From Bacteroidaceae bacterium (GTDB lineage Bacteria > Bacteroidota > Bacteroidia > Bacteroidales > Bacteroidaceae), in contig JAGCGS010000027.1 in NCBI GenBank assembly GCA_017649485.1, positions 1-60,095 on the forward strand: a DNA stretch of 60,095 nt, read 5' to 3'. Below are positions 1 to 60,095 of this stretch, piece after piece (within the stretch, counting starts at the first letter, position 1; the number at the start of each line of letters is the position of its first letter). Below the pieces are notes generated by a model. It saw nothing but the letters and a program-made list of their open reading frames with translations. It was not told the origin of the DNA and made no database searches. Both the position numbers and the translations under genes were made by a program.

Positions 1-378
1 CTTCTGCTCCATAAACCAAGCAGTCTTCTGCGTTACGGCAATGTCACGAGCCAACTGACAGGAAGAAACACCCTTCTTATGGCTTGAAATGAGGTACATA
101 GCCATAAACCACTTGCGAAGGGAAACCTTCGTGTTTTGGAAGATAGTGCCTACAAGGGCAGAGAATCGCTTGCCACATTCTTTGCAGATGTAGCGACCAT
201 CACCGCACTTGTAGCAGTGTGTGCATCCGCAGTATGGGCATACTGCTTGACCGTCTTCCCAACGGACTGATTCGATAGCCTTGATGCATTTATCATTGGT
301 GTCGAAGTAATCTACTACTGCGATGAGTGAGTCGAACTGAGCGAAATCGATGCTGATGTTATTGTCTACTGCTGCCAT
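1..378 (-). CDS. IS1595-family (ISXO2-like) transposase, N-terminal part
   Basis: The frame opens with ATG at 378 and runs off the left edge after 126 codons, so the catalytic domain is outside the window. Residues about 45-65 form a zinc ribbon (CPYCG, then CYKCG, then CKECGKRFS). This is followed by the conserved stretch that couples the ribbon to the DDE domain in this family (FQNTKVSLRKWFMAMYL, then SSHKKGVSSCQLARDI). The arrangement is typical of IS1595-family transposases, which move insertion sequences by cut-and-paste. A near-consensus Bacteroidetes promoter lies just upstream. The gene reads away from the rest of the window. Whether the element is intact cannot be judged here. Confidence 0.85.
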   Translation of the reverse strand, partial: MAAVDNNISIDFAQFDSLIAVVDYFDTNDKCIKAIESVRWEDGQAVCPYCGCTHCYKCGDGRYICKECGKRFSALVGTIFQNTKVSLRKWFMAMYLISSHKKGVSSCQLARDIAVTQKTAWFMEQK

Positions 379-405
379 ATCCCTTGTATCTTTTGTTTTA
401 CTATG

Positions 406-437
406 CAAAGATACAAAAAATTTCTGAGAAATGCAAG
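406..437 (-). promoter_or_regulatory. Promoter of the transposase gene
   Basis: Read on the minus strand, TATCTTTG (406-413) is a perfect -7 element and CTTG (434-437) is a one-mismatch -33 element, with 20 nt between them. The 8-bp inverted repeat GTATCTTT (386-393) / AAAGATAC (407-414) overlaps the -7 box and expected start, so transcript folding or repressor binding could limit transposase expression. Confidence 0.55.
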
Positions 438-526
438 TAAATCTTCAATTATTTCATATAAAACCCTGTTTTTATATGTTTTATGACTAAAGTAGATAAG
501 TGTTAATGTCCAAATTAAAAAAATAG

Positions 527-561
527 AAGGGCAACCTCAACAAGTGTTTGGTTGCCCTTTT
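527..561. terminator. Bidirectional terminator-like hairpin
   Basis: AAGGGCAACC (527-536) pairs perfectly with GGTTGCCCTT (550-559). The loop is 13 nt. A-rich sequence precedes the stem and T-rich sequence follows it, so it could stop transcription from either side. No gene within the window obviously uses it; it may mark the boundary of the insertion sequence neighbourhood. Confidence 0.5.
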
Positions 562-634
562 GCATAATTATACTTTAAATGAATGTTTATTCACTTACTG
601 CCAACAAGTATATAGTTCCCTTTCCTTTTTGCTA

Positions 635-654
635 CACCTTATTTATATAAGGTG
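635..654. repeat. Short perfect hairpin CACCTTAT / ATAAGGTG
   Basis: CACCTTAT (635-642) and ATAAGGTG (647-654) form a perfect 8-bp stem with a 4-nt loop. There is no adjoining gene, and it may be a remnant terminator. Confidence 0.35.
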
Positions 655-733
655 ATTACATCGGCTCATAATCACAGGGGGCAGTGAAGATGAAAGCCAT
701 AGAGCAATGAATATTCGGACGGTTCCCTCTCTC

Positions 734-950
734 CCGTTCGTTCGGATTTATATTAATCGAACGAACGGCAAACATAAGGAATGCACGCCCCGAAGGGGCG
801 TACCATGACATTAGATCGGACGAACTTACCATAATAGATCGGACGGATTTGTAATCCGTCCGCATTGAGTATTAGGATTTGCAATCCGTATATTATTTAC
901 GCATTACAAATGCTCATATTCAACCCGTTCGGATTACAAATCCGAACGAA
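734..950. repeat. Cluster of REP-like palindromes
   Basis: Five separate hairpins lie in about 215 bp: CCGTTCGTTCG (734-744) with CGAACGAACGG (758-768); CGCCCC/GGGGCG (786-800); CGGACGGATT/AATCCGTCCG (840-862); GGATT/AATCC (875-887); and CGTTCGGATT/AATCCGAACG (926-948). Three share the core GGATT-NNN-AATCC, and several are flanked by CGAACGAACGG motifs, which recur again to about 996. This looks like an array of a REP-type dispersed palindrome, not a gene. Confidence 0.6.
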
Positions 951-1829
951 CGGGGCGGGGCGAACGAACGTGATGGGAACGAACGGCATGAACGGGACAT
1001 GATAGCTGTGTATTACAAAATGTCAAAGATCGCTTTTTTGGAACAACGAGCAAAAGCTCAATGGTCAACGGTCACATTTTGGAGCAGCGAGAGCAGAGCG
1101 ATGCTTGCATCAGCTATGCCGAGTCGCGACAAAATAGGACGCAGTCAATGTTCAATGGTCAATTGCCAACGGTCAATCGTAGTTCTTCCTTTGGGGTGAA
1201 GGAAAGCCTCCTGTGCCTCGTCGTCTTATCTCCCATTACCCGTCGGAAAGCCTCCTTTCCCCCTATAGGAATGCTTCCCGTCAGTCGTGGGAGATACTGC
1301 GACAGGTCTTGGGAACGTCTTCCCTTGGCCATAGCAGGCATTATCATCCCGGATGACGATGCAAAGTTACAACATGGCAAAATAGTTACTGTACCCATTG
1401 GTACTCTTTGGTACCCTTTTGTAGCTTTTGGACAGCTATTGATAACTTTGTGCATGAACCATTGATCGCCCGGATGGCGGGAAACGGTTGCGGTAGGTAG
1501 TGGGGGGGGACTATAAACCACTACGCATACGCAACCGCTTCAGTCGGGCGGCCAGGACATCGACAAACCGACATTGAACGACTCTTTCCGACACACGACT
1601 GACAACCTCATTATAGCAAACGACACAGTTCTTGTTAAACGATACACCCCGCTAATTGATACATTGTATATATTTGATTTTCTTGCTACATACGACAAAT
1701 CAGACAGAAACTCCTCCTCGGGCATTTCCATTTCCAAAATAACGCGAAAACCCTCCTGTTTCAAAGAGAACTATAACAAAACAATCCGTTTATTGCGACA
1801 TACTTTTACTGTAATAAAACGATCATTTA
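951..1829. other. Gene-free stretch with heptamer repeats
   Basis: No reading frame here looks like a conserved protein. Two heptamer-repeat patches are visible: two units at 1059-1072 and five units at 1146-1180 (CAATGTT, CAATGGT, CAATTGC, CAACGGT, CAATCGT). A run of nine Gs lies near 1500-1508. A 96-codon frame (1574-1864) starting at TTG overlaps the porin promoter and is probably not translated. Confidence 0.5.
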
Positions 1830-1861
1830 TTTGCTTATTTGATGAAGAATTATTATCTTTG
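1830..1861 (+). promoter_or_regulatory. Promoter of the alginate-export-type porin gene
   Basis: TTTG (1830-1833), exactly 20 nt, then TATCTTTG (1854-1861) is a perfect Bacteroidetes vegetative promoter. It sits 30 nt before the ATG. The -33 context CATTTATTTG matches that of the M3 peptidase promoter at 3276-3285. Confidence 0.8.
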
Positions 1862-1891
1862 TAACTGAATAAAGAAGGAACTGACAAAGTT

Positions 1892-3193
1892 ATGAAAAGA
1901 ATACTATTGGCATGGGTAATGGTACTTCCAATGGCTATCTGGGCGCAGGAAAAGGAGCCGGAGAACCAACTGACCGCAGACATACAACTATTGACACACG
2001 GCGAATTTCGTAATGGTGGCTTGCCAAGAGACGAGGAAAAGATGAACGGGGACAAATCGAGTTTCCTACTAGGTCGTTCACGTTTGGTGGTGGGATATAA
2101 GCGGCCTCATATACAAGCAAAGCTGAACATACAACACACAGGCGTGTGGGGACAAGCTGGCAAGGGTAGCATCAATGTGTATGAAGCTTGGGCAAAACTG
2201 AATGCCAAGAACGGATTGTTCATGCAGGTAGGACGACAGGTGTTGTCGTATGACGATGAACGTATTATCGGTCCCAACGACTGGGCTATGGCAGGGGTTT
2301 CGCACGATGTATTGAAACTTGGCTACGAGGGACATGGGCACAAACTGCATACCATCTTCGCATACAACCAGAATGCCGAAAACATAGACACAGGAACCAG
2401 CTATTATGTGAACGGCTCAATGCCCTATAAGACCATGATAACAGCGTGGTATCACTATGATGTGCCTAACATCCCCCTTGGCGCATCACTGCTGTTCATG
2501 AACATAGGCATGCAAGCTGGCGAAAAAAACAAGGATGAGCATACTGAATGGCAACAACTGTGGGGCGGCTATGTGAAATACAATCCGAAACAGTGGAGCG
2601 TGGAAGGCTCGTACTACCGACAGTCAGGTCACGACGAGAATAATGCTAAGATCAATGCCTGGATGGCGAGTATAAAGGGAACGCTTGATCCCTCCCCTAT
2701 TTTTGGGTTTGAGGCTGGCTATGAATATCTGAGTGGAGACGAGAAAGTAATCGTACCACCCCCGGGAGGCTTAGGACTGATTATACATAAAGAAATCAAA
2801 GGCTTCAACCCCATATACGGCTCTCACCATAAATTCTACGGAGCTATGGATTTCTTCTATGTAACAACGTATGTGAACGGTTTTACACCCGGCTTGCAGA
2901 ATGCTTACTTCGGTGGACATGTAAAGCCAGTGAAAAACTTAAACCTCAGTGCCACCTATCACTACCTGGCTACTGCTGTCAACGTAAAGGATGTGAACAA
3001 AACGCTGGGGCACGAGATTGAACTGGAAGCATCATACAACATTTTGAAGGATGTGAGTCTGTCGGTGGGTTTCTCTTACATGACGGGTACAAAGACAATG
3101 GAAAAGCTGAAACGCGCTTCCAATGATGGCAGCCTGAGATGGGGATGGGTGTCGCTGAATATAGCACCACGCATCTTTACTACTAAGTGGTAA
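1892..3193 (+). CDS. Alginate-export-like outer-membrane beta-barrel porin
   Basis: The protein has 433 residues with an N-terminal signal peptide ending in ...AIWAQ. The barrel begins with strands of the alginate-export type (QLLTHGEFRNGG, then SRLVVGYKR, then GRQVLSYDDERIIGPNDW) and ends in alternating hydrophobic strands with a C-terminal aromatic (TTKW). In the family, such barrels form outer-membrane channels for polysaccharides or other anions; the substrate here is unknown. The gene stands alone with its own consensus promoter. The ATG follows a purine-rich stretch (AAAGAAGGAAC). The barrel class is well supported and the transported compound is not. Confidence 0.8.
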   Translation: MKRILLAWVMVLPMAIWAQEKEPENQLTADIQLLTHGEFRNGGLPRDEEKMNGDKSSFLLGRSRLVVGYKRPHIQAKLNIQHTGVWGQAGKGSINVYEAWAKLNAKNGLFMQVGRQVLSYDDERIIGPNDWAMAGVSHDVLKLGYEGHGHKLHTIFAYNQNAENIDTGTSYYVNGSMPYKTMITAWYHYDVPNIPLGASLLFMNIGMQAGEKNKDEHTEWQQLWGGYVKYNPKQWSVEGSYYRQSGHDENNAKINAWMASIKGTLDPSPIFGFEAGYEYLSGDEKVIVPPPGGLGLIIHKEIKGFNPIYGSHHKFYGAMDFFYVTTYVNGFTPGLQNAYFGGHVKPVKNLNLSATYHYLATAVNVKDVNKTLGHEIELEASYNILKDVSLSVGFSYMTGTKTMEKLKRASNDGSLRWGWVSLNIAPRIFTTKW

Positions 3194-3255
3194 ATACATT
3201 GCCGGAATGGGATTATTTGATTAGCTTGTCGAAAGAATATGAAGATAGACTTTGC

Positions 3256-3314
3256 CTCAACAAAACAAATTAATACATTTATTTGTTTTTGTCTTCTACT
3301 TACACTATCTTTGC
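3256..3314 (+). promoter_or_regulatory. Promoter plus palindromic operator of the M3 peptidase operon (shared 59-bp module)
   Basis: TTTG (3282-3285), 20 nt, then TATCTTTG (3306-3313) is a perfect promoter. It overlaps the imperfect palindrome CAAATTAATACATTTATTTG (3266-3285; arms CAAATTAA and TTTATTTG). The whole block matches 15258-15200 on the minus strand, upstream of the esterase operon, at 51 of 59 ungapped positions. The two operons are therefore probably co-regulated. Confidence 0.8.
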
Positions 3315-3337
3315 GGACTTAAAGCAAATGAATTGAA

Positions 3338-5377
3338 ATGAACCCATTTTTTAGCAAATATGATACCCCCCATGGTACCGTGCCGTTCCACCTCATCAAG
3401 CTGGAGCATTATGAACCTGCCATCCTGGAGGCTATGGCACAACAAAAGGCTGAGATTGACGCTATTGTGAACAATCCAGACATCCCCACTTTTGCCAATA
3501 CCATAGAGCCATACGAGCGCTCTGGCGAGATGCTGTACCGCACCACTACCGTGTTTGGCAACCAACTGAGTGCCAATACTAGCGAAGAGTTGCAAGAAAT
3601 GGCTAACAAATTGATGCCGATGCTGAGTGAGCATGAGAACGACATCAGCCTGAATGAAAAACTTTTTGCACGCATCAAGCAAGTGTATGACAACAGAGCC
3701 AATGAGTCACTAAACGGTGAGCAACGGAAACTGTTGGAGGATATTTATATCGGTTTCACCCGCAATGGTGCCAACCTGAACGATGAACAGAAGACCACCT
3801 TCCGTGAACTGACTAAGCAGCTGAGTCTGCTGTCGTTACAGTTCAGCAATAACCTGCTGAAGGAAACAAACGATTATCAACTGCACCTTACCAACAAGGA
3901 CGACCTGGATGGATTGCCAGAAAGTTCAGTGGTTGCTGCCCGTGAAGCTGCCGAGGAAAGAGGAATGGACGGCTGGGTGTTCACATTGAAAAGTCCATCG
4001 TACTCACCATTTATGATGTATGCCAACAACAGGGAGCTGAGAAAAGAGCTGTATATGGCATATAACACCCGATGCACCCACGATAACCCACAGAATAACA
4101 TAGAGGTTGTAAAGCAGTTGGCGAACCTGCGGATGCAGGTGGCTCACCTGTTGGGTTACCCCACCTATGCTGATTATGCTCTGGAAAGACGCATGGCTTT
4201 GGATCAGAAACATGTGTATCAGCTGCTGAATGACCTGCTGACAGCGTATATGCCAACCGCCCGCCAGGAAATTGAGGAGATGCAAGCTCTCGCTCGCGAA
4301 CTGGAGGGGGATGATTTTGTATTCATGCCTTGGGACCTGAGCTATTATGCGCATAAGCTGAAGGAGCGTAAGTTCAACCTCGACAGCGAGAAGCTGCGTC
4401 CGTACTTTGAGTTGAGCAAGGTGAAACAAGGGGTGTTTGGTTTGGCTAACCGCCTGTATGGGATAACATTCAAGTTGAACAAAGACATTCCTGTATATCA
4501 TCCCGAAGTGGATGCCTATGAGGTGTTCGACAAAGACGGATCATTCCTGGCTGTGCTTTATACCGACTTCCATCCACGTGAGGGGAAGCAGGGAGGAGCT
4601 TGGATGACATCATATAAAGGACAGTGGATAGACAGGAAGACAGGTGAAAACAGTCGTCCCCACATTTCTTTGGTAATGAACTTTACCAAGCCCACCAAGG
4701 AGAAACCTGCCCTACTGACGCATGGTGAAGTAAACACCTTCCTGCATGAGTTTGGTCACAGTTTGCATGGCATGTTTGCCAATACCACCTATGAGAGTCT
4801 CAGTGGCACGAATGTATTCTGGGATTTCGTGGAGCTACCTTCACAGTTCATGGAGAACTATGCGGTGGAAAAAGAGTTCCTGCATACCTTTGCCCGCCAT
4901 TATAAGACCAATGAGTTGCTACCCGATGAGTTAGTGCAAGCTATTATCGACTCTCAGAACTTCAATGTCGCATACGCTTGTCTGCGTCAGGTGAGCTTTG
5001 GTTTGCTTGACATGGCATGGTACACACGCCAGGAGGCTTTCGATGGAGATGTGATGGCATACGAACGTGAGGCTTGGCAACCGGCACAGATTATGCCTCA
5101 AGTGGATGGTACTTGCATGAGTGTACAGTTCTCACACATCTTCGCAGGTGGATATGCAGCAGGCTATTACAGCTATAAATGGGCTGAGGTACTGGATGCC
5201 GATGCCTTTGCGCTGTTCAAGGAGCATGGCATTTTCGACCAGGCAACAGCCAGCTCATTCCGTGAGAATATCCTGTCGAAAGGTGGCACTGAGCATCCCA
5301 TGACGCTCTACAAACGATTCAGGGGGCAGGAGCCTACCATTGATGCATTATTAATCCGTAACGGTATCAAGCAATGA
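3338..5377 (+). CDS. dcp: M3-family oligopeptidase (peptidyl-dipeptidase Dcp type)
   Basis: The protein has 679 residues, the usual length for the M3A family, and no signal peptide, so it is probably cytoplasmic. The zinc site is HEFGH (residues 470-474), with the third ligand Glu near 499 in FVELPSQFMENY. The C-terminal substrate-binding signature GGYAAGYYSYKWAEV is present. The family hydrolyses short peptides, removing C-terminal dipeptides in Dcp and acting as oligopeptidase A in relatives; Dcp versus OpdA cannot be fixed without alignment. It is the first gene of a four-gene operon, overlapping the next gene by ATGA, and is driven by the shared palindromic promoter. Confidence 0.92.
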   Translation: MNPFFSKYDTPHGTVPFHLIKLEHYEPAILEAMAQQKAEIDAIVNNPDIPTFANTIEPYERSGEMLYRTTTVFGNQLSANTSEELQEMANKLMPMLSEHENDISLNEKLFARIKQVYDNRANESLNGEQRKLLEDIYIGFTRNGANLNDEQKTTFRELTKQLSLLSLQFSNNLLKETNDYQLHLTNKDDLDGLPESSVVAAREAAEERGMDGWVFTLKSPSYSPFMMYANNRELRKELYMAYNTRCTHDNPQNNIEVVKQLANLRMQVAHLLGYPTYADYALERRMALDQKHVYQLLNDLLTAYMPTARQEIEEMQALARELEGDDFVFMPWDLSYYAHKLKERKFNLDSEKLRPYFELSKVKQGVFGLANRLYGITFKLNKDIPVYHPEVDAYEVFDKDGSFLAVLYTDFHPREGKQGGAWMTSYKGQWIDRKTGENSRPHISLVMNFTKPTKEKPALLTHGEVNTFLHEFGHSLHGMFANTTYESLSGTNVFWDFVELPSQFMENYAVEKEFLHTFARHYKTNELLPDELVQAIIDSQNFNVAYACLRQVSFGLLDMAWYTRQEAFDGDVMAYEREAWQPAQIMPQVDGTCMSVQFSHIFAGGYAAGYYSYKWAEVLDADAFALFKEHGIFDQATASSFRENILSKGGTEHPMTLYKRFRGQEPTIDALLIRNGIKQ

Positions 5378-5892
5378 AAAAGAACCTATTATATAGTTTG
5401 ATAGCCTGGCTTATTCTGTTGACGCTACCCATGATGAGCGGATGTAGTCGGGAAGATGACGTAAAGATAATCTTTACGGGCAAGGTGTGGAAGATGAGCT
5501 ATATCTTCCGTGAGGGAAATGCTAAAGCGTATGTGAATTTCTGGTACGACGACAGGGAAGCGGAAGCTGCCAGCATCGCGTTGCAGAAAGCCGATGGCAA
5601 CTATGAGATTGAGTTTACGGGTGCCAAGATAGAGGGTTTGTTCCAAGGTGCCATCTCTGCCAAAGGCGTGGCTACCACAGTGTCTGGCAATTGGCGAGCC
5701 GACGGAGACAAACAGACGCTGAGCACATATAGCATGAATTGGAGTGGAGAAGAAGATGACACACTGGCCAAGCAGTTCCAGAAAGGACTGAACAATGCCT
5801 TTAAATATACAGGCGATGCCAATGCACTGTATATCTATTACAGGGATGGAGAGGTGACGAATGTAATGGCTTTATTACCAAAGAATAGATGA
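5374..5892 (+). CDS. DUF4847-type lipoprotein
   Basis: The protein has 172 residues. The N-terminal hydrophobic segment ends in a lipobox-like MMSGC followed by SREDD, so it is a predicted lipoprotein exposed in the periplasm or at the outer membrane. The rest resembles the Bacteroidales DUF4847 family (FTGKVWKMSYIF, then GNWRADGDKQTLSTYSMNW), whose function is unknown. It overlaps both neighbours by 4 nt (ATGA), so it is translated with the peptidase and the deaminase. Confidence 0.75.
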   Translation: MKKNLLYSLIAWLILLTLPMMSGCSREDDVKIIFTGKVWKMSYIFREGNAKAYVNFWYDDREAEAASIALQKADGNYEIEFTGAKIEGLFQGAISAKGVATTVSGNWRADGDKQTLSTYSMNWSGEEDDTLAKQFQKGLNNAFKYTGDANALYIYYRDGEVTNVMALLPKNR

Positions 5893-6323
5893 CTAACGTA
5901 GAGAAGAAAAAGATAGAGTTGGACAAGCGGTATTTGCGTATGGCAAGTATCTGGTCGGAAAATTCATACTGCAAACGCCGTCAGGTGGGTGCATTGATCG
6001 TAAAGGATAAGATGATTATCTCCGATGGTTATAATGGCACTCCCTCCGGATTTGAGAATGTGTGTGAGGATGAGAACAATGTGACTTATCCCTATGTGCT
6101 GCATGCCGAAGCAAATGCAATTACGAAGATTGCCCGTTCGAACAACAACAGCGAAGGGGCTACACTGTATGTGACCGATGCTCCCTGCATTGAGTGTTCT
6201 AAGCTAATTATCCAGGCTGGCATCAAGCGAGTGGTGTATTCACGCCAGTATCGGCTTGACGATGGACTTCAGTTGCTGAAGAAAGCAGGGATTGAAGTGG
6301 AGTTTATGACGATTGAAGATTGA
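5889..6323 (+). CDS. Deoxycytidylate (dCMP) deaminase, ComEB family
   Basis: The 144-residue cytidine-deaminase-fold enzyme has the zinc site HAEANAI (His72, catalytic Glu74) and PCIEC (Cys100, Cys103). dCMP deaminases convert dCMP to dUMP for thymidylate synthesis. The start overlaps the lipoprotein stop. The last codons and stop lie inside three heptamer repeat units (6311-6331), so the C-terminus has probably been shaped by the repeat. Confidence 0.9.
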   Translation: MTNVEKKKIELDKRYLRMASIWSENSYCKRRQVGALIVKDKMIISDGYNGTPSGFENVCEDENNVTYPYVLHAEANAITKIARSNNNSEGATLYVTDAPCIECSKLIIQAGIKRVVYSRQYRLDDGLQLLKKAGIEVEFMTIED

Positions 6324-6331
6324 ATATTGAA
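6311..6331. repeat. Heptamer repeat, three units, over the deaminase stop
   Basis: GATTGAA, GATTGAA, TATTGAA in perfect 7-bp phase, spanning the TGA stop at 6321-6323 and ending just before the next ATG. Confidence 0.7.
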
Positions 6332-6332
6332 T

Positions 6333-7967
6333 ATGAATAATAAAACTATCAGGTTTATACCGCTGATTATTGCTATCAGCGTGGTGGGAGGCATATTGAT
6401 TGGAACATTCTACTCCAAGCACTATGGGGGTAATAAGTTGGGTATCATCAACAGCTCTTCCAATAAAATCAATGCCCTGATGCGCATTGTGGAAGATCAG
6501 TATGTGGATACTATCGAGATGAGTGATGTTGTGGAAGGAGCGTTGCCGCAGATTCTGGCACAGCTCGACCCTCACTCTACCTATATACCTGCACAGGATG
6601 CCGAGGAAGTGAATTCCGAGTTGGAGGGTAGCTTTAGTGGTATCGGTATTCAGTTTGTAATCCAAGAAGATACAATCCACATCAACAGTGTGATTCAAGG
6701 TGGTCCGTCTGAAAAGGTGGGAATCATGGCGGGCGACCGTATTGTGAAGGTGAACGACAGCATATTTGTGGGTAAGGAAGTGAACGAACGCACGGCTAAG
6801 GAGCATTTGAAAGGACCAAAGGGTACGGAGGTGAAGATATCTGTGAAGCGTTCTGGCGAGAAGGATTTGCTGGACTTCGTCGTGGTAAGAGGAGATATCC
6901 CGCAAAATTCCATCAATGCAACATATATGGTGAACAATGAGATTGGGTATATCAAAATCACCAAGTTTGCCCGCACAACACATGTGGAGCTGCTGAATGC
7001 AATCGCTCAGTTGAGTCACCAGAACTGCAAAGGTCTGATTATCGACTTGCGTGACAATACGGGTGGTTATATGGATGCTGCGCTGCGCATGGTGAACGAG
7101 TTCTTGCCAGAGGGAAGACTGATGTTGTTCGCGCAAGGACGCAAATATCCACGTATGGAGGAATATACCACAGGCACAGGTAGTTGCCAGCGTTTACCAC
7201 TGGTTGTCCTGATCAATGAGAGTTCGGCATCAGCCAGTGAGATATTTGCAGGAGCAATCCAGGATAATGACCGTGGTACCATCATTGGACGACGCTCGTT
7301 CGGCAAGGGTTTGGTTCAGCAACCTATTGAGTTCAGTGATGGCTCGTCTATCCGTCTGACAGTGGCAAGGTATTACACACCTTCAGGCAGATGTGTGCAG
7401 CGTCCGTATGAGAATGGCAAGGACCGCGAGTATGATACCGATTGGATTAACCGCTATGAGCATGGTGAGTTCTTCTCTGCCGACAGTATCAAACTCAATA
7501 CGGAAGAAGAATATTTCACCACTTTGGGACGCCCAGTGTATGCAGGTGGTGGTATCATGCCTGACATCTTTGTTCCTCAGGATACGATTGGCGTTACTTC
7601 TTACCTTATTGAGGTGAGCAACAAGGGGTTGATTTCACGCTTCGGCTTTAGCTACAGCGACAAGAACCGTGAGAAGCTCAGCAAGATGGAAGACCAAGAG
7701 CAGTTAGCGAAGTATTTGTCAAAGCAAGATATCACAGGACAGTTTATCCGTTATTGCGACAGTCAGGGTGTAAAGCGCCGCAATCTGCTGATAAGCAAGT
7801 CACATAAGTTGCTGGAAAAATATCTGTGTTCGAATATCATCAGTAATATCCTCGGTACACAGCCATATATTGAGTATTGGAATCGTGATGACAATACCAT
7901 GCTGAAAGCTATTGAAGTGCTGGAAAAGGGTGAAGCGTTTCCGAAAGCTCCAGAGGGTGAACGTTGA
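6333..7967 (+). CDS. S41-family carboxyl-terminal processing peptidase
   Basis: The start is taken at the ATG at 6333 (MNNKTIRF); an in-frame TTG lies two codons earlier. The 544-residue protein has one N-terminal membrane segment (IIAISVVGGILIGTFY), a PDZ domain (about residues 80-180, with GIGIQFVI and GIMAGDRIVKVND) and the S41 protease domain with RDNTGGYMDAAL, the nucleophile region SSASASEIFAGA and the Lys motif FGKGLVQ. Family members trim C-termini of periplasmic proteins and act in envelope quality control. The C-terminal extension of about 170 residues is usual in Bacteroidetes. It is the last gene of the dcp operon. Confidence 0.92.
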   Translation: MNNKTIRFIPLIIAISVVGGILIGTFYSKHYGGNKLGIINSSSNKINALMRIVEDQYVDTIEMSDVVEGALPQILAQLDPHSTYIPAQDAEEVNSELEGSFSGIGIQFVIQEDTIHINSVIQGGPSEKVGIMAGDRIVKVNDSIFVGKEVNERTAKEHLKGPKGTEVKISVKRSGEKDLLDFVVVRGDIPQNSINATYMVNNEIGYIKITKFARTTHVELLNAIAQLSHQNCKGLIIDLRDNTGGYMDAALRMVNEFLPEGRLMLFAQGRKYPRMEEYTTGTGSCQRLPLVVLINESSASASEIFAGAIQDNDRGTIIGRRSFGKGLVQQPIEFSDGSSIRLTVARYYTPSGRCVQRPYENGKDREYDTDWINRYEHGEFFSADSIKLNTEEEYFTTLGRPVYAGGGIMPDIFVPQDTIGVTSYLIEVSNKGLISRFGFSYSDKNREKLSKMEDQEQLAKYLSKQDITGQFIRYCDSQGVKRRNLLISKSHKLLEKYLCSNIISNILGTQPYIEYWNRDDNTMLKAIEVLEKGEAFPKAPEGER

Positions 7968-7975
7968 GCGTTAAA

Positions 7976-8038
7976 CATTGACCATTGAAGATTGACCATT
8001 GAAGATTGAAAATTGAAGATTGAAGATTGAAGATTGAC
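7976..8038. repeat. Heptamer repeat, nine units
   Basis: Nine consecutive 7-bp units of the form (C/G/A)ATTGA(A/C) run without a phase break from 7976 to 8038 in the convergent space between the S41 peptidase and the cyclo-ligase. This is the longest patch of the dispersed heptamer in the window. Confidence 0.85.
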
Positions 8039-8044
8039 CTCTAA

Positions 8045-8088
8045 CTCCCCCTCTAATTTAGAGGGGGTGCCTCGAAGAGGCGGGGGAG
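8045..8088. repeat. CCCCCTCTAA palindromic element, terminator-like
   Basis: CCCCCTCTAA (8047-8056) is complementary to TTAGAGGGGG (8058-8067), GCCTC to GAGGC (8069-8081), and CTCCCCC to GGGGGAG (8045-8051 with 8082-8088). The alternatives could form a clover-like structure between two convergent genes. Pyrimidine/purine palindromes of this type are dispersed in Bacteroidetes genomes, and a terminator role is likely. Confidence 0.6.
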
Positions 8089-8104
8089 TATAAAACATTG
8101 AAGA

Positions 8105-8635
8105 TTATTCAATCTTAATGACTTTGTCCATTGGTATGTCGGTAGCTTCCGTTGGCACTTCATCAACAATCTGATAGGGGAAGCAGATACCAACTTTGTA
8201 GGCGTTGGTGAGGTTAGGCAGCAAGCGGTCGTAATACCCCTTACCTCTGCCCAATCTGTTTCCGTGAAGGTCGAACGCCATTCCAGGCACAGCTACAAAC
8301 TCAATCTGGTCGTAATCCGTGAATAAGGAACCTGTTGGCTCAGCAATGCCGTATGCTCCAACCATCAGTTCGTCAGCACCTTGGTAGTGCCTAAGTTCTA
8401 GATTGTCACCCACCACAACAGGCAGCAGTACTTGCTTCTTTTGACACCAGTACTCAATGAAGTCATGAGTAGAGACCTCATCAGGCAACGAGTGATATAA
8501 AAGTACAGTTTTGGCCCTGACGAAATAATCATCAGATGCCAGCACCCGCATAATCCGCTCTGAATCTGCAGCTGCCGTAGCCTGATTTTGTACTTTCAAC
8601 CTCCTGATGTATTTTCTTAACTCAGCCTTGTTCAT
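8105..8635 (-). CDS. 5-formyltetrahydrofolate cyclo-ligase
   Basis: The protein has 176 residues from the ATG at 8635; a TTG lies one codon upstream. The ATP-site motif GRGKGYYDRLL and the downstream VGICFPYQIVDEVPTEATDIPMD identify the 5-FCL/MTHFS family, which converts 5-formyl-THF to 5,10-methenyl-THF. The N-terminal basic helix (LRKYIRRLKVQNQ) matches the family's nucleotide-binding start. It is followed downstream by repeat DNA and shares the strand with DUF721 and recF, with a repeat-filled gap of 52 nt. With purU elsewhere in the window, it is the second enzyme handling formyl-THF. Confidence 0.93.
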   Translation of the reverse strand: MNKAELRKYIRRLKVQNQATAAADSERIMRVLASDDYFVRAKTVLLYHSLPDEVSTHDFIEYWCQKKQVLLPVVVGDNLELRHYQGADELMVGAYGIAEPTGSLFTDYDQIEFVAVPGMAFDLHGNRLGRGKGYYDRLLPNLTNAYKVGICFPYQIVDEVPTEATDIPMDKVIKIE

Positions 8636-8683
8636 CAATACTCAATCTCAATCGTCAATGTTCAATCATCAATCGTCAATGGT
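8636..8683. repeat. Heptamer repeat, seven units
   Basis: CAATACT, CAATCT (one base short), CAATCGT, CAATGTT, CAATCAT, CAATCGT, CAATGGT fill almost the whole gap between the DUF721 gene and the cyclo-ligase start. Confidence 0.8.
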
Positions 8684-8687
8684 AATC

Positions 8688-8978
8688 TCACCTAAAAACA
8701 ATATTCGAAATCACATAAGCCCCTACATGCTGATTTAACTTAGTAACTAACTGCTGTCGCCCCATCATCAGCTGCTGACGCAAAGGTGCTGACGTCACCT
8801 CCACATACAGTACCTGGTTCTTTATATACAACGCTTTAGACATGGACGCTATGGTGGTACCCATAATCACTGCCCAAGCATCAATCAACCTCTTTTCATT
8901 CAGGGGCGTCTCCAAACCCTCCTGACGCAGGAACTTGCGGATGAGCGTTCCTACCGACTCTGCCTCATTCTTTCTCAT
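8688..8978 (-). CDS. DUF721 (DciA-like) protein
   Basis: The small 96-residue protein matches the DUF721 pattern (VGTLIRKFLRQEGLE, then LIDAWAVIMGTTIASMSK, then LYVEVTSAPLRQQLMMGRQQLVTKLNQ). Some DUF721 proteins (DciA) help load the replicative helicase in bacteria without DnaC. The start overlaps the recF stop by 14 nt, and the recF-DUF721 pairing is common in Bacteroidetes. The DciA function is an inference from the domain. Confidence 0.85.
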   Translation of the reverse strand: MRKNEAESVGTLIRKFLRQEGLETPLNEKRLIDAWAVIMGTTIASMSKALYIKNQVLYVEVTSAPLRQQLMMGRQQLVTKLNQHVGAYVISNIVFR

Positions 8979-10082
8979 AGCCTTCTGTATTTATAGGTGT
9001 CACTACCCCATCCGTCACACTGAACAGACTGTAATCCACCTGCGTCTTTTCCAAAATCCTATCTAAGTTCTCCCGATTGGTGTCAGTGATGAAGATTTGT
9101 CCAAAACGATTGCCTCCCACCAGCTTCACAATCTGCTCAACCCTGTGGGCATCGAGCTTGTCAAAGATATCATCCAGCAGCAACAGAGGCACTGTGCCTA
9201 TACGCTTCAGGAAATCAAACTGAGCCAACTTCAATGCTATGAGGTAAGTCTTATTCTGTCTTGCGAGCCTTCCCGTTTCAAGGGAAAGCCCCCCAACTCC
9301 ATCTCCAGGTCATCTTTATGGATGCCATGCAAGGAGAAACCCATAATGCGGTCTTTCTCACGGCTATTTATCAGCACATCCTTCAAAGAAGCGCCTCTGG
9401 CATGACTCATATATGACAAACCCACCCTCTCCTTGTCTTCCGAGATAAACGAATAAAACTGCTGAAATATGGGGATGAACTCCTGTATGAATGCCTCACG
9501 CTTACTAAATACCACCTCGCCCTCTTTCGCCATCATTTCCTCCCAGATGGCCAGCATCTCATCATCCACCGCCTCATCTTTTTTTAATAAGGTGTTGCGT
9601 TGCGCCAATGCCTTATTGTATCGTATCAAAGACTCTAAATACTCCTTATCATACTGAGAAATAACCACATCCATGAACTTCCTACGCTCCTCGCTACCTC
9701 CCAATATCAAGGTAGAGTCATCAGGTGACACCATCACCAAGGGAATAAGTCCGATATGATCTGACAAACGCTGATATTCTTTCTTATTACGCTTGAACTG
9801 CTTCTTTTGCTTACGCTTCATGCCACAGAATATATCTTCTGGCCGTCCATCATCAGTGGAATACTCCCCTTGTATCATGAAGAAATCAGCAGAGTGCATC
9901 ATATTCTGCGAGTCAATGGGATTGCCCGCACTTTTGCAGAACGAGAGGTAATGGATAGCGTCAAGCAGGTTAGTCTTGCCCATGCCGTTCTGTCCGAAGA
10001 AGCAGTTCAGCTTGGGTGAAAAGGTCAGATCTGTCTGGGCAATATTCTTGTAATTCAGTATAGAGATACGGTTTAATATCAT
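8965..10082 (-). pseudogene. recF: recF with a single-base frameshift
   Basis: Two frames together make a full-length RecF of about 372 residues. The first (10082-9237) carries Walker A (FFGQNGMGKTNLLDA) and ends prematurely after KREGSQ. The second frame continues with NKTYLIALKLAQFDFLKR and Walker B (LLLLDDIFDKLD) to the stop at 8965. Restoring one base near 9260 rejoins them: the frame needs CAAGnACAG, but one nucleotide is missing after the GSQ codons. As read, the product is 281 residues without Walker B, so it should not function in RecFOR loading at gaps. Everything else is well conserved, so this is either a recent mutation or a sequencing or assembly error. A -7-like element TATTTTTG lies at 10103-10110. 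Confidence 0.85.
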
Positions 10083-10161
10083 ACAACAATCGTTTTACAC
10101 GGCAAAAATAGCCAAAATTTTGCTGTTTTACCCATGTTATGCAAAAAAAGATGCCTTGAAA

Positions 10162-10193
10162 TTTCGCAGATAGTACAAAAAGCAGTAATTTTG
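10162..10193 (+). promoter_or_regulatory. Promoter of the TPR protein and ribH
   Basis: TAATTTTG (10186-10193) matches the -7 consensus, and TTTC (10162-10165) is a one-mismatch -33 element at the right distance of 20 nt. The start codon follows 48 nt later. Confidence 0.55.
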
Positions 10194-10240
10194 CGGGTCG
10201 AAAACTATAAAAGCGAAAAAAATAAAATAATTCAATAGAT

Positions 10241-10930
10241 ATGGCAACTCAAAAGAAAAAGGACGAAGCCTTAAATGTAGAAGAAGTCCTCTCATCGTCA
10301 GAGGCATTTATTTTAAAGAATAAGAAGACAATTGTGGGTGTCATCGTGGCACTGGTAGTAGTAATCGCAGGCATCTTCGCCTACAATCACCTGTATAAAG
10401 CTCCTCGTGAGAAGAAGGCTTATGCAGCATTGTTCAAGGGCGAGCAGTATTTCGAGAACGAACAGTACGACTTGGCTATCGGTGGCGATAGCATCGGCTA
10501 TAAGGGTTTCTTGAAGGTGGCTGAGGAGTTCAGCGGAACAAAGGCTGCTAACCTCGCTAACGCATACGCTGGTTTGAGCTATGCTCATCTGGGTATGAAC
10601 GAAGATGCGATGAAATATCTTGATAAGTTCAGCGCTAAAGACCAGATGATTTCTCCAGCTATCAAGGGTGCTATGGGTAATGTATATGTTGAGCTGGGTA
10701 ACATCAGCAAGGCTATCTCTATGCTGCAAGCTGCCGCTAAGGAAGCCGACAACAATACACTGAGCCCTGTGTTCTTGCAGCAGGCAGGTGAATTGCTGGT
10801 AAAGGAAGGCAGATACGACGAGGCTATCGCTGCTTATCAGACCATCAAAGATAAGTATTTCCGTTCATATCAGGCAATGGACATCGACCGCTACTTGGAA
10901 GCAGCTAAGTTGATGAAGGAAAGCAAGTAA
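10241..10930 (+). CDS. Membrane-anchored tetratricopeptide repeat protein
   Basis: The protein has 229 residues. A short charged N-terminus ([25 protein letters not shown]) precedes one membrane helix ([23 protein letters not shown], about 28-50), then TPR-like helix pairs to the end ([23 protein letters not shown], then [20 protein letters not shown], then [17 protein letters not shown]). The layout resembles YfgM-type proteins that associate with envelope chaperones, which is only an analogy. It lies 4 nt upstream of ribH and is probably co-transcribed with it. Confidence 0.75.
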
Positions 10931-10934
10931 TTTT

Positions 10935-11429
10935 ATGGCTACCGCTTTTCACATCCAACATGACCACCACGAGGCAAGTGAGTTCAATGCCAAGGGCTTG
11001 AAGTTTGCCATCGTGGTGTCTGAATGGAACAGCAACATTACTGGAGCCTTGTGCGAGGGCGCCGTGAATACCTTGCTGCAATATGGAGTGGATGAAAGCG
11101 ACATCATCGTGAAAACGGTGCCAGGTAGTTTTGAGCTGACTTTCGGAGCAGCCAAGTTCATGAAGCAAGGCAAAGTGGATGCCGTGATTGTGCTGGGCAG
11201 TGTAGTCAGAGGTGACACACCTCATTTCGACTATGTGTGCCAGGGTGTGACACAAGGCATCGCTCAGCTGAACACCATAGGAGATATTCCCGTGATATTT
11301 GGTGTATTAACCACTGATAACATGGAGCAAGCAGAAGAGAGAGCAGGTGGAAAACTGGGCAATAAAGGCAGCGAATGTGCAGAAACTGCAATAAAAATGA
11401 TTAATTTTGCTTGCAGTTTAGAAAAATAG
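10935..11429 (+). CDS. ribH: 6,7-dimethyl-8-ribityllumazine synthase
   Basis: The 164-residue protein has the lumazine synthase signatures: [13 protein letters not shown] (substrate loop), [33 protein letters not shown] with the catalytic His region, and [20 protein letters not shown]. It condenses the ribityl-amino-uracil with dihydroxybutanone phosphate in riboflavin synthesis. No FMN riboswitch is visible upstream, since the gene follows the TPR gene by 4 nt. The -33 box of the tRNA promoter overlaps its 3' end. Confidence 0.95.
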
Positions 11430-11440
11430 TTGTAACTTTG
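11410..11440 (+). promoter_or_regulatory. Promoter of the tRNA-Tyr/tRNA-Gly unit
   Basis: CTTG (11410-11413), 19 nt, then TAACTTTG (11433-11440). The -33 element lies inside the last codons of ribH, and tRNA-Tyr begins 38 nt after the -7 box. Confidence 0.6.
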
Positions 11441-11478
11441 CAACCGCAAACCTCTTCAAGAGGCGAGCAAAAAGGTTT

Positions 11479-11561
11479 GGGCAAATACCAGAGTGGCCAA
11501 ATGGGGCAGACTGTAAATCTGCTGGCGTACGCCTTCGGTGGTTCGAATCCATCTTTGCCCA
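11479..11561 (+). tRNA. tRNA-Tyr (anticodon GTA)
   Basis: The acceptor arms GGGCAAA (11479-11485) and TTTGCCC (11554-11560) pair fully. The anticodon stem GCAGA/TCTGC encloses loop CTGTAAA with anticodon GTA. There is a long class II variable arm and a TTCGAAT T-loop. The 3' CCA is not encoded. Confidence 0.95.
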
Positions 11562-11733
11562 CAGGAGAAAAGCGAAAGTGTTGTGCATACAGAGGCAGAA
11601 ATGCCAAGAAAGCCACCAATAATGCTAACTTCTCCTACAGATTTGCGGAATTGTCTTGCAAACGAGAGCAGAAGCAAAGCTTGCTTTGATGATGCTGAGT
11701 ACAGCCTGACAAGGCCGCTGTTTCATAGAAACT

Positions 11734-11806
11734 GCGGAAGTAGCTCAGTTGATAGAGCATTAGCCTTCCAAGCTGAGGGTCGCGGGTTTGAGCCCCGTCT
11801 TCCGCT
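11734..11806 (+). tRNA. tRNA-Gly (anticodon TCC)
   Basis: The acceptor arms GCGGAAG (11734-11740) and CTTCCGC (11799-11805) pair fully. The anticodon loop CTTCCAA gives TCC, and the T-loop region is GGGTTTGAGCCCC. CCA is not encoded. It lies 172 nt after tRNA-Tyr with no gene between, so the two are probably one transcript. Confidence 0.95.
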
Positions 11807-11814
11807 CTAACTTT

Positions 11815-11847
11815 AAAGAGGATGTGTCATTTCGACACATCCTCTTT
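11815..11847. terminator. Strong bidirectional terminator between tRNA-Gly and the BASS gene
   Basis: AAAGAGGATGTGTC (11815-11828) pairs perfectly with GACACATCCTCTTT (11834-11847) around a 5-nt loop, followed by CCTTTT. The stop codon of the convergent transporter gene lies inside the stem at 11827-11829. Confidence 0.85.
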
Positions 11848-12801
11848 CCTTTTATCAAACCTCAAAAAGATACCGGCTAGGATGGTGCCACTGATGCTAT
11901 GCCAGGCACAGGAGATGGCACAGGGTAATACTGCCAAGGGTTGGGCAGCAAAGAATGTGCCTGCCAAAACCGTTGCCAAGCCTGCATTCTGCATGCCAAC
12001 CTCAATGGAGATGGTACGCTTCTTGGGAATATTGAACTTGGCCAAGGTACCTGCTGTCCATCCCATGAGATAACCCAGCGAGTTATGACAGAACACCACA
12101 GCAAAGGTCCACAAGAACAGCATCAAGCCACGAGCTACAAGGTCGTCATGAACAGTTGATACCACCCCACCCACGATGAATGCCAAACAGGTAACACTCA
12201 GTCCTGGCATCAACGATTGAATCTTTGGAAAGCTCTCCCGCTTTGAGTAGGTATAGTTCAGATAACAACCTATGCCTACTGGGATGATGGTGACAATGAG
12301 GATATTGACAAACATGCCAATGGCATCGATCTCAATAATCTCGCCTGCAGTAAACTCCATCAGCAAAGGTGTCATGAGTGGTGCCAGCAAAGTAGAGGCA
12401 CAAGTCATACCTACTGAGAATGCCACATCACCATGACAAAGATAGGACATGATATTGCTCGACACACCCCCAGGGCAGCATCCCACCAAGAGGATACCCA
12501 ACGCCAAGGCTGGTTCCAGGCGGAAGACATGCACCAACAGGTAAGCCACACAAGGCATGATGAAGAACTGAGCACAGGCACCTATCAGTATATCGAAAGG
12601 ACGCTGAGCCAGGATGCGGAAGTCGTTGGTAGTAAGCGTCAAACCCATCGTAAGCATGATGATACCCAAGATGACGGTTTGTGTGGTTCCCCTAACCCAT
12701 TCAAATGCAGAAGGGAGGAAGAAGGAAAACACAGCGGCGGCTATCACCACCCAAGAGGCATTGCCTGCGAGCCAACGACTCAGATTCTGCCAAACTCTCA
12801 T
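11827..12801 (-). CDS. Bile acid:sodium symporter (BASS/SBF) family transporter
   Basis: The 324-residue protein has about nine to ten hydrophobic helices and no soluble domain. The family motifs are visible: GIIMLTMGLTLT, LGILLVGCCPGGVSSNIMSYLCHGDVAFSV and the conserved EVGMQNAGLATVLA. BASS proteins couple sodium influx to uptake of organic anions such as bile acids, pantoate or pyruvate; the substrate here is unknown. It is the last gene of the esterase operon, starting 9 nt after the DUF4923 stop. AAATAAATAAGGTAT precedes the ATG, as at two other genes in the window. Confidence 0.9.
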   Translation of the reverse strand: MRVWQNLSRWLAGNASWVVIAAAVFSFFLPSAFEWVRGTTQTVILGIIMLTMGLTLTTNDFRILAQRPFDILIGACAQFFIMPCVAYLLVHVFRLEPALALGILLVGCCPGGVSSNIMSYLCHGDVAFSVGMTCASTLLAPLMTPLLMEFTAGEIIEIDAIGMFVNILIVTIIPVGIGCYLNYTYSKRESFPKIQSLMPGLSVTCLAFIVGGVVSTVHDDLVARGLMLFLWTFAVVFCHNSLGYLMGWTAGTLAKFNIPKKRTISIEVGMQNAGLATVLAGTFFAAQPLAVLPCAISCAWHSISGTILAGIFLRFDKRKEDVSK

Positions 12802-12810
12802 ATACCTTAT

Positions 12811-13461
12811 TTATTTAGTTACGTCAAAGCCCAAACGGACATTGTCGTACTCCTTGCTGATCTCGCCAATCACTTCCAATGTCTGGTTGCCACTGATAGC
12901 AGAAATCGTTTGCAAAACCTTCAGCAACTGCTTTGCCTCAAAGAGCACTGCAATGCCATTGGTATTACGCTTGGCATAGCCATTGAAGCTCAGCAGTATT
13001 GTTTTGTATGTTATCTTACCAGCCGACTCGTCATAAGTGTAGCTGCCTTTCAGCGGAATACCCATCAGGTTGGCAGAGAAGCTATTGTCCTCATTATAGG
13101 TAAAGGTGGTGTTGGAGCTCTTCAGTCCCAAACCATCATAAGTAGGTTGCAGCTTCTCCTTGATTCGGGCTGCTGTCACCTCACCACCTGCGTTAGCCAA
13201 TGCCTTCTCTGAGGTAAATGCCACACCAGGACCATAGTATTTCCAATTACCTATCAGCTGCGCCTTAGTAATCTTGTTTGTACCAATCACACTGGAGATG
13301 ACATTGCCTATGGTATTGGGATTACTCAGGATATCCAAGATACCACCCAGACCGCCAGATCCACCATTACCACTGTTTGATCCTGTCATACTACCCATTG
13401 AACCACAGGCCACCATCAGGCCACTCATCAAGGCAAGTGCCCAAAGCTTTATGTACTTCAT
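12811..13461 (-). CDS. DUF4923-type lipoprotein
   Basis: The start is taken at ATG 13461 (MKYIKLWALAL); an in-frame GTG lies two codons upstream. The 216-residue protein has a signal peptide and lipobox (GLMVAC), then a Gly/Ser-rich linker (about residues 20-45) and a C-terminal domain with ITKAQLIGNWKYYGPGVAFTSE, typical of Bacteroidales DUF4923. Function is unknown. It lies between the esterase and the transporter with gaps of 11 and 9 nt. Confidence 0.78.
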   Translation of the reverse strand: MKYIKLWALALMSGLMVACGSMGSMTGSNSGNGGSGGLGGILDILSNPNTIGNVISSVIGTNKITKAQLIGNWKYYGPGVAFTSEKALANAGGEVTAARIKEKLQPTYDGLGLKSSNTTFTYNEDNSFSANLMGIPLKGSYTYDESAGKITYKTILLSFNGYAKRNTNGIAVLFEAKQLLKVLQTISAISGNQTLEVIGEISKEYDNVRLGFDVTK

Positions 13462-13472
13462 ATTCACAAATA

Positions 13473-15173
13473 TTACGGATGATAGATCAGCTTTTTGGTC
13501 TTGATGTCACGAGAGAAGTGCTTGAAATGATTCCACATCTGCTCAGCTGCTGGTTGGAAATTCCAATGTCCATAGTGCATCACAGCCACCAATTTCATCA
13601 GAGGCACATTGCCCTTATTCAGGTAACCAATCTCCATCGTAATGCCTTCACCCTTATTAGTCTTGATGGTTTCAGGATTGCTAACCGTCTGACCGAAAGC
13701 CACATTCTTTTCAAAGTCATAATCATCTACCACATCCATGCCATTCATTGTCTCATACACCTTCCATGCGTTCACCACACTGTTACCCTTCCAATCGTTT
13801 GCCTTCGGATAGCGGATAACGGCATCATCAGTACCAAACACGCCAACGTAAGCTGTCTCCACAAAACCACGCTTCTGAGTAGCCTCATCCATAAGAGAAT
13901 TGCCACCAAACGCGCCACCACCAGGGAATATACCTCCACTCATTGCTCCGATGGCAGCAAAGAGGTATGACTTCTTGATACCCAATGCAGAAGAGGTCAT
14001 AGCACCAGCTGACAAACCCTCAGTATAAATCCTACTTGCATCCAACTGAGGATACTTCTGCAATATCATGCCCACAGTAGTTTCAATGCCATCATGCTCC
14101 ATCGCAGCATAGCCGGGCTTGCCTTGCCATTCCAACTCAGCCACAAAGAATTTCTCCTTGGCAGCCAACTGAATCCAGCCAGAGGTATCTGCCTGTGTAC
14201 GAGGGTCATTGTTATTGCCATGTAGCAACAAAACCAATGGTACAGACCCCCTCTCGGCACTCATCACACCCTCTGGGATATACTCATACCACAAGGTCTT
14301 GTTCTGTCCCATCCTATCCTCATTTACCACAATATTGCGCTTTACCTTCAGCTCATCCAAGTTCAGGAAAGGCTCCAGCTCGAAAGTGCCGAACTGACCA
14401 TATTTCTGGCCTTCATACCAAGTGTGACGATAGTTATTGAAGCGATAGTTCTTCTTCAGCAAGGTATTCCAAGCGTCTTGGAAGATTTCGCCTAAAGTCT
14501 GGGTTGTAGCACTGCTCACCACCACTCGCACCAGAGGCTCGTCGGCATTCGTATATATCTGCATCTGATTTTCTTTGCCAGTGAGTTTCACCTTGTTATT
14601 GGTGATATAAGGCTTTGCCACATTAGCGGCATTCTTGCCCACAATGAAAGCAGGCACAGGAGCAGCACTCTCAGCTGCCTTGCCAGCTTTGCCATTGATG
14701 CTCACGATGCCAGCCACCTCGCCACCTTTATTGGCAATTGTCTGGTTCACAAATGTTGCTCCATTGCCAATGCCAATGATTTTGAGGTTGGCAAATGTAC
14801 GCAAGCTATCCAACATAGTGGTATATGCCTTGAAGTCAACATCGTTGTTATAGGTTTCGCCCACAGGGTTCACCACACCAAAGCTAATGCCGAACTGCTT
14901 CAGTTGCTGGTCGATGCCCAGTTCCTTAATCAAATCCAACGATTGCGACTCATCCAGTTTCTTATCAGGATACACCAGATAGAAAGGAGTGAAACCATTC
15001 AGATGCCCAGTTTCCAAAGTCAGGTCACCCATCCCCATCTCACGATAGACATACACTTTCTGCTGCAAGCCCCTCATTTCCGTGAGCTTCAGTTCGCCAC
15101 TCTGCTGTGGAGCCTGAGCCTGCACCAAGCCAGCCACCGCCAATGTCAATACCAGTAAAAGATTTCTTTTCAT
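13473..15173 (-). CDS. Secreted alpha/beta-hydrolase, PHB-depolymerase/feruloyl-esterase-like
   Basis: The 566-residue protein has a signal peptide (LLLVLTLAVAGLVQAQA). The C-terminal half is an alpha/beta hydrolase with oxyanion segment VPLVLLLHGNNNDPRTQ, nucleophile GLSAGAM (GxSxG) and a late His in VMHYGHWNF. The N-terminal half (about 60-290) looks like a degenerate second hydrolase-like fold without an obvious nucleophile. Related enzymes release esters from plant polymers or polyhydroxyalkanoate; the substrate here is unknown. It heads a three-gene operon and uses the same palindromic promoter as the M3 peptidase operon. Confidence 0.8.
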   Translation of the reverse strand: MKRNLLLVLTLAVAGLVQAQAPQQSGELKLTEMRGLQQKVYVYREMGMGDLTLETGHLNGFTPFYLVYPDKKLDESQSLDLIKELGIDQQLKQFGISFGVVNPVGETYNNDVDFKAYTTMLDSLRTFANLKIIGIGNGATFVNQTIANKGGEVAGIVSINGKAGKAAESAAPVPAFIVGKNAANVAKPYITNNKVKLTGKENQMQIYTNADEPLVRVVVSSATTQTLGEIFQDAWNTLLKKNYRFNNYRHTWYEGQKYGQFGTFELEPFLNLDELKVKRNIVVNEDRMGQNKTLWYEYIPEGVMSAERGSVPLVLLLHGNNNDPRTQADTSGWIQLAAKEKFFVAELEWQGKPGYAAMEHDGIETTVGMILQKYPQLDASRIYTEGLSAGAMTSSALGIKKSYLFAAIGAMSGGIFPGGGAFGGNSLMDEATQKRGFVETAYVGVFGTDDAVIRYPKANDWKGNSVVNAWKVYETMNGMDVVDDYDFEKNVAFGQTVSNPETIKTNKGEGITMEIGYLNKGNVPLMKLVAVMHYGHWNFQPAAEQMWNHFKHFSRDIKTKKLIYHP

Positions 15174-15199
15174 ACCTTATTTATTTTTTATTCTTTGGT

Positions 15200-15258
15200 G
15201 CAAAGATAGTGCAAGTTGAAGACAAAAGCAAATAAGCTTACTTATTTGTTTTGTTGAG
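15200..15258 (-). promoter_or_regulatory. Promoter plus perfect palindromic operator of the esterase operon (shared 59-bp module)
   Basis: On the minus strand, TTTG (15232-15229), 20 nt, then TATCTTTG (15208-15201). The -33 box lies inside the perfect palindrome CAAATAAGTAAGCTTATTTG (15229-15248; 8-bp arms, 4-nt spacer). The block matches 3256-3314 at 51 of 59 positions, and the differing operator bases keep the dyad symmetry. Confidence 0.85.
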
Positions 15259-15318
15259 ACGCAGCCTATCTTATTTTCCCCCTCCTTACTTACATGACAG
15301 AATTGATATAGCTCCTAA

Positions 15319-15741
15319 AAACAGTCATTCCCACTTTTTTTAATAAAAATAGTACATTATGATTGGGTAAATGGAGATAAAACTCCAAAAAACTGGCTGG
15401 CAGAAGGTAAAATTGACAATTTGATTAAAGTCAAAGAAGGTTCTACATCTCTTATTGATACATGGAATGCTGCTTTGGTAGCTGCTGCAGGAGAAGGTGA
15501 ATATGATGCATTTAAAGCAGAAGAAAATCCTTGTAACTTTTGGTCAAGTTCTGAATTTCATGCTGAACCCACTACCGATGGTAATGGTAAAACGACTTAT
15601 TACAATGGTGCACATCGTTTCAATTTAGGTTATAATAGTGGCAATGGATATAGTACTATTAAGGTAGATTGGAAGAACAGAACTACTGTGAAACCATATT
15701 CTGATTTAACAATGTACGTTCGTCCATTCTTAGCATTCTAA
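15319..15741 (+). pseudogene. C-terminal fragment of a DUF1566/FISUMP-like surface protein
   Basis: An open frame without a plausible start codon runs from a stop at 15316 to 15741. It encodes DWVNGDKTPKNWLAEGKIDN, then WNAALVAAAGEGEYDAFKAEE, CNFWSSSEFHAEP and a C-terminus MYVRPFLAF. The WSSSE and VRPxLAF elements resemble the end of DUF1566-type domains of Bacteroidetes surface proteins. Base composition is visibly more AT-rich than in neighbouring genes, suggesting a foreign remnant. The 5' part and any promoter are missing. The family assignment is tentative. Confidence 0.5.
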
Positions 15742-15765
15742 CACACAAAAGGATTAATTCTATTG

Positions 15766-15802
15766 CAATCCGTGGGTTTGGTACTTCCAAACTCACGGAT
15801 TG
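15766..15802 (+). terminator. Hairpin after the surface-protein fragment
   Basis: CAATCCGTGGGTTTGG (15766-15781) pairs with CCAAACTCACGGATTG (15787-15802) with one G-T pair. It was probably the terminator of the once-complete gene. Confidence 0.6.
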
Positions 15803-15889
15803 GTTATTCCAAGCTTAGGGTTCGCTTCAAGCAAGCGCCAGAATTCTCCAGAGAATTGCTTTGCTTACTCCGACTAAAAGAGCCTTTTA

Positions 15890-15955
15890 CTCGGAGCTAA
15901 TGACGTGCCAGCTCGGAGCTGATGAGTATTCATGCCGGAGCTGATATTATAACCA
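15890..15955. repeat. 22-bp direct repeat, three copies
   Basis: CGGAGCTRATxA recurs at 15892, 15914 and 15936, spaced exactly 22 bp. It lies in a 270-nt gap that also contains the palindrome AATTCTCCAGAGAATT. No gene is seen here. Confidence 0.55.
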
Positions 15956-16011
15956 CCACCCTTCTTTGTGTTTAACCCAACATGATTAAAGGGATATGAA
16001 AATGAATTTCA

Positions 16012-17571
16012 TCACTTATCGTCAGCTGATGCCTCCATCTGTCGATACACCTCAGAAGCATCTACCTCTTGCACAATGCCTTGATGTTGGTCAATAGCTT
16101 GGCATGCGGCTAAGGCGGCACTTTGTCCTAAAACCATGAAGACAGGCTCCATACGGATGGAACCATAAGCGATGTGAGAAGCTGAAAGACAAACAGGTAC
16201 CAAGAGATTGCTACATTCTTCTTGCTTGGGAGTGAGCGAACGATAAGACACTCGGTAAGGCTCCTTGATGCCAACCTCCACATTGCCCTCATTCTTCACC
16301 ATCCCATTAATCACATAGCGACCACAATTGTGGGAGTCCATTGTATAAGCCGCCCAACCCACATAATCATCCACCTTCACACGCCCTTCACAATCAGCTT
16401 GTGTCATCACATAGCGCCCTATCATTCGACGACTCTCACGGATATAGAGCTGAGGGGTGAAATGATTGCTGGTGAGAAACTCATCCTTAGGATAACCCCA
16501 TCGCAACATCTCCGTCCTCACATTCAAGGGGATACGCTCATCATGCCCCAAGAAATAAAGCAAGCCCTTAGTATAGTCAATGTGTTTCTGCACAATCTTG
16601 GCTCGTGTCTGGTAATCTCCCTCAGGATAATCCCAATTCTCTCCTATCAAATCAGTAGAGAAGCCTCCGCGATTATTCAAGTCTGTCTTATGGTTAGGCA
16701 TGCGACTCCAGATAAAGATATCCTCCAAGCCCCAATCAGAGAAAGGAGAACGCTCTTTCAGACGTATCAGCAACTCATATTTCGAGGGGTCATAATTAGC
16801 AGGTTCTGTGATTGGAATCAGATTATCTGGGTCATCAGTCAAGGTAATGCGGAAGTTATAAGCCTGGATATGCTTGTCGCCCTTGCCTGGCAAAGGAGCC
16901 TCATCAGAGAGGATGCCATACAGCAATCCACTCTCAGGCTTTCCTGGCACCTTATACGGATCTACATAGTCAGGAAACTGATGATGCAAGGAAAAGAAAG
17001 CCCCATTCCAAGTTTCGTTATATTGGTCATTACCCTCACGTCCAACAGTATAGCTCACACCAGCCATCGCCATCAAGTCACCCTCATAAGTACAATCAAT
17101 AAACTCTTTCGCCTGAATATCTAAAGTGGTATGAGCAGTGATATCTTCCACCACCATCTTCCGAATAACATTCTCCTCTTTCTCTACGCTGAGCAGTCGA
17201 TGATTGTAAATCATCAGAATATCAGAATCGTCGATATACCTCTGATAGATGCCTAATGCCACCTTCGGCTCAAAGGCAAACTTCATTTCGTTTGTTCCAT
17301 AATACTGGCCAATGCTCCTGTAGAAGTTGTAGGTATAGCCTTTCATTATATAAGGATTGCCAATGTCTGTAGCACCCAATCCACCTGTAGTCAAACCTCC
17401 AATACGGTCAGTTGGCTCCACCAAAGCTACCGTTTTGCCAGCTTTGCGAGCCGTATAAGCCGCCATTACTCCAGAGGATGTGGCTCCATAAATACAAATA
17501 TCCACTATCTCTGTTGCATAAGCAAACAAAGTGGTTATCAATGCCGTAAGCAATAAAACAATCCTTTTCAT
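16012..17571 (-). CDS. Secreted FAD-dependent oxidoreductase (FAD_oxidored family)
   Basis: The 519-residue protein has a signal peptide (IVLLLTALITTLFAYA). A Rossmann FAD motif follows at once (DICIYGATSSGVMAAYTARKAG, about residues 24-45), then GGLTTGGLGATDIG and a C-terminal FAD-contact segment (LLVPVCLSASHIAYGSIRMEPVFMVLGQSAALAA). Family members are periplasmic or exported flavoproteins often near carbohydrate-use genes; the substrate is not known. It lies 33 nt after the DUF3256 gene and is probably co-transcribed with it. Confidence 0.85.
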   Translation of the reverse strand: MKRIVLLLTALITTLFAYATEIVDICIYGATSSGVMAAYTARKAGKTVALVEPTDRIGGLTTGGLGATDIGNPYIMKGYTYNFYRSIGQYYGTNEMKFAFEPKVALGIYQRYIDDSDILMIYNHRLLSVEKEENVIRKMVVEDITAHTTLDIQAKEFIDCTYEGDLMAMAGVSYTVGREGNDQYNETWNGAFFSLHHQFPDYVDPYKVPGKPESGLLYGILSDEAPLPGKGDKHIQAYNFRITLTDDPDNLIPITEPANYDPSKYELLIRLKERSPFSDWGLEDIFIWSRMPNHKTDLNNRGGFSTDLIGENWDYPEGDYQTRAKIVQKHIDYTKGLLYFLGHDERIPLNVRTEMLRWGYPKDEFLTSNHFTPQLYIRESRRMIGRYVMTQADCEGRVKVDDYVGWAAYTMDSHNCGRYVINGMVKNEGNVEVGIKEPYRVSYRSLTPKQEECSNLLVPVCLSASHIAYGSIRMEPVFMVLGQSAALAACQAIDQHQGIVQEVDASEVYRQMEASADDK

Positions 17572-17604
17572 AGTTACTTAGTTTTTAATAATCCCTCCAT
17601 CTTC

Positions 17605-18237
17605 TTACTCAAACCTGCCATCATGCCAAATCAGTGTTATGGAAGGATTGATATAAGGCTCCACCAGCTTTGCGGCTTCTGCCTCCATATAATCAGGAGT
17701 AGTAAAAGTGAAAGTCAGTGATTTATTATCAGGTGAAAGCTCCATCTTCATCAGCAACATATCTACCTGTCTGTATGCGTCTCGCAAAGCGAAGGTAGCA
17801 TCTGCTGGCAAGGGCTTCAAGAAGCTATCAAGTGTGGGAAGCTTGGGAAGAAAGTCATTCATTTCCAATGGTTGCCAATCGGTAGAATAGAAAATCACAT
17901 GACTATCGCAGACAGGTCCACAAACCGTAGAGACAGTACAAATCAAGGGAGAGCCATCAGCTTTTGAAAGCACCTTCATCTGGAAAGTACTCTCAGAGCT
18001 CATCTTAACCTCGATGAAATCATCCGTCAGACGAGTCATCTCAGTTTTACCTCCCAAGCGATTGTTCACTTCCGCCTTCATGTTGCTGTCGAGAAAATCT
18101 ATGAAATCCTCTCTATTCACTTTCGTCAGCAAAGCGCTCAGCGAATCGGGCATATTTACAAAGCTCTCCCTCACCTGCTGTGCCTGCAACTGGCAAGCAA
18201 AACAAATGAGGCAAATGATGATAATATAGCGTTTCAT
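17605..18237 (-). CDS. DUF3256 protein, exported
   Basis: The start is taken at ATG 18237 (MKRYIIIICL); an in-frame TTG is two codons upstream. The 210-residue protein has a signal peptide ending in CQLQAQ, then a domain with SFVNMPDSLSALLTKVNREDFIDFLDSNM and NRLGGKTEMTRLTDDFIEV, matching the Bacteroidales DUF3256 family of unknown function. It is the first gene of a two-gene unit with the FAD oxidoreductase. Confidence 0.78.
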   Translation of the reverse strand: MKRYIIIICLICFACQLQAQQVRESFVNMPDSLSALLTKVNREDFIDFLDSNMKAEVNNRLGGKTEMTRLTDDFIEVKMSSESTFQMKVLSKADGSPLICTVSTVCGPVCDSHVIFYSTDWQPLEMNDFLPKLPTLDSFLKPLPADATFALRDAYRQVDMLLMKMELSPDNKSLTFTFTTPDYMEAEAAKLVEPYINPSITLIWHDGRFE

Positions 18238-18310
18238 TTCCAAGTCTTATTAATCTTACACATCTCACTCCAAAAAGCACTTTTCAGAGCTATTTATTAC
18301 CTTACGGATG

Positions 18311-18344
18311 CAAATATAGTCATTTTTATCCACCCATAGGCAAA
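18311..18344 (-). promoter_or_regulatory. Promoter of the DUF3256/FAD oxidoreductase pair
   Basis: On the minus strand, TTTG (18344-18341) and TATATTTG (18318-18311), 22 nt apart, slightly longer than usual. The rest of 18238-18435 shows only AT-rich spacer shared with the divergent pgeF gene, for which TACTTTAG (18384-18391) is a weak candidate -7. Confidence 0.5.
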
Positions 18345-18435
18345 GAAATAGCAGATATATTTTTTTTCTTCAAATAAAAACCGTACTTTAGCACCACTTT
18401 TTAAAACGACACTGAAATATTAACCCAAAAAAGAC

Positions 18436-19254
18436 ATGAGTATGGCTATATTTTCAGAAGACAAACGATTGCTGTCATACAAGTCGATGATGGCTTTCCC
18501 GAATGTCACTTGTTTCACCACCACACGTTTCGGAGGTGTCAGCGAGGGCAAATACAGCTCGCTGAACTGCGGCATTTATACGGATGATGACCCTCAGAAA
18601 ATTAAACAGAACCTTGACATTGTTTGTAACTCTCTGCCCAAAAAGCCTGCAGTATTAGCCATTCCACATTTGGCACATGGCATTGACTATGCCCATTTAG
18701 GCAGATCGTTCCTAAAGGCAACTGAGGAGGAGCGGAAGGCTCGCGTGGAAGGCAAGGATATTCTGATGACCAAAGAGAGGGGCATTTGTGTATGTGTCAC
18801 CTCAGCCGACTGTTTACCAATCGCCATCTATGATGCTGGCAATAATGCCGTTTGCATGGTACATGCAGGTTGGCGAGGCACAGTGAAACATGTTACACTG
18901 ACGGCTTTGCAGAAGATGCAGCAGAAGTTTGACACCAAGCCGGAAGATGTGCATGTGGTGGTTGGCCCAGGCATCTCTCTGGCAGGCTTTGAGGTGGGCG
19001 ATGAGGTGTATGAAGAGTTCAAGAACTCCAGTTATCCGATTGAGCATGTAGCCGAATGGGTGCCTCGTTCACATAAGTATCACATCAACCTATGGGTGGC
19101 TAATCGCTTGGATATGCAGGAGTTTGGTGTGCCTACTTCTCAGATTGAGATGTCTGGTATTTGCACTTACCTGAGGTATCGTGAATTCTTCTCAGTAAGA
19201 AGGTTGACGAGGGATTCAGGCAGGTTGCTGACGGGCATCATGATAAATAAATAA
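18436..19254 (+). CDS. pgeF: Peptidoglycan editing factor / multicopper polyphenol-oxidase domain protein
   Basis: The 272-residue protein has the YfiH/DUF152 signatures: TTTRFGGVSEGKYSSLNCG, CVTSADCLPIAIYD (Cys of the metal site) and VHAGWRGTVKHV (His of the metal site), ending RYREFFSVRRLTRDSGR. The family includes PgeF, which removes mis-incorporated L-Ser from peptidoglycan precursors, and purine-nucleoside phosphorylases of the same fold. An alternative start lies two codons downstream. It is followed after 3 nt by the B3/B4 gene. Confidence 0.9.
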   Translation: MSMAIFSEDKRLLSYKSMMAFPNVTCFTTTRFGGVSEGKYSSLNCGIYTDDDPQKIKQNLDIVCNSLPKKPAVLAIPHLAHGIDYAHLGRSFLKATEEERKARVEGKDILMTKERGICVCVTSADCLPIAIYDAGNNAVCMVHAGWRGTVKHVTLTALQKMQQKFDTKPEDVHVVVGPGISLAGFEVGDEVYEEFKNSSYPIEHVAEWVPRSHKYHINLWVANRLDMQEFGVPTSQIEMSGICTYLRYREFFSVRRLTRDSGRLLTGIMINK

Positions 19255-19257
19255 GGT

Positions 19258-19923
19258 ATGTTTGACATTCAAGTGTCAGAAGAACTGAAAAGCCGTTGCC
19301 CTGAGTTCAAAGGGGCAGCTGTGGAAGCATGGGTAGTCAATACACCTTTTAGCGAGGGACTCTGGCAAGAGATAGACTCATTTACCGAGGAACTACGGAA
19401 CAAGAGCGATGTGGATGACTGCAAGGAGCAGTATGCCATAGCCGCTACAAGAACTGCCTATAGGCGATGTGGTAAGGATCCCAGTCGCTATCGTCCTTCA
19501 GCAGAGGCTCTGAGGAGGAGGTTGTTAAGAGGCATGCAGTTGTATCAGATTGATACTTTGGTGGATATCATCAACTTGGTATCACTGCGTTCTGGCTTCA
19601 GCATTGGCGGCTTCGATGCCGATAAGATTCAAGGCAATCAGCTGGTGTTGGGCATCGGACGAGAAAACGAGCCTTACGAAGGCATAGGACGTGGAATATT
19701 GAATATTGAGGGGTTACCTGTTTATCGAGATGCCATAGGTGGTATTGGTACTCCTACCAGCGACCATGAACGTACTAAGATGGATTTGCAAACAGTTCAT
19801 CTGTTGGCCATTATCAATGGCTATAGTGGAGAACAAGGATTACAGGAAGCAGCTGATTTCACCTTAGATTTGCTTCGAAAATATGCCAACATGAAGGAGG
19901 GCTTTGTAACTTACTTTGACTAA
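19258..19923 (+). CDS. B3/B4 tRNA-binding-domain protein
   Basis: The 221-residue protein corresponds to a stand-alone B3/B4 domain like that of phenylalanyl-tRNA synthetase beta subunit (RTAYRRCGKDPSRYRPSAEALRRRLL, then LVDIINLVSLRSGFSIGGFD, then VYRDAIGGIGTPTSDHERT). Such domains can edit or bind aminoacyl-tRNA; its role here is not established. AAATAAATAAGGTATG forms the initiation region. Its stop overlaps the next start (TAATG). Confidence 0.85.
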   Translation: MFDIQVSEELKSRCPEFKGAAVEAWVVNTPFSEGLWQEIDSFTEELRNKSDVDDCKEQYAIAATRTAYRRCGKDPSRYRPSAEALRRRLLRGMQLYQIDTLVDIINLVSLRSGFSIGGFDADKIQGNQLVLGIGRENEPYEGIGRGILNIEGLPVYRDAIGGIGTPTSDHERTKMDLQTVHLLAIINGYSGEQGLQEAADFTLDLLRKYANMKEGFVTYFD

Positions 19924-20531
19924 TGAAAAGATGGAAAAACATATTTTGGATGTTGTTAGCCTGCCCAATCATGGCATGGGCGCAGGATTACTATGATGTG
20001 GGGGTGAACCACATCAAAATCAACTCGTCAACCCAACTCAACGATAAGGAAGAATTGCTTATTTGCCCAATGGATCTGATGGAGGAAGGTTTTTGCTTTC
20101 CCCTTCCTGGCAGTAAAATATTATCCCCTTATGGCACAAGGGATGGCAGGATGCATTCAGGATGGGACATCAAAACCTTCGCAAATGACACCATCCGTTG
20201 TGCTTTTAATGGTGAGGTAATCATGTCGCAATGGTATGCCGACTATGGCAATTGTGTGATAGTTCGCCATCCCAACGGTTTGGAAACGTACTATAGCCAT
20301 AACGTAAAAAATCTGGTAAAGAAAGGCGACAAGGTGAAAGCTGGTACTCCACTCGCTTTGGAGGGACGAACAGGCAGGGCAACAGGCGACCATCTTCACT
20401 TTGAGACACGAGTAAACAACCAACATTTCGACCCAAGCCTACTATTCGACTTCGAAAATCATCGATTAAGGAAGGATTGTCTGCGCATCACGAAAAAAAA
20501 GAGTGTCATTAAAGTAAAAAAAGTCAAATAA
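19923..20531 (+). CDS. M23-family (LytM) peptidase
   Basis: The 202-residue protein has a signal peptide ending in MAWAQ. The zinc-site motifs MHSGWD (HxxxD) and HLHFE (HxH) define the LytM domain (about 65-170), and the C-terminus is Lys-rich. Members cleave peptidoglycan cross-links or act as non-catalytic activators; here the ligands are intact. Its start overlaps the B3/B4 stop by one base, so it is the third gene of the pgeF operon. Confidence 0.9.
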   Translation: MKRWKNIFWMLLACPIMAWAQDYYDVGVNHIKINSSTQLNDKEELLICPMDLMEEGFCFPLPGSKILSPYGTRDGRMHSGWDIKTFANDTIRCAFNGEVIMSQWYADYGNCVIVRHPNGLETYYSHNVKNLVKKGDKVKAGTPLALEGRTGRATGDHLHFETRVNNQHFDPSLLFDFENHRLRKDCLRITKKKSVIKVKKVK

Positions 20532-20537
20532 AAGCAC

Positions 20538-20545
20538 TATATTTG
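20538..20545 (+). promoter_or_regulatory. -7 element upstream of phoH
   Basis: TATATTTG matches the -7 consensus 25 nt before the phoH ATG. No clear -33 TTTG is present at 19-21 nt. Confidence 0.45.
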
Positions 20546-20570
20546 CTACCTAATTTCATAAAAAGTTTGA

Positions 20571-21554
20571 ATGATAGAAAAACTCATTGTACTTGAGGAT
20601 GTAGATCCCATTATATTCTATGGTGTGAACAACACCAATATGCAGCTGATCAAGGCGCTCTACCCCAAGCTGCGCATCATTGCCAGGGGCAATGTGATTA
20701 AGGTATTGGGCGATGAAGAAGAGCTGTGTGCTTTTGAGGAAAACATCATCAAACTGCAGAAATATTGTGCCGAATTCAACTCCCTGAAAGAGGAGGTGAT
20801 TATTGATATCATCAAAGGGAATGCACCACAGGCAGAGAAATCGGGCAATGTTATTGTGTTCAGCGTGACAGGCAAACCCATCATTCCACGCAGTGAAAAC
20901 CAGATGAAGCTGGTGGATGCTTTCCGTGAAAGTGATTTGACCTTTGCCATTGGTCCTGCGGGCTCAGGTAAGACTTACACAGCCATTGCGTTGGCGGTGA
21001 GGGCCTTGAAGAACAAAGAGATTCGCAAGATTATCCTAAGCCGTCCAGCTGTAGAAGCTGGTGAGAAGTTAGGGTTTCTGCCAGGTGATATGAAGGAGAA
21101 GATTGACCCTTACCTACAACCCTTATATGATGCCCTGCAAGATATGATTCCAGCTGCTAAGTTACAGGAATACATGGAGAGTAATGTGATACAGATTGCT
21201 CCACTGGCATTCATGAGGGGTAGGACATTAAGCGATGCAGTAGTAATACTTGATGAGGCACAGAATACCACCACACAGCAGATCAAGATGTTCCTCACTC
21301 GCATGGGTATGAATACGAAGATGATAGTGACAGGCGATATCACACAGATAGACTTGCCTGCTTCGCAAACATCGGGCTTGGTGCAGGCTCTACACATCCT
21401 CAAAGGCGTAAAGGATATCTCGGTGGTGGAGATGAACAAGAAGGATATTGTTCGTCATAGGTTGGTAGAGCGAATAGTAGAGGCCTATGATAAGTTTGAC
21501 AAAGAGAAAAAAACAATAAAAGATAAAAACAATGAAAGCATTAACAAAGACTGA
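20571..21554 (+). CDS. PhoH-family ATPase
   Basis: The 327-residue protein has an N-terminal KH-like segment (to about 100) and a P-loop ATPase with Walker [12 protein letters not shown] and Walker [10 protein letters not shown], then a GDITQIDLP motif, all typical of PhoH/YbeZ. Relatives work with YbeY in RNA processing, but ybeY is not adjacent. Its 3' end overlaps purC by 23 nt in another frame, so translation of the two is probably coupled. Confidence 0.93.
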
Positions 21555-22473
21555 CTTCAACTTTCCGAAGCAGAAGAACGTTTATCACGGGAAAGTGCGT
21601 GATGTTTATAACATCAACGACGAGAAACTGGTGATGGTGGCAACTGACCGTATCTCAGCTTTCGATGTTATCCTGCCAAAGGGTATTCCTTTCAAAGGAC
21701 AAGTGCTGAACCAGATAGCGTCAAAGTTCTTGGATGCCACTACAGACATCTGTCCCAACTGGAAACTGTCTTCTCCCGACCCAATGGTAACAGTGGGTGT
21801 AATGTGTGAGGGTTTCCCTGTGGAAATGATTGTGCGAGGCTACCTCTGTGGTAGTGCTTGGAGAGCTTACAAAAGTGGTGTACGTGAAATTTGTGGTGTG
21901 AAGTTGCCTGACGGCATGCGTGAGAATGAAAAGTTCCCGACTCCAATCATCACCCCTACCACCAAGGCGGAGATTGGCGAGCATGATGCAGACATCTCTA
22001 AGGAAGAGATCTTAGCTCAAGGGCTTGCTACACCAGAAGAATATGCTTTACTGGAGAAATACACGTTGGCTTTGTTCCAACGTGGCACTGAGATTGCCTC
22101 TCAGCGTGGTTTAATCTTAGTGGATACTAAATATGAATTCGGCAAGCACGACGGTGAGATCTATCTGATGGATGAGATTCACACACCAGACTCAAGTCGC
22201 TATTTCTATGCCGAAGGCTATGCCGAGAAGTTTGCCAAGGGAGAACCCCAGAAGCAATTGTCAAAGGAATTCGTACGCGAATGGCTGATGGACAATGGTT
22301 TCCAAGGCAAGGCAGGTCAAGAGGTACCCCCAATGACAGACGAGATTGTGGCATCTATCAGCGATCGCTACATCGAGTTGTACGAACACATTACTGGCGA
22401 GCAGTTCCATAAAGAAGAAGCTGCAGGTGATGTGTTGGAGCGTATTGAGCAGAATGTGTTGAAAGTTTTATAA
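21532..22473 (+). CDS. purC: Phosphoribosylaminoimidazole-succinocarboxamide synthase
   Basis: The 313-residue SAICAR synthetase is recognised by [30 protein letters not shown] (split here over residues 19-48), [16 protein letters not shown] and [11 protein letters not shown]. It ligates aspartate to CAIR in purine synthesis. The start lies inside the end of phoH and aroE follows after 1 nt. The other purine genes in the window (purM, purU) lie in separate transcripts. Confidence 0.95.
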
Positions 22474-22474
22474 A

Positions 22475-23221
22475 ATGGATATTTACGGACTGATAGGTTA
22501 TCCGTTGGGACATTCCTTTTCTGCGGGATATTTCAACGAGAAGTTTGAGGCAGAGGGTATCGATGCCCAGTATGTGAATTTCGAGATTCCAAGCATCAAG
22601 GAGTTCCGTGAGGTGGTGGAGAATAACGAAAACCTCAAGGGATTGAATGTTACTATTCCTTATAAGGAACAAGTAATTCCTTATCTTGATGATCTGGATA
22701 AGTCCACGGCTAAACGAATCGGTGCTGTGAATGTCATCAAGATAATACGTGGAGGCAAAAAGACCAAGTTCATAGGTTTCAACTCTGATATTGTTGGCTT
22801 TACCCAATCCATCGAGCCCTACATCACTGACCACCACCAGCAAGCTTTGATTTTAGGCACTGGTGGTGCTTCCAAAGCAATATGCTGTGGTCTGCAGGAC
22901 TTGGGCATCAAGAGTTTGTTTGTATCTCGCTCTAAGAAGAATGCTAATACCATCACGTACCAAGACCTGACTCCAGAGGTTATGGAGAGCCATCATGTTA
23001 TTGTGAACTGTACCCCCCTGGGCATGTATCCAAAAATCAACGAATGTCCAGACATTCCTTATGAATTACTGACTCCGAATCACCTGCTTTATGACCTGCT
23101 CTACAATCCCGATGAGACATTGTTTATGAAAAAGGGCAAGAAGCAGGGAGCTATGGTGAAGAATGGCTTGGAGATGTTGCTGCTTCAAGCTTTTGAGGCG
23201 TGGAATATTTGGCAGAAGTAG
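22475..23221 (+). CDS. aroE: Shikimate dehydrogenase
   Basis: The 248-residue protein is slightly shorter than E. coli AroE, as usual in Bacteroidetes. The N-terminal substrate domain has GYPLGHSFS and NVTIPYKEQV (catalytic Lys). The NADP domain has LILGTGGASKAI and SRSKK, and the end has YDLLYNPDETLF and NGLEMLLLQA. It reduces 3-dehydroshikimate in aromatic amino acid synthesis. It sits 1 nt after purC. Confidence 0.95.
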   Translation: MDIYGLIGYPLGHSFSAGYFNEKFEAEGIDAQYVNFEIPSIKEFREVVENNENLKGLNVTIPYKEQVIPYLDDLDKSTAKRIGAVNVIKIIRGGKKTKFIGFNSDIVGFTQSIEPYITDHHQQALILGTGGASKAICCGLQDLGIKSLFVSRSKKNANTITYQDLTPEVMESHHVIVNCTPLGMYPKINECPDIPYELLTPNHLLYDLLYNPDETLFMKKGKKQGAMVKNGLEMLLLQAFEAWNIWQK

Positions 23222-23239
23222 TTTATTTAGTTCTAGGAG

Positions 23240-24223
23240 ATGAAGAAAAGGACGAAAAGGATATTGTGGTTTTTAGTGGCTACGGTGTTGATTATCATCA
23301 TTGCCTTACCATTAATTGCTGCTAATATGGCTGTGAACATGTTGGTTAATCCCAACCGCGAGACATCACATAACCCAGAAAAGGCATACGCCCAGCTCTT
23401 TGCGGAGTTGCCAGAAGCTCAAGCATGGGTTGAAGACCTCCGCTACAAAGGTGCCTTACGAGATACCTTCATCATTGCCAATGATGGCCGTCGCCTGCAT
23501 GCAGTTTATGCCCCTGCCGATGTTCCTACTGACAAGACAGCTTTCATCATCCACGGATGGACCGATAGTGCTGTTCGCATGATGCGCTATGGTTATATGT
23601 TCCAACATGACTTGGGTTATAATATGTTCCTACCCGACCTCAATGGACATGGACTCAGCGATGGTAAATATGCCCAAATGGGTTGGTTTGACCGCTTGGA
23701 TGTTATAGAATGGTTGGAGGTAGCTAATAACATCTTCGCCCCTACTGACAGCTTAGGTCACAAGATTGGCGATACGCAGATGGTTATTCACGGAACATCA
23801 ATGGGAGCGGCTACTGCCATGTGTGTCAGTGGTGAACCACAGAAACCTTTTGTCAAAGCATACATCGAGGATTGTGGTTACACAAGTGTGTTTGACGAAG
23901 TGTCAGGCGACCAACACGATAAGAGTCTCATGCAGTTGGTCATCCCGCTTGCCAGCTGGTGGTGTGGCATCCTTCATGGATGGACTTTCACTGAAGCTTC
24001 ACCTTTAAACATGGTGAGCAAAAGTCAGTTACCCATGTTCTTCATCCATGGTGACAAAGACTATTTTGTACCTACTTGGATGGTGCATCCACTCTATGAA
24101 GCAAAGCCAGAACCAAAAGAACTTTGGTTGGCTCCAGGCTCAGAACATGCCCGTTCTTACTTCGACCACAAGGAAGAATATACGCAAAGAGTACAGTTTT
24201 TCTTAGAAAAATACATCAGATAA
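23240..24223 (+). CDS. Membrane-anchored alpha/beta hydrolase
   Basis: The 327-residue protein has an N-terminal membrane helix (ILWFLVATVLIIIIALPLIAA). The hydrolase core has TAFIIHGWTDS, DLNGHGLSDG and nucleophile GTSMGA, then an acid in HGDKDYFVP and a late His in GSEHARSYF. It resembles the YfhR/BAAT-like peptidase-esterase group; the substrate is unknown. A clear AGGAG Shine-Dalgarno sits directly before the ATG, 18 nt after aroE. Confidence 0.85.
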   Translation: MKKRTKRILWFLVATVLIIIIALPLIAANMAVNMLVNPNRETSHNPEKAYAQLFAELPEAQAWVEDLRYKGALRDTFIIANDGRRLHAVYAPADVPTDKTAFIIHGWTDSAVRMMRYGYMFQHDLGYNMFLPDLNGHGLSDGKYAQMGWFDRLDVIEWLEVANNIFAPTDSLGHKIGDTQMVIHGTSMGAATAMCVSGEPQKPFVKAYIEDCGYTSVFDEVSGDQHDKSLMQLVIPLASWWCGILHGWTFTEASPLNMVSKSQLPMFFIHGDKDYFVPTWMVHPLYEAKPEPKELWLAPGSEHARSYFDHKEEYTQRVQFFLEKYIR

Positions 24224-24265
24224 AGAATTTTTCCGTATCTTTATGCCATCAAAAGAAGAACGGCT

Positions 24266-25171
24266 ATGAAAATACGGACTTTCATCATATGGATTGTTGG
24301 ACTTTTCTGTACGTTGAACATCTTCGCACAGAGGGTTTTTACTCCTGACAATCTACCCAAAGTACACCTGCAGGATCGCACTAAATATGTGTGCAATCCA
24401 TCTGGAATCTTATCCCAAGCAGCGACAGACAGTATTGATGCCATGCTCTATCGTTTGGAGGAGCAGACAGGTATCGAGACAGTTGTTGCAGCATTACCTT
24501 CCATTGGCGAGGTGGAGGCTTTCGACTTCTGCCATGAACTATTAAATAGCTGGGGTGTGGGTAAGAAAGGTAAAGACAATGGACTAGTGGTGCTGTTGGT
24601 GGTAGATCAGCGAATCATTCATTTTTATACGGGATATGGATTAGAGGGTGAGTTGCCTGATGCCATCTGCAAACGCATCCAGATCAAGGATATGTTGCCC
24701 TATCTGGAAAACAACCAATGGGATGAAGGCATGCTGGCAGGCATGACAAAAGTGGTTGGACGACTGGATGGCTCTATGGAAAAGGAAGAAGAGCAAACGG
24801 GTGGTGGCTTCGGATTACTGATGTTCTTGGCACTGACTTTAGGCTTCCCTGGCATCTTGATGTTCTTTGCTTGGCTTTCTGCAAGAAACCAGCGTAAGTG
24901 TCCGAACTGTGGTAAGTATATGCTGGAACAAGACTCATCGAAGCTGCTTTACAGGAGCCAAGCCACCAACACTTATGAAATCACCTATATCTGTAGCAAC
25001 TGCGGGCATCAGGTGAAGCGCAAACGTACTACTTACAATAGTACCTCACAAGGAGGAAACGGTCCTGTCATTATCAGCGGTGGCAACATGGGTGGCTTCG
25101 GAGGCTCAAATATGGGAGGCAGCTTTGGCGGAGGCATGGGAGGTGGCGGTGGTGCCGGTTCACGGTTTTAA
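24266..25171 (+). CDS. TPM-domain protein (YgcG family)
   Basis: The 301-residue protein has a signal peptide, a TPM domain (about 35-165: VCNPSGILSQAATDSIDAMLYRLEEQTGIE, here spread over that range), a membrane helix (LLMFLALTLGFPGILMFFAW), a zinc ribbon (CPNCGKYM and CSNCGH) and a Gly-rich tail ending GAGSRF. The TPM plus LemA gene pairing is widespread; together they are thought to act at the membrane but their role is not defined. TATCTTTA at 24236-24243 is a weak -7 candidate. Confidence 0.88.
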   Translation: MKIRTFIIWIVGLFCTLNIFAQRVFTPDNLPKVHLQDRTKYVCNPSGILSQAATDSIDAMLYRLEEQTGIETVVAALPSIGEVEAFDFCHELLNSWGVGKKGKDNGLVVLLVVDQRIIHFYTGYGLEGELPDAICKRIQIKDMLPYLENNQWDEGMLAGMTKVVGRLDGSMEKEEEQTGGGFGLLMFLALTLGFPGILMFFAWLSARNQRKCPNCGKYMLEQDSSKLLYRSQATNTYEITYICSNCGHQVKRKRTTYNSTSQGGNGPVIISGGNMGGFGGSNMGGSFGGGMGGGGGAGSRF

Positions 25172-25173
25172 GC

Positions 25174-25203
25174 CGTTGACCATTAATTAAATATTGAATA
25201 TTA
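25174..25203. repeat. Degenerate heptamer repeat after the TPM gene
   Basis: CGTTGAC, CATTAAT, TAAATAT, TGAATAT in 7-bp phase, starting 2 nt after the stop. This is a weaker member of the dispersed family. Confidence 0.5.
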
Positions 25204-25228
25204 GAGAATTAACAAAATTAAAAGTAAT

Positions 25229-25810
25229 ATGAAGAAATCAACTATTGGACTGTTAGCAGTCATTGCAGTCATTGCCTTTTGGCTCATTGGAGTTTATAAT
25301 GGTATGGTAGGCCTTGATGAAGGCGTAAACACAGCATGGGCAAATGTAGAAACCCAGTATCAGCGTCGTGCTGATCTCATCCCTAACCTAGTGAACACAG
25401 TTAAGGGATATGCACAACATGAGCAGGCAACTTTCGAGGCTGTAGTCAATGCTCGTAGCAAAGCTACTTCCATCACTGTTGACCCCTCAAACCTTACGCC
25501 TGAGAAATTGCAGGAGTACCAGCAAGCACAAGGTGAAATCAGTTCAGCTTTGGGCAGACTGATTGCCATCTCAGAGAGCTATCCTGACTTGAAGGCAAAC
25601 GAGCAGTTCAAGGAACTGCAGGCACAGTTGGAAGGAACAGAAAATCGCATCAATGTGGCTCGCACCAACTTCAACAAAGAGGCGCAGAAGTACAACACCA
25701 CCATCCGTACATTCCCTCGCAACATATTTGCCGGCATGTTGGGCTTTACACAACGTGCTTATTTCGAGGCTGACGCAGGTGCCAACCAAGCTCCTACAGT
25801 TCAGTTCTAA
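25229..25810 (+). CDS. LemA-family protein
   Basis: The 193-residue protein has an N-terminal membrane helix (GLLAVIAVIAFWLIGVYN) and the LemA signature (WANVETQYQRRADLIPNLVNTVKGYAQHE), followed by the long helical bundle (NRINVARTNFNKEAQKYNTTIRTFPRN, in shorter blocks). Function is unknown; it commonly pairs with TPM proteins as here. Confidence 0.93.
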   Translation: MKKSTIGLLAVIAVIAFWLIGVYNGMVGLDEGVNTAWANVETQYQRRADLIPNLVNTVKGYAQHEQATFEAVVNARSKATSITVDPSNLTPEKLQEYQQAQGEISSALGRLIAISESYPDLKANEQFKELQAQLEGTENRINVARTNFNKEAQKYNTTIRTFPRNIFAGMLGFTQRAYFEADAGANQAPTVQF

Positions 25811-25852
25811 TACCATTTACCATTACGAAGTTAAAAAAAGAATAATCATAGT

Positions 25853-28255
25853 ATGAAGAAACTGTTTCTCATGATGATGCTACTGAGTGTACAATGTGCA
25901 CTCTATGCCGCATCTACAGCAGTTATCAAAGGCAAGGTAGTGGATGCTTCTACTGGCCAGGCTATTGACTATGCCGATGTTATCGTGTCCGACCTCAATG
26001 ACAAGATTGTGGCTTCTGGCATAGTGACAGATGGCATATTCACTGTTGAAAAAGTACCTGCAGGTGATGTGCTGGTCATGGTGCGTATGATGGGTTATGA
26101 TCCTTATGTGAGTGAGAAGATAACCTTACGCGACGGCCAGACTCTAGATTTGGGTACTATTTCATTGCAAGAACTGGCTACTGGCTTGTCAGAGGTGACT
26201 GTTGTTGGCGAAAAGAACCAGATTGTATATAAACTGGACCGCCAGCGCATCAGTGGATCTACATCAGTCACGGCTTCAGGTGGTACAGCGGTGGATATCC
26301 TCGCCAATACACCGTCTGTGCAGGTAGATGTGGATGGAGGTCTCACTTTCCGCGGTAGCAGCAATTTCCTGGTATATGTAGATGGCAAACTGAGTCCGCT
26401 GACTGGCACACAAGCCTTGCAACAGATACCAGCTGCTTCTATTGAGGATATTGAACTGATTACCACCCCATCTGCTCGCTACCGTGCCGAGGGTGATGTG
26501 GGTATCATCAACATCACCACCAAGCGTACCAGCGGTAATGGATGGAGTGGTATGTTTAATGCCTCTGGGAGTACATTAGGCACTTGGACAGGTGATGCAT
26601 TGTTGAATTACCGCACAGGCAAACATACTTTCTATGTAGGTGGTACGGCAACCAACATTATGGGTAAGAGTAATTTCCAACAGAAGAAGAAAACGGTGGT
26701 TGACGACTTCACCACTACCTCAGAATCTGATGGTACTCGTTTCAGCGAAAACCGGTCCTTCATAGGCAAGGCTGGATGGCAATATAATGATGGAGAACAT
26801 CATAATCTATCGTTGGATTTGCAAACGGGTCAGACGAAGTTTACACGAGGTGGCGATATGCGTTATGACGAATTAAGACTGCAAGGGTCTGATATTTTGA
26901 ACGATGCCACCTACAACAGCCATGACCGCTATCAACTGAAGAAAGACCTTTTCCAAGCTGCTCTTACCTGGAACTGGAAAATCAATGAAAAGAGTGATTT
27001 CTCTGCCATCAGTCGTTTCCGCTATGACTGGTATTCATTGGAATATACAGAGAGTAACATGTTCGACCTCAGTGGCAAACGCTATGAAGGTACTCGTGGT
27101 TACGAGGAAGAGCATCATTGGGATTGCGACTTCACAGCTACCTACCGTAACCATTATAGTCCTACGGGCAATTTTGAAAGTGGCTATTTCTACTCTACTT
27201 ATAGTGAGCACGGAGAATACAATATCAAGTATTGGGACCGTGGACAAGAACAGTTCAATTGGCAGGATGATTTGCATGCACCATTCTATTATCGTCGTCA
27301 GATTCATGCACTATATGCGATGGTGAACGACAAATTCGGTCAGTTCGAATTTGATGCAGGTCTTCGCGCAGAACGAGTAATTGATTTGGTAGAAATCACA
27401 GTACCTGGTGGTGATCTTGACAAAAAGCGTCTTGACCTTTTCCCTTCAGCCCACCTGTCTTATAACTTGGGTAAGGGTGGCATCTTCACCTTAGGTTACT
27501 CTCGTCGTACCAACCGACCTGGCATCTGGCAAACTGAGCCTTACATCACTTACGAAGATTATTATACCCGCAAGATTGGTAGCACTGACATTCGTCCAGA
27601 GTTCATCAACTCTGTAGAATTGAATTATCACAACTCGTTCGATGGTGGTCACAGCATTTCTTTTGGTGGTTTCTACCGTCATCGCAAGGATGTGGTGGAT
27701 TGGGTGCGCGAAGCTTATGAGCCTGGCGTTACCCTTGACCGCAATGTCAATGCAGGTCGTCAGATAGAACGAGGCTTGGAATTCAGTGGCGTGGTTAAGG
27801 CCAGCAATTGGTGGACAACCACACTGAATGGCAGTTTGTATCAATATGATTTCAAGGCTAAACATGTGGGAACCACTGATGCTGATGGTTTCACCTTCCA
27901 GTTTAACTGGATTAATGCACTATCACTGGCTAAGGACACCAAGCTACAGTTCGATGGTCATTTCATTGGTCCCAAGAGCTTGACACAGGGTAAGGAGCAT
28001 GGTTATGTGTACTTCAACTTGGCCTTCCGTCAGCAGTTACTCAAAGGCAAGCTGGCGTTTGCAGCAGTAGCCAACGATGTGTTCCACACAGCGAAATACT
28101 ACAATCGTCGTTCTACAACAGGTTTAAGTTCAGAGACTTGGGTACGTCCTAAGTATCCTAATATACTATTCTCACTCAGTTATATCTTCAATGCTGGTGG
28201 TAAGCACAGCTCATCAACAGGTGGAGGCTCATTGTTCGAGGGTAGAGACTTCTAA
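25853..28255 (+). CDS. TonB-dependent-receptor-like outer-membrane protein with CarboxypepD_reg domain
   Basis: The 800-residue protein has a signal peptide, then a carboxypeptidase regulatory-like domain (about 22-105: STAVIKGKVVDASTGQAIDYADV in that region), a plug-like segment (VDILANTPSVQVDVDGGLTFRGSSNFLVYVDGK across 140-185, with PAASIEDIELITTPSARY) and a large barrel (OMP_b-brl_3 type) to the C-terminus. No TonB box is obvious. The ligand is unknown, and no SusD partner is adjacent, so a polysaccharide-utilisation role is not indicated. Confidence 0.85.
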   Translation: MKKLFLMMMLLSVQCALYAASTAVIKGKVVDASTGQAIDYADVIVSDLNDKIVASGIVTDGIFTVEKVPAGDVLVMVRMMGYDPYVSEKITLRDGQTLDLGTISLQELATGLSEVTVVGEKNQIVYKLDRQRISGSTSVTASGGTAVDILANTPSVQVDVDGGLTFRGSSNFLVYVDGKLSPLTGTQALQQIPAASIEDIELITTPSARYRAEGDVGIINITTKRTSGNGWSGMFNASGSTLGTWTGDALLNYRTGKHTFYVGGTATNIMGKSNFQQKKKTVVDDFTTTSESDGTRFSENRSFIGKAGWQYNDGEHHNLSLDLQTGQTKFTRGGDMRYDELRLQGSDILNDATYNSHDRYQLKKDLFQAALTWNWKINEKSDFSAISRFRYDWYSLEYTESNMFDLSGKRYEGTRGYEEEHHWDCDFTATYRNHYSPTGNFESGYFYSTYSEHGEYNIKYWDRGQEQFNWQDDLHAPFYYRRQIHALYAMVNDKFGQFEFDAGLRAERVIDLVEITVPGGDLDKKRLDLFPSAHLSYNLGKGGIFTLGYSRRTNRPGIWQTEPYITYEDYYTRKIGSTDIRPEFINSVELNYHNSFDGGHSISFGGFYRHRKDVVDWVREAYEPGVTLDRNVNAGRQIERGLEFSGVVKASNWWTTTLNGSLYQYDFKAKHVGTTDADGFTFQFNWINALSLAKDTKLQFDGHFIGPKSLTQGKEHGYVYFNLAFRQQLLKGKLAFAAVANDVFHTAKYYNRRSTTGLSSETWVRPKYPNILFSLSYIFNAGGKHSSSTGGGSLFEGRDF

Positions 28256-28265
28256 GATAAAAATA

Positions 28266-28297
28266 TTTGGCATAGTTGCTAAATAATATTATCTTTG
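28266..28297 (+). promoter_or_regulatory. Promoter of purM
   Basis: TTTG (28266-28269), 20 nt, then TATCTTTG (28290-28297): a perfect consensus 18 nt before the ATG, giving a very short leader. Confidence 0.8.
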
Positions 28298-28314
28298 CAG
28301 AAATTTAATATTGT

Positions 28315-29484
28315 ATGGATAAACAGAGATATATGATGAGGGGCGTGAGTGCAGCCAAAGAGGATGTACACAACGCTATCAAGAACATCGACAAGGGCAT
28401 CTATCCCCAGGCTTTCTGCAAAATTATACCAGATATCCTGGGTGGTGACCCTGATTATTGCAACATCATGCATGCTGACGGTGCCGGCACAAAGTCAAGC
28501 CTCGCCTACATGTATTGGAAAGAGACTGGCGATCTCTCCGTATGGAAAGGCATTGCGCAAGATGCTTTGATTATGAATATCGACGACCTATTGTGCGTTG
28601 GTGCTACTGACAACATCTTGGTATCCTCTACCATCGGACGAAACAAACTGCTGATACCCGGTGAGGTTATTTCGGCTATCATCAATGGCACTGATGAATT
28701 GTTGGCAGAACTCCGAGAAATGGGTGTGGGCGCATACGCTACAGGTGGTGAAACTGCTGATGTGGGCGACTTGGTACGCACTATCATTGTGGACTCTACT
28801 GTGACTTGCCGCATGAAACGCAGTAATGTGATTGACAATGCCAATATCCGTCCTGGGGATGTGATTGTGGGTCTTTCCTCATCAGGCCAAGCTACATACG
28901 AACATGAATATAACGGTGGCATGGGCAGCAATGGCTTAACTTCTGCACGTCATGACGTATTCAGCAAGTATTTGGCAGAGAAATATCCTGAAAGCTATGA
29001 CAAGGCTGTACCTAAGGAACTGGTATATTGCGGTGGTTTGAAGTTGACAGATAACGTGAAGGACAGTCCGTTAAATGCTGGCAAGTTGGTGCTTTCCCCT
29101 ACCCGTACCTATGCTCCAGTTGTAAAAAAGCTGCTGGATGCCTTGCGTCCTGAGATACATGGTATGGTACACTGCTCAGGTGGTGCCCAGACCAAGGTGC
29201 TGCACTTTGTAGGCGACAATTGCCGTATCATCAAAGATAACATGTTCCCCGTTCCGCCATTGTTCAAGACTATCCATGAACAGAGTGGAACTGACTGGCA
29301 GGAGATGTATAAGGTGTTCAATATGGGACATCGTTTTGAAGTTTATCTGCCTGCTGAACATGCGGCTGAGGTGATAGCTATATCAAAGAGTTTCATTATT
29401 GATGCCCAAGTGGTGGGACACATTGAGGAGAGCGATAAGAAAGAGTTGATTATCCGCAGTGAGTTTGGTGAGTTTATATATTGA
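28315..29484 (+). CDS. purM: Phosphoribosylformylglycinamidine cyclo-ligase (AIR synthase)
   Basis: The 389-residue protein, longer than E. coli PurM, has AIR synthase motifs: HADGAGTKSSLAYMYW, MNIDDLLCVGA, ATGGETADVGD and VIVGLSSSGQATYEHEYNGGMGSNGLTSAR (in shorter blocks). It closes the imidazole ring in purine synthesis. The long insert region is typical of the Bacteroidetes type. The stop codon lies inside a heptamer repeat patch. Confidence 0.93.
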   Translation: MDKQRYMMRGVSAAKEDVHNAIKNIDKGIYPQAFCKIIPDILGGDPDYCNIMHADGAGTKSSLAYMYWKETGDLSVWKGIAQDALIMNIDDLLCVGATDNILVSSTIGRNKLLIPGEVISAIINGTDELLAELREMGVGAYATGGETADVGDLVRTIIVDSTVTCRMKRSNVIDNANIRPGDVIVGLSSSGQATYEHEYNGGMGSNGLTSARHDVFSKYLAEKYPESYDKAVPKELVYCGGLKLTDNVKDSPLNAGKLVLSPTRTYAPVVKKLLDALRPEIHGMVHCSGGAQTKVLHFVGDNCRIIKDNMFPVPPLFKTIHEQSGTDWQEMYKVFNMGHRFEVYLPAEHAAEVIAISKSFIIDAQVVGHIEESDKKELIIRSEFGEFIY

Positions 29485-29506
29485 ACATTGACCGTTGACC
29501 GTTATA
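29479..29506. repeat. Heptamer repeat, four units, over the purM stop
   Basis: TATTGAA, CATTGAC, CGTTGAC, CGTTATA in phase; the TGA stop of purM (29482-29484) is formed by the first unit. Confidence 0.75.
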
Positions 29507-29527
29507 TTAGTAAACAAAACATAAAAT

Positions 29528-30640
29528 ATGGCTGATCAAAACACCATATTAGAGAAATTGGATGGATTGGCCCCTCGCTTTGAAGAAGTTTCAACTTTAA
29601 TAACTGATCCCAGCGTGATAGCCGATCAAGAACGCTATGTTAAGCTCACGAAGGAATATAAGGAGTTGGAACGACTGATGACTGCTCGCAAAGAGTATCG
29701 TGAGCTATTAGGACGAATCGACGAGGCAAAAGACTTGCTTGCTAACGAGGATGATGCTGAGATGAAAGAGATGGCTCGTGAGGAACTGAACCTCTGTGTC
29801 GAACGTCAGCCACAGTTGGAGGAAGAAATCAAGCTGATGCTAATACCTGCCGACCCGATGGATAGCCGCAATGCCATACTGGAGATCCGTGGTGGTACAG
29901 GAGGCGATGAAGCCGCCCTCTTTGCTGGGGATCTATTCCGTATGTACTCCAAATTTTGCGAAAACAAAGGTTGGAAGCTTGAGGTATCAAGTGCCAGCGA
30001 AGGTGCTGTGGGTGGTTTCAAGGAAATCATCTGTCCCATCACAGGTGAAGGTGTATATGGAACTTTGAAATATGAGTCGGGGGTGCACAGAGTACAACGA
30101 GTACCCGCAACTGAGACACAAGGCCGTGTTCACACCTCGGCAGCATCAGTAGCAGTATTGCCAGAGGCTGAGCCTTTCGAGGTAAGTATCAATGAGGGTG
30201 AGATACGTTGGGACACTTTCCGTAGTAGCGGTGCAGGAGGTCAGAATGTAAACAAGGTAGAATCTGGTGTTCGTTTGCGCTACAACTGGAAGAACCCCAA
30301 TACAGGCATCGTGGAGGAGATTCTAATTGAGTGTACTGAGACACGCGACCAGCCCAAGAATAAGGAACGTGCCCTGTCGCGCCTGCGTTCATTCATCTAT
30401 GACAAAGAACACCAAAAATATGTTGACGATATCGCTGCTAAACGCAAGACGATGGTATCTACAGGCGACAGATCGGCCAAGATTCGCACTTACAACTACC
30501 CGCAAGGACGAATCACTGACCATCGCATCAACTACACCATATATAATTTACCAGCCTTTATGGATGGTGATATACAAGATTGCATTGACCACCTAATTGT
30601 GGCAGAAAATGCTGAACGAATGAAAGAAAGTGAGTTATGA
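29528..30640 (+). CDS. prfA: Peptide chain release factor 1
   Basis: The 370-residue protein has the class I release-factor layout: an N-terminal helical domain, the RVPATETQGRVHTSA region with the PxT anticodon-like tripeptide (PAT) of RF1, and the peptidyl-hydrolysis motif GGQ in SSGAGGQNVNKVESGVRL. PAT with no SPF motif supports RF1 (UAA/UAG), not RF2. It overlaps the next gene by ATGA. Confidence 0.95.
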   Translation: MADQNTILEKLDGLAPRFEEVSTLITDPSVIADQERYVKLTKEYKELERLMTARKEYRELLGRIDEAKDLLANEDDAEMKEMAREELNLCVERQPQLEEEIKLMLIPADPMDSRNAILEIRGGTGGDEAALFAGDLFRMYSKFCENKGWKLEVSSASEGAVGGFKEIICPITGEGVYGTLKYESGVHRVQRVPATETQGRVHTSAASVAVLPEAEPFEVSINEGEIRWDTFRSSGAGGQNVNKVESGVRLRYNWKNPNTGIVEEILIECTETRDQPKNKERALSRLRSFIYDKEHQKYVDDIAAKRKTMVSTGDRSAKIRTYNYPQGRITDHRINYTIYNLPAFMDGDIQDCIDHLIVAENAERMKESEL

Positions 30641-32514
30641 AGTGGATAGAAAATCTATCATTGAAAGGAGCAACAGTACGTATTGAAGCCTTATTGAAAA
30701 GGTTTCCCATGACAGTGCTGTTCACGATAGCCTTTACAATCATTTTGCTCTTGCTGATATGGGACAGTGATTTCTTCCCAAGTAGCGATGCTGTGTTGTT
30801 CATGTTATTTTTCTATCCTCCTACAGCAGCGATATTGGGTTTGTCGCTACACCTGTGGAGCGAGGAGCAGACCAACAAAAGCAAGTGTAAACTGATACAT
30901 GGAATAGCACAAGGATTCTGGTTCCTATTATGCCTGTATATTTCGTTATCTTACTTCTCCGACACCGTAGAGTTTGGTATTGGCATGCTATCCACTCTTT
31001 TACTGATATTCACATCAGTATTCTTCCTGTCTTTCCTCAAGAAAAGAGATGACATAGAAGCTTGGAATTTTGCAGTCAACTTACTGATAGGCAGCGTTAT
31101 CTCCACTATCGTTAGTGCCATCCTATTAGGAGGAATCGCCCTACTACTGTGGGGCATAGAGATGCTGTTCGACCTCGACTTCCCCAACGACCTCTACCTA
31201 AGTGTCACTCTTTTTTGCATGATGACCCTAAACATCCTACTCTTCTTGATGCAGATTCCCAATGGAGAGGCCAAACACAATCGTGATATCAACCGCATGA
31301 ACGATTTCGGCAAGGTTGTGGTACATGCCTTGTTCGTGCCATTACAATATGCCTACCTTATCACCTTATACGTTTATACACTCACCATTCTCATATCGTG
31401 GGAGTTGCCTACAGGTGGCGTGGTATGGTTGGTAACCACCATGATGATGGGCATGCTGTTTATCATCACGTTGATTTATCCTTTACTATTTCATGACAAC
31501 AAACCTTTCGACAAGAAACTGGTTCGTTGGCTTTCCGCTCTGGCCTTACCTTTATTGGTTTTGATGACCGTGGGTATATGGAAACGCATTGAGGATTACG
31601 GTTTTACTGTATCACGTTTCTATGTGATACTGTTCAATATATGGTGCTATGTGGTGTGCATCTACATTTTCCTTCGCAGAGCTAAACGCATCCTATGGAT
31701 ATTGATTTCTTTTGTGCTGGTGTTTTTCATATCCTCGATAGGTCCTTGGAATGTTGCTGCCACAACGCGGCGTATATTGACTAGGCAGGTTGATAATATC
31801 TTTGCACAGACTGGTGCCAGATTGCCTCTGGACTATACTCGCTTCGACAGTCTAACGAAGACAATGGAAAAGCATGATGCTGATGTACTGAAAGGCAAAC
31901 TGAGTTACCTGAAATTCGACCTCGATGGCGATTCATTGGTGACCAGATGGCTCGATGGTTTGGTAGATTTGCACACCAACCCCTATTGGGAAGGGCCTAA
32001 TCCAAATGATACCCTGAATAATGAACCAGTAAAGGTCGATCCAACTCATATTGAATTCCCCAGTGCCTACATGCCTTACGATATCATTGACATACCCAAA
32101 GGCAATTTCTTGAAGATAAAGCAAGTGAATGAATATTACAACAACCAGCGTCTCTCTTGGCAAGACAGCGTCCTATACATGGTAGTAGTATATTCGCAAG
32201 ATACGCTGAACTACAGTACAAAGTTCGAGATTCCTTTCCGTCAGTTGCAGGAAATAGCTGCCGAAGAAAGCAATCAACAGCCTTTCACCGTTGACAATGG
32301 CGAATCCTCATTGCTGGTTTGGGCCTTCGAGGTGACGAGTACTGATATCGAGCTTGAAGGAGATGAAACCGGTATGGTAGATCCAGACTTTAAAGATTTC
32401 CATGTGCAAGGCATGCTGTTCTTGCGTGAAGCAGCTTTCAGGAAAGAGCCCTTGAAAGATGAGGAGGTAGTTGAAGAAGAGGAAGAAGAAATCATTGATT
32501 ATCCAGAAAGATAA
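30637..32514 (+). CDS. DUF4153-type polytopic membrane protein
   Basis: The 625-residue protein has about ten to twelve hydrophobic helices in the first 390 residues and a soluble C-terminal part of about 230 residues ending in an acidic tail rich in Glu. It resembles DUF4153 proteins, whose function is unknown. The start is fused to the prfA stop (ATGA), indicating translational coupling. A transport or envelope role is only a guess. Confidence 0.75.
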   Translation: MKWIENLSLKGATVRIEALLKRFPMTVLFTIAFTIILLLLIWDSDFFPSSDAVLFMLFFYPPTAAILGLSLHLWSEEQTNKSKCKLIHGIAQGFWFLLCLYISLSYFSDTVEFGIGMLSTLLLIFTSVFFLSFLKKRDDIEAWNFAVNLLIGSVISTIVSAILLGGIALLLWGIEMLFDLDFPNDLYLSVTLFCMMTLNILLFLMQIPNGEAKHNRDINRMNDFGKVVVHALFVPLQYAYLITLYVYTLTILISWELPTGGVVWLVTTMMMGMLFIITLIYPLLFHDNKPFDKKLVRWLSALALPLLVLMTVGIWKRIEDYGFTVSRFYVILFNIWCYVVCIYIFLRRAKRILWILISFVLVFFISSIGPWNVAATTRRILTRQVDNIFAQTGARLPLDYTRFDSLTKTMEKHDADVLKGKLSYLKFDLDGDSLVTRWLDGLVDLHTNPYWEGPNPNDTLNNEPVKVDPTHIEFPSAYMPYDIIDIPKGNFLKIKQVNEYYNNQRLSWQDSVLYMVVVYSQDTLNYSTKFEIPFRQLQEIAAEESNQQPFTVDNGESSLLVWAFEVTSTDIELEGDETGMVDPDFKDFHVQGMLFLREAAFRKEPLKDEEVVEEEEEEIIDYPER

Positions 32515-32522
32515 AATAAACT

Positions 32523-33359
32523 ATGAATCGTAAAAAGTTATTTGAGAACATTCTCAAAAAGCAGTCGTTCCTGTGTGTGGGACTGGACACTGACATCAAG
32601 AAAATCCCAGAGCACCTGTTGCAGGAAGAAGACCCCATATTCGCATTTAACAAGTCAATCATCGATGCTACTGCTGACCTCTGCATCGCTTACAAGCCCA
32701 ATCTGGCATTCTATGAGTGCATGGGCGTGAAGGGTTGGCTGGCATTTGAAAAGACAGTGAACTATATCAAGGATAACTATCCTGACCAGCTGGTCATCGC
32801 TGATGCCAAGAGAGGCGATATTGGCAACACCTCTGCCATGTATGCCCGTTGCTTCTTCGAGGAAGGTCGAGTGGATGCTGTGACTGTTGCCCCCTATATG
32901 GGTGAAGACAGCGTGAAACCTTTCTTGGGTTATAATGGTAAGTGGGTTATTTTATTGGCTCTGACCAGTAATAAAGGTTCACACGACTTCCAACTGACGG
33001 AAGACACTCAGGGTGAAAAACTGTTTGAGAAAGTACTGCGCAAGTCGCAGGAATGGGCAGATGCCGACCAACTGATGTTTGTAGTAGGCGCTACACAAGG
33101 CAGAGCCTTTGAAGACATCCGCAAGATTGCCCCTAATCACTTCCTGCTGGTACCTGGTGTGGGTGCCCAGGGTGGTTCGCTTCAAGAGGTTTGTCAGTAT
33201 GGAATGAACAGCCAGTGTGGTTTGATTGTAAACTCCAGCCGAGGCATCATCTATGCCAGCAAGGCAGAAGATTTTGCTTATGCAGCACGCCAAGCAGCCA
33301 AGGATTTGCAGGAGCAAATGTCAAAACAATTGCAAATATTGCCTAATTTAGACAAATAG
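32523..33359 (+). CDS. pyrF: Orotidine 5'-phosphate decarboxylase
   Basis: The 278-residue protein is of the longer OMPDC type 2. It has FLCVGLDTD, the catalytic [11 protein letters not shown] (Lys-Asp dyad) and the C-terminal phosphate-binding region ([11 protein letters not shown] and NSSRGIIYA). It makes UMP. It follows the DUF4153 gene by 8 nt in the purM-prfA-DUF4153-pyrF unit. Confidence 0.95.
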
Positions 33360-33406
33360 AGCACAAATAAAGTCTGCTTGATGCAGTCAATATCAAAAAA
33401 AGACAT

Positions 33407-33414
33407 TACTTTTG
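33407..33414 (+). promoter_or_regulatory. -7 element of the lpx operon
   Basis: TACTTTTG fits TAnnTTTG and lies 28 nt before the lpxD ATG. No clear -33 TTTG is at the usual distance. Confidence 0.5.
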
Positions 33415-33442
33415 TAGCCGAATTAAGAAACTGACAATAGAC

Positions 33443-34483
33443 ATGGAGTTTTCAGCACAACAAATAGCCGCCTTTGTGCAAGGCGAAATTGTGGGAGATG
33501 CACAGGTTACCGTGAATACCTTTGCTAAGATTGAAGAGGGAAAGCCGGGCAGTATCACATTTCTTGCAAATCCGAAATATACACACTTTATATATGACAC
33601 CGAAGCCAGCATTGTGTTGGTGAATCGCGACTTTGTAGCAGAGAAGCCCATCAAGGCTACTCTCATCAAGGTGGATAATGCCTACGAAACCTTGGCAAAG
33701 CTAATGGCGCTCTACGAGAAGAGCATGGGTCACAGAACAGGCATATCGTCCATGGCAGTGATTGCCGACAGCGCGAAGATTGGCAGTGATGTGTTCATTG
33801 GAGCTTATGCTGTGATTGATGAAGGTGCCTGGATTGGCAGCAATACGCAGATTTATCCCCATACTTATATAGGCAAGAACGTCCATATCGGCGAAGATTC
33901 CCTGCTCTACTCAGGTGTGAATGTATATCATGACTGCAAAATAGGCAATCGTGTAACTTTGCACTCAGGCGTAGTGATTGGTGCTGATGGATTTGGTTTT
34001 GCCCCCACTCCAACAGGATATAACAAAATTCCGCAGATTGGAAATGTCATCATTGAAGATGATGTTGAAATAGGAGCCAACACATGTGTTGACCGTGCCA
34101 CCATGGGTTCAACCATTGTACACAAGGGTGTAAAGCTGGACAACCTGATTCAGATTGCCCACAACGATGAGATAGGTGCTAACACCGTAATTGCAGCACA
34201 ATCGGGCTTAGCAGGTTCCGCCAAGATGGGCGAATGGTGTGTGATTGCAGGGCAGGTTGGCATATCAGGCCATCTCACCATAGGCAACCATGTAACACTG
34301 GGTCCACAATCAGGCATCATCAGTTCCATCCCTGACGGCAAGACCATGATAGGTTCACTGCCAATGGAAGATAAGGGATGGTTCAAGGTACAAGCCATCA
34401 TGAGACGCTTGCCGGATATGTACCGCGAACTGAATGCCTTGCGTAAAGAATTAAACGAACTTAAAAAAGACAAAACCGAATAA
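33443..34483 (+). CDS. lpxD: UDP-3-O-acylglucosamine N-acyltransferase
   Basis: The 346-residue protein has the N-terminal uridine-binding domain (to about 100) followed by hexapeptide repeats forming a left-handed beta helix, with the catalytic His in [11 protein letters not shown] and the LpxD element [20 protein letters not shown] (about 255-275). It adds the second hydroxyacyl chain in lipid A synthesis. It starts the lpxD-lpxC/fabZ-lpxA operon with zero gap to the next gene. Confidence 0.95.
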
Positions 34484-35869
34484 ATGTTGAAACAAAAAAC
34501 ACTGAAAGAGAGTTTCTCACTGAGCGGCAAAGGATTGCACACAGGCTTGGTGCTGCAGGTAACCTTCAACCCCGCCCCTGACAACTTCGGCTATAAGATT
34601 CAGCGCACAGATCTGGAAGGACAGCCGATTATTGACGCTATTGCCGAGAACGTGACAGAGACAACACGAGGCACCGTACTTTGCAAGAATGGTGTGAAGG
34701 TAAGTACTGTAGAACATGGTTTGGCAGCTCTTTATGCATCTGGTATTGACAATTGTCTGATACAAGTAGATGGACCCGAGTTCCCCATCTTAGATGGCAG
34801 TGCGAAATACTTTATGGATGGCATTGAACGTGTAGGTACACAGGAGCAGACTTCCGTTAAGGACTATTTCGTCATCAAGTCGAAGATAGAGTTCCGCAAC
34901 GAAAAGACAGGTTCATCCATCATTGTGCTGCCAGATGACGAGTTCAGTCTGAATGTATTGATATCTTACGATTCAACGATATTACCCAACCAGTATGCCA
35001 CACTGGAAGATATGACTAAGTTCAAGGATGAGATAGCCAACGCGAGGACTTTCGTATTCGTTCGCGAGATTGAACCATTGTTACAGTTGGGTTTAATCAA
35101 GGGTGGCGACCTTGACAATGCCATTGTGATTTACGAACGTCAGTTGTCGCAAGAGAAATATGACCAGCTGGCAGATGTGATGGGTGTGCCTCACATGGAT
35201 GCCACCCAATTGGGTTACATCATGCATAAACCACTGGTTTGGGCTAACGAATGTGCGCGCCATAAATTGCTGGATGTGATTGGCGATATGGCACTGATAG
35301 GCAAGCCCATCAAAGGCCGCATCATCGCTACCCGTCCAGGACATACGGTAAACAATAAGTTTGCCCGTGAGATGCGTCGCCAAATCAGGTTGCATAGTGT
35401 TCAGGCTCCCAAATATGATGTCAATGCGGCACCGCTGATGGATGTGAATAAGATTCGCAAGCTTATCCCACACCGTTATCCCATGCTGTTGGTGGACAAG
35501 ATTATTGAGATTGGTCCTGACTACATCGTGGGTGTGAAGAACATCACAGGCAATGAGCCTTATTTCCAAGGTCATTTTCCCTTGGAGCCAGTCATGCCAG
35601 GTGTCCTGCTGGTGGAAGCGATGGCGCAGACAGGCGGCTTGTTGGTGCTGAATCAGGTAGATGAGTTGGAGCATTATTCCACCTATGTCCTGAAAATCGA
35701 CAATGTGAAGTTCCGCAAGAAAGTAGTACCAGGCGATACGCTGGTGTTTAAGATAGAGACCATTCAGCCTTTACGTCGTAATGTCACCACTATGCGAGGC
35801 TATGCTTTCGTGGGTGAAGACGAGGTTTGTGAGGCAGAAGTGATGGCACAAGTAGTGAGAAACAAATAA
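34484..35869 (+). CDS. lpxC-fabZ: Bifunctional UDP-3-O-acyl-GlcNAc deacetylase / 3-hydroxyacyl-ACP dehydratase
   Basis: The protein of 461 residues is a fusion. Residues 1 to about 300 are LpxC, with KGLHTGL, the zinc ligand region VEHGLAALYASGIDNC and a second zinc pair region near HKLLDVIGD. Residues about 315-461 are FabZ, with LIPHRYPMLLVDKI and the catalytic GHFPLEPVMPGVLLVEAMAQ (about 365-385). It commits lipid A synthesis and dehydrates hydroxyacyl-ACP. This fusion is characteristic of Bacteroidetes and supports the taxonomic call. Confidence 0.95.
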   Translation: MLKQKTLKESFSLSGKGLHTGLVLQVTFNPAPDNFGYKIQRTDLEGQPIIDAIAENVTETTRGTVLCKNGVKVSTVEHGLAALYASGIDNCLIQVDGPEFPILDGSAKYFMDGIERVGTQEQTSVKDYFVIKSKIEFRNEKTGSSIIVLPDDEFSLNVLISYDSTILPNQYATLEDMTKFKDEIANARTFVFVREIEPLLQLGLIKGGDLDNAIVIYERQLSQEKYDQLADVMGVPHMDATQLGYIMHKPLVWANECARHKLLDVIGDMALIGKPIKGRIIATRPGHTVNNKFAREMRRQIRLHSVQAPKYDVNAAPLMDVNKIRKLIPHRYPMLLVDKIIEIGPDYIVGVKNITGNEPYFQGHFPLEPVMPGVLLVEAMAQTGGLLVLNQVDELEHYSTYVLKIDNVKFRKKVVPGDTLVFKIETIQPLRRNVTTMRGYAFVGEDEVCEAEVMAQVVRNK

Positions 35870-35882
35870 AACTGGAATAAAT

Positions 35883-36662
35883 ATGAGCAATCAAATCAGT
35901 CCGTTGGCTTACGTTGACCCTGCTGCAAAAATAGGTGATGGCAGCAAGATTGGTCCATTCTGCTTCATCGACAAGGGTGTGGAGATGGGCGACAACAATG
36001 TGTTGATGAATAATGTGTCCATTCATTATGGCGCGCGCATCGGCAATGGCAACACCTTCTTCCCTGGATGCAGCATCAGTACCCTACCCCAAGATTTAAA
36101 GTTCAAGGGTGAGGACTCAGTTGCCATCGTGGGCAATAACAACAGCATACGTGAGAATGTAACCATCAGCCGCGGCACTGCCTCTCGAGGTGAAACTGTG
36201 GTGGGCAGCAACTGTCTGTTGATGGAAAACATGCATGTGGCACATGATTGTGTGTTGGGTAATGGCCTCATCATCGGCAACTCCACGAAACTGGCTGGTG
36301 AAGTGGAGATTGACGACAACGCCATCATCAGTGCTGTGGTACTGGTACATCAATTCTGCCGCATTGGTGGCTATGTAATGATACAGGGCGGATGCCGCTT
36401 CTCGAAGGATATCCCTCCATACATCGTGGCTGGTCGAGAGCCAACCATCTATTGTGGTATCAACATCGTAGGCCTTCGTCGCCGTGGCTTCTCCAATGAA
36501 ACCATCGAGCAAATCCACAATGCCTATCGTGTAATCTACCAGAGCGGTTTGAATGTCACCAATGCCCTGCGTAAGATTGAAGAAGATATGGTGATGACAC
36601 CTGAAATCAAGTACATTGTTGATTTTATCAGAAGTTCAAAACGAGGAATTATAACTGGATAA
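35883..36662 (+). CDS. lpxA: UDP-N-acetylglucosamine acyltransferase
   Basis: The 259-residue protein has hexapeptide repeats (ISPLAYVDPAAKIGDGSKIG) and the catalytic His121 in MHVAHDCVLGN, then a C-terminal helical part (GLRRRGFSNETIEQIHNAYR). It performs the first step of lipid A synthesis. It lies 13 nt after the fusion gene. Confidence 0.96.
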   Translation: MSNQISPLAYVDPAAKIGDGSKIGPFCFIDKGVEMGDNNVLMNNVSIHYGARIGNGNTFFPGCSISTLPQDLKFKGEDSVAIVGNNNSIRENVTISRGTASRGETVVGSNCLLMENMHVAHDCVLGNGLIIGNSTKLAGEVEIDDNAIISAVVLVHQFCRIGGYVMIQGGCRFSKDIPPYIVAGREPTIYCGINIVGLRRRGFSNETIEQIHNAYRVIYQSGLNVTNALRKIEEDMVMTPEIKYIVDFIRSSKRGIITG

Positions 36663-36666
36663 TACT

Positions 36667-37239
36667 ATGGTTTACAGATTTACAATCATATCAGATGAAG
36701 TGGACAATTTCCTTAGGGAAATACAGATAGATCCAGATGCCACATTCCTGGATTTCCATAAAGCCATACTTGCCTCAGTAAGCTATAAAGAAGGTGAACT
36801 TGCCTCTTTCTTTGTGTGCGATGACGAATGGAATAAAGACATCGAAATAACTTTGGAAGAGATGGACACTGACTCCGAAACCGACAGCTATATCATGTCA
36901 GACACTCGCATCAGCAAGTTGGTGGATGAAGATACCTACCAAAAACTGATCTATGTGTTCGATTACATGACCGACCGCTGCTTCTTCATCAAGCTCATGG
37001 AAGTGATTACAGGCAAGAACCTCAAACAAGCTGTATGCACCAAAAGCAGAGGTGAAGCTCCACAGCAAACCGTTGATTTCGATGAAATGGATAAGAAGTT
37101 AGGTACTGGTGGCGATGACTTAGGTGAAGATTTCTACGGCGACCAAGGATACAACACTGACGAAATCGATGCAGAAGGCTATGAAGGGCTGGATGGCATC
37201 ATCGGTGGTGACTCTTACGACGGAGGTGATATTTATTAG
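36667..37239 (+). CDS. Plasmid pRiA4b ORF-3-like domain protein
   Basis: The 190-residue protein opens with YRFTIISDEVDNFLREIQID, typical of the PRiA4_ORF3 family, and has an acidic, Gly-rich C-terminus (DGIIGGDSYDGGDIY). It lies 4 nt after lpxA, and heptamer repeats begin right after its stop. The function is unknown; the family is sometimes linked to mobile elements, but here it seems a resident operon member. Confidence 0.8.
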   Translation: MVYRFTIISDEVDNFLREIQIDPDATFLDFHKAILASVSYKEGELASFFVCDDEWNKDIEITLEEMDTDSETDSYIMSDTRISKLVDEDTYQKLIYVFDYMTDRCFFIKLMEVITGKNLKQAVCTKSRGEAPQQTVDFDEMDKKLGTGGDDLGEDFYGDQGYNTDEIDAEGYEGLDGIIGGDSYDGGDIY

Positions 37240-37288
37240 TTTACTGTTTACTGTTTAACGGTCAATGGTAAATGGTCAATGGTAAATT
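37240..37288. repeat. Heptamer repeat, seven units, bridging two genes
   Basis: TTTACTG, TTTACTG, TTTAACG, GTCAATG, GTAAATG, GTCAATG, GTAAATT run in exact 7-bp phase from the base after the upstream stop to the sixth codon of miaA, and supply the miaA ATG (37272). Confidence 0.85.
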
Positions 37289-38171
37289 AGTAGTATTACT
37301 CGGTCCTACTGCAGTAGGCAAAACTGAACTAAGCCTCGAATTGGCGGAGAAGCTTCAAACAGGCATTATCTCAGCTGATTCGAGGCAACTTTATGCTGAC
37401 CTCAAGATAGGCACAGCCGCCCCTACGCCTGAACAACTGCAACGCGTAAAACATTACTTTGTAGGCAACCTGCAACTATCCGACTATTACAGTGCTGCCC
37501 AATATGCCGACGAAGTACTTACCCTACTCAACCAACTCTTTCAATCACAAGACACTGCACTTATGACTGGTGGCTCGATGATGTACATCGATGCCGTTTG
37601 CCAAGGCATTGATGACATACCTACCGTTGATGAAGAAACCCGTGCCATGATGTGGCAAAAATACTACGACATAGGTTTGGAAGGTCTGCAACGAGAGCTC
37701 AAACTGCTCGACCCCGAATATTACCACATCGTAGATCTGAAGAACCACAAGCGCCTCATCCATGCATTGGAGATCTGCTATATGACTGGCAAGACCTTCA
37801 CCTCATTCCGTCTTCGCAAACCAGCCAACCGCCCCTTCAACATCATTAAGGTTGGTTTAACTCGTGATCGCGCTGAGCTATTCGACCGCATCAACCTGCG
37901 AGTGGATGAGATGATGCAGCAAGGCATGCTCGAAGAGGCCAAGCGTGTCTATCCCCATCGCCACCTCAATTCCCTCAACACCGTAGGCTACAAGGAGCTG
38001 TTCAAGTACCTCGATGGCGACTGGAGCTTAGATGAAGCTGTTGAGAAGATCAAGCGTAACACGCGCGTCTATGCCAAGAAACAACTTACCTGGTTCAAGA
38101 AAGACCCCAGCATCCATTGGTTCTATCCAGAGCAGAAGCAGGAAATCATGCATTACATCCTTAACCAATAG
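37272..38171 (+). CDS. miaA: tRNA dimethylallyltransferase
   Basis: The 299-residue protein has [13 protein letters not shown] (P-loop), [16 protein letters not shown] (substrate) and the C-terminal [22 protein letters not shown]. It prenylates A37 of tRNAs reading UNN codons. The annotated ATG and first codons (MVNGK) come from the heptamer repeat. The next in-frame ATG is far inside the protein, so initiation must be in the repeat. Repeat copy-number change would therefore affect the leader. Confidence 0.95.
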
Positions 38172-38320
38172 AAAGTCACCACTCTCCGTTTGCCATTGAC
38201 TATGCCTCATAGGCTGCTACTGGGATTACCATAAGCATTCGTTGAAAACAGTTCTTTGGTTTGAAACAATGGATACCAAAAAATAATGACAAGGGTATGT
38301 GGATATACCTAAGAAATGGG
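38172..38320. other. Short gene-free stretch after miaA
   Basis: About 150 nt with no gene or strong hairpin, followed by the orphan promoter at 38321-38352. Confidence 0.5.
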
Positions 38321-38352
38321 ATTGTGAGAGTTACGAAAAGGCACTAATTTTG
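38321..38352 (+). promoter_or_regulatory. Orphan promoter pointing at a terminator
   Basis: ATTG (38321-38324; one mismatch to TTTG), 20 nt, then TAATTTTG (38345-38352). No plus-strand gene follows. Confidence 0.6.
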
Positions 38353-38358
38353 CAGCAT

Positions 38359-38460
38359 CAGATTTAAATGAATTAGTTAGTCATAATTACGTAACCACTT
38401 TTATTAGGAAAGTAAAACAATCCTTGTAAATTCGATGGGAATCGAGATTACAAGGATTTT
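38359..38460 (+). ncRNA. Candidate small RNA of about 100 nt
   Basis: Predicted from the promoter at 38321-38352 and the strong hairpin with a U tract at 38419-38460. The interval has no usable reading frame. The transcript would be antisense to the last few codons of the LuxR-type gene (38448 onward). It could also be the leftover leader of a deleted gene. Confidence 0.4.
38419..38458. terminator. Bidirectional terminator at the end of the iron/redox cluster
   Basis: AATCCTTGTAA (38419-38429) pairs with TTACAAGGATT (38448-38458), extended by the inner TCGAT/ATCGA pair (38432-38445) with a 4-nt loop. It is flanked by TTTT on the plus side and a T-rich tail on the minus side. The stop codon of the LuxR gene lies in the stem. 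Confidence 0.85.
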
Positions 38461-39065
38461 CCTTTTTCAATATCTTTCAGCTCAACCAACTTATTGACGA
38501 TGGCATAGATGGTAAGACCTGCGGAAGAGTGAATCTGCAACTTGCGGGCGATGTTGCGACGATGTGTAATCACAGTATGGATTGAGAGGTAAAGCTTATC
38601 GGCAATCTCCTTGTTAGTGAGTCCCTTCACAACGAGGATGATGATTTCTTTCTCTCGCTGGCTCAACGACTCCTGCTCAATGTCCTTATCATCCTCGCTC
38701 TTCATCAGGGCATTCAGCTTCTCGGCAATGGTATCGGCAGAGTCATAGATGGCGATGGTGTCATGATAGTCCTTCAGCTGCTTGCTGTCAATAACACTGG
38801 CAATGACAGCCACAAACTTCATTCCACTGAGCTTGGGATGCGAGGTCTTGAACTCCGCAATATCGAACCATCCACCCAAAGTGGGGTCGATAATCATGAT
38901 GTCTGGCACCTGTGTCAGGGCATAGTTCTGCAAAAAATCGGTGTTGCTCACCTCCACCGCCTGAATATTCAAGTCGGGTATGCGCTTCAGAACCGCTGCC
39001 AAGCCGCTTCGGATAATCACCGATGAGGTGGCGACAATCACTTTCAGTGCATGATTATTGGCCAT
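38448..39065 (-). CDS. LuxR-type DNA-binding response regulator with atypical receiver
   Basis: The protein has 205 residues. The C-terminal HTH (134-196) is a clear LuxR/FixJ domain (LSQREKEIIILVVKGLTNKE, then HTVITHRRNIARKL). The N-terminal part (about 8-120) has the receiver pattern with Asp60 (IMIIDP) but the usual acidic pair is replaced by VATSS at residues 11-15, so phosphorylation is doubtful. It overlaps the hemerythrin gene by 11 nt, implying coupled production. I infer that it answers to the hemerythrin or another signal of the cluster. Its stop is inside the terminator stem. Confidence 0.88.
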   Translation of the reverse strand: MANNHALKVIVATSSVIIRSGLAAVLKRIPDLNIQAVEVSNTDFLQNYALTQVPDIMIIDPTLGGWFDIAEFKTSHPKLSGMKFVAVIASVIDSKQLKDYHDTIAIYDSADTIAEKLNALMKSEDDKDIEQESLSQREKEIIILVVKGLTNKEIADKLYLSIHTVITHRRNIARKLQIHSSAGLTIYAIVNKLVELKDIEKGKSL

Positions 39066-39756
39066 TTCTCAGTCTCCTTTCCAGCCTCATCACGGCAGGT
39101 ACAAACATATAATTCTCCACATCGCAATGAGCAATCAAATCTTGTTCGCAGTTGAATATGTCGAACAGGACAGAGTTCATCAGGTTGTTATTACCCTCCT
39201 CTGGATAGTATTTGATAATGATATTTTTCAGTTCCTTCAACTTGGCATCAATCTGATTATGCTTACTGCTATAGTCCACAATATTATATTTATCTGACAA
39301 CTTGCCCTGCAACAGTTGTTCCACATACTTAAACACCCATTTGTTTTCGTGTTCCATGTGGCGTTTCACTTCTTTGGCATAGTCATCGAAAAACTTCAGG
39401 ATAAGCACATCCACATCGTTAGCCGCAGAGAAGTCAAGAGCCTCAATAAGTTTACGGCGAATGGTGGGCAGGTTGAAATCCAGAAAATAGGCGTGGGCAT
39501 TTTTCAGGTAATCTATCAGCGAGGCAAGAGAAATCTGTTCATCGTCGTTGTAAGCCAGATTCCCTTCGTTGATAAAGTTGGCAACAGCCAGAAATGTATG
39601 GTAATCCACCCCTTGTTCTTTGCATACATCCTGTACAGTCTTATCGCCAAAGCCCAATTTAAGTCCGAAACGACTCATCACCATGAGCAGGGAGAAATTA
39701 TCCAAAATCAGGTCGCTCAACCTGTCAGTTGCCCTATATTTATGCTGCTTGTCCAT
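39055..39756 (-). CDS. YtfE/ScdA-like di-iron hemerythrin protein
   Basis: The 233-residue cytoplasmic protein has an N-terminal DUF542-like segment (LILDNFSLLMVMSRFGLKLGFGD, about 16-38) and a hemerythrin bundle. The potential ligands His88, His133, Glu137, His166, His210 and Glu214 follow the order and spacing of the E. coli YtfE site. The classical ScdA N-terminal Cys is not at the expected place, though Cys45 is near. YtfE/RIC proteins bind a di-iron centre and deal with nitric-oxide or oxidative damage to Fe-S clusters. The overlapping LuxR gene suggests a sensing role. Start ATG 39756 lies 6 nt after the RidA-like stop. Confidence 0.85.
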   Translation of the reverse strand: MDKQHKYRATDRLSDLILDNFSLLMVMSRFGLKLGFGDKTVQDVCKEQGVDYHTFLAVANFINEGNLAYNDDEQISLASLIDYLKNAHAYFLDFNLPTIRRKLIEALDFSAANDVDVLILKFFDDYAKEVKRHMEHENKWVFKYVEQLLQGKLSDKYNIVDYSSKHNQIDAKLKELKNIIIKYYPEEGNNNLMNSVLFDIFNCEQDLIAHCDVENYMFVPAVMRLERRLRNGQ

Positions 39757-39762
39757 AATAGT

Positions 39763-40896
39763 TTATAATACAGGAAAAACTTTATTCTCAAGTACTTTCA
39801 CACCCATACACTCCATCTCGACCAGCCAACCTGGACGGCATACTGGTGCATTGACAAACACCTTTGGTTTGTCAGGGAAACGCTCGTCATATAAAGCCTT
39901 TACCACAGCATAATCGGCTATATCACGCAGATACACAACCATCTGCTCCACCTCTTCGTATGTACAGTCAGCCTCTTTCAGTAACGTTTCCACATTCTCC
40001 CACACACGCAAGGTCTGCTGACGCACATCACCTGGATACATGATTTCGCCATGGTTATTGATGCTGGCAGTACCCGAGATAAACACCTGACGGCGATCGC
40101 CATAATCAACATAGGTACCACGCTCGAAGCTTACACCATATTCATAAGTGGGATTCAGGTGCGAACGACCATACAAATAATGAATCTGCTCACGCTGAAT
40201 GCCAGCCACAGCATAAGCATCAAACTGAACAAGTGTCTTGGGATTTGCCATTCGCCCTCCTATGCCCGTACTGGCAATGAAATGGGTTTCCGAATTAAGG
40301 CCTTGCGTAACAAACACCTCATTGCGGGCCTTCACCACACCTGCATAATTATTATCGATGTTCTGCACAAATATCCAAGTACGAATGCAGTTGTCGGCCA
40401 GTTTACATCCCTGCTCCATCAGGTTCATCGAATAATCGTTCAACAACAAACGCATTTGATATTCTGAGTTAGCAGCACGATTGTTATTACTGCCTGTCCA
40501 AATGTGACGATATGATCCATGCAGAGCCTCAAAGAGTCCATTGCTCAGCACCCTGGTTTGTACATCTGTAAGTAGGTAAGCCCACAAGGCAATCTTCGTA
40601 CCATCCAGCGGTGCCTGCTGCACGATAGACAAGGCACAACTGGAACCTTCTGTAGTCATGCCCAGCAGCAAATCCATCTGGTTGGTAGCATCACTCAGGA
40701 AATAACGCTTGAACACAGCCACAGCACCGGGCAGGCCAGCCAACGCCTCATCGTAGGCAGCCAGTAAAACATCGACTTGCTGTTGAAAAGCCAATGTTGG
40801 GTCGGTTACATGCACCATCAAGTGATACTCGTTTACGCCCTTTGTCTTAAATTCAGAAACCTCTACGATTGCTTTATCTAACAAAACTCTATTCAT
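39763..40896 (-). CDS. RidA-superfamily two-domain protein (chorismatase-like architecture)
   Basis: Start ATG 40896 (MNRVLLDKA); an in-frame TTG lies four codons upstream. The 377-residue protein has a C-terminal YjgF/RidA-type domain (about 240-375: RQVFISGTASINNHGEIMYP, then VRQQTLRVWENVETLLKEAD, VYLRDIADYAVVKALYDERF and PVCRPGWLVEMECM). The N-terminal half resembles no simple RidA and recalls FkbO/Hyg5 chorismatases, which combine two RidA-like folds. The reaction is therefore uncertain: imine deaminase or chorismate-type lyase. It sits between cytochrome and hemerythrin genes in the cluster. Confidence 0.7.
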   Translation of the reverse strand: MNRVLLDKAIVEVSEFKTKGVNEYHLMVHVTDPTLAFQQQVDVLLAAYDEALAGLPGAVAVFKRYFLSDATNQMDLLLGMTTEGSSCALSIVQQAPLDGTKIALWAYLLTDVQTRVLSNGLFEALHGSYRHIWTGSNNNRAANSEYQMRLLLNDYSMNLMEQGCKLADNCIRTWIFVQNIDNNYAGVVKARNEVFVTQGLNSETHFIASTGIGGRMANPKTLVQFDAYAVAGIQREQIHYLYGRSHLNPTYEYGVSFERGTYVDYGDRRQVFISGTASINNHGEIMYPGDVRQQTLRVWENVETLLKEADCTYEEVEQMVVYLRDIADYAVVKALYDERFPDKPKVFVNAPVCRPGWLVEMECMGVKVLENKVFPVL

Positions 40897-40931
40897 TATA
40901 ATTATCAAAGTTAATTTTCAAAATCCAATAA

Positions 40932-41666
40932 TCAATCATTTTTTGCTCCATGTGTAATCCACTGTCGTATCATTGACAGGATTCCTTCATCAACCACCTC
41001 GGCTGTATGGTTATAGTGCCAGGCATCAGTGATTGACACATCGGTTGACAGTGCCTCATATAACGCACTTTTTCCAGCATCACCAGGCTCCACAATATTC
41101 ATGCCCTCCAACTTCTTCGACGCAACTCCCACAATAGCCGAATGACTCTTCTCTGAAGTGAGATACAATCCTGCTGCGGCAGAAGTGGCTGACCCATGAC
41201 AGTTTACGCATGTAGTATTGAATACTCGCTCCTGAATGGTGTTATACATACCCACATGCAAAGTGCCTGCATCCACCTCAATATCATTGGATGAAGCAAG
41301 CTGGGTTTCATCTATCGTATAGAATGACACAATGTGCTTCCTCAAACGGTTGATGACACACAATTCCACACGTGTTACCTGCTCCTTGATGCCCGAGAGG
41401 ATGATGGTTATCTCATCGCCCTCAACAGTTGGAGCTGGCACCGACTTGTTTACCAGTGCATAGTCACTATCATCGTTGAAGCCTGCCAGCACCACATACA
41501 TTGATGGATCTGGCCAAGAGCTGATCCCTGTGAACCGAGCCGTGAGTTTCACCGTGCGTCCTTCAGGTGAAATGGGGGATTCGTGTTCGTTGAGTCGTCC
41601 GTCATCGCAAGCCTGAAATACCAAAAATGTCAATGAGCATGCAAATATAGTAATTATTTTCTTCAT
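40932..41666 (-). CDS. Mono-haem c-type cytochrome lipoprotein
   Basis: The start is set at 41666 (MKKIITIFAC), because the longer frame would overlap the porin gene and lacks a signal peptide at its start. The 244-residue protein has a lipobox-like VFQAC (Cys20) and one haem site CVNCH (153-157), followed by a short region containing possible axial Met (EGMNIVEPGDAGKSALYEAL), as in small c-type cytochromes. The first 130 residues are beta-rich without a recognised family. It is probably tethered to the periplasmic face of a membrane and could pass electrons to the di-haem protein of the cluster. Confidence 0.75.
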   Translation of the reverse strand: MKKIITIFACSLTFLVFQACDDGRLNEHESPISPEGRTVKLTARFTGISSWPDPSMYVVLAGFNDDSDYALVNKSVPAPTVEGDEITIILSGIKEQVTRVELCVINRLRKHIVSFYTIDETQLASSNDIEVDAGTLHVGMYNTIQERVFNTTCVNCHGSATSAAAGLYLTSEKSHSAIVGVASKKLEGMNIVEPGDAGKSALYEALSTDVSITDAWHYNHTAEVVDEGILSMIRQWITHGAKND

Positions 41667-41676
41667 AATTGTTAAT

Positions 41677-42888
41677 TTAGAACGAGTATTGCAACATAAT
41701 GGCTGCCGAATGGGTGGCAAGTCCCAGGTCATCGATATCTCTGTCAAGCTGAGTGGTATGTCCGGTTCGCCCGATATACTGATACATTGCCTGGAGCTTC
41801 ACATTGCTATTGGGGAAGAAATAGTTCACGCCTACAGCAGGCATGTTCAGCAAGCCTTTACGGTCGGTACCGTTGCGGTCCATCAGGTCATAACGCAGGG
41901 CAGCTTGCACGCGTGGTGCCACAAAATAACCGGCTTGCACATAGCCGCCCCAGTAGTTGAATCCATCGTCAATCTTCATGCGTTTGGTGAATCCCACATG
42001 CATGTAGTATGCCTCAGCGGCCAGATAAAGACGGCCTTTCAGCATCGCGAACTCCAGTCCTGCGCGGAAGTCATTGGTGCTTTCACTCTCGCTTTCCACA
42101 TTCAGTGAGGCAGATGCACCAAACAGAATTTTGTCCTCATTCAAACGCTTGGGATTACCCTGAGTAGCAGGCATCACGCCTTTAGGCATATATGTGAGAC
42201 GGCCAGCATACAGCAACGAAGGGATATGCCAATCATCGCTAAAGGTCTTACCTGCTGTATTGACTGATGCTCCTGTCCCATTGAAGATGCCAAACTCATA
42301 TCCCACCCTATTAAGTAAGCCGTGAATCTCGATGCCCAAGTCAAAACCCGTTCCGAAGATGGGGTTAACGGCATTCAACGCATGGGGCAGGATGACAGAT
42401 GAAGTAAGAGAGGTAGGCAATACAGGCATCAATGTCTCACCCAGCGTGGTGAGGTAGGCATGAGTGAATGGTGTCTTGAACTTACCAGCACGGATAGCGA
42501 ACTTCTCGCTGAAAGCATAGTCGAACCACACTTGTTGCAACAAGGCACCCCCACTACCAGCGGCATTGATGCTCAGGTTGAAAGTGAGTTTATCGAAGGC
42601 CTTGCCTGTAAAACCGAGAACTGCATAAGGGATAGAGAAGCCAGAATTAGCAACATTATCCTGGTTATATGCTTTATCAAGCCCTTGGTCATCATAATAG
42701 TTGAACTTTCCAGCCGCCTGCATCAGCAGATATGGCTTGAACACAAAGTCACCTTTCTTGGAGGCAATAGAGAATCCTTCTCTACCTGCTAGCGATACCA
42801 CACCATTGTCGGTATCTTCTTCGTATTGCGCCTGTGCGATCAAAGGCACAATCGCAACAGCAAATGCTAATAGTATTTTCTTCATCAT
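41677..42888 (-). CDS. OprP/OprO-type outer-membrane porin
   Basis: The 403-residue protein has a signal peptide ending in IAQAQ. The barrel has the phosphate-selective-porin pattern (IRAGKFKTPFTHAYL, then LPTSLTSSVILPHALNAVNP and GTGFDLGIEIHG) and ends with YSF, a typical C-terminal Phe. Substrate specificity cannot be read. It lies 9 nt after the di-haem oxidoreductase gene and 10 nt before the cytochrome gene. Confidence 0.85.
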   Translation of the reverse strand: MMKKILLAFAVAIVPLIAQAQYEEDTDNGVVSLAGREGFSIASKKGDFVFKPYLLMQAAGKFNYYDDQGLDKAYNQDNVANSGFSIPYAVLGFTGKAFDKLTFNLSINAAGSGGALLQQVWFDYAFSEKFAIRAGKFKTPFTHAYLTTLGETLMPVLPTSLTSSVILPHALNAVNPIFGTGFDLGIEIHGLLNRVGYEFGIFNGTGASVNTAGKTFSDDWHIPSLLYAGRLTYMPKGVMPATQGNPKRLNEDKILFGASASLNVESESESTNDFRAGLEFAMLKGRLYLAAEAYYMHVGFTKRMKIDDGFNYWGGYVQAGYFVAPRVQAALRYDLMDRNGTDRKGLLNMPAVGVNYFFPNSNVKLQAMYQYIGRTGHTTQLDRDIDDLGLATHSAAIMLQYSF

Positions 42889-42897
42889 AGATAATAT

Positions 42898-44337
42898 TCA
42901 CAGTGATTTTAGGAATTCAATTAAATCGTCACGCTCCTCCTTAGTCATATTCTTGAATATGTTCTTGGAAGCCTCGCCTTCACCTCCGTGCCACATAATG
43001 GCTTCGATGAAGTTGCGGGCACGCCCATCATGCAGGAAATAAGTATGACCATTCACCTTCTGCTGCAGGCCAATGCCCCACAGCGGTGTAGTACGCCACT
43101 CGTTTCCTTGTGCCAAGCCGCTGACATAGTTGTCATTCAGACCTACGCCCATAATCTCAGAGCCCATGTCATGTAGCAGGAAGTCGGAGTAAGGATGTAT
43201 CACTTGTCCGCCCAACCAAGGCAGTTCGGTGCCATTCAGCAACGTTGAGCCTCTGGGCTGGGTGTGCAGTGTGGTTGTATGGCATAGCTGACAAGAGGCT
43301 TTATAGAACATCCGTTCGCCGTGCTGTACACGAGGGTCGCTCACATTGCGGCGAGCAGGAACGCCCAGACTTTGCATGTAGAGATCCACATCTTCCATAT
43401 CTTCGGTAGAGACATCCAGCTGGTCATAGAGGAGTCCCATCATGCTTCCTTGGTATATTTGTCGTTGCCCTTCAGAGATTTCCTCTGGATAACGACTATT
43501 GGTCATTCCCATATCACTACTGAAACCCAGCTCTACAGTGAGGTCGGCATGCTGCGCCTTGTTGCCTGAAAGCCCCAATTGGCGTCTGCCTCGCTCATTG
43601 ATGTAGTTGGCCTTTCCGCTGATGCCAAACTCTGGATAGTTACTTTGACGTGCCAGCGCCTCTATCTCGTTGCGGTCAATTGCCATTATCTGTCCCATCC
43701 CCACATGACGCAACGGAATACGGACTGTGCAGAACAAGTCTTCAGGGGCAATGCTGTCGGCATACCATTCGTAAATCTCGTAATGGGGTTTGGCCAGCTC
43801 ATACTTCTCTCCATCAGGGAACTCGAATGTTTCAAACTCATAGGTCACTTTCAGCTTACCTTCTGGCTGAACACCATAGATGGCATTATCGTGAATCACT
43901 CGTCCATAGTCCTGGAAGAAAGCCCCATTCTTGCGGGTAATGTAAATCAGCGCAGAGGTAAAGCCATATGTTCCCGAACCGCCTTGTGTCCAAAGCGTAG
44001 GTTCTGTGCGTCCGGCATTCCTATGGCAACTGCCACAAGAATAGCCGGCATACACAGGACCCAAACCACCATTATGCCCATTATGGTTGGTGCTTTTCAC
44101 ATTGTCGTACAGGCGGTCACCACGATTGAAACGGGTATCATATACTCCTGAAACCCACCTGGATGGCTGGTCGTACGCCACAGCGGAATTAAAGAAAACT
44201 GTTGATGTACCGGCTGACAAGGCATAGCCAGCTGGTACATCTATATCCTTCGCCACTATCTGGTCGCCCGTTTCATCGCAGGCAATCAGCACGATGGATA
44301 AAACCGCCAACAGGAAGAAGTAGATGTGTTTTATCAT
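42898..44337 (-). CDS. Di-haem oxidoreductase (DUF1111, thiol-oxidoreductase-like) lipoprotein
   Basis: The 479-residue protein has a lipobox VLIAC (Cys20). Two haem motifs are present, CGSCH (101-105) and CQLCH (349-353), with the family segments GPVYAGYSCGSCHRNAGR and HYFLHDGRARNFIEAIMWHGGE-like end (in blocks). DUF1111 proteins are found with imelysins in iron-related loci, and an electron-transfer or metal-redox role is likely. It starts 1 nt after the imelysin stop, showing tight coupling. Confidence 0.9.
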   Translation of the reverse strand: MIKHIYFFLLAVLSIVLIACDETGDQIVAKDIDVPAGYALSAGTSTVFFNSAVAYDQPSRWVSGVYDTRFNRGDRLYDNVKSTNHNGHNGGLGPVYAGYSCGSCHRNAGRTEPTLWTQGGSGTYGFTSALIYITRKNGAFFQDYGRVIHDNAIYGVQPEGKLKVTYEFETFEFPDGEKYELAKPHYEIYEWYADSIAPEDLFCTVRIPLRHVGMGQIMAIDRNEIEALARQSNYPEFGISGKANYINERGRRQLGLSGNKAQHADLTVELGFSSDMGMTNSRYPEEISEGQRQIYQGSMMGLLYDQLDVSTEDMEDVDLYMQSLGVPARRNVSDPRVQHGERMFYKASCQLCHTTTLHTQPRGSTLLNGTELPWLGGQVIHPYSDFLLHDMGSEIMGVGLNDNYVSGLAQGNEWRTTPLWGIGLQQKVNGHTYFLHDGRARNFIEAIMWHGGEGEASKNIFKNMTKEERDDLIEFLKSL

Positions 44338-44338
44338 A

Positions 44339-45574
44339 CTAATCCAATATCTTTTGCATAAAAGGCTTCAGCTCTTCTGTGAGCAGCGATTCCAAATTTC
44401 CGCAGGCATCCATAGCGGCTTTGGCCTCAGCACTATTGATGTTATTACGGAAAGGCTGAGGGATGGCCTGAATGGCATCGGCAGCTGCCTGAATAGCCTG
44501 CTTTACCTTCGTGTCGAAAACCTCATCAACCTTCTTAACCAAAGCCGAAAGAGACTTTTCATTCACATTTCCATCCAATGAACCATAGTAAGCGTTGCGG
44601 ATGGAATATATGTTATTGGTATAGTCATCGCGGGAATGCCAACTGTACCAAGACTCTACAGCATAGAGTGCCTCTTCGGTCTTGCCATCCTCATACAAAC
44701 TCACAGGGTCACCAATCTTGGATGCACCCACCTCACTGGCGATGTCAGCACAACCATCGATAATCTGCTCGATGCAGTTGATGGCACTATTGAAGCCCTC
44801 TGTACCATCGTGCGCCTTAAATATTTCAGCATAGCTTTTGCCTCCATTGTAAGACACGCTCCAGTCAGCATATAATGTGTTGGCATCAGCACGCAACAGG
44901 GCTGATACGGCTTGCATATAGTTAGCCCAAGCATCTTTATTGGCATCGGCATACTCCATAATATTGGGGTTGGTAGAACTAGTAGTAGCAGAAATTGTAC
45001 GAGGCTCGCCATCCTTGAATGCCAGGTACTCCAATGTATGGAAACCCCGAACACTCTGTACTGCCTCGATATTTTCATCATCCTCATCATAATCACCAGT
45101 CCATTCCAAAGCAGCCCAATCGGCTGAGTTCAGTATGGCAGCAATAGATACCTGGTCAAGCGGCCAACTGTCCATGTTAGGGTCAAGACCTTTGTCTGCC
45201 ACAGGACCAAATAAGAATGCCTCACTTGATTCCCAAGGTTCGCGGGCATCCAGCCATGCAATGGCGACATCTTCAAAAGCAAGGTCAGATGGAGCCTCAC
45301 GGAACTTCTCAACAGCCTTGTTCAACGCTTCGTTCTTCTCTGCCAGCGCCTTATAGGTGGGCAGCACCACCCCATCCACATACTGAGCAACCGCAGCACT
45401 CAAATCTTCCTCTGTCACAGATACAGTGGGTGTTGGTGTAGGAGTAGGTGAAGGTGTAGGCATTGGTGTTGGTGTAGGAGTTAGTGTAGGAGCTGGTTCA
45501 TTCTTGTCTCCTCCACAAGCGGTCACAGCAAATGCCAAAGCAAATGCCATCATACTGTAAACGATCTTCTTCAT
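44339..45574 (-). CDS. Imelysin (M75) family lipoprotein
   Basis: The 411-residue protein has a lipobox TAC (Cys20) and a Thr-Pro repeat linker (about 30-50). The imelysin domain has REPWESSEAFLFGPV (111-125) and the conserved GxHxxE as GFHTLE (177-182), which in the family binds metal. Imelysins (IrpA, EfeO-like) are iron-regulated and linked to periplasmic iron handling. The linker DNA is a hexamer tandem repeat (45428-45490), so its length could vary without frameshift. It pairs with the DUF1111 gene. Confidence 0.92.
   Translation of the reverse strand: MKKIVYSMMAFALAFAVTACGGDKNEPAPTLTPTPTPMPTPSPTPTPTPTVSVTEEDLSAAVAQYVDGVVLPTYKALAEKNEALNKAVEKFREAPSDLAFEDVAIAWLDAREPWESSEAFLFGPVADKGLDPNMDSWPLDQVSIAAILNSADWAALEWTGDYDEDDENIEAVQSVRGFHTLEYLAFKDGEPRTISATTSSTNPNIMEYADANKDAWANYMQAVSALLRADANTLYADWSVSYNGGKSYAEIFKAHDGTEGFNSAINCIEQIIDGCADIASEVGASKIGDPVSLYEDGKTEEALYAVESWYSWHSRDDYTNNIYSIRNAYYGSLDGNVNEKSLSALVKKVDEVFDTKVKQAIQAAADAIQAIPQPFRNNINSAEAKAAMDACGNLESLLTEELKPFMQKILD
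45428..45490. repeat. Hexamer microsatellite encoding the Thr-Pro linker
   Basis: About ten imperfect copies of GGTGTN (plus strand) encode alternating Thr-Pro with occasional Met or Ser. Slippage by whole units would lengthen or shorten the lipoprotein tether in frame. Confidence 0.7.
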
Positions 45575-45599
45575 ATATTTCTATTTATTAATAAATTTT

Positions 45600-45627
45600 C
45601 AATAGTTAATGGTTAATGATTAATGCT
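45600..45627. repeat. Heptamer repeat, four units, over the porin stop
   Basis: CAATAGT, TAATGGT, TAATGAT, TAATGCT in 7-bp phase; the porin stop codon (45620-45622) lies inside. Confidence 0.6.
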
Positions 45628-46966
45628 TAAAAAACCATCCTGCATACGCAATGCCAATATTGAACTCATTCTCACTATTATAACCCGTTGAGCCAAATAC
45701 TTTTTGTGTACCAATCTGACGGGTAGTAAAGTCTGCCTTCACTACTAAATTGGCTAATGGCTTCCAGTTCAAACCCACACGCCACATACTCACTTGGCAT
45801 CTCACATCGGCTGTTTGTCCCTCATCCATCACCTGTTGAGGATTATAATATTCATAATGAGCAAATGGAATCACTTCAGGAAATTTATCATTCTTGAAAA
45901 ACGATTTTACCCTCACACCCAAATCTGCACTGTAGGTCAGTGCGCCAGAAGCAAAAGGCGCTTTGCGTCCATAGGGCGATAGTTTGGAGTAGCTATTGTT
46001 GATGCGCGTGATGCCTGCAGCATGGCCCACATGACCACTTTGAATGTTGCCTTTTACTATAAAAAAAGGATTGTTGTATTCTCCATCGATGTTCCAAATA
46101 CGCACAGGAATCTTGCCCAATGAGGTGTAGGTGCTCAGTTTGTCGGCATTGCCTCCAGCATCGTTTATAAAATAAAACGATCCTCCGATTCGCAAACCAG
46201 GCACACCTACATAGTCTAAACGGGCTACCCATGCTGGTGAAGTGAAGTTATCCAATTCAAAGAGATTCTGGCGTCCACCTTTCACCCAATCATATTTACT
46301 GAAACCATTGGGATTCAAGCCTGCCACCACCATAGCCTGATAGCTGAAGGTGCTATAACCCTTTCCAATTGTACCAAAGAGAGATATACCGGTTTCATGC
46401 CAAGTGGATGGGAACATTGTAGTTTCACCCTCAGGGCGTGTGGTACCAAAGAAATTGACCGGCTCATGATGTGCGTTTGTCAATCCTACAGGCAGTACAA
46501 GATGTCCTGCGCGAATATTAAACTCGCGAGTGATGAGGCGAGTGATATGGAACTGCTCCAGCGCCACTTCTCCACCTTTTTCAAACTCCTGCTCATATTC
46601 ACCATTCTCACTTCCTGTGCCAGTTTCTAATTCATAGGCTGTCCCAACCCCACCTGACTCAAACTCAATCTCCGCTCCCAATATCCATTTGGTTGACAAC
46701 TTATAGTCGAGTGCCAATACAAATCGGGGAATCGCTACCTCAGCATGGTTCTTCTTGCTGTTGCCTACAATAGATCCATTCCAACGGTTCAAACCATAGT
46801 CTTTCCAAGAAGCATACATCTCGCCATAGCCTCCAAAACGGAAACGCCAGTCGCTTTCATAGTCTGTTGTTACCGACTGATATTTGTTTACTTGATGACT
46901 ATTTTGTGCATTCAAGCCTTTGATTACTATACAACAAAGTATGAATAATGTCAAAATTCTATTCAT
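45620..46966 (-). CDS. Outer-membrane beta-barrel porin, first gene of the iron/redox cluster
   Basis: The 448-residue protein has a signal peptide ending in GLNAQ. The segments FRFGGYGEMYASWKDYG, EIEFESGGVGTAYELETG and FNIRAGHLVLPVGLTNAHHE are typical of Bacteroidetes porins, ending in WFFKH. No precise family is assigned and the cargo is unknown. The gene lies 45 nt upstream of the imelysin gene and has the likely promoter of the whole cluster. The last residue and stop fall within heptamer repeats. Confidence 0.75.
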   Translation of the reverse strand: MNRILTLFILCCIVIKGLNAQNSHQVNKYQSVTTDYESDWRFRFGGYGEMYASWKDYGLNRWNGSIVGNSKKNHAEVAIPRFVLALDYKLSTKWILGAEIEFESGGVGTAYELETGTGSENGEYEQEFEKGGEVALEQFHITRLITREFNIRAGHLVLPVGLTNAHHEPVNFFGTTRPEGETTMFPSTWHETGISLFGTIGKGYSTFSYQAMVVAGLNPNGFSKYDWVKGGRQNLFELDNFTSPAWVARLDYVGVPGLRIGGSFYFINDAGGNADKLSTYTSLGKIPVRIWNIDGEYNNPFFIVKGNIQSGHVGHAAGITRINNSYSKLSPYGRKAPFASGALTYSADLGVRVKSFFKNDKFPEVIPFAHYEYYNPQQVMDEGQTADVRCQVSMWRVGLNWKPLANLVVKADFTTRQIGTQKVFGSTGYNSENEFNIGIAYAGWFFKH

Positions 46967-46992
46967 TCTATTAGCAAATATTTTTACGTCTG

Positions 46993-47023
46993 CAAAGGTA
47001 GGATGAATCTAAATAGTCAGAAA
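46993..47023 (-). promoter_or_regulatory. Probable promoter of the eight-gene iron/redox cluster
   Basis: On the minus strand, TACCTTTG (47000-46993) is a perfect -7, and TTTC (47023-47020) at 19 nt is a one-mismatch -33. The ATG follows after 26 nt. I cannot identify a Fur box with confidence. Confidence 0.55.
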
Positions 47024-47108
47024 TACCTATTTGTGGTTAAAAGGGGATGTAGGGTTAATAAGTAATGGGTATAATGGAATGAAGGGGACTGGAGAAAGGG
47101 GATAATAA

Positions 47109-47138
47109 AATCAGGGGACTGGAATCAGTCCCCTGATT
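47109..47138 (-). terminator. Terminator after purU
   Basis: AATCAGGGGACTG (47109-47121) pairs with CAGTCCCCTGATT (47126-47138), a perfect 13-bp stem with a 4-nt loop. On the minus strand it is followed by TTTTATTAT, so it ends the purU transcript. Confidence 0.85.
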
Positions 47139-47149
47139 GGTAAGAAGCT

Positions 47150-48007
47150 TTAGTTGAAAATCACCGTTTTATTTTTATACGTTAGTATCTTGCGCTCAAT
47201 ATGCTTCTGCACAGCTCGCGAGAGGACTATCTTTTCGAGGTCTTTGCCCTTGTTTACCAAAGTTTCAATGGTGTCCTTATGGGTTACCCGCACCACATCT
47301 TGCTCAATGATAGGACCTGCATCCAGCTCTGTGGTAATGTAGTGAGCAGTGGCACCAATGATCTTCACACCACGTTCGAAAGCGGCATGATAAGGCTTGG
47401 CACCCACGAAAGCCGGCAGGAATGAGTGATGGATATTGATAATCTTATGGCGATATTTCTCAATCATCTGTTCAGAGATAACCTGCATATAGCGTGCCAA
47501 GACGATAAAAGTAACACCATTATCACGCAGCAATTGCATCTCACGCTCTTCTTGCTCCGCCTTGTTTTCCTTAGTGATGGGCAGGCAATGATATGGGATG
47601 CCAAACTGCTCAGCCACATGTCGCATATCCTCATGGTTGCTGATAATGAGTGGTATCTCCACATCCCACTCCCCAGCACTATACCTTGCCAGCAGGTCAT
47701 AGATGCAATGCGACATCTTGGATACGAATATCGCCATGCGAGGCTTCTGGTCGGAGAAGTAGATGCGGAAATACATGCCATATTTCTGGCCATAGAGGGT
47801 GGCAAAGAAGTCTTCTATCTTCTCTTCAGGAATAGCAAAGCCCTCCAGCTCCCACTCTATACGCATAAAAAAGATGTTCTCTACCCTATCAACATATTGA
47901 TCTAGATAGATGATATTGCCTTGGTTGACCGTAATAAAGTTAGTGACATCTGAAATGATGCCAGGGCGGTCAGGGCAGTGCAGTAGTATAATAGCCGTTT
48001 TTTTCAT
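47150..48007 (-). CDS. purU: Formyltetrahydrofolate deformylase
   Basis: The 285-residue protein has an N-terminal ACT domain (LLHCPDRPGIISDVTNFI) and a C-terminal formyl-transferase fold with NIHHSFLPAFVGAKPYHAAFERG and ATAHYITTELDAGPIIEQ. PurU releases formate from 10-formyl-THF. It overlaps the upstream peptidase gene by 4 nt and ends the operon at a strong terminator. Confidence 0.95.
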   Translation of the reverse strand: MKKTAIILLHCPDRPGIISDVTNFITVNQGNIIYLDQYVDRVENIFFMRIEWELEGFAIPEEKIEDFFATLYGQKYGMYFRIYFSDQKPRMAIFVSKMSHCIYDLLARYSAGEWDVEIPLIISNHEDMRHVAEQFGIPYHCLPITKENKAEQEEREMQLLRDNGVTFIVLARYMQVISEQMIEKYRHKIINIHHSFLPAFVGAKPYHAAFERGVKIIGATAHYITTELDAGPIIEQDVVRVTHKDTIETLVNKGKDLEKIVLSRAVQKHIERKILTYKNKTVIFN

Positions 48008-51000
48008 TTTACTCCTTTCATCATTTCTTTAACAGCAGTTTCCAACTGGCGGTCATAACCATTCATTACATCTTCTGGAGTGTTATAAACGGTAATGTCG
48101 GGTTTAAGCTCGGTATTCTCCTGATATACACCATCCATATCTACACAACCTACCTGTGGGATTCCAAATACCAACGTGCGATCCATTAACGTTTCCCACC
48201 ACACAGCAGTCATAGTGCCTGCAACTGGGGAACCGATAAGCTTGCCAATGCCCAGCGTTTTATACACCCAGGGGAAACCATGACCATTACTATAGTCATT
48301 CTCACAAATCAAGACACAGGAAGGCTTAGTCCACTTGTTATATGGGTCATAGCCAATATATTGATCTCGAGGCACGAAATGCTGGTATTCTTTACCACCC
48401 AGTAACGTGCAAAGGTCATCATGCAACCAGCCACCACCATTGTTACGCTCATCCACAATCATAGCTTGCTTCTGGCGGTTCTCATCGCTGAGGATATCAG
48501 CATAAACTTGACGGAATGAAGGGCTATCCATAGCACGAACATGAACATAACCCACCTTACCACCAGAAAGTTTCTCCACCAGTTTCTTGTTGCGATCTAC
48601 CCAACGCTTATAGAGTAGGTCAGTAAGCTGAGAGGCAGATACGGGCTTAACTGTCACATCGAAGCGTTTGCCTGTCTTTGGATTATAGACACTTACACGC
48701 ACATTCTTGCCAGCCTTACCGTCTAACATTGGATAATAATCTGTATTCTTGAGAATGGACTGGTCATCTATCTTCTCGATAATGCAACCCTCAACCACCT
48801 CTGTATTCTTCACAGCAAATGGTCCTTTGGCTATGACTTCTTTTACTTTGAGACCATCACCTGTATAGCTCCAGTCATAGAATAAACCCAAAGACGCAGT
48901 AGCCAACTGAGGGCCTGCAGGACTATAGCGTGTGCCAGTATGAGAAGCATTCAACTCACCCAACATCTCACTGGTCATCTCGGCAAAATCGTAGTTATTA
49001 TTGATATAAGGCAGGAAACGGCGATAGTTGTCACGCATCTTAGGCCAGTCAGTGCCATGCAGATTCACGTTGTAGAACTTGTCCAACACCTGCTGCCAAA
49101 TGTGGTCGAACAAGTAAGCACGTTCTTCGGCAGGACGATAGTTAAAGTTAGCCTCAAAGCCGATATTCTTACTGCTTTTCTTGTCTAAGTCCACTTCCTT
49201 GATGCCACCTTGTGCTGCCAAATATAGCTTCTTGAAATCCTTGTCTGGCAATAATTCAGCGCGTCCTACATTCTTCAAAACGATGGATGTGCTACCCTCT
49301 TTGAGGTCATGCATCCACAGGTCGGCACCAGCCTCGAAAGAAGCTGTATAATAAAGCTTGTCACCCTTCGGACTAAGCACAGCATCAGCCAAGTGAGAAG
49401 AGTTGACTGTGAGACGAACTACACGATCTTTACAGTTTTCGAGGTCGAATTTCAGTGGCTCAACATCTTTAGGTTGAGCATTATCGCCTTTGGCATCCTT
49501 TTCTGTGTCCTTCTTGTCTTTCTCCTTTTCTTTCTCTGCATCTTCACGCAATGCGGTTTCTTCTTTATTCTGCTGGAACTGCTCGAAAGCATCGAGATCG
49601 AAGAACATGATATATACATCATCCTCAGCACCCCAGCTGCCATGACTACGATAGCCAGCACGGTCGGAGTTGAAAATCATAGCCTTACCACCTAATACCC
49701 ACTTAGCGTTGGTATCGTTGTAGCCGCTTTGTGTAAGGTTGTGGATTTCGCCATTGCCAGAAGCATTGACCAATGCCACATCCTTGTTGTTCCAACCGCC
49801 ATAACCTATGTAGTTGGTAAGCAGCCAACGGCTATCCGGACTCCACTGGAACCACTGGTCGCCATCGCTATAGCTATACTCATATTTACCGTCCATAGCG
49901 GTTACAACCTTTTTCGTTGCCAGATCAATAACCCGCAAGGTGGTTCGGTTCTCCAAGAAAGCCACCTTCTTACCGTCAGGGCTATAGAAAGGCTGGAATG
50001 AAGTAATCTTGGTATTTGTCAGCTTTTCTTCCTTAATATCTGTAGCATAAGTAAAGAGTTTCTCATCATCCTTGCCCAACTTCGACTGATATATCTGCCA
50101 GTATCCATCGCGCTCGGCTGCATAGACAATAGCACGTCCGTCTGGAGCAAAATTGATGCTTCGTTCTTGTTCTGGGGTATTGGTGATACGCTTGGTGGTA
50201 TCATACTCAGTAGAAGTAACATAAACATCGCCATGTATGATGAAAGCCACCTCTTTGCCATTAGGTGAAACAGATATTTCTGTTGCGCCATTTCGCTGTA
50301 CCTGACGAATCAGGTCTTTGTCACTTCTGTCTGATACAACAGTAACATTCACTTTCTGAGGCTGAGCACCCTCTTTCATGGTATATAGCTCGCCATTGTA
50401 GCCAAAGCAAAGAGTCCCATTGTTGGCAACACTCAAGAAACGCACCGGATGATCCATCAAGCTGGTAAGTTGAACATCTGAATTGCCATCAATGCTGCGT
50501 TTGAATACATTGAAAGTGCCTTTCTGCTCACTGAGGTAGTAGAACGAATTACCATCAGCTGCCCATACAGGATTGCGGTCTTCGCCATAATAAGTGGTAA
50601 GCTGCTTGTATTCATAAGCACCGCCCTTGGGTGTTGCCATCCAAACATCTCGAGTTACGGACGATTCGTGGTGTTTGCGCCATTGGTCTTCCATACCTTT
50701 GCGGTCATGATAAAGCAGCACTCCATTATTGCCTACATTCACATCTTCCAGAGTTACTGAAGAGAACAGATGTGGGCGACCGCCTTCTGTGCTGACAGTA
50801 TATACTTGCTGGTAGCGCTGTGGGAAGATAACTGACTGGGCATCTGGCATCAAGTTGGCCTGGAACAAGATGGTCTTTGCATCCAGGAAAGCCATAGGTA
50901 TTTCAGAGCCAGAGTGTGTGGTAAGCCTCTTGGGTGCACCACCATCACGGCTCATAATATAGATATCATAACCACCCTCACGACTGGAGGCGAAGGCAAT

Positions 51001-51234
51001 CTGTCTGCCATCAGGACTCCATACTGGATAAGAGTCCTGTTCGCCATTGGTGGTCAGCTGTATTGCCTTGCCGCCTGTTACTGGCACAGTAAAGATGTCA
51101 CCTTTATACGAAAAAGCGATGACAGAGCCATCGGGAGAAATAGCGCTGTGGCGCATCCACAAAGGGTTCTCCTGGGCTGTGGCACTCAATGCAGCTGTGA
51201 ATGCCAAAAATGATACGATTGATTTTATTCTCAT
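48004..51234 (-). CDS. Tricorn-like S41 peptidase with WD40-like propeller
   Basis: The 1076-residue exported protein has a signal peptide ending in LSATAQ. The N-terminal two thirds hold PD40/WD40-like propeller repeats (AISPDGSVIAFSYKGDIFTV, SPDGRQIAFASSREGGYDIY and further SPDGK units). A Lys/Glu-rich insert sits near 565-600. A PDZ-like segment precedes the S41 core, with VDERNNGGGWLHDDL and the nucleophile region NDYSNGHGFPWVYKTLGIGK (around residue 980-1000). Tricorn-type proteases degrade peptides. It is flanked by ATGA overlaps on both sides (bcp and purU). Confidence 0.9.
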   Translation of the reverse strand: MRIKSIVSFLAFTAALSATAQENPLWMRHSAISPDGSVIAFSYKGDIFTVPVTGGKAIQLTTNGEQDSYPVWSPDGRQIAFASSREGGYDIYIMSRDGGAPKRLTTHSGSEIPMAFLDAKTILFQANLMPDAQSVIFPQRYQQVYTVSTEGGRPHLFSSVTLEDVNVGNNGVLLYHDRKGMEDQWRKHHESSVTRDVWMATPKGGAYEYKQLTTYYGEDRNPVWAADGNSFYYLSEQKGTFNVFKRSIDGNSDVQLTSLMDHPVRFLSVANNGTLCFGYNGELYTMKEGAQPQKVNVTVVSDRSDKDLIRQVQRNGATEISVSPNGKEVAFIIHGDVYVTSTEYDTTKRITNTPEQERSINFAPDGRAIVYAAERDGYWQIYQSKLGKDDEKLFTYATDIKEEKLTNTKITSFQPFYSPDGKKVAFLENRTTLRVIDLATKKVVTAMDGKYEYSYSDGDQWFQWSPDSRWLLTNYIGYGGWNNKDVALVNASGNGEIHNLTQSGYNDTNAKWVLGGKAMIFNSDRAGYRSHGSWGAEDDVYIMFFDLDAFEQFQQNKEETALREDAEKEKEKDKKDTEKDAKGDNAQPKDVEPLKFDLENCKDRVVRLTVNSSHLADAVLSPKGDKLYYTASFEAGADLWMHDLKEGSTSIVLKNVGRAELLPDKDFKKLYLAAQGGIKEVDLDKKSSKNIGFEANFNYRPAEERAYLFDHIWQQVLDKFYNVNLHGTDWPKMRDNYRRFLPYINNNYDFAEMTSEMLGELNASHTGTRYSPAGPQLATASLGLFYDWSYTGDGLKVKEVIAKGPFAVKNTEVVEGCIIEKIDDQSILKNTDYYPMLDGKAGKNVRVSVYNPKTGKRFDVTVKPVSASQLTDLLYKRWVDRNKKLVEKLSGGKVGYVHVRAMDSPSFRQVYADILSDENRQKQAMIVDERNNGGGWLHDDLCTLLGGKEYQHFVPRDQYIGYDPYNKWTKPSCVLICENDYSNGHGFPWVYKTLGIGKLIGSPVAGTMTAVWWETLMDRTLVFGIPQVGCVDMDGVYQENTELKPDITVYNTPEDVMNGYDRQLETAVKEMMKGVK

Positions 51235-51680
51235 GACAATATCTGATTAGCGTGATCCTTTACTTTGATTTCTTTAGGGGTGATAATGCGTTCAATCACT
51301 CCCTCCTCATTGATAATGAAGGTGGTTCGGAAGGTACCCATGTACTTGCGCCCATACATGCTTTTCTCACCCCAAACGCCCATTTGCTGTACTAAAGTCA
51401 ATTCCGTATCAGCAATCAAGGAGAAAGGCAGTTCGTGCTTGGCAATAAATTTCTGATGTTTTTGCGCATCATCTACACTTACACCCAACACCTCATAACC
51501 TTGTTTGCGAAGGGCACTGTAATTATCACGCAGGTTGCAAGCCTCGGTGGTGCAACCTGGGGTCATGTCTTTAGGGTAGAAATACAATACCAATTTCTTA
51601 CCTGCGAAATCGCTCAGTTTGATTTCGCGTCCGTTTTCATCGTGTCCCAGAATATTGGGAGCTTTGTCTCCTACTTTCAT
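51231..51680 (-). CDS. bcp: Thioredoxin-dependent peroxiredoxin (Bcp type)
   Basis: The 149-residue protein has the peroxidatic motif FYPKDMTPGCTTEACNLRD (Cys near 43 with a second Cys five residues on), typical of the atypical 2-Cys Bcp/PrxQ group. It reduces peroxides with thioredoxin. Its stop overlaps the next start by 4 nt. Confidence 0.94.
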   Translation of the reverse strand: MKVGDKAPNILGHDENGREIKLSDFAGKKLVLYFYPKDMTPGCTTEACNLRDNYSALRKQGYEVLGVSVDDAQKHQKFIAKHELPFSLIADTELTLVQQMGVWGEKSMYGRKYMGTFRTTFIINEEGVIERIITPKEIKVKDHANQILS

Positions 51681-51735
51681 ATTATTATATTTTTGTTTAT
51701 TCTTAATATTATATGATTTATAGACTGAATGGAGA

Positions 51736-52347
51736 TTAGCCGAAGTCTAAAAGGCGAGGGCCTTCACGTATGACCTCAGGCTCGCCAGTGGTGCAGTCAA
51801 TTACTGCTGAACCTACTGTATCGCCAAAACCTCCATCGATGACCAGATCCACCTGACTGCCCAAGCTTTCATCCATCAATTCGGGATTCACCAGATAATC
51901 CACCTCGTCATCATCGAAAGGTACAGAAGACACCATGAGGGGCGCATCCAACATACTGGCAATCTCACGAACAATCACGTTGTCAGGCATACGAAAACCA
52001 ACCTCCTTTCGGTTTCGGAAAATGCGTGGCAAACGACTTGTTGCATTAAGGATAAAGGTAAATGGTCCAGGCAGATTGCGTTTCATCAGCTTGAATGAGT
52101 TGTTATCCACTTTGGCATACTCGCTGATGGTGCTCATGTCATAACAAATCACGGAAAGGCGGTTCTTCTTCGGGTCGATATTCTTCAATCTGCACACCCG
52201 CTCTACAGCACGCTCTTTCAGGGCATTGCATGCTAACGCATACTTAGTGTCAGTAGGCATGATGATAATGCCACCATCATTCAGCAAATCTACCACCTGC
52301 TGGATATCAGCAGGATTGTTGTTTTTTTCGTACAGTTTCAGTATCAT
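51736..52347 (-). CDS. L-threonylcarbamoyladenylate synthase (Sua5/YciO/YrdC family)
   Basis: The start is set at ATG 52347 (MILKLYEKN) because it overlaps the helicase stop by 4 nt; a longer frame to 52392 adds non-conserved residues. The 203-residue protein has GGIIIMPTDTKYALAC, the KRNLPGPFTFILNAT segment and VGFRMPDN, typical of the YrdC fold. The family makes threonylcarbamoyl-AMP for tRNA t6A; YciO-type relatives may have another role, and this short form could be YciO-like. Confidence 0.85.
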   Translation of the reverse strand: MILKLYEKNNNPADIQQVVDLLNDGGIIIMPTDTKYALACNALKERAVERVCRLKNIDPKKNRLSVICYDMSTISEYAKVDNNSFKLMKRNLPGPFTFILNATSRLPRIFRNRKEVGFRMPDNVIVREIASMLDAPLMVSSVPFDDDEVDYLVNPELMDESLGSQVDLVIDGGFGDTVGSAVIDCTTGEPEVIREGPRLLDFG

Positions 52348-54113
52348 AGCTTTTTTCTCATTGTCTTTTCCAACTTCTTGATTTTCTTCCAAGCCTCCTT
52401 ATACTTGGGACAGAGTGTTACCGCCTTGTCATAGTTACGCAAAGCTGCCTCTGGCATATCATGCTTCAAACATTCGTCACCCATTTGTACATACTCTCGG
52501 GCATATTTCATCAAAGCTTTCTCTTTCTCCTGTGCCGCTTGTTTCAAATCTTCTATCTCATGCCTCAACGTGTTGATGATAGAAAGCTTCTTACGCAAAA
52601 AACGCTGCACCAAAGGTTTCTCAATATCATATCTGGCATGTATCGCCTTGAAAAACGAATCAAGAAACTGCTGGAAATTACCATCGTCGAAAGCCTTGGC
52701 GGCAGCAGCATATTCAACATCGGCTCGCGCCTCTTTCAACGCTTTATCAACCGCTTGCTGGTTATTGAAACGCTGAGCGAACTGTGTTATTTCTGGACGC
52801 ACAAAGATATCGCTTCTACTCAGAGGGTTAGTAAGTTGTATGCCATCCAAGGATGTGCATCGACTCAGAGCCACATAAGCCTGCCCTCCTGCGAACACAC
52901 CACCAGTAAAGTCTATTACAACCCTACTGAATGTCAACCCTTGACTCTTGTGAACAGTAATCGCCCATGCCAAGCGGATAGGGAACTGCGTAAAGGTACC
53001 CAGTTCCTCCTCCTCTATTTCTTTCTTTTCTTCGTTGTATTTGTAGCGTATGTTTCGCCAAGACTCTGTCTTGACATCCACTTCCCTACCATCGTCCGTC
53101 ATAACATAGATGGTTTCCTCTTCTGGGTCGAAGCCCATGATAGTGCCTATAGTGCCATTCACCCATCGTTTCTCGAAATCATTTTTGATAAAGATGATCT
53201 GTGCTCCAGGTTTCAATACCAACTCCAAAGAGGTGGGTAAACTGTTTTCTGGAAAATCGCCATGAATACTACCTATAAAAGTAAAAGGGTCGCCTGGCAA
53301 CTCCGCCAATTTCTTCTCATTGATATAATCTACCTGGTCTCGACGGGTTGCGAGGGTGATATACATTGACGATTCACCATTGACAATTGACAATTGTGCG
53401 TCCTTCATTGAGCCAATATACCTTGTATTGAGCAATTGGAGGTCGCGAGCCGTTGCGGTATTGTTGCGGATATGGTCAAGTACACCCACAAATTGAGAAT
53501 CATTCTGGCGATAGACTTGAGTAAGTTCTACAGCCACCAACTCTATCTGATTGAAAACACGAGCTGAGAAGAAATAAGGGTTGGGATAGAAGCGATTGAG
53601 AATGTCTCGCTCATCACTTTTTACCACAGGTTCCAGTTGGAAAGCATCGCCAACCAACAACAGTTGTTTGCCACCAAATGGTTCACGAAGGTTATGGGAA
53701 TAAACACGCAGGATGCGGTCAACTGCATCGATGATGTCAGCTCGAACCATAGAAATCTCGTCAATAATGACGAGTTCAAGCTCCTCCAACAACTTACGAT
53801 GGGGCTTGCTGTATTTGAAAAATTCGTGGATGCGACCTTTTTGTAGGGAGAGGTTGGGATCGTCTGGTAACAATGGATGGAAGGGCAGCTTGAAAAAACT
53901 GTGCAATGTACTGCCTTCAGCGTTGATAGCAGCAATACCAGTGGGAGCCAGCACCACATGTTTTTTCTTGGTTTCTTGGCAGATTTGTTTGAGGAAGGTG
54001 GACTTACCTGTACCAGCTTTGCCTGTCAGGAAAACAGACTGGTGGGTAAATTTCACCAGATTCATGGCATTTTGCCACTGCACATTTTCCATTGACTGTT
54101 GAGCATTAACCAT
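52344..54113 (-). CDS. Pif1-type helicase/ATPase with C-terminal TPR region
   Basis: The 589-residue protein has Walker A GKAGTGKST (31-39), Walker B LVIIDEISMV, GDAFQLEPV (motif III) and late motifs AWAITVHKSQGLTFSRVVID and AYVALSRCTSL, typical of superfamily 1B Pif1-like helicases. The C-terminal 150 residues have coiled-coil and TPR-like helices (AREYVQMGDECLKHDMPEAALRNYDKA region). A strong AAGGAGG lies 10 nt before the ATG. The start codon lies in heptamer repeats (54089-54123), and a second five-unit patch is inside the coding region (53364-53398, residues about 239-250). Confidence 0.88.
   Translation of the reverse strand: MVNAQQSMENVQWQNAMNLVKFTHQSVFLTGKAGTGKSTFLKQICQETKKKHVVLAPTGIAAINAEGSTLHSFFKLPFHPLLPDDPNLSLQKGRIHEFFKYSKPHRKLLEELELVIIDEISMVRADIIDAVDRILRVYSHNLREPFGGKQLLLVGDAFQLEPVVKSDERDILNRFYPNPYFFSARVFNQIELVAVELTQVYRQNDSQFVGVLDHIRNNTATARDLQLLNTRYIGSMKDAQLSIVNGESSMYITLATRRDQVDYINEKKLAELPGDPFTFIGSIHGDFPENSLPTSLELVLKPGAQIIFIKNDFEKRWVNGTIGTIMGFDPEEETIYVMTDDGREVDVKTESWRNIRYKYNEEKKEIEEEELGTFTQFPIRLAWAITVHKSQGLTFSRVVIDFTGGVFAGGQAYVALSRCTSLDGIQLTNPLSRSDIFVRPEITQFAQRFNNQQAVDKALKEARADVEYAAAAKAFDDGNFQQFLDSFFKAIHARYDIEKPLVQRFLRKKLSIINTLRHEIEDLKQAAQEKEKALMKYAREYVQMGDECLKHDMPEAALRNYDKAVTLCPKYKEAWKKIKKLEKTMRKKL
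53364..53398. repeat. Five heptamer units inside the helicase gene
   Basis: CATTGAC, GATTCAC, CATTGAC, AATTGAC, AATTGTG in perfect phase. On the coding strand they encode AQLSIVNGESSM, at a loop between SMKD and YITLATRRDQ. Confidence 0.8.
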
Positions 54114-54123
54114 CGACCATTTA
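54089..54123. repeat. Five heptamer units at the helicase start
   Basis: CCATTGA, CTGTTGA, GCATTAA, CCATCGA, CCATTTA in phase; the helicase ATG (54111-54113) lies in the fourth unit. Confidence 0.7.
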
Positions 54124-54131
54124 CCTCCTTA

Positions 54132-54926
54132 CTAAATAACGCCAAAGTGTCGCAAAGCTTTGGCTACGCCATCATCGTCAACGGTATCTGTCACATAATC
54201 AGCTATAGCTTTCACACTCTCGAGGGCATTGCCCATGGCCACACCAATAGCTGCATGGCGAATCATTGGGATATCATTGCCTCCGTCGCCAAAGGCCATC
54301 GTCTCTTCCAGTTTGATGCCGAAATGACTGATGATTTCATCTATACCCTGTTGCTTGGTACATCCTTGCGCAGTGATATCCACAAAGGCAGGATGCCAAC
54401 GTCCCATCTCGCAATCAGGTACTAAAGGCTTCAAATCCTTCTCCTGAAGAACATCAATAAAAGTAGTAAGCTGTATGATATCTTTTCCCCCAGCGATGGC
54501 TTCTGCAGCTGTCATTTCCTCCAAATGGATGCCCACTTCCAACTGTTTATAAAAAAGGTCTTCAAACACCTGGCCACTGTCACAGATAACCATATCATGC
54601 TCTCCCACTACTAAGTTGGGGATTCTCCTTTCAGCTGCATAGCGAGTGATGATTTCTACACTTCGGGGAGAGATGGGATGCTTGCTGATGACAGTATCAC
54701 CAGCAAAGCAATAGCCTCCATTCATGGTGATATAGCCATCAATTAAACCTTGTTCCTCTAACGCTTGGAGGTTGTTAATGATGATTTTAGGTCTGCCTGT
54801 AGATATAAAAATCTGCACACCGCGGGCTTTCGCCTCTGCGATGGCAGACACGGTAGAAACGGGTATCTGGTGAGTGTTGAAACTCACCAGAGTCCCATCT
54901 ATATCGAAGAACAGTGCCTTAATCAC
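54132..54926 (-). CDS. Cof-type HAD-IIB family phosphatase
   Basis: The 264-residue protein has HAD motif [12 protein letters not shown], motif [10 protein letters not shown] and motif [13 protein letters not shown], with a Cof-type cap between. The family dephosphorylates sugar phosphates and similar small molecules. It starts at GTG in a GTGA overlap with the nagB stop, so a sugar-phosphate substrate is plausible though not shown. Confidence 0.92.
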
Positions 54927-55717
54927 AACAGATTTCCTGCTTCAATATCTTTAAAGTAACGATAGGTTCCTACTTTCAGCTCGTCACAAGCTGCGTCATC
55001 GCAAACAATAATGCCTTTAGGATGCATCTGCAATGCACTTACAGTCCACATGTGAGTAACACCACCCTCTACAGCATGACGAAGAGCTCGAGCTTTGTTG
55101 TGACCATTCACAATAATCATCACTTCCTTAGCATCCATCACAGTGCCCACACCTACTGTCAGGGCAGTCTTTGGCACCTTATTTACATCGTTGTCGAAGA
55201 AACGGGAGTTGGCGATGATGGTATCAGTAGTCAATGTCTTCTGACGGGTACGAGAAGTCAGTGACGATCCTGGCTCATTGAATGCGATGTGTCCGTCAGG
55301 ACCAATGCCACCCATAAAGAGGTCAACACCACCATAAGCCTTAATCTTTGCCTCGAATCGAGCGCACTCAGCCTCCAGGTCAGGAGCATTGCCATTCAGA
55401 ATATTGGTATTCTCAGCCTTGATATTGATGTGGCCGAAGAAATTGTTCCACATAAAGCTGTAGTAGCTCTCAGGATGTTCCTTTGGAAGGCCAACATACT
55501 CATCCATGTTGAAAGTCACTACGTTTTCGAATGACACCTTACCTTGTTTGTTCAGTTCAATCAGTTCGTGGTACATGCCCAGAGGTGAAGAGCCAGTGGG
55601 GCAACCCAGTACAAATGGCTTCTCTGCTGTCGGTTTAGCAGCATTAATCTTAGAAGCCACATAGTTGGCAGCCCATTTGGATACCAACTGATAATCCGGT
55701 TCAATAATTACTCTCAT
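54923..55717 (-). CDS. nagB: Glucosamine-6-phosphate deaminase
   Basis: The 264-residue protein has [37 protein letters not shown] and [20 protein letters not shown] (in blocks), the signatures of NagB. It converts glucosamine-6-phosphate to fructose-6-phosphate and ammonia. No nagA is in the window. It lies 33 nt after the flavodiiron gene. Confidence 0.96.
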
Positions 55718-55750
55718 TTATTCTAAATTTTTAAGTGAATAATTTTCTTT

Positions 55751-56941
55751 TTAATTGTCAATAACCTTCGCCATTGCCTCAGCCAACGCCTCACATTGCT
55801 CCTCTACAGATGCCAGCATGCCTTGTTTCATTTCCACAGGCTCGCCCACCAAGGTGAAGCGGCTCTTCTCGGCGAACTCACCCAACAGACCAACGGCCTT
55901 GCCTGCCCAACTGAATGAGCCAAACCATCCGAGGCAACGACCCTTGATGTCACGCATCAGAATCTTACTTATGATGGCCTCAATCTCAGGATAGAGTTGG
56001 GTATTATAGGTTGGACTGCCGATAATCAAGCCGTTATACTTGAAGATATCAGCCAAGATGTATGACGGATGACTCTTGCTGACATTGTGCATCACCACGT
56101 TTTTCACTCCTTTAGCTGTAAGCAGATGGGCCAGTTGCTCAGCCATCTGTTCAGTATGTCCATACATACTGCCATATACAATCACCACGCCCTTTTCGGC
56201 ATCATAACGACTCAGACGGTCATAGATGCCCACCACCTTGCTAATATTCTCAGTCCAAACAGGTCCATGGGTAGAACAAATCATCCGGATAGGCAATGCC
56301 GACAACTTCTGCAAAGCTTTCTGAACAGGTGTGCCATATTTTCCTACAATGTTGGCATAATAACGAACCATCTCATCCCAATACTTGTCGAGGTTGATTT
56401 GCGTATCTATCGGACCGCCATCCACTGTGCCATAAGTGCCGAATGCATCAGCAGAGAAGAGCACCTGCTCGGTAACATCGTAAGTCACCATCACCTCAGG
56501 CCAGTGAACCATCGGTGCCATATAGAACGCCAACTTGTGATGCCCCAGGTCGAGGGTATCGCCCTCTTTTACCACCAGACGATTAGACTGCAAAGCATAA
56601 TAGCCGTCAATCATGCCAAAAGTTTTGACATTACCAACCACAGTCACATTAGGATAATATTGCTTAATCAAGGCGATAGAGCTGGAATGATCTGGTTCCA
56701 TGTGGTTCACAATCAGGTAGTCAATAGGCTTGTCGCCCAACACAGCCTTGATCTTCTGCAGGAACACCTCGAAGAACCCTATCTCAACAGTATCCACCAA
56801 CGCCACTTTCTCGTCATCAATAAGGTATGAATTATAGGAAACGCCATAAGGAATAGGCCACATACCTTCGAATAGATGGGTGCTACGATCGTTCACACCC
56901 ACATAATGAATCTTGCCTTTCAGCAGTGAAATATCTTTCAT
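55751..56941 (-). CDS. Flavodiiron protein (A-type flavoprotein)
   Basis: Start ATG 56941 (MKDISLLKG), preferred over an upstream TTG. The 396-residue protein has a metallo-beta-lactamase-like domain with the di-iron motif HMEPDH (80-85, HxExDH) and further ligands, then a flavodoxin domain (from about 250: IVYGSMYGHTEQMAEQL). Such proteins reduce oxygen or nitric oxide in anaerobes. It is the first gene of an eight-gene run with its own promoter. Confidence 0.95.
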   Translation of the reverse strand: MKDISLLKGKIHYVGVNDRSTHLFEGMWPIPYGVSYNSYLIDDEKVALVDTVEIGFFEVFLQKIKAVLGDKPIDYLIVNHMEPDHSSSIALIKQYYPNVTVVGNVKTFGMIDGYYALQSNRLVVKEGDTLDLGHHKLAFYMAPMVHWPEVMVTYDVTEQVLFSADAFGTYGTVDGGPIDTQINLDKYWDEMVRYYANIVGKYGTPVQKALQKLSALPIRMICSTHGPVWTENISKVVGIYDRLSRYDAEKGVVIVYGSMYGHTEQMAEQLAHLLTAKGVKNVVMHNVSKSHPSYILADIFKYNGLIIGSPTYNTQLYPEIEAIISKILMRDIKGRCLGWFGSFSWAGKAVGLLGEFAEKSRFTLVGEPVEMKQGMLASVEEQCEALAEAMAKVIDN

Positions 56942-56967
56942 TTTAGTCAAATTTAGTTTCCAAATCG

Positions 56968-56998
56968 CAAAGGTACAATAATTAGCTTTTCATCCAAA
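56968..56998 (-). promoter_or_regulatory. Promoter of the flavodiiron-nagB-purU operon
   Basis: On the minus strand, TTTG (56998-56995), 19 nt, then TACCTTTG (56975-56968). It lies 27 nt before the ATG. Confidence 0.75.
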
Positions 56999-57064
56999 CA
57001 AAATCGAAGAAAACTTTCACTTTTGATGAACAACGAAATACAGATTCACATAAAAACATTTCAG

Positions 57065-57274
57065 CTATTCATTGAATCCCCCATACCTCATTATGGTATT
57101 CCGATTCAACATTTTTCTCAATCCTATCCGGCAACTGATGAAAGAGTCCAAGCCAGTTATCATCTCCACACCGTCAATGCTCATGGCATAATCTCCTAAT
57201 TTCCGATGCCCTGCCTTATTCTCAAACACAAAGCCAATCCCTTCATACCCATCAGCCACCTTTACCAGCAACAC
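57065..57274 (-). pseudogene. Short orphan frame, possible gene remnant
   Basis: A 69-residue frame with gene-like codon use (GYEGIGFVFENKAGHRKLGD, then AMSIDGVEMITGLDSFISC) begins at GTG only two codons after an in-frame stop, with no good initiation site. I do not recognise it; it may be the 3' remnant of a lost gene. Confidence 0.3.
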
Positions 57275-57310
57275 CTTTTAGAAGCTTTTTTTTGTAAAAA
57301 TAGTGAAATA

Positions 57311-57821
57311 TACCTACATAACTACACAAATCGTCATAAGTTATTGTAGATTAGTATTCTGCAAAAACATCTACCTACACTGAAACTACACTATAACTAC
57401 ACTCAACCTACACTACAGCTACATATATAGGCACAAGCCTGATTGCATCCAACATTGATGCGGTATGTAAACCACTGTTCATACTCAACCAAAGATATGT
57501 TTCCCAATTTGTTACAGGGTTTTAAGCTATAAGTAAGCTTAAAAATTCTCTCGAGAATTTAGGCGTTTACTTGGGGTAAAAGGCCTGTTATAAGGCAGCT
57601 GATGACAAAATTCTCTCGAGAATTTTGAAGTTTTCCACAAGTGGAAAATCGGCTTGATATTAGCATTATGCCCGTGGGGCCGAAGCAACCAACGAATGTA
57701 GTTGCTATGTAGTTTTAGTGTAGTTATAGTGTAGTTTCAGTGTAGTTTGCATGTTTATTGACAAAATGATATTATACTGAAAATATGATATTTATAAAAA
57801 GTCAGTGTAGTTATGTAGGTA
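57311..57821. repeat. 510-bp non-coding element with nested inverted repeats
   Basis: Outer arms TACCTACATAACTACAC (57311-57327) and its exact complement (57805-57821). Inner arms of 29 bp (57375-57403 and 57717-57745) are also exact complements, built from ACTACACT tandem units. Inside are two copies of AATTCTCTCGAGAATT (57543-57558, 57610-57625) and the palindrome TTTTCCACAAGTGGAAAA (57631-57648). No reading frame. Confidence 0.75.
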
Positions 57822-58083
57822 GTTTTTGAAATTTTCTATTGTTTTTGTTATATAATCGCAATTTATTTCCTGTGAATTGAGCAAACTTCGAAGCCATTTT
57901 TATTCCTATTTTATGTCAAAATATATAAGTGCGCCATCACTTGCGAAACTTTAGTTAAATGATTAAAATGTTTCCTTTCTCCACTACAAAGGTAAAGAAA
58001 GGAATCAACCATCATAAAAATAGGTAATAATATAGCAGTTGGCATAAACAACTAATCTCTGCATAAAAAATACGCAAGCATAT
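57822..58083. other. AT-rich spacer
   Basis: No gene. TACCTTTG on the minus strand (57994-57987) fits a -7 element pointing into the nested-repeat element, but no -33 supports it. Confidence 0.35.
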
Positions 58084-58114
58084 TTTGTTTTGCATTCGAT
58101 TATTCGTATCTTTG
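58084..58114 (+). promoter_or_regulatory. Promoter of the dipeptidyl peptidase gene
   Basis: TTTG (58084-58087), 19 nt, then TATCTTTG (58107-58114), 38 nt before the ATG. Confidence 0.8.
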
Positions 58115-58152
58115 CAGAGAAAGAAAAAAAATTATTAGAAATCATTGAAACT

Positions 58153-60095
58153 ATGAGACATATTGGCATTACTATCATGCTGTGTCTGTGCACAGTGGTG
58201 GCATTGGCACAGGGCAGGAACTTAGAATTAAACGAAGTGTTGAGGGGTGAGTTCAGCCCTCGTAACATTTATGGTGTGACACCTATCCCTGGCGATGGTG
58301 AACATTATTCACAGATGAATGCGGAACGTACGCAAGTCATCAAGTATTCATTCAAGACGGGGCAACAGGTTGAGATACTGTTTGATGTGGATACTGCTCG
58401 CGATTGTCCGTTCAAGCGCTTTGACAGCTACGAATATTCTCCTGACGGTCAGACACTATTGATCGCTACTGAGTCAGAGTCTATCTACCGCCGTTCGTTC
58501 AAGGCTGTTTATTATCTTTATAGCCTGCGTCGAAATTCATCAGGTCAAATAAGAAATGCTGTAGAAAAGCTTTCAGATGGTGGTCCTCAACAAGCCCCTG
58601 TGTTTTCGCCCGATGGCTCTATGGTGGCTTTCATGCGCGACAATAATATCTTCTTGGTAAAACTGCTCTTTGGCAACAGCGAAAGTCAGGTAACGGAAGA
58701 TGGCAAGCGTAATGCTATTATCAATGGTGTGCCTGACTGGGTGTATGAAGAGGAGTTCTCGATGAGTCGTGCAATGGAGTTCAGTGCTGACAGCAAGATG
58801 CTGGCTTTCATTCGTTACGATGAAAGCAAGGTACCCACCTACTCCTTCCCATTGTTTGCTGGTGCATCACCTCGGTATAACAATTATGCCAAGTATCCTG
58901 GTGCCTATACGTACAAATATCCCAAAACAGGTGAGGTAAACAGTCAAGTGGAAGTTCGTACTTTCGACATCCAAAGCAAGGTGACTCGAACCATGCAAGT
59001 ACCTGTGGAAGAAGGGGGCTATATCCCTCGCATCTACTTCACCAAGCAGCCCGACCAGCTGGCTATTGTGACGATGAACCGTCACCAGAACCGATTAGAC
59101 ATGTATATGGGCAACGCCCGTAGCACAGTGTGCAAACTGGTGCTGCGTGACGAAAGCGACACCTATATAAAAGAGGAGGGATTAGACAACATCCGCTTCT
59201 ACGACAACAACTTCAGCTTTACCAGCGAGAAAAGCGGCTATAACCACCTGTATTGGTACACCCTGCAGGGCAACTTAGAGAAGCAGGTGACAGACGGTAG
59301 TTTCGAGGTGAAGGAGTTTTTGGGCTACTCGCCTGCCGACGAGACATTCTACTTTACCAGCAACGAGGAGAGCCCATTGCGAAAGGGCGTTTATAAAGTA
59401 GATAAGCGAGGCAGGAAGACCAGGATCTCACAGGATTCAGGCATCAACAACGCACTTTTCAGCAGCAATATGAAGTATTACCTGAACCGCTATTCGAACC
59501 TGACCACCCCTACGGTGATTACCCTGAACGACAACAACGGCAAGGTGCTGACCACGCTGATTGACAATGCCGAACTGAAGCAAAAGCTGGCACAGTATAA
59601 CATGCCGAGCAAGGGCTTCTTCAGCATCACCACCAGCCGAGGCACCCAGCTCAACGGATGGATGATGAGACCTGCCGGATTTGACACAAACAAGAAGTAT
59701 CCTGTTCTGCTGTACCAATATAGCGGTCCGGGCTCACAGCAAGTGCTCGACCAGTTCAGTGTATCATGGGAAACCTACATGGCCTCGCAAGGCTATGTCG
59801 TGGTGTGCGTGGATGGCAGAGGAACAGGCGGCAGAGGAGCCTCGTTTGAGAAGCAGACTTACCAGAGCTTAGGCGTTTTAGAAGCACAGGATCAGGTGGC
59901 GGTGGCTCAATATATGGGTCAGCAACCCTACGTTGACAAAGACCGCATCGGCATCTGGGGTTGGAGCTACGGTGGCTATATGACGCTGATGAGCATGAGC
60001 GAGGGAACACCTGTATTCAAAGCGGGTGTGGCTGTGGCTCCTGTTACTGACTGGAACTATTACGATACTGTATATGGCGAACGCTATATGCGTAC
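58153..60095 (+). CDS. Dipeptidyl peptidase IV (S9 family), C-terminus cut by the window end
   Basis: The frame opens at ATG 58153 and stays open for 647 codons to the window end. It has a signal peptide (ITIMLCLCTVVALAQ), an N-terminal DPP IV propeller (YSPDGQTLLIATE, FSPDGSMVAFMRDNN, then the double-Glu loop VPDWVYEEEF) and the start of the hydrolase domain with GWSYGGY (603-609, catalytic Ser605). DPP IV removes X-Pro dipeptides in the periplasm. The catalytic Asp and His lie beyond the edge. Confidence 0.93.
   Translation, partial: MRHIGITIMLCLCTVVALAQGRNLELNEVLRGEFSPRNIYGVTPIPGDGEHYSQMNAERTQVIKYSFKTGQQVEILFDVDTARDCPFKRFDSYEYSPDGQTLLIATESESIYRRSFKAVYYLYSLRRNSSGQIRNAVEKLSDGGPQQAPVFSPDGSMVAFMRDNNIFLVKLLFGNSESQVTEDGKRNAIINGVPDWVYEEEFSMSRAMEFSADSKMLAFIRYDESKVPTYSFPLFAGASPRYNNYAKYPGAYTYKYPKTGEVNSQVEVRTFDIQSKVTRTMQVPVEEGGYIPRIYFTKQPDQLAIVTMNRHQNRLDMYMGNARSTVCKLVLRDESDTYIKEEGLDNIRFYDNNFSFTSEKSGYNHLYWYTLQGNLEKQVTDGSFEVKEFLGYSPADETFYFTSNEESPLRKGVYKVDKRGRKTRISQDSGINNALFSSNMKYYLNRYSNLTTPTVITLNDNNGKVLTTLIDNAELKQKLAQYNMPSKGFFSITTSRGTQLNGWMMRPAGFDTNKKYPVLLYQYSGPGSQQVLDQFSVSWETYMASQGYVVVCVDGRGTGGRGASFEKQTYQSLGVLEAQDQVAVAQYMGQQPYVDKDRIGIWGWSYGGYMTLMSMSEGTPVFKAGVAVAPVTDWNYYDTVYGERYMR

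Follow-up and report, generated by a model that had tools for sequence, protein, structure and literature searches.

An imelysin operon of gut Bacteroidales that looks like an iron-capture gene set with its own likely iron-sensing switch

What does an operon that joins envelope lipoproteins to a hemerythrin and a LuxR-type regulator do, and how is it controlled? The operon lies at 38448-46966 of the window, the whole 60,095-nt stretch of Bacteroidaceae DNA analysed here (contig JAGCGS010000027.1). Its eight open reading frames are all on one strand, with gaps of 45, 1, 9, 10, 35 and 6 nt followed by an 11-nt overlap (assuming ATG starts at 41666 and 40896), coordinates that bear out the layout given by a first-pass annotation. 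The strong terminator claimed there was recovered as a hairpin of −22 kcal/mol (38405..38465, minus strand; z −6.0), equalled in none of 200 shuffles, while the promoter placed at 46993-47023 exists but had been drawn too short, its true extent being 46993..47039 (minus strand). A generic sigma-70 and terminator consensus scan missed both this promoter and this terminator and stayed at background, with 20 promoter-like hits against 17.5 in shuffles and 7 terminator-like hits against 6.9. The gene set looks like one used by gut Bacteroidales to capture scarce iron, with what is likely an iron-sensing switch of its own, and the probable control site of this switch also stands before other iron genes.

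The envelope proteins were assigned by family searches. IM (44339..45574, minus strand), a lipoprotein, belongs to the imelysin (Peptidase_M75) family (PF09375, 190 bits, cut-off 23.5), has the GxHxxE motif as GFHTLE, and matches the B. ovatus imelysin 3n8u in the PDB with E 1e-128, in two stretches. DH (42898..44337, minus strand) is a di-haem lipoprotein of the DHOR/DUF1111 family (PF06537, 225.5 bits, cut-off 22) with CXXCH at 101 and 349. P2 (41677..42888, minus strand) is a Porin_O_P outer-membrane protein (PF07396, 194.4 bits), and CY (40932..41666, minus strand) is a lipoprotein with one CXXCH, its PSCyt1 score of 20.2 bits lying below the cut-off of 22. P1 (45620..46966, minus strand), a predicted envelope protein of 448 aa, returned no Pfam family, no NCBIfam family and no PDB match; it is predicted to be porin-like in the first-pass reading and in ours alone, so the two porins proposed there hold for one porin, P2. 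An EfeUOB iron importer was rejected, no EfeU (Ftr1-type) permease family being found among the eight proteins.

The last two genes encode the candidate regulator. HE (39055..39756, minus strand) is a hemerythrin of RIC-like build (PF01814, 40.3 bits). H88, H133, E137, H210 and E214 are present in 62 of 62 HE proteins and H166 in 61 of 62, columns that we take to be the di-iron ligands. RIC/YtfE iron-sulphur repair proteins carry an ScdA_N Cys pair; HE is not of this type, scoring 53 bits on TIGR03652 against a cut-off of 204.7, with no Cys at columns 30-44 in the 62 HE. LX (38448..39065, minus strand) is a LuxR-type (GerE) regulator (PF00196, 62.6 bits), with an HTH of NarL type in Pfam and NCBIfam searches. 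It carries a pseudo-receiver: a two-component response regulator would have a receiver with an acidic pair and a phosphoacceptor Asp, but Pfam reported no receiver family, and the phosphoacceptor position in 38 LX is Asn in 34, Asp in 3 (the window included) and Ser in 1. A quorum-type LuxR was rejected, as the Pfam search found no autoinducer domain. A single polypeptide joins hemerythrin to the LuxR HTH in 25 proteins, and the 33 HE loci fetched comprised 26 HE-LX pairs, 5 fusions, 1 pair in the opposite order and 1 locus with LX alone labelled.

The neighbourhood check suggested at first pass found these families together in relatives, in the order P1–imelysin–DHOR–(porin–cytochrome lipoprotein)–chorismatase-like, and this order recurs in other Bacteroidales families, which is more than chance. 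Counted per locus, with kinship among species ignored (as also for the P1 and HE upstream regions below), imelysin and DHOR occur together in 33 of 80 loci holding the chorismatase-like gene, RI. P1 is present in all 33 clusters, as the first gene in 33 of 33, CcsBA in 30, and P2, CY and HE in 21 each; the window is without the CcsBA that most relatives' clusters hold. HE occurs as 4 HE-LX pairs and 17 fusions in these clusters, against 3 of the 47 other RI loci, and is absent from the locus in 12 of the 33; the linkage of the imelysin cluster with hemerythrin is real. Two assignments in relatives were discarded: the 747-aa open reading frame of L136 as CcsBA, and a guess of DUF4374 for L208:2307-3530, for which Pfam returned no family.

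The operon promoter carries an element of the form TACC-N8-GGTATT-N21-TAnnTTTG with rigid spacing, present in the window with one mismatch as TAAC-N8-GGTATT-N21-TACCTTTG; an operator-like inverted repeat extends as far as the −33 region and leaves 21 nt to the −7 box. The TACC-N8-GGTA layout is the same as that of the NarL 7-2-7 site. Within 3 mismatches, the element was found in 38 of 46 P1 upstream regions (L059, with a split P1, left out) and in 24 of 60 HE upstream regions, against 0.15 by shuffles for each. Exact sites number 113, in 69 of 295 Bacteroidales genomes, and the reversed pattern has 0; with up to 2 mismatches allowed, the window's own genome yields 7 matches and the reversed control 3. 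At least 20 exact sites precede feoAB, one (L256) is the promoter of HE-LX itself, the element also stands before hmuY and flavodoxin genes, and several sites lie ahead of genes without an obvious connection to iron (40 regions were taken, 39 chosen among the 70 matches of one search and 1 from another). By genome, the link to HE is moderate: HE is present in 56 of the 69 genomes with exact sites, leaving 13 without an HE match, against 139 of the 226 without sites (p 0.002). The element is new here; an open-access literature search found no paper on it, which does not prove that none exists.

The association was also examined at feoAB, where genomes entered the comparison by the rank of their FeoB among the matches listed. 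The operator precedes feoAB in 26 of the 40 genomes with HE (HE+) but in 1 of the 40 without it (HE-), status being assigned by eye at E <= 1e-15, so that HE+ may include hemerythrins without LX. The HE- genomes G129, G057 and G045 were left out (contig edge), and the second batch included G157, G032 and G251. Seven families contain HE+ as well as HE- genomes, and in none of them does the operator, with one mismatch allowed, separate the two, so shared ancestry may account for the link between feoAB operator and HE; this is the weakest point of the evidence.

Both halves of the operon are in print, separately, and the first-pass view that it is not a described system is not supported. According to Lewis and Gui 2023 (PMC10434189), expression of BT2473-BT2482 of B. 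thetaiotaomicron rises 62.7- to 323.7-fold on iron depletion and also increases in colitis. Compared by product names only, this locus is like the cluster in its Peptidase M75, thiol oxidoreductase, porin, hypothetical proteins and CcsA; the window is without CcsBA, and in the published locus an HTH regulator, BT2482, is named but neither HE-LX nor a chorismatase-like gene. The hemerythrin–LuxR pair BT0519-BT0520 is induced 16- to 20-fold by iron depletion in the same source, and with PG1236-PG1237 and a fused form in P. intermedia it represents the CdhR system (PMC10434189 and PMC10101095). In the window, too, a hemerythrin gene is directly followed by a LuxR-type regulator, but here the pair lies inside an imelysin operon, unlike the named CdhR, and the likeness is one of gene arrangement, not letter-by-letter orthology. 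L141, L142 and L159, as read from sequence, also place HE-LX close to flavodoxin or DUF2023 genes. PMC10101095 reports that CdhR activates hmuYR in P. gingivalis and that cdhR drops under microaerophilic conditions; CdhR papers also name NO, tyrosine phosphorylation and oxygen, and one cited title ties CdhR to NO stress. Proteobacterial clusters of the PA4370-PA4373 type (PMC3143127) likewise combine an imelysin with a DUF1111 di-haem protein and are iron-linked and Fur-regulated there, whereas the porin, the one-haem lipoprotein, the chorismatase-like enzyme and HE-LX are added here, as is CcsBA in relatives. With families that co-occur, 25 fusions and a strongly iron-regulated published locus bearing the same product names, the earlier proposal of an iron-linked envelope operon with a hemerythrin–LuxR sensor pair is supported.

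We consider it probable that this envelope operon serves to scavenge iron and is switched on by the di-iron hemerythrin–LuxR regulator that it encodes. Judged by their families, P1, the porin, the imelysin lipoprotein, the di-haem DHOR lipoprotein and the one-haem lipoprotein would form an iron-capture device with a redox step. We infer that iron would be the signal: when it is scarce, the di-iron site of HE would empty or change state, and the CdhR-like LX would then bind TACC-N8-GGTATT directly, next to the −33 region and with 21 nt left to the −7 box, and activate the operon; since HE-LX lies inside its own operon, the feedback would be positive. More tentatively, HE-LX might be a general iron-sensing activator of Bacteroidales, split or fused, that reads the same element at the same distance from the −7 box at the feoAB, hmuY, flavodoxin and imelysin-operon promoters and fills there a large part of the role that Fur has elsewhere. 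The operon, the element, the HE ligands, the HE-HTH fusions and the co-occurrence of element and HE were read from sequence here; the conserved di-iron ligands, natural fusions and defined element suggest that a hemerythrin acts as an iron switch in one of the major lineages of the gut. The operon itself would be an uncharacterised iron system, and its named counterpart belongs to the strongly induced loci of that lineage.

Alternatively, the operon could belong to an iron regulon in which a different protein, Fur-like or another of NarL type, recognises the element, HE-LX being only one of the targets. Several HE genes have the element before them, as expected of targets, and the 13 exact-site genomes lacking an HE match, the missing feoAB contrast in the mixed families and the presence of BT2482 in the published locus agree with this. 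We nevertheless regard it as unlikely, given the excess of the feoAB operator in HE+ genomes among the FeoB matches listed, the NarL 7-2-7 layout, which fits the NarL-type HTH of LX, and the reported activation of hmuYR by CdhR. HE could also sense oxygen or NO, the operon being a redox or NO-stress envelope system on which iron acts indirectly; this is somewhat unlikely, for although HE resembles RIC/YtfE di-iron proteins, and the CdhR sources offer the NO-stress title and the microaerophilic drop, the element is found ahead of feoAB, hmuY and flavodoxin genes and the published induction by iron depletion is strong (PMC10434189).

RI (39763..40896, minus strand), chorismatase-like with a C-terminal RidA-type domain (PF01042, Ribonuc_L-PSP, 73.2 bits), appears from its sequence contexts to be only loosely tied to the operon. 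It has PDB profile matches to Hyg5 and FkbO, a profile that many RidA-type proteins match too, and unlike those enzymes scores far under the TIGR04444 (FkbO/Hyg5 chorismatase) cut-off, at 45 against 325 bits. Like them (PMC7170507), it has a C-terminal YjgF-type domain, an equivalent of the Hyg5 catalytic Glu-334 in E360, and the three CH-II residues as G211 (from a weak alignment stretch), G275 and C353; all four are unchanged in alignments of 21 and of 34 RI. Were RI integral, the operon would make a chorismate-derived chelator, reductant or shuttle used by the lipoproteins, and these conserved residues, its place after CY or CcsBA in many clusters, distant families too, and 25 context changes on the RI tree against 34 in shuffles would fit. 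This is quite improbable: the 33 clusters were found via RI, which is therefore present there by construction; the imelysin clusters L136, L137, L138, L171 and L175 lack it; copies from loci that hold the cluster are intermingled on the tree with copies from loci that do not (at least 18 changes); and solo copies are frequent (47 of the 80 RI loci, 12 of these with <6 kb upstream), with the element in 0 of 56 upstream regions within 2 mismatches, 'solo' in the tree and upstream counts including loci cut by contig ends. On these results RI was rejected as a constant member, and the first-pass notion of eight genes as a fixed unit is not supported. RI perhaps makes a 3-hydroxybenzoate-type compound in an accessory role, the weakest step of the proposed mechanism. 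LuxR genes adjoining solo RI in Prevotella (e.g. L098, 62 bits) were not counted as LX.

A second copy of the element, of HE-promoter type and with one mismatch, lies at 38306..38352 (plus strand) and faces the 3' end of LX; its GGGATTG form also occurs in the HE upstream regions of L137, L144 and L151.

ORF calling returned eight minus-strand ORFs at 38448..46966, where the first-pass annotation had placed them, with gaps of 45, 1, 9, 10, 35 and 6 nt and a final 11-nt overlap, and folding likewise bore out its operon terminator (-22 kcal/mol). Family-model searches assigned the imelysin, DHOR (DUF1111), Porin_O_P (P2), RidA-domain/chorismatase-like (RI), hemerythrin (HE) and GerE (LuxR-type regulator, LX) families, besides a one-haem lipoprotein (CY); the first gene, P1, a predicted envelope protein, gave no family match in these searches. 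The window is a complete contig from a genome of 2.6 Mb and 83% completeness. A strong terminator-like hairpin lies at 47109-47138, after the adjoining gene (47150-48007), with an arm partly repeated just downstream.

Strong RI matches (E < 1e-80) were found in 24 of the 295 Bacteroidales genomes searched, the window's own included. The order P1-imelysin-DHOR-P2-CY-RI is kept in several of 24 stretches taken, 23 from these genomes and one a fragment in G059. HE-LX follows RI, as in the window, in L031, L034 (which ends at a contig edge) and L036. A second sample comprised the best 80 RI loci found on scanning named genomes, among them Bacteroides, Phocaeicola and Prevotella. Imelysin and DHOR were present in 33; these carried P1 (33/33), P2 (21/33), CY (21/33) and CcsBA (30/33), a gene absent from the window. 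HE occurred in 21 of the 33 (4 HE-LX pairs, 17 fused) versus 3 of the remaining 47, 12 of which had less than 6 kb of upstream sequence. Both P2 and CY were absent in 12 of the 33 clusters, where CcsBA usually precedes RI; of ten such neighbours scanned (632-747 aa), seven are ResB-CcsA fusions. A single cytochrome c assembly match was found in the window's genome, on a different contig. At L031:4058-7736, HE-LX is flanked by two RI genes in one operon. At L047:2199-8090, where imelysin is absent, RI lies between an 818-aa two-CXXCH protein and a CcsBA gene, which is a further cytochrome context for the chorismatase-like enzyme. In G059, of the window's own genus, RI is only broken or partial (L054:9064-9783).

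Of the six di-iron ligand columns in an alignment of 62 HE proteins, five are invariant and one is conserved in 61 proteins; C45 is invariant too. The phosphoacceptor Asp is replaced by Asn in 34 of 38 LX proteins; the window LX retains Asp, but lacks the acidic residue at column 13 that the 37 others have. Twenty-five proteins combine HE and an LX-type HTH in one chain. Among 33 fetched HE loci, LX directly follows HE in 26 and is fused in 5, and most of these pairs and fusions sit away from imelysin genes; gaps were -2 to 85 nt in 20 chosen pairs from other genomes, many of which belong to distant families. The operon copy is the single HE match in the window's genome at E 1e-15.

Upstream of P1 we found a shared element, TACC-N8-GGTATT-N21-TAnnTTTG, whose copy at the operon promoter (46993-47039, minus strand) has one mismatch. 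Of 46 P1 upstreams, 35 have TAGGTATT (at most 1 mismatch) with TAnnTTTG following after 21 nt, and one more has it with a spacing of 22 nt; the exact form of TAGGTATT occurs in 28/46 P1 upstreams versus 7/112 control upstreams from the same loci. The full element with up to 3 mismatches was present in 38/46 P1 and 24/60 HE upstreams (shuffles 0.15 each). Exact full elements numbered 113 (counted by eye) in 69 of 295 genomes, while the reversed pattern gave 0 exact sites in the same 295; a looser form gave 70 matches versus 10 reversed in 16 genomes. At least 20 of the 113 are, by coordinates, just upstream of a listed FeoB place. In 30 fetched loci, 10 exact sites precede FeoAB-like ORFs (one checked by Pfam) and one (L256) precedes an HE-LX operon. 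The element regions taken also include genes for DUF2023, flavodoxin, TetR, methyltransferase, HmuY, a TonB receptor and pyruvate formate-lyase (Pfam was run on nine proteins and gave a family for eight), and several other sites lie inside ORFs or have no evident iron link. In Bacteroides/Phocaeicola loci L222, L225, L223 and L224, the element stands upstream of genes for pyruvate formate-lyase and for a LutA-like protein with a CCG domain, which suggests that low iron brings other carbon enzymes into use.

Does the occurrence of the element go with that of HE? The feoAB operator (at most 1 mismatch) was found in 26/40 genomes with HE versus 1/40 without (p 1.2e-9; shuffles expect ~0.5), and, counted by family, in 13/23 versus 1/33. 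HE occurs in 56/69 genomes with the exact element versus 139/226 of the others (p 0.002), only a moderate association. HE lies, by coordinates, ~2 kb from FeoB in G264, G023, G164, G257 and G219, and many loci have it next to the imelysin operon; both findings count in favour of the link. The TACC-N8-GGTA core has the layout of a NarL 7-2-7 site, as suits a GerE HTH. However, ancestry may explain the feoAB contrast, since the operator separates genomes with and without HE in none of the seven families that contain both: f39 has it in both kinds and six have it in neither. We infer that HE-LX reads the element. That HE-LX is a general Bacteroidales iron-sensing activator, reading TACC-N8-GGTATT at feoAB, hmuY, flavodoxin and imelysin-operon promoters, we put at slightly below even chances because of the family-level feoAB result. 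In the mechanism favoured for the operon, low iron would alter the HE di-iron site, and LX would bind DNA and activate at the -33 region. P1, P2, imelysin and the haem lipoproteins would then capture iron at the envelope, with the additional HE-LX providing feedback.

Published work touches both halves. PMC10434189 reports BT2473-BT2482, whose products include peptidase M75, a thiol oxidoreductase, a porin and CcsA, to be up 62.7- to 323.7-fold under iron depletion and also up in colitis; BT0519-BT0520, a hemerythrin and a regulator like PG1236 and CdhR, as up 16.3- and 20-fold; and a fused hemerythrin-regulator in P. intermedia. The imelysin-DUF1111 linkage was already described (PMC3143127), and CdhR is reported to activate hmu genes (PMC10101095). 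We found no open-access paper uniting the imelysin cluster with the hemerythrin-LuxR half or giving the operator.

Within the window's genome, matches with up to 2 mismatches numbered 7 versus 3 reversed, so only the two one-mismatch copies, both in the window, stand out. The second (38306-38352, plus strand) faces the LX 3' end and is of the HE-promoter type. It may, speculatively, be a relic promoter left when HE-LX was inverted into the operon, since its GGGATTG resembles HE promoters and HE-LX is convergent, downstream of the cluster, in L062, L064 and L077; alternatively, it is perhaps an antisense promoter.

The RI profile matches RidA-type proteins and the chorismatases Hyg5 (5ag3, E 2.9e-11) and FkbO (4bps, E 1.1e-7). 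Glu-334 of Hyg5 corresponds to RI E360, and the three CH-II residues named for Nat-Hyg5 (PMC7170507) to G211, for which the alignment is weak, G275 and C353; all four are invariant in two alignments of RI proteins, one of 21 and one of 34. Chorismatase sequence does not settle the product, according to PMC3949708. Among 56 solo RI copies, outside imelysin clusters, the element was present in 0 at up to 2 mismatches and in one at up to 3. In a tree of 103 RI proteins, copies from clusters are intermixed with solo ones, with 25 context changes (at least 18 forced; shuffles 34.2). The nearest kin of the window RI, L055 and L056, are both solo and adjoin a miaA-like gene (our own assignment), as does the window's cluster. 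In Prevotella (L094, L095, L098, L106, L113, L116, L124 and L126), solo RI is often preceded by a LuxR gene of low score together with a conserved set of ORFs of ~565, 340, 150 and 385 aa.
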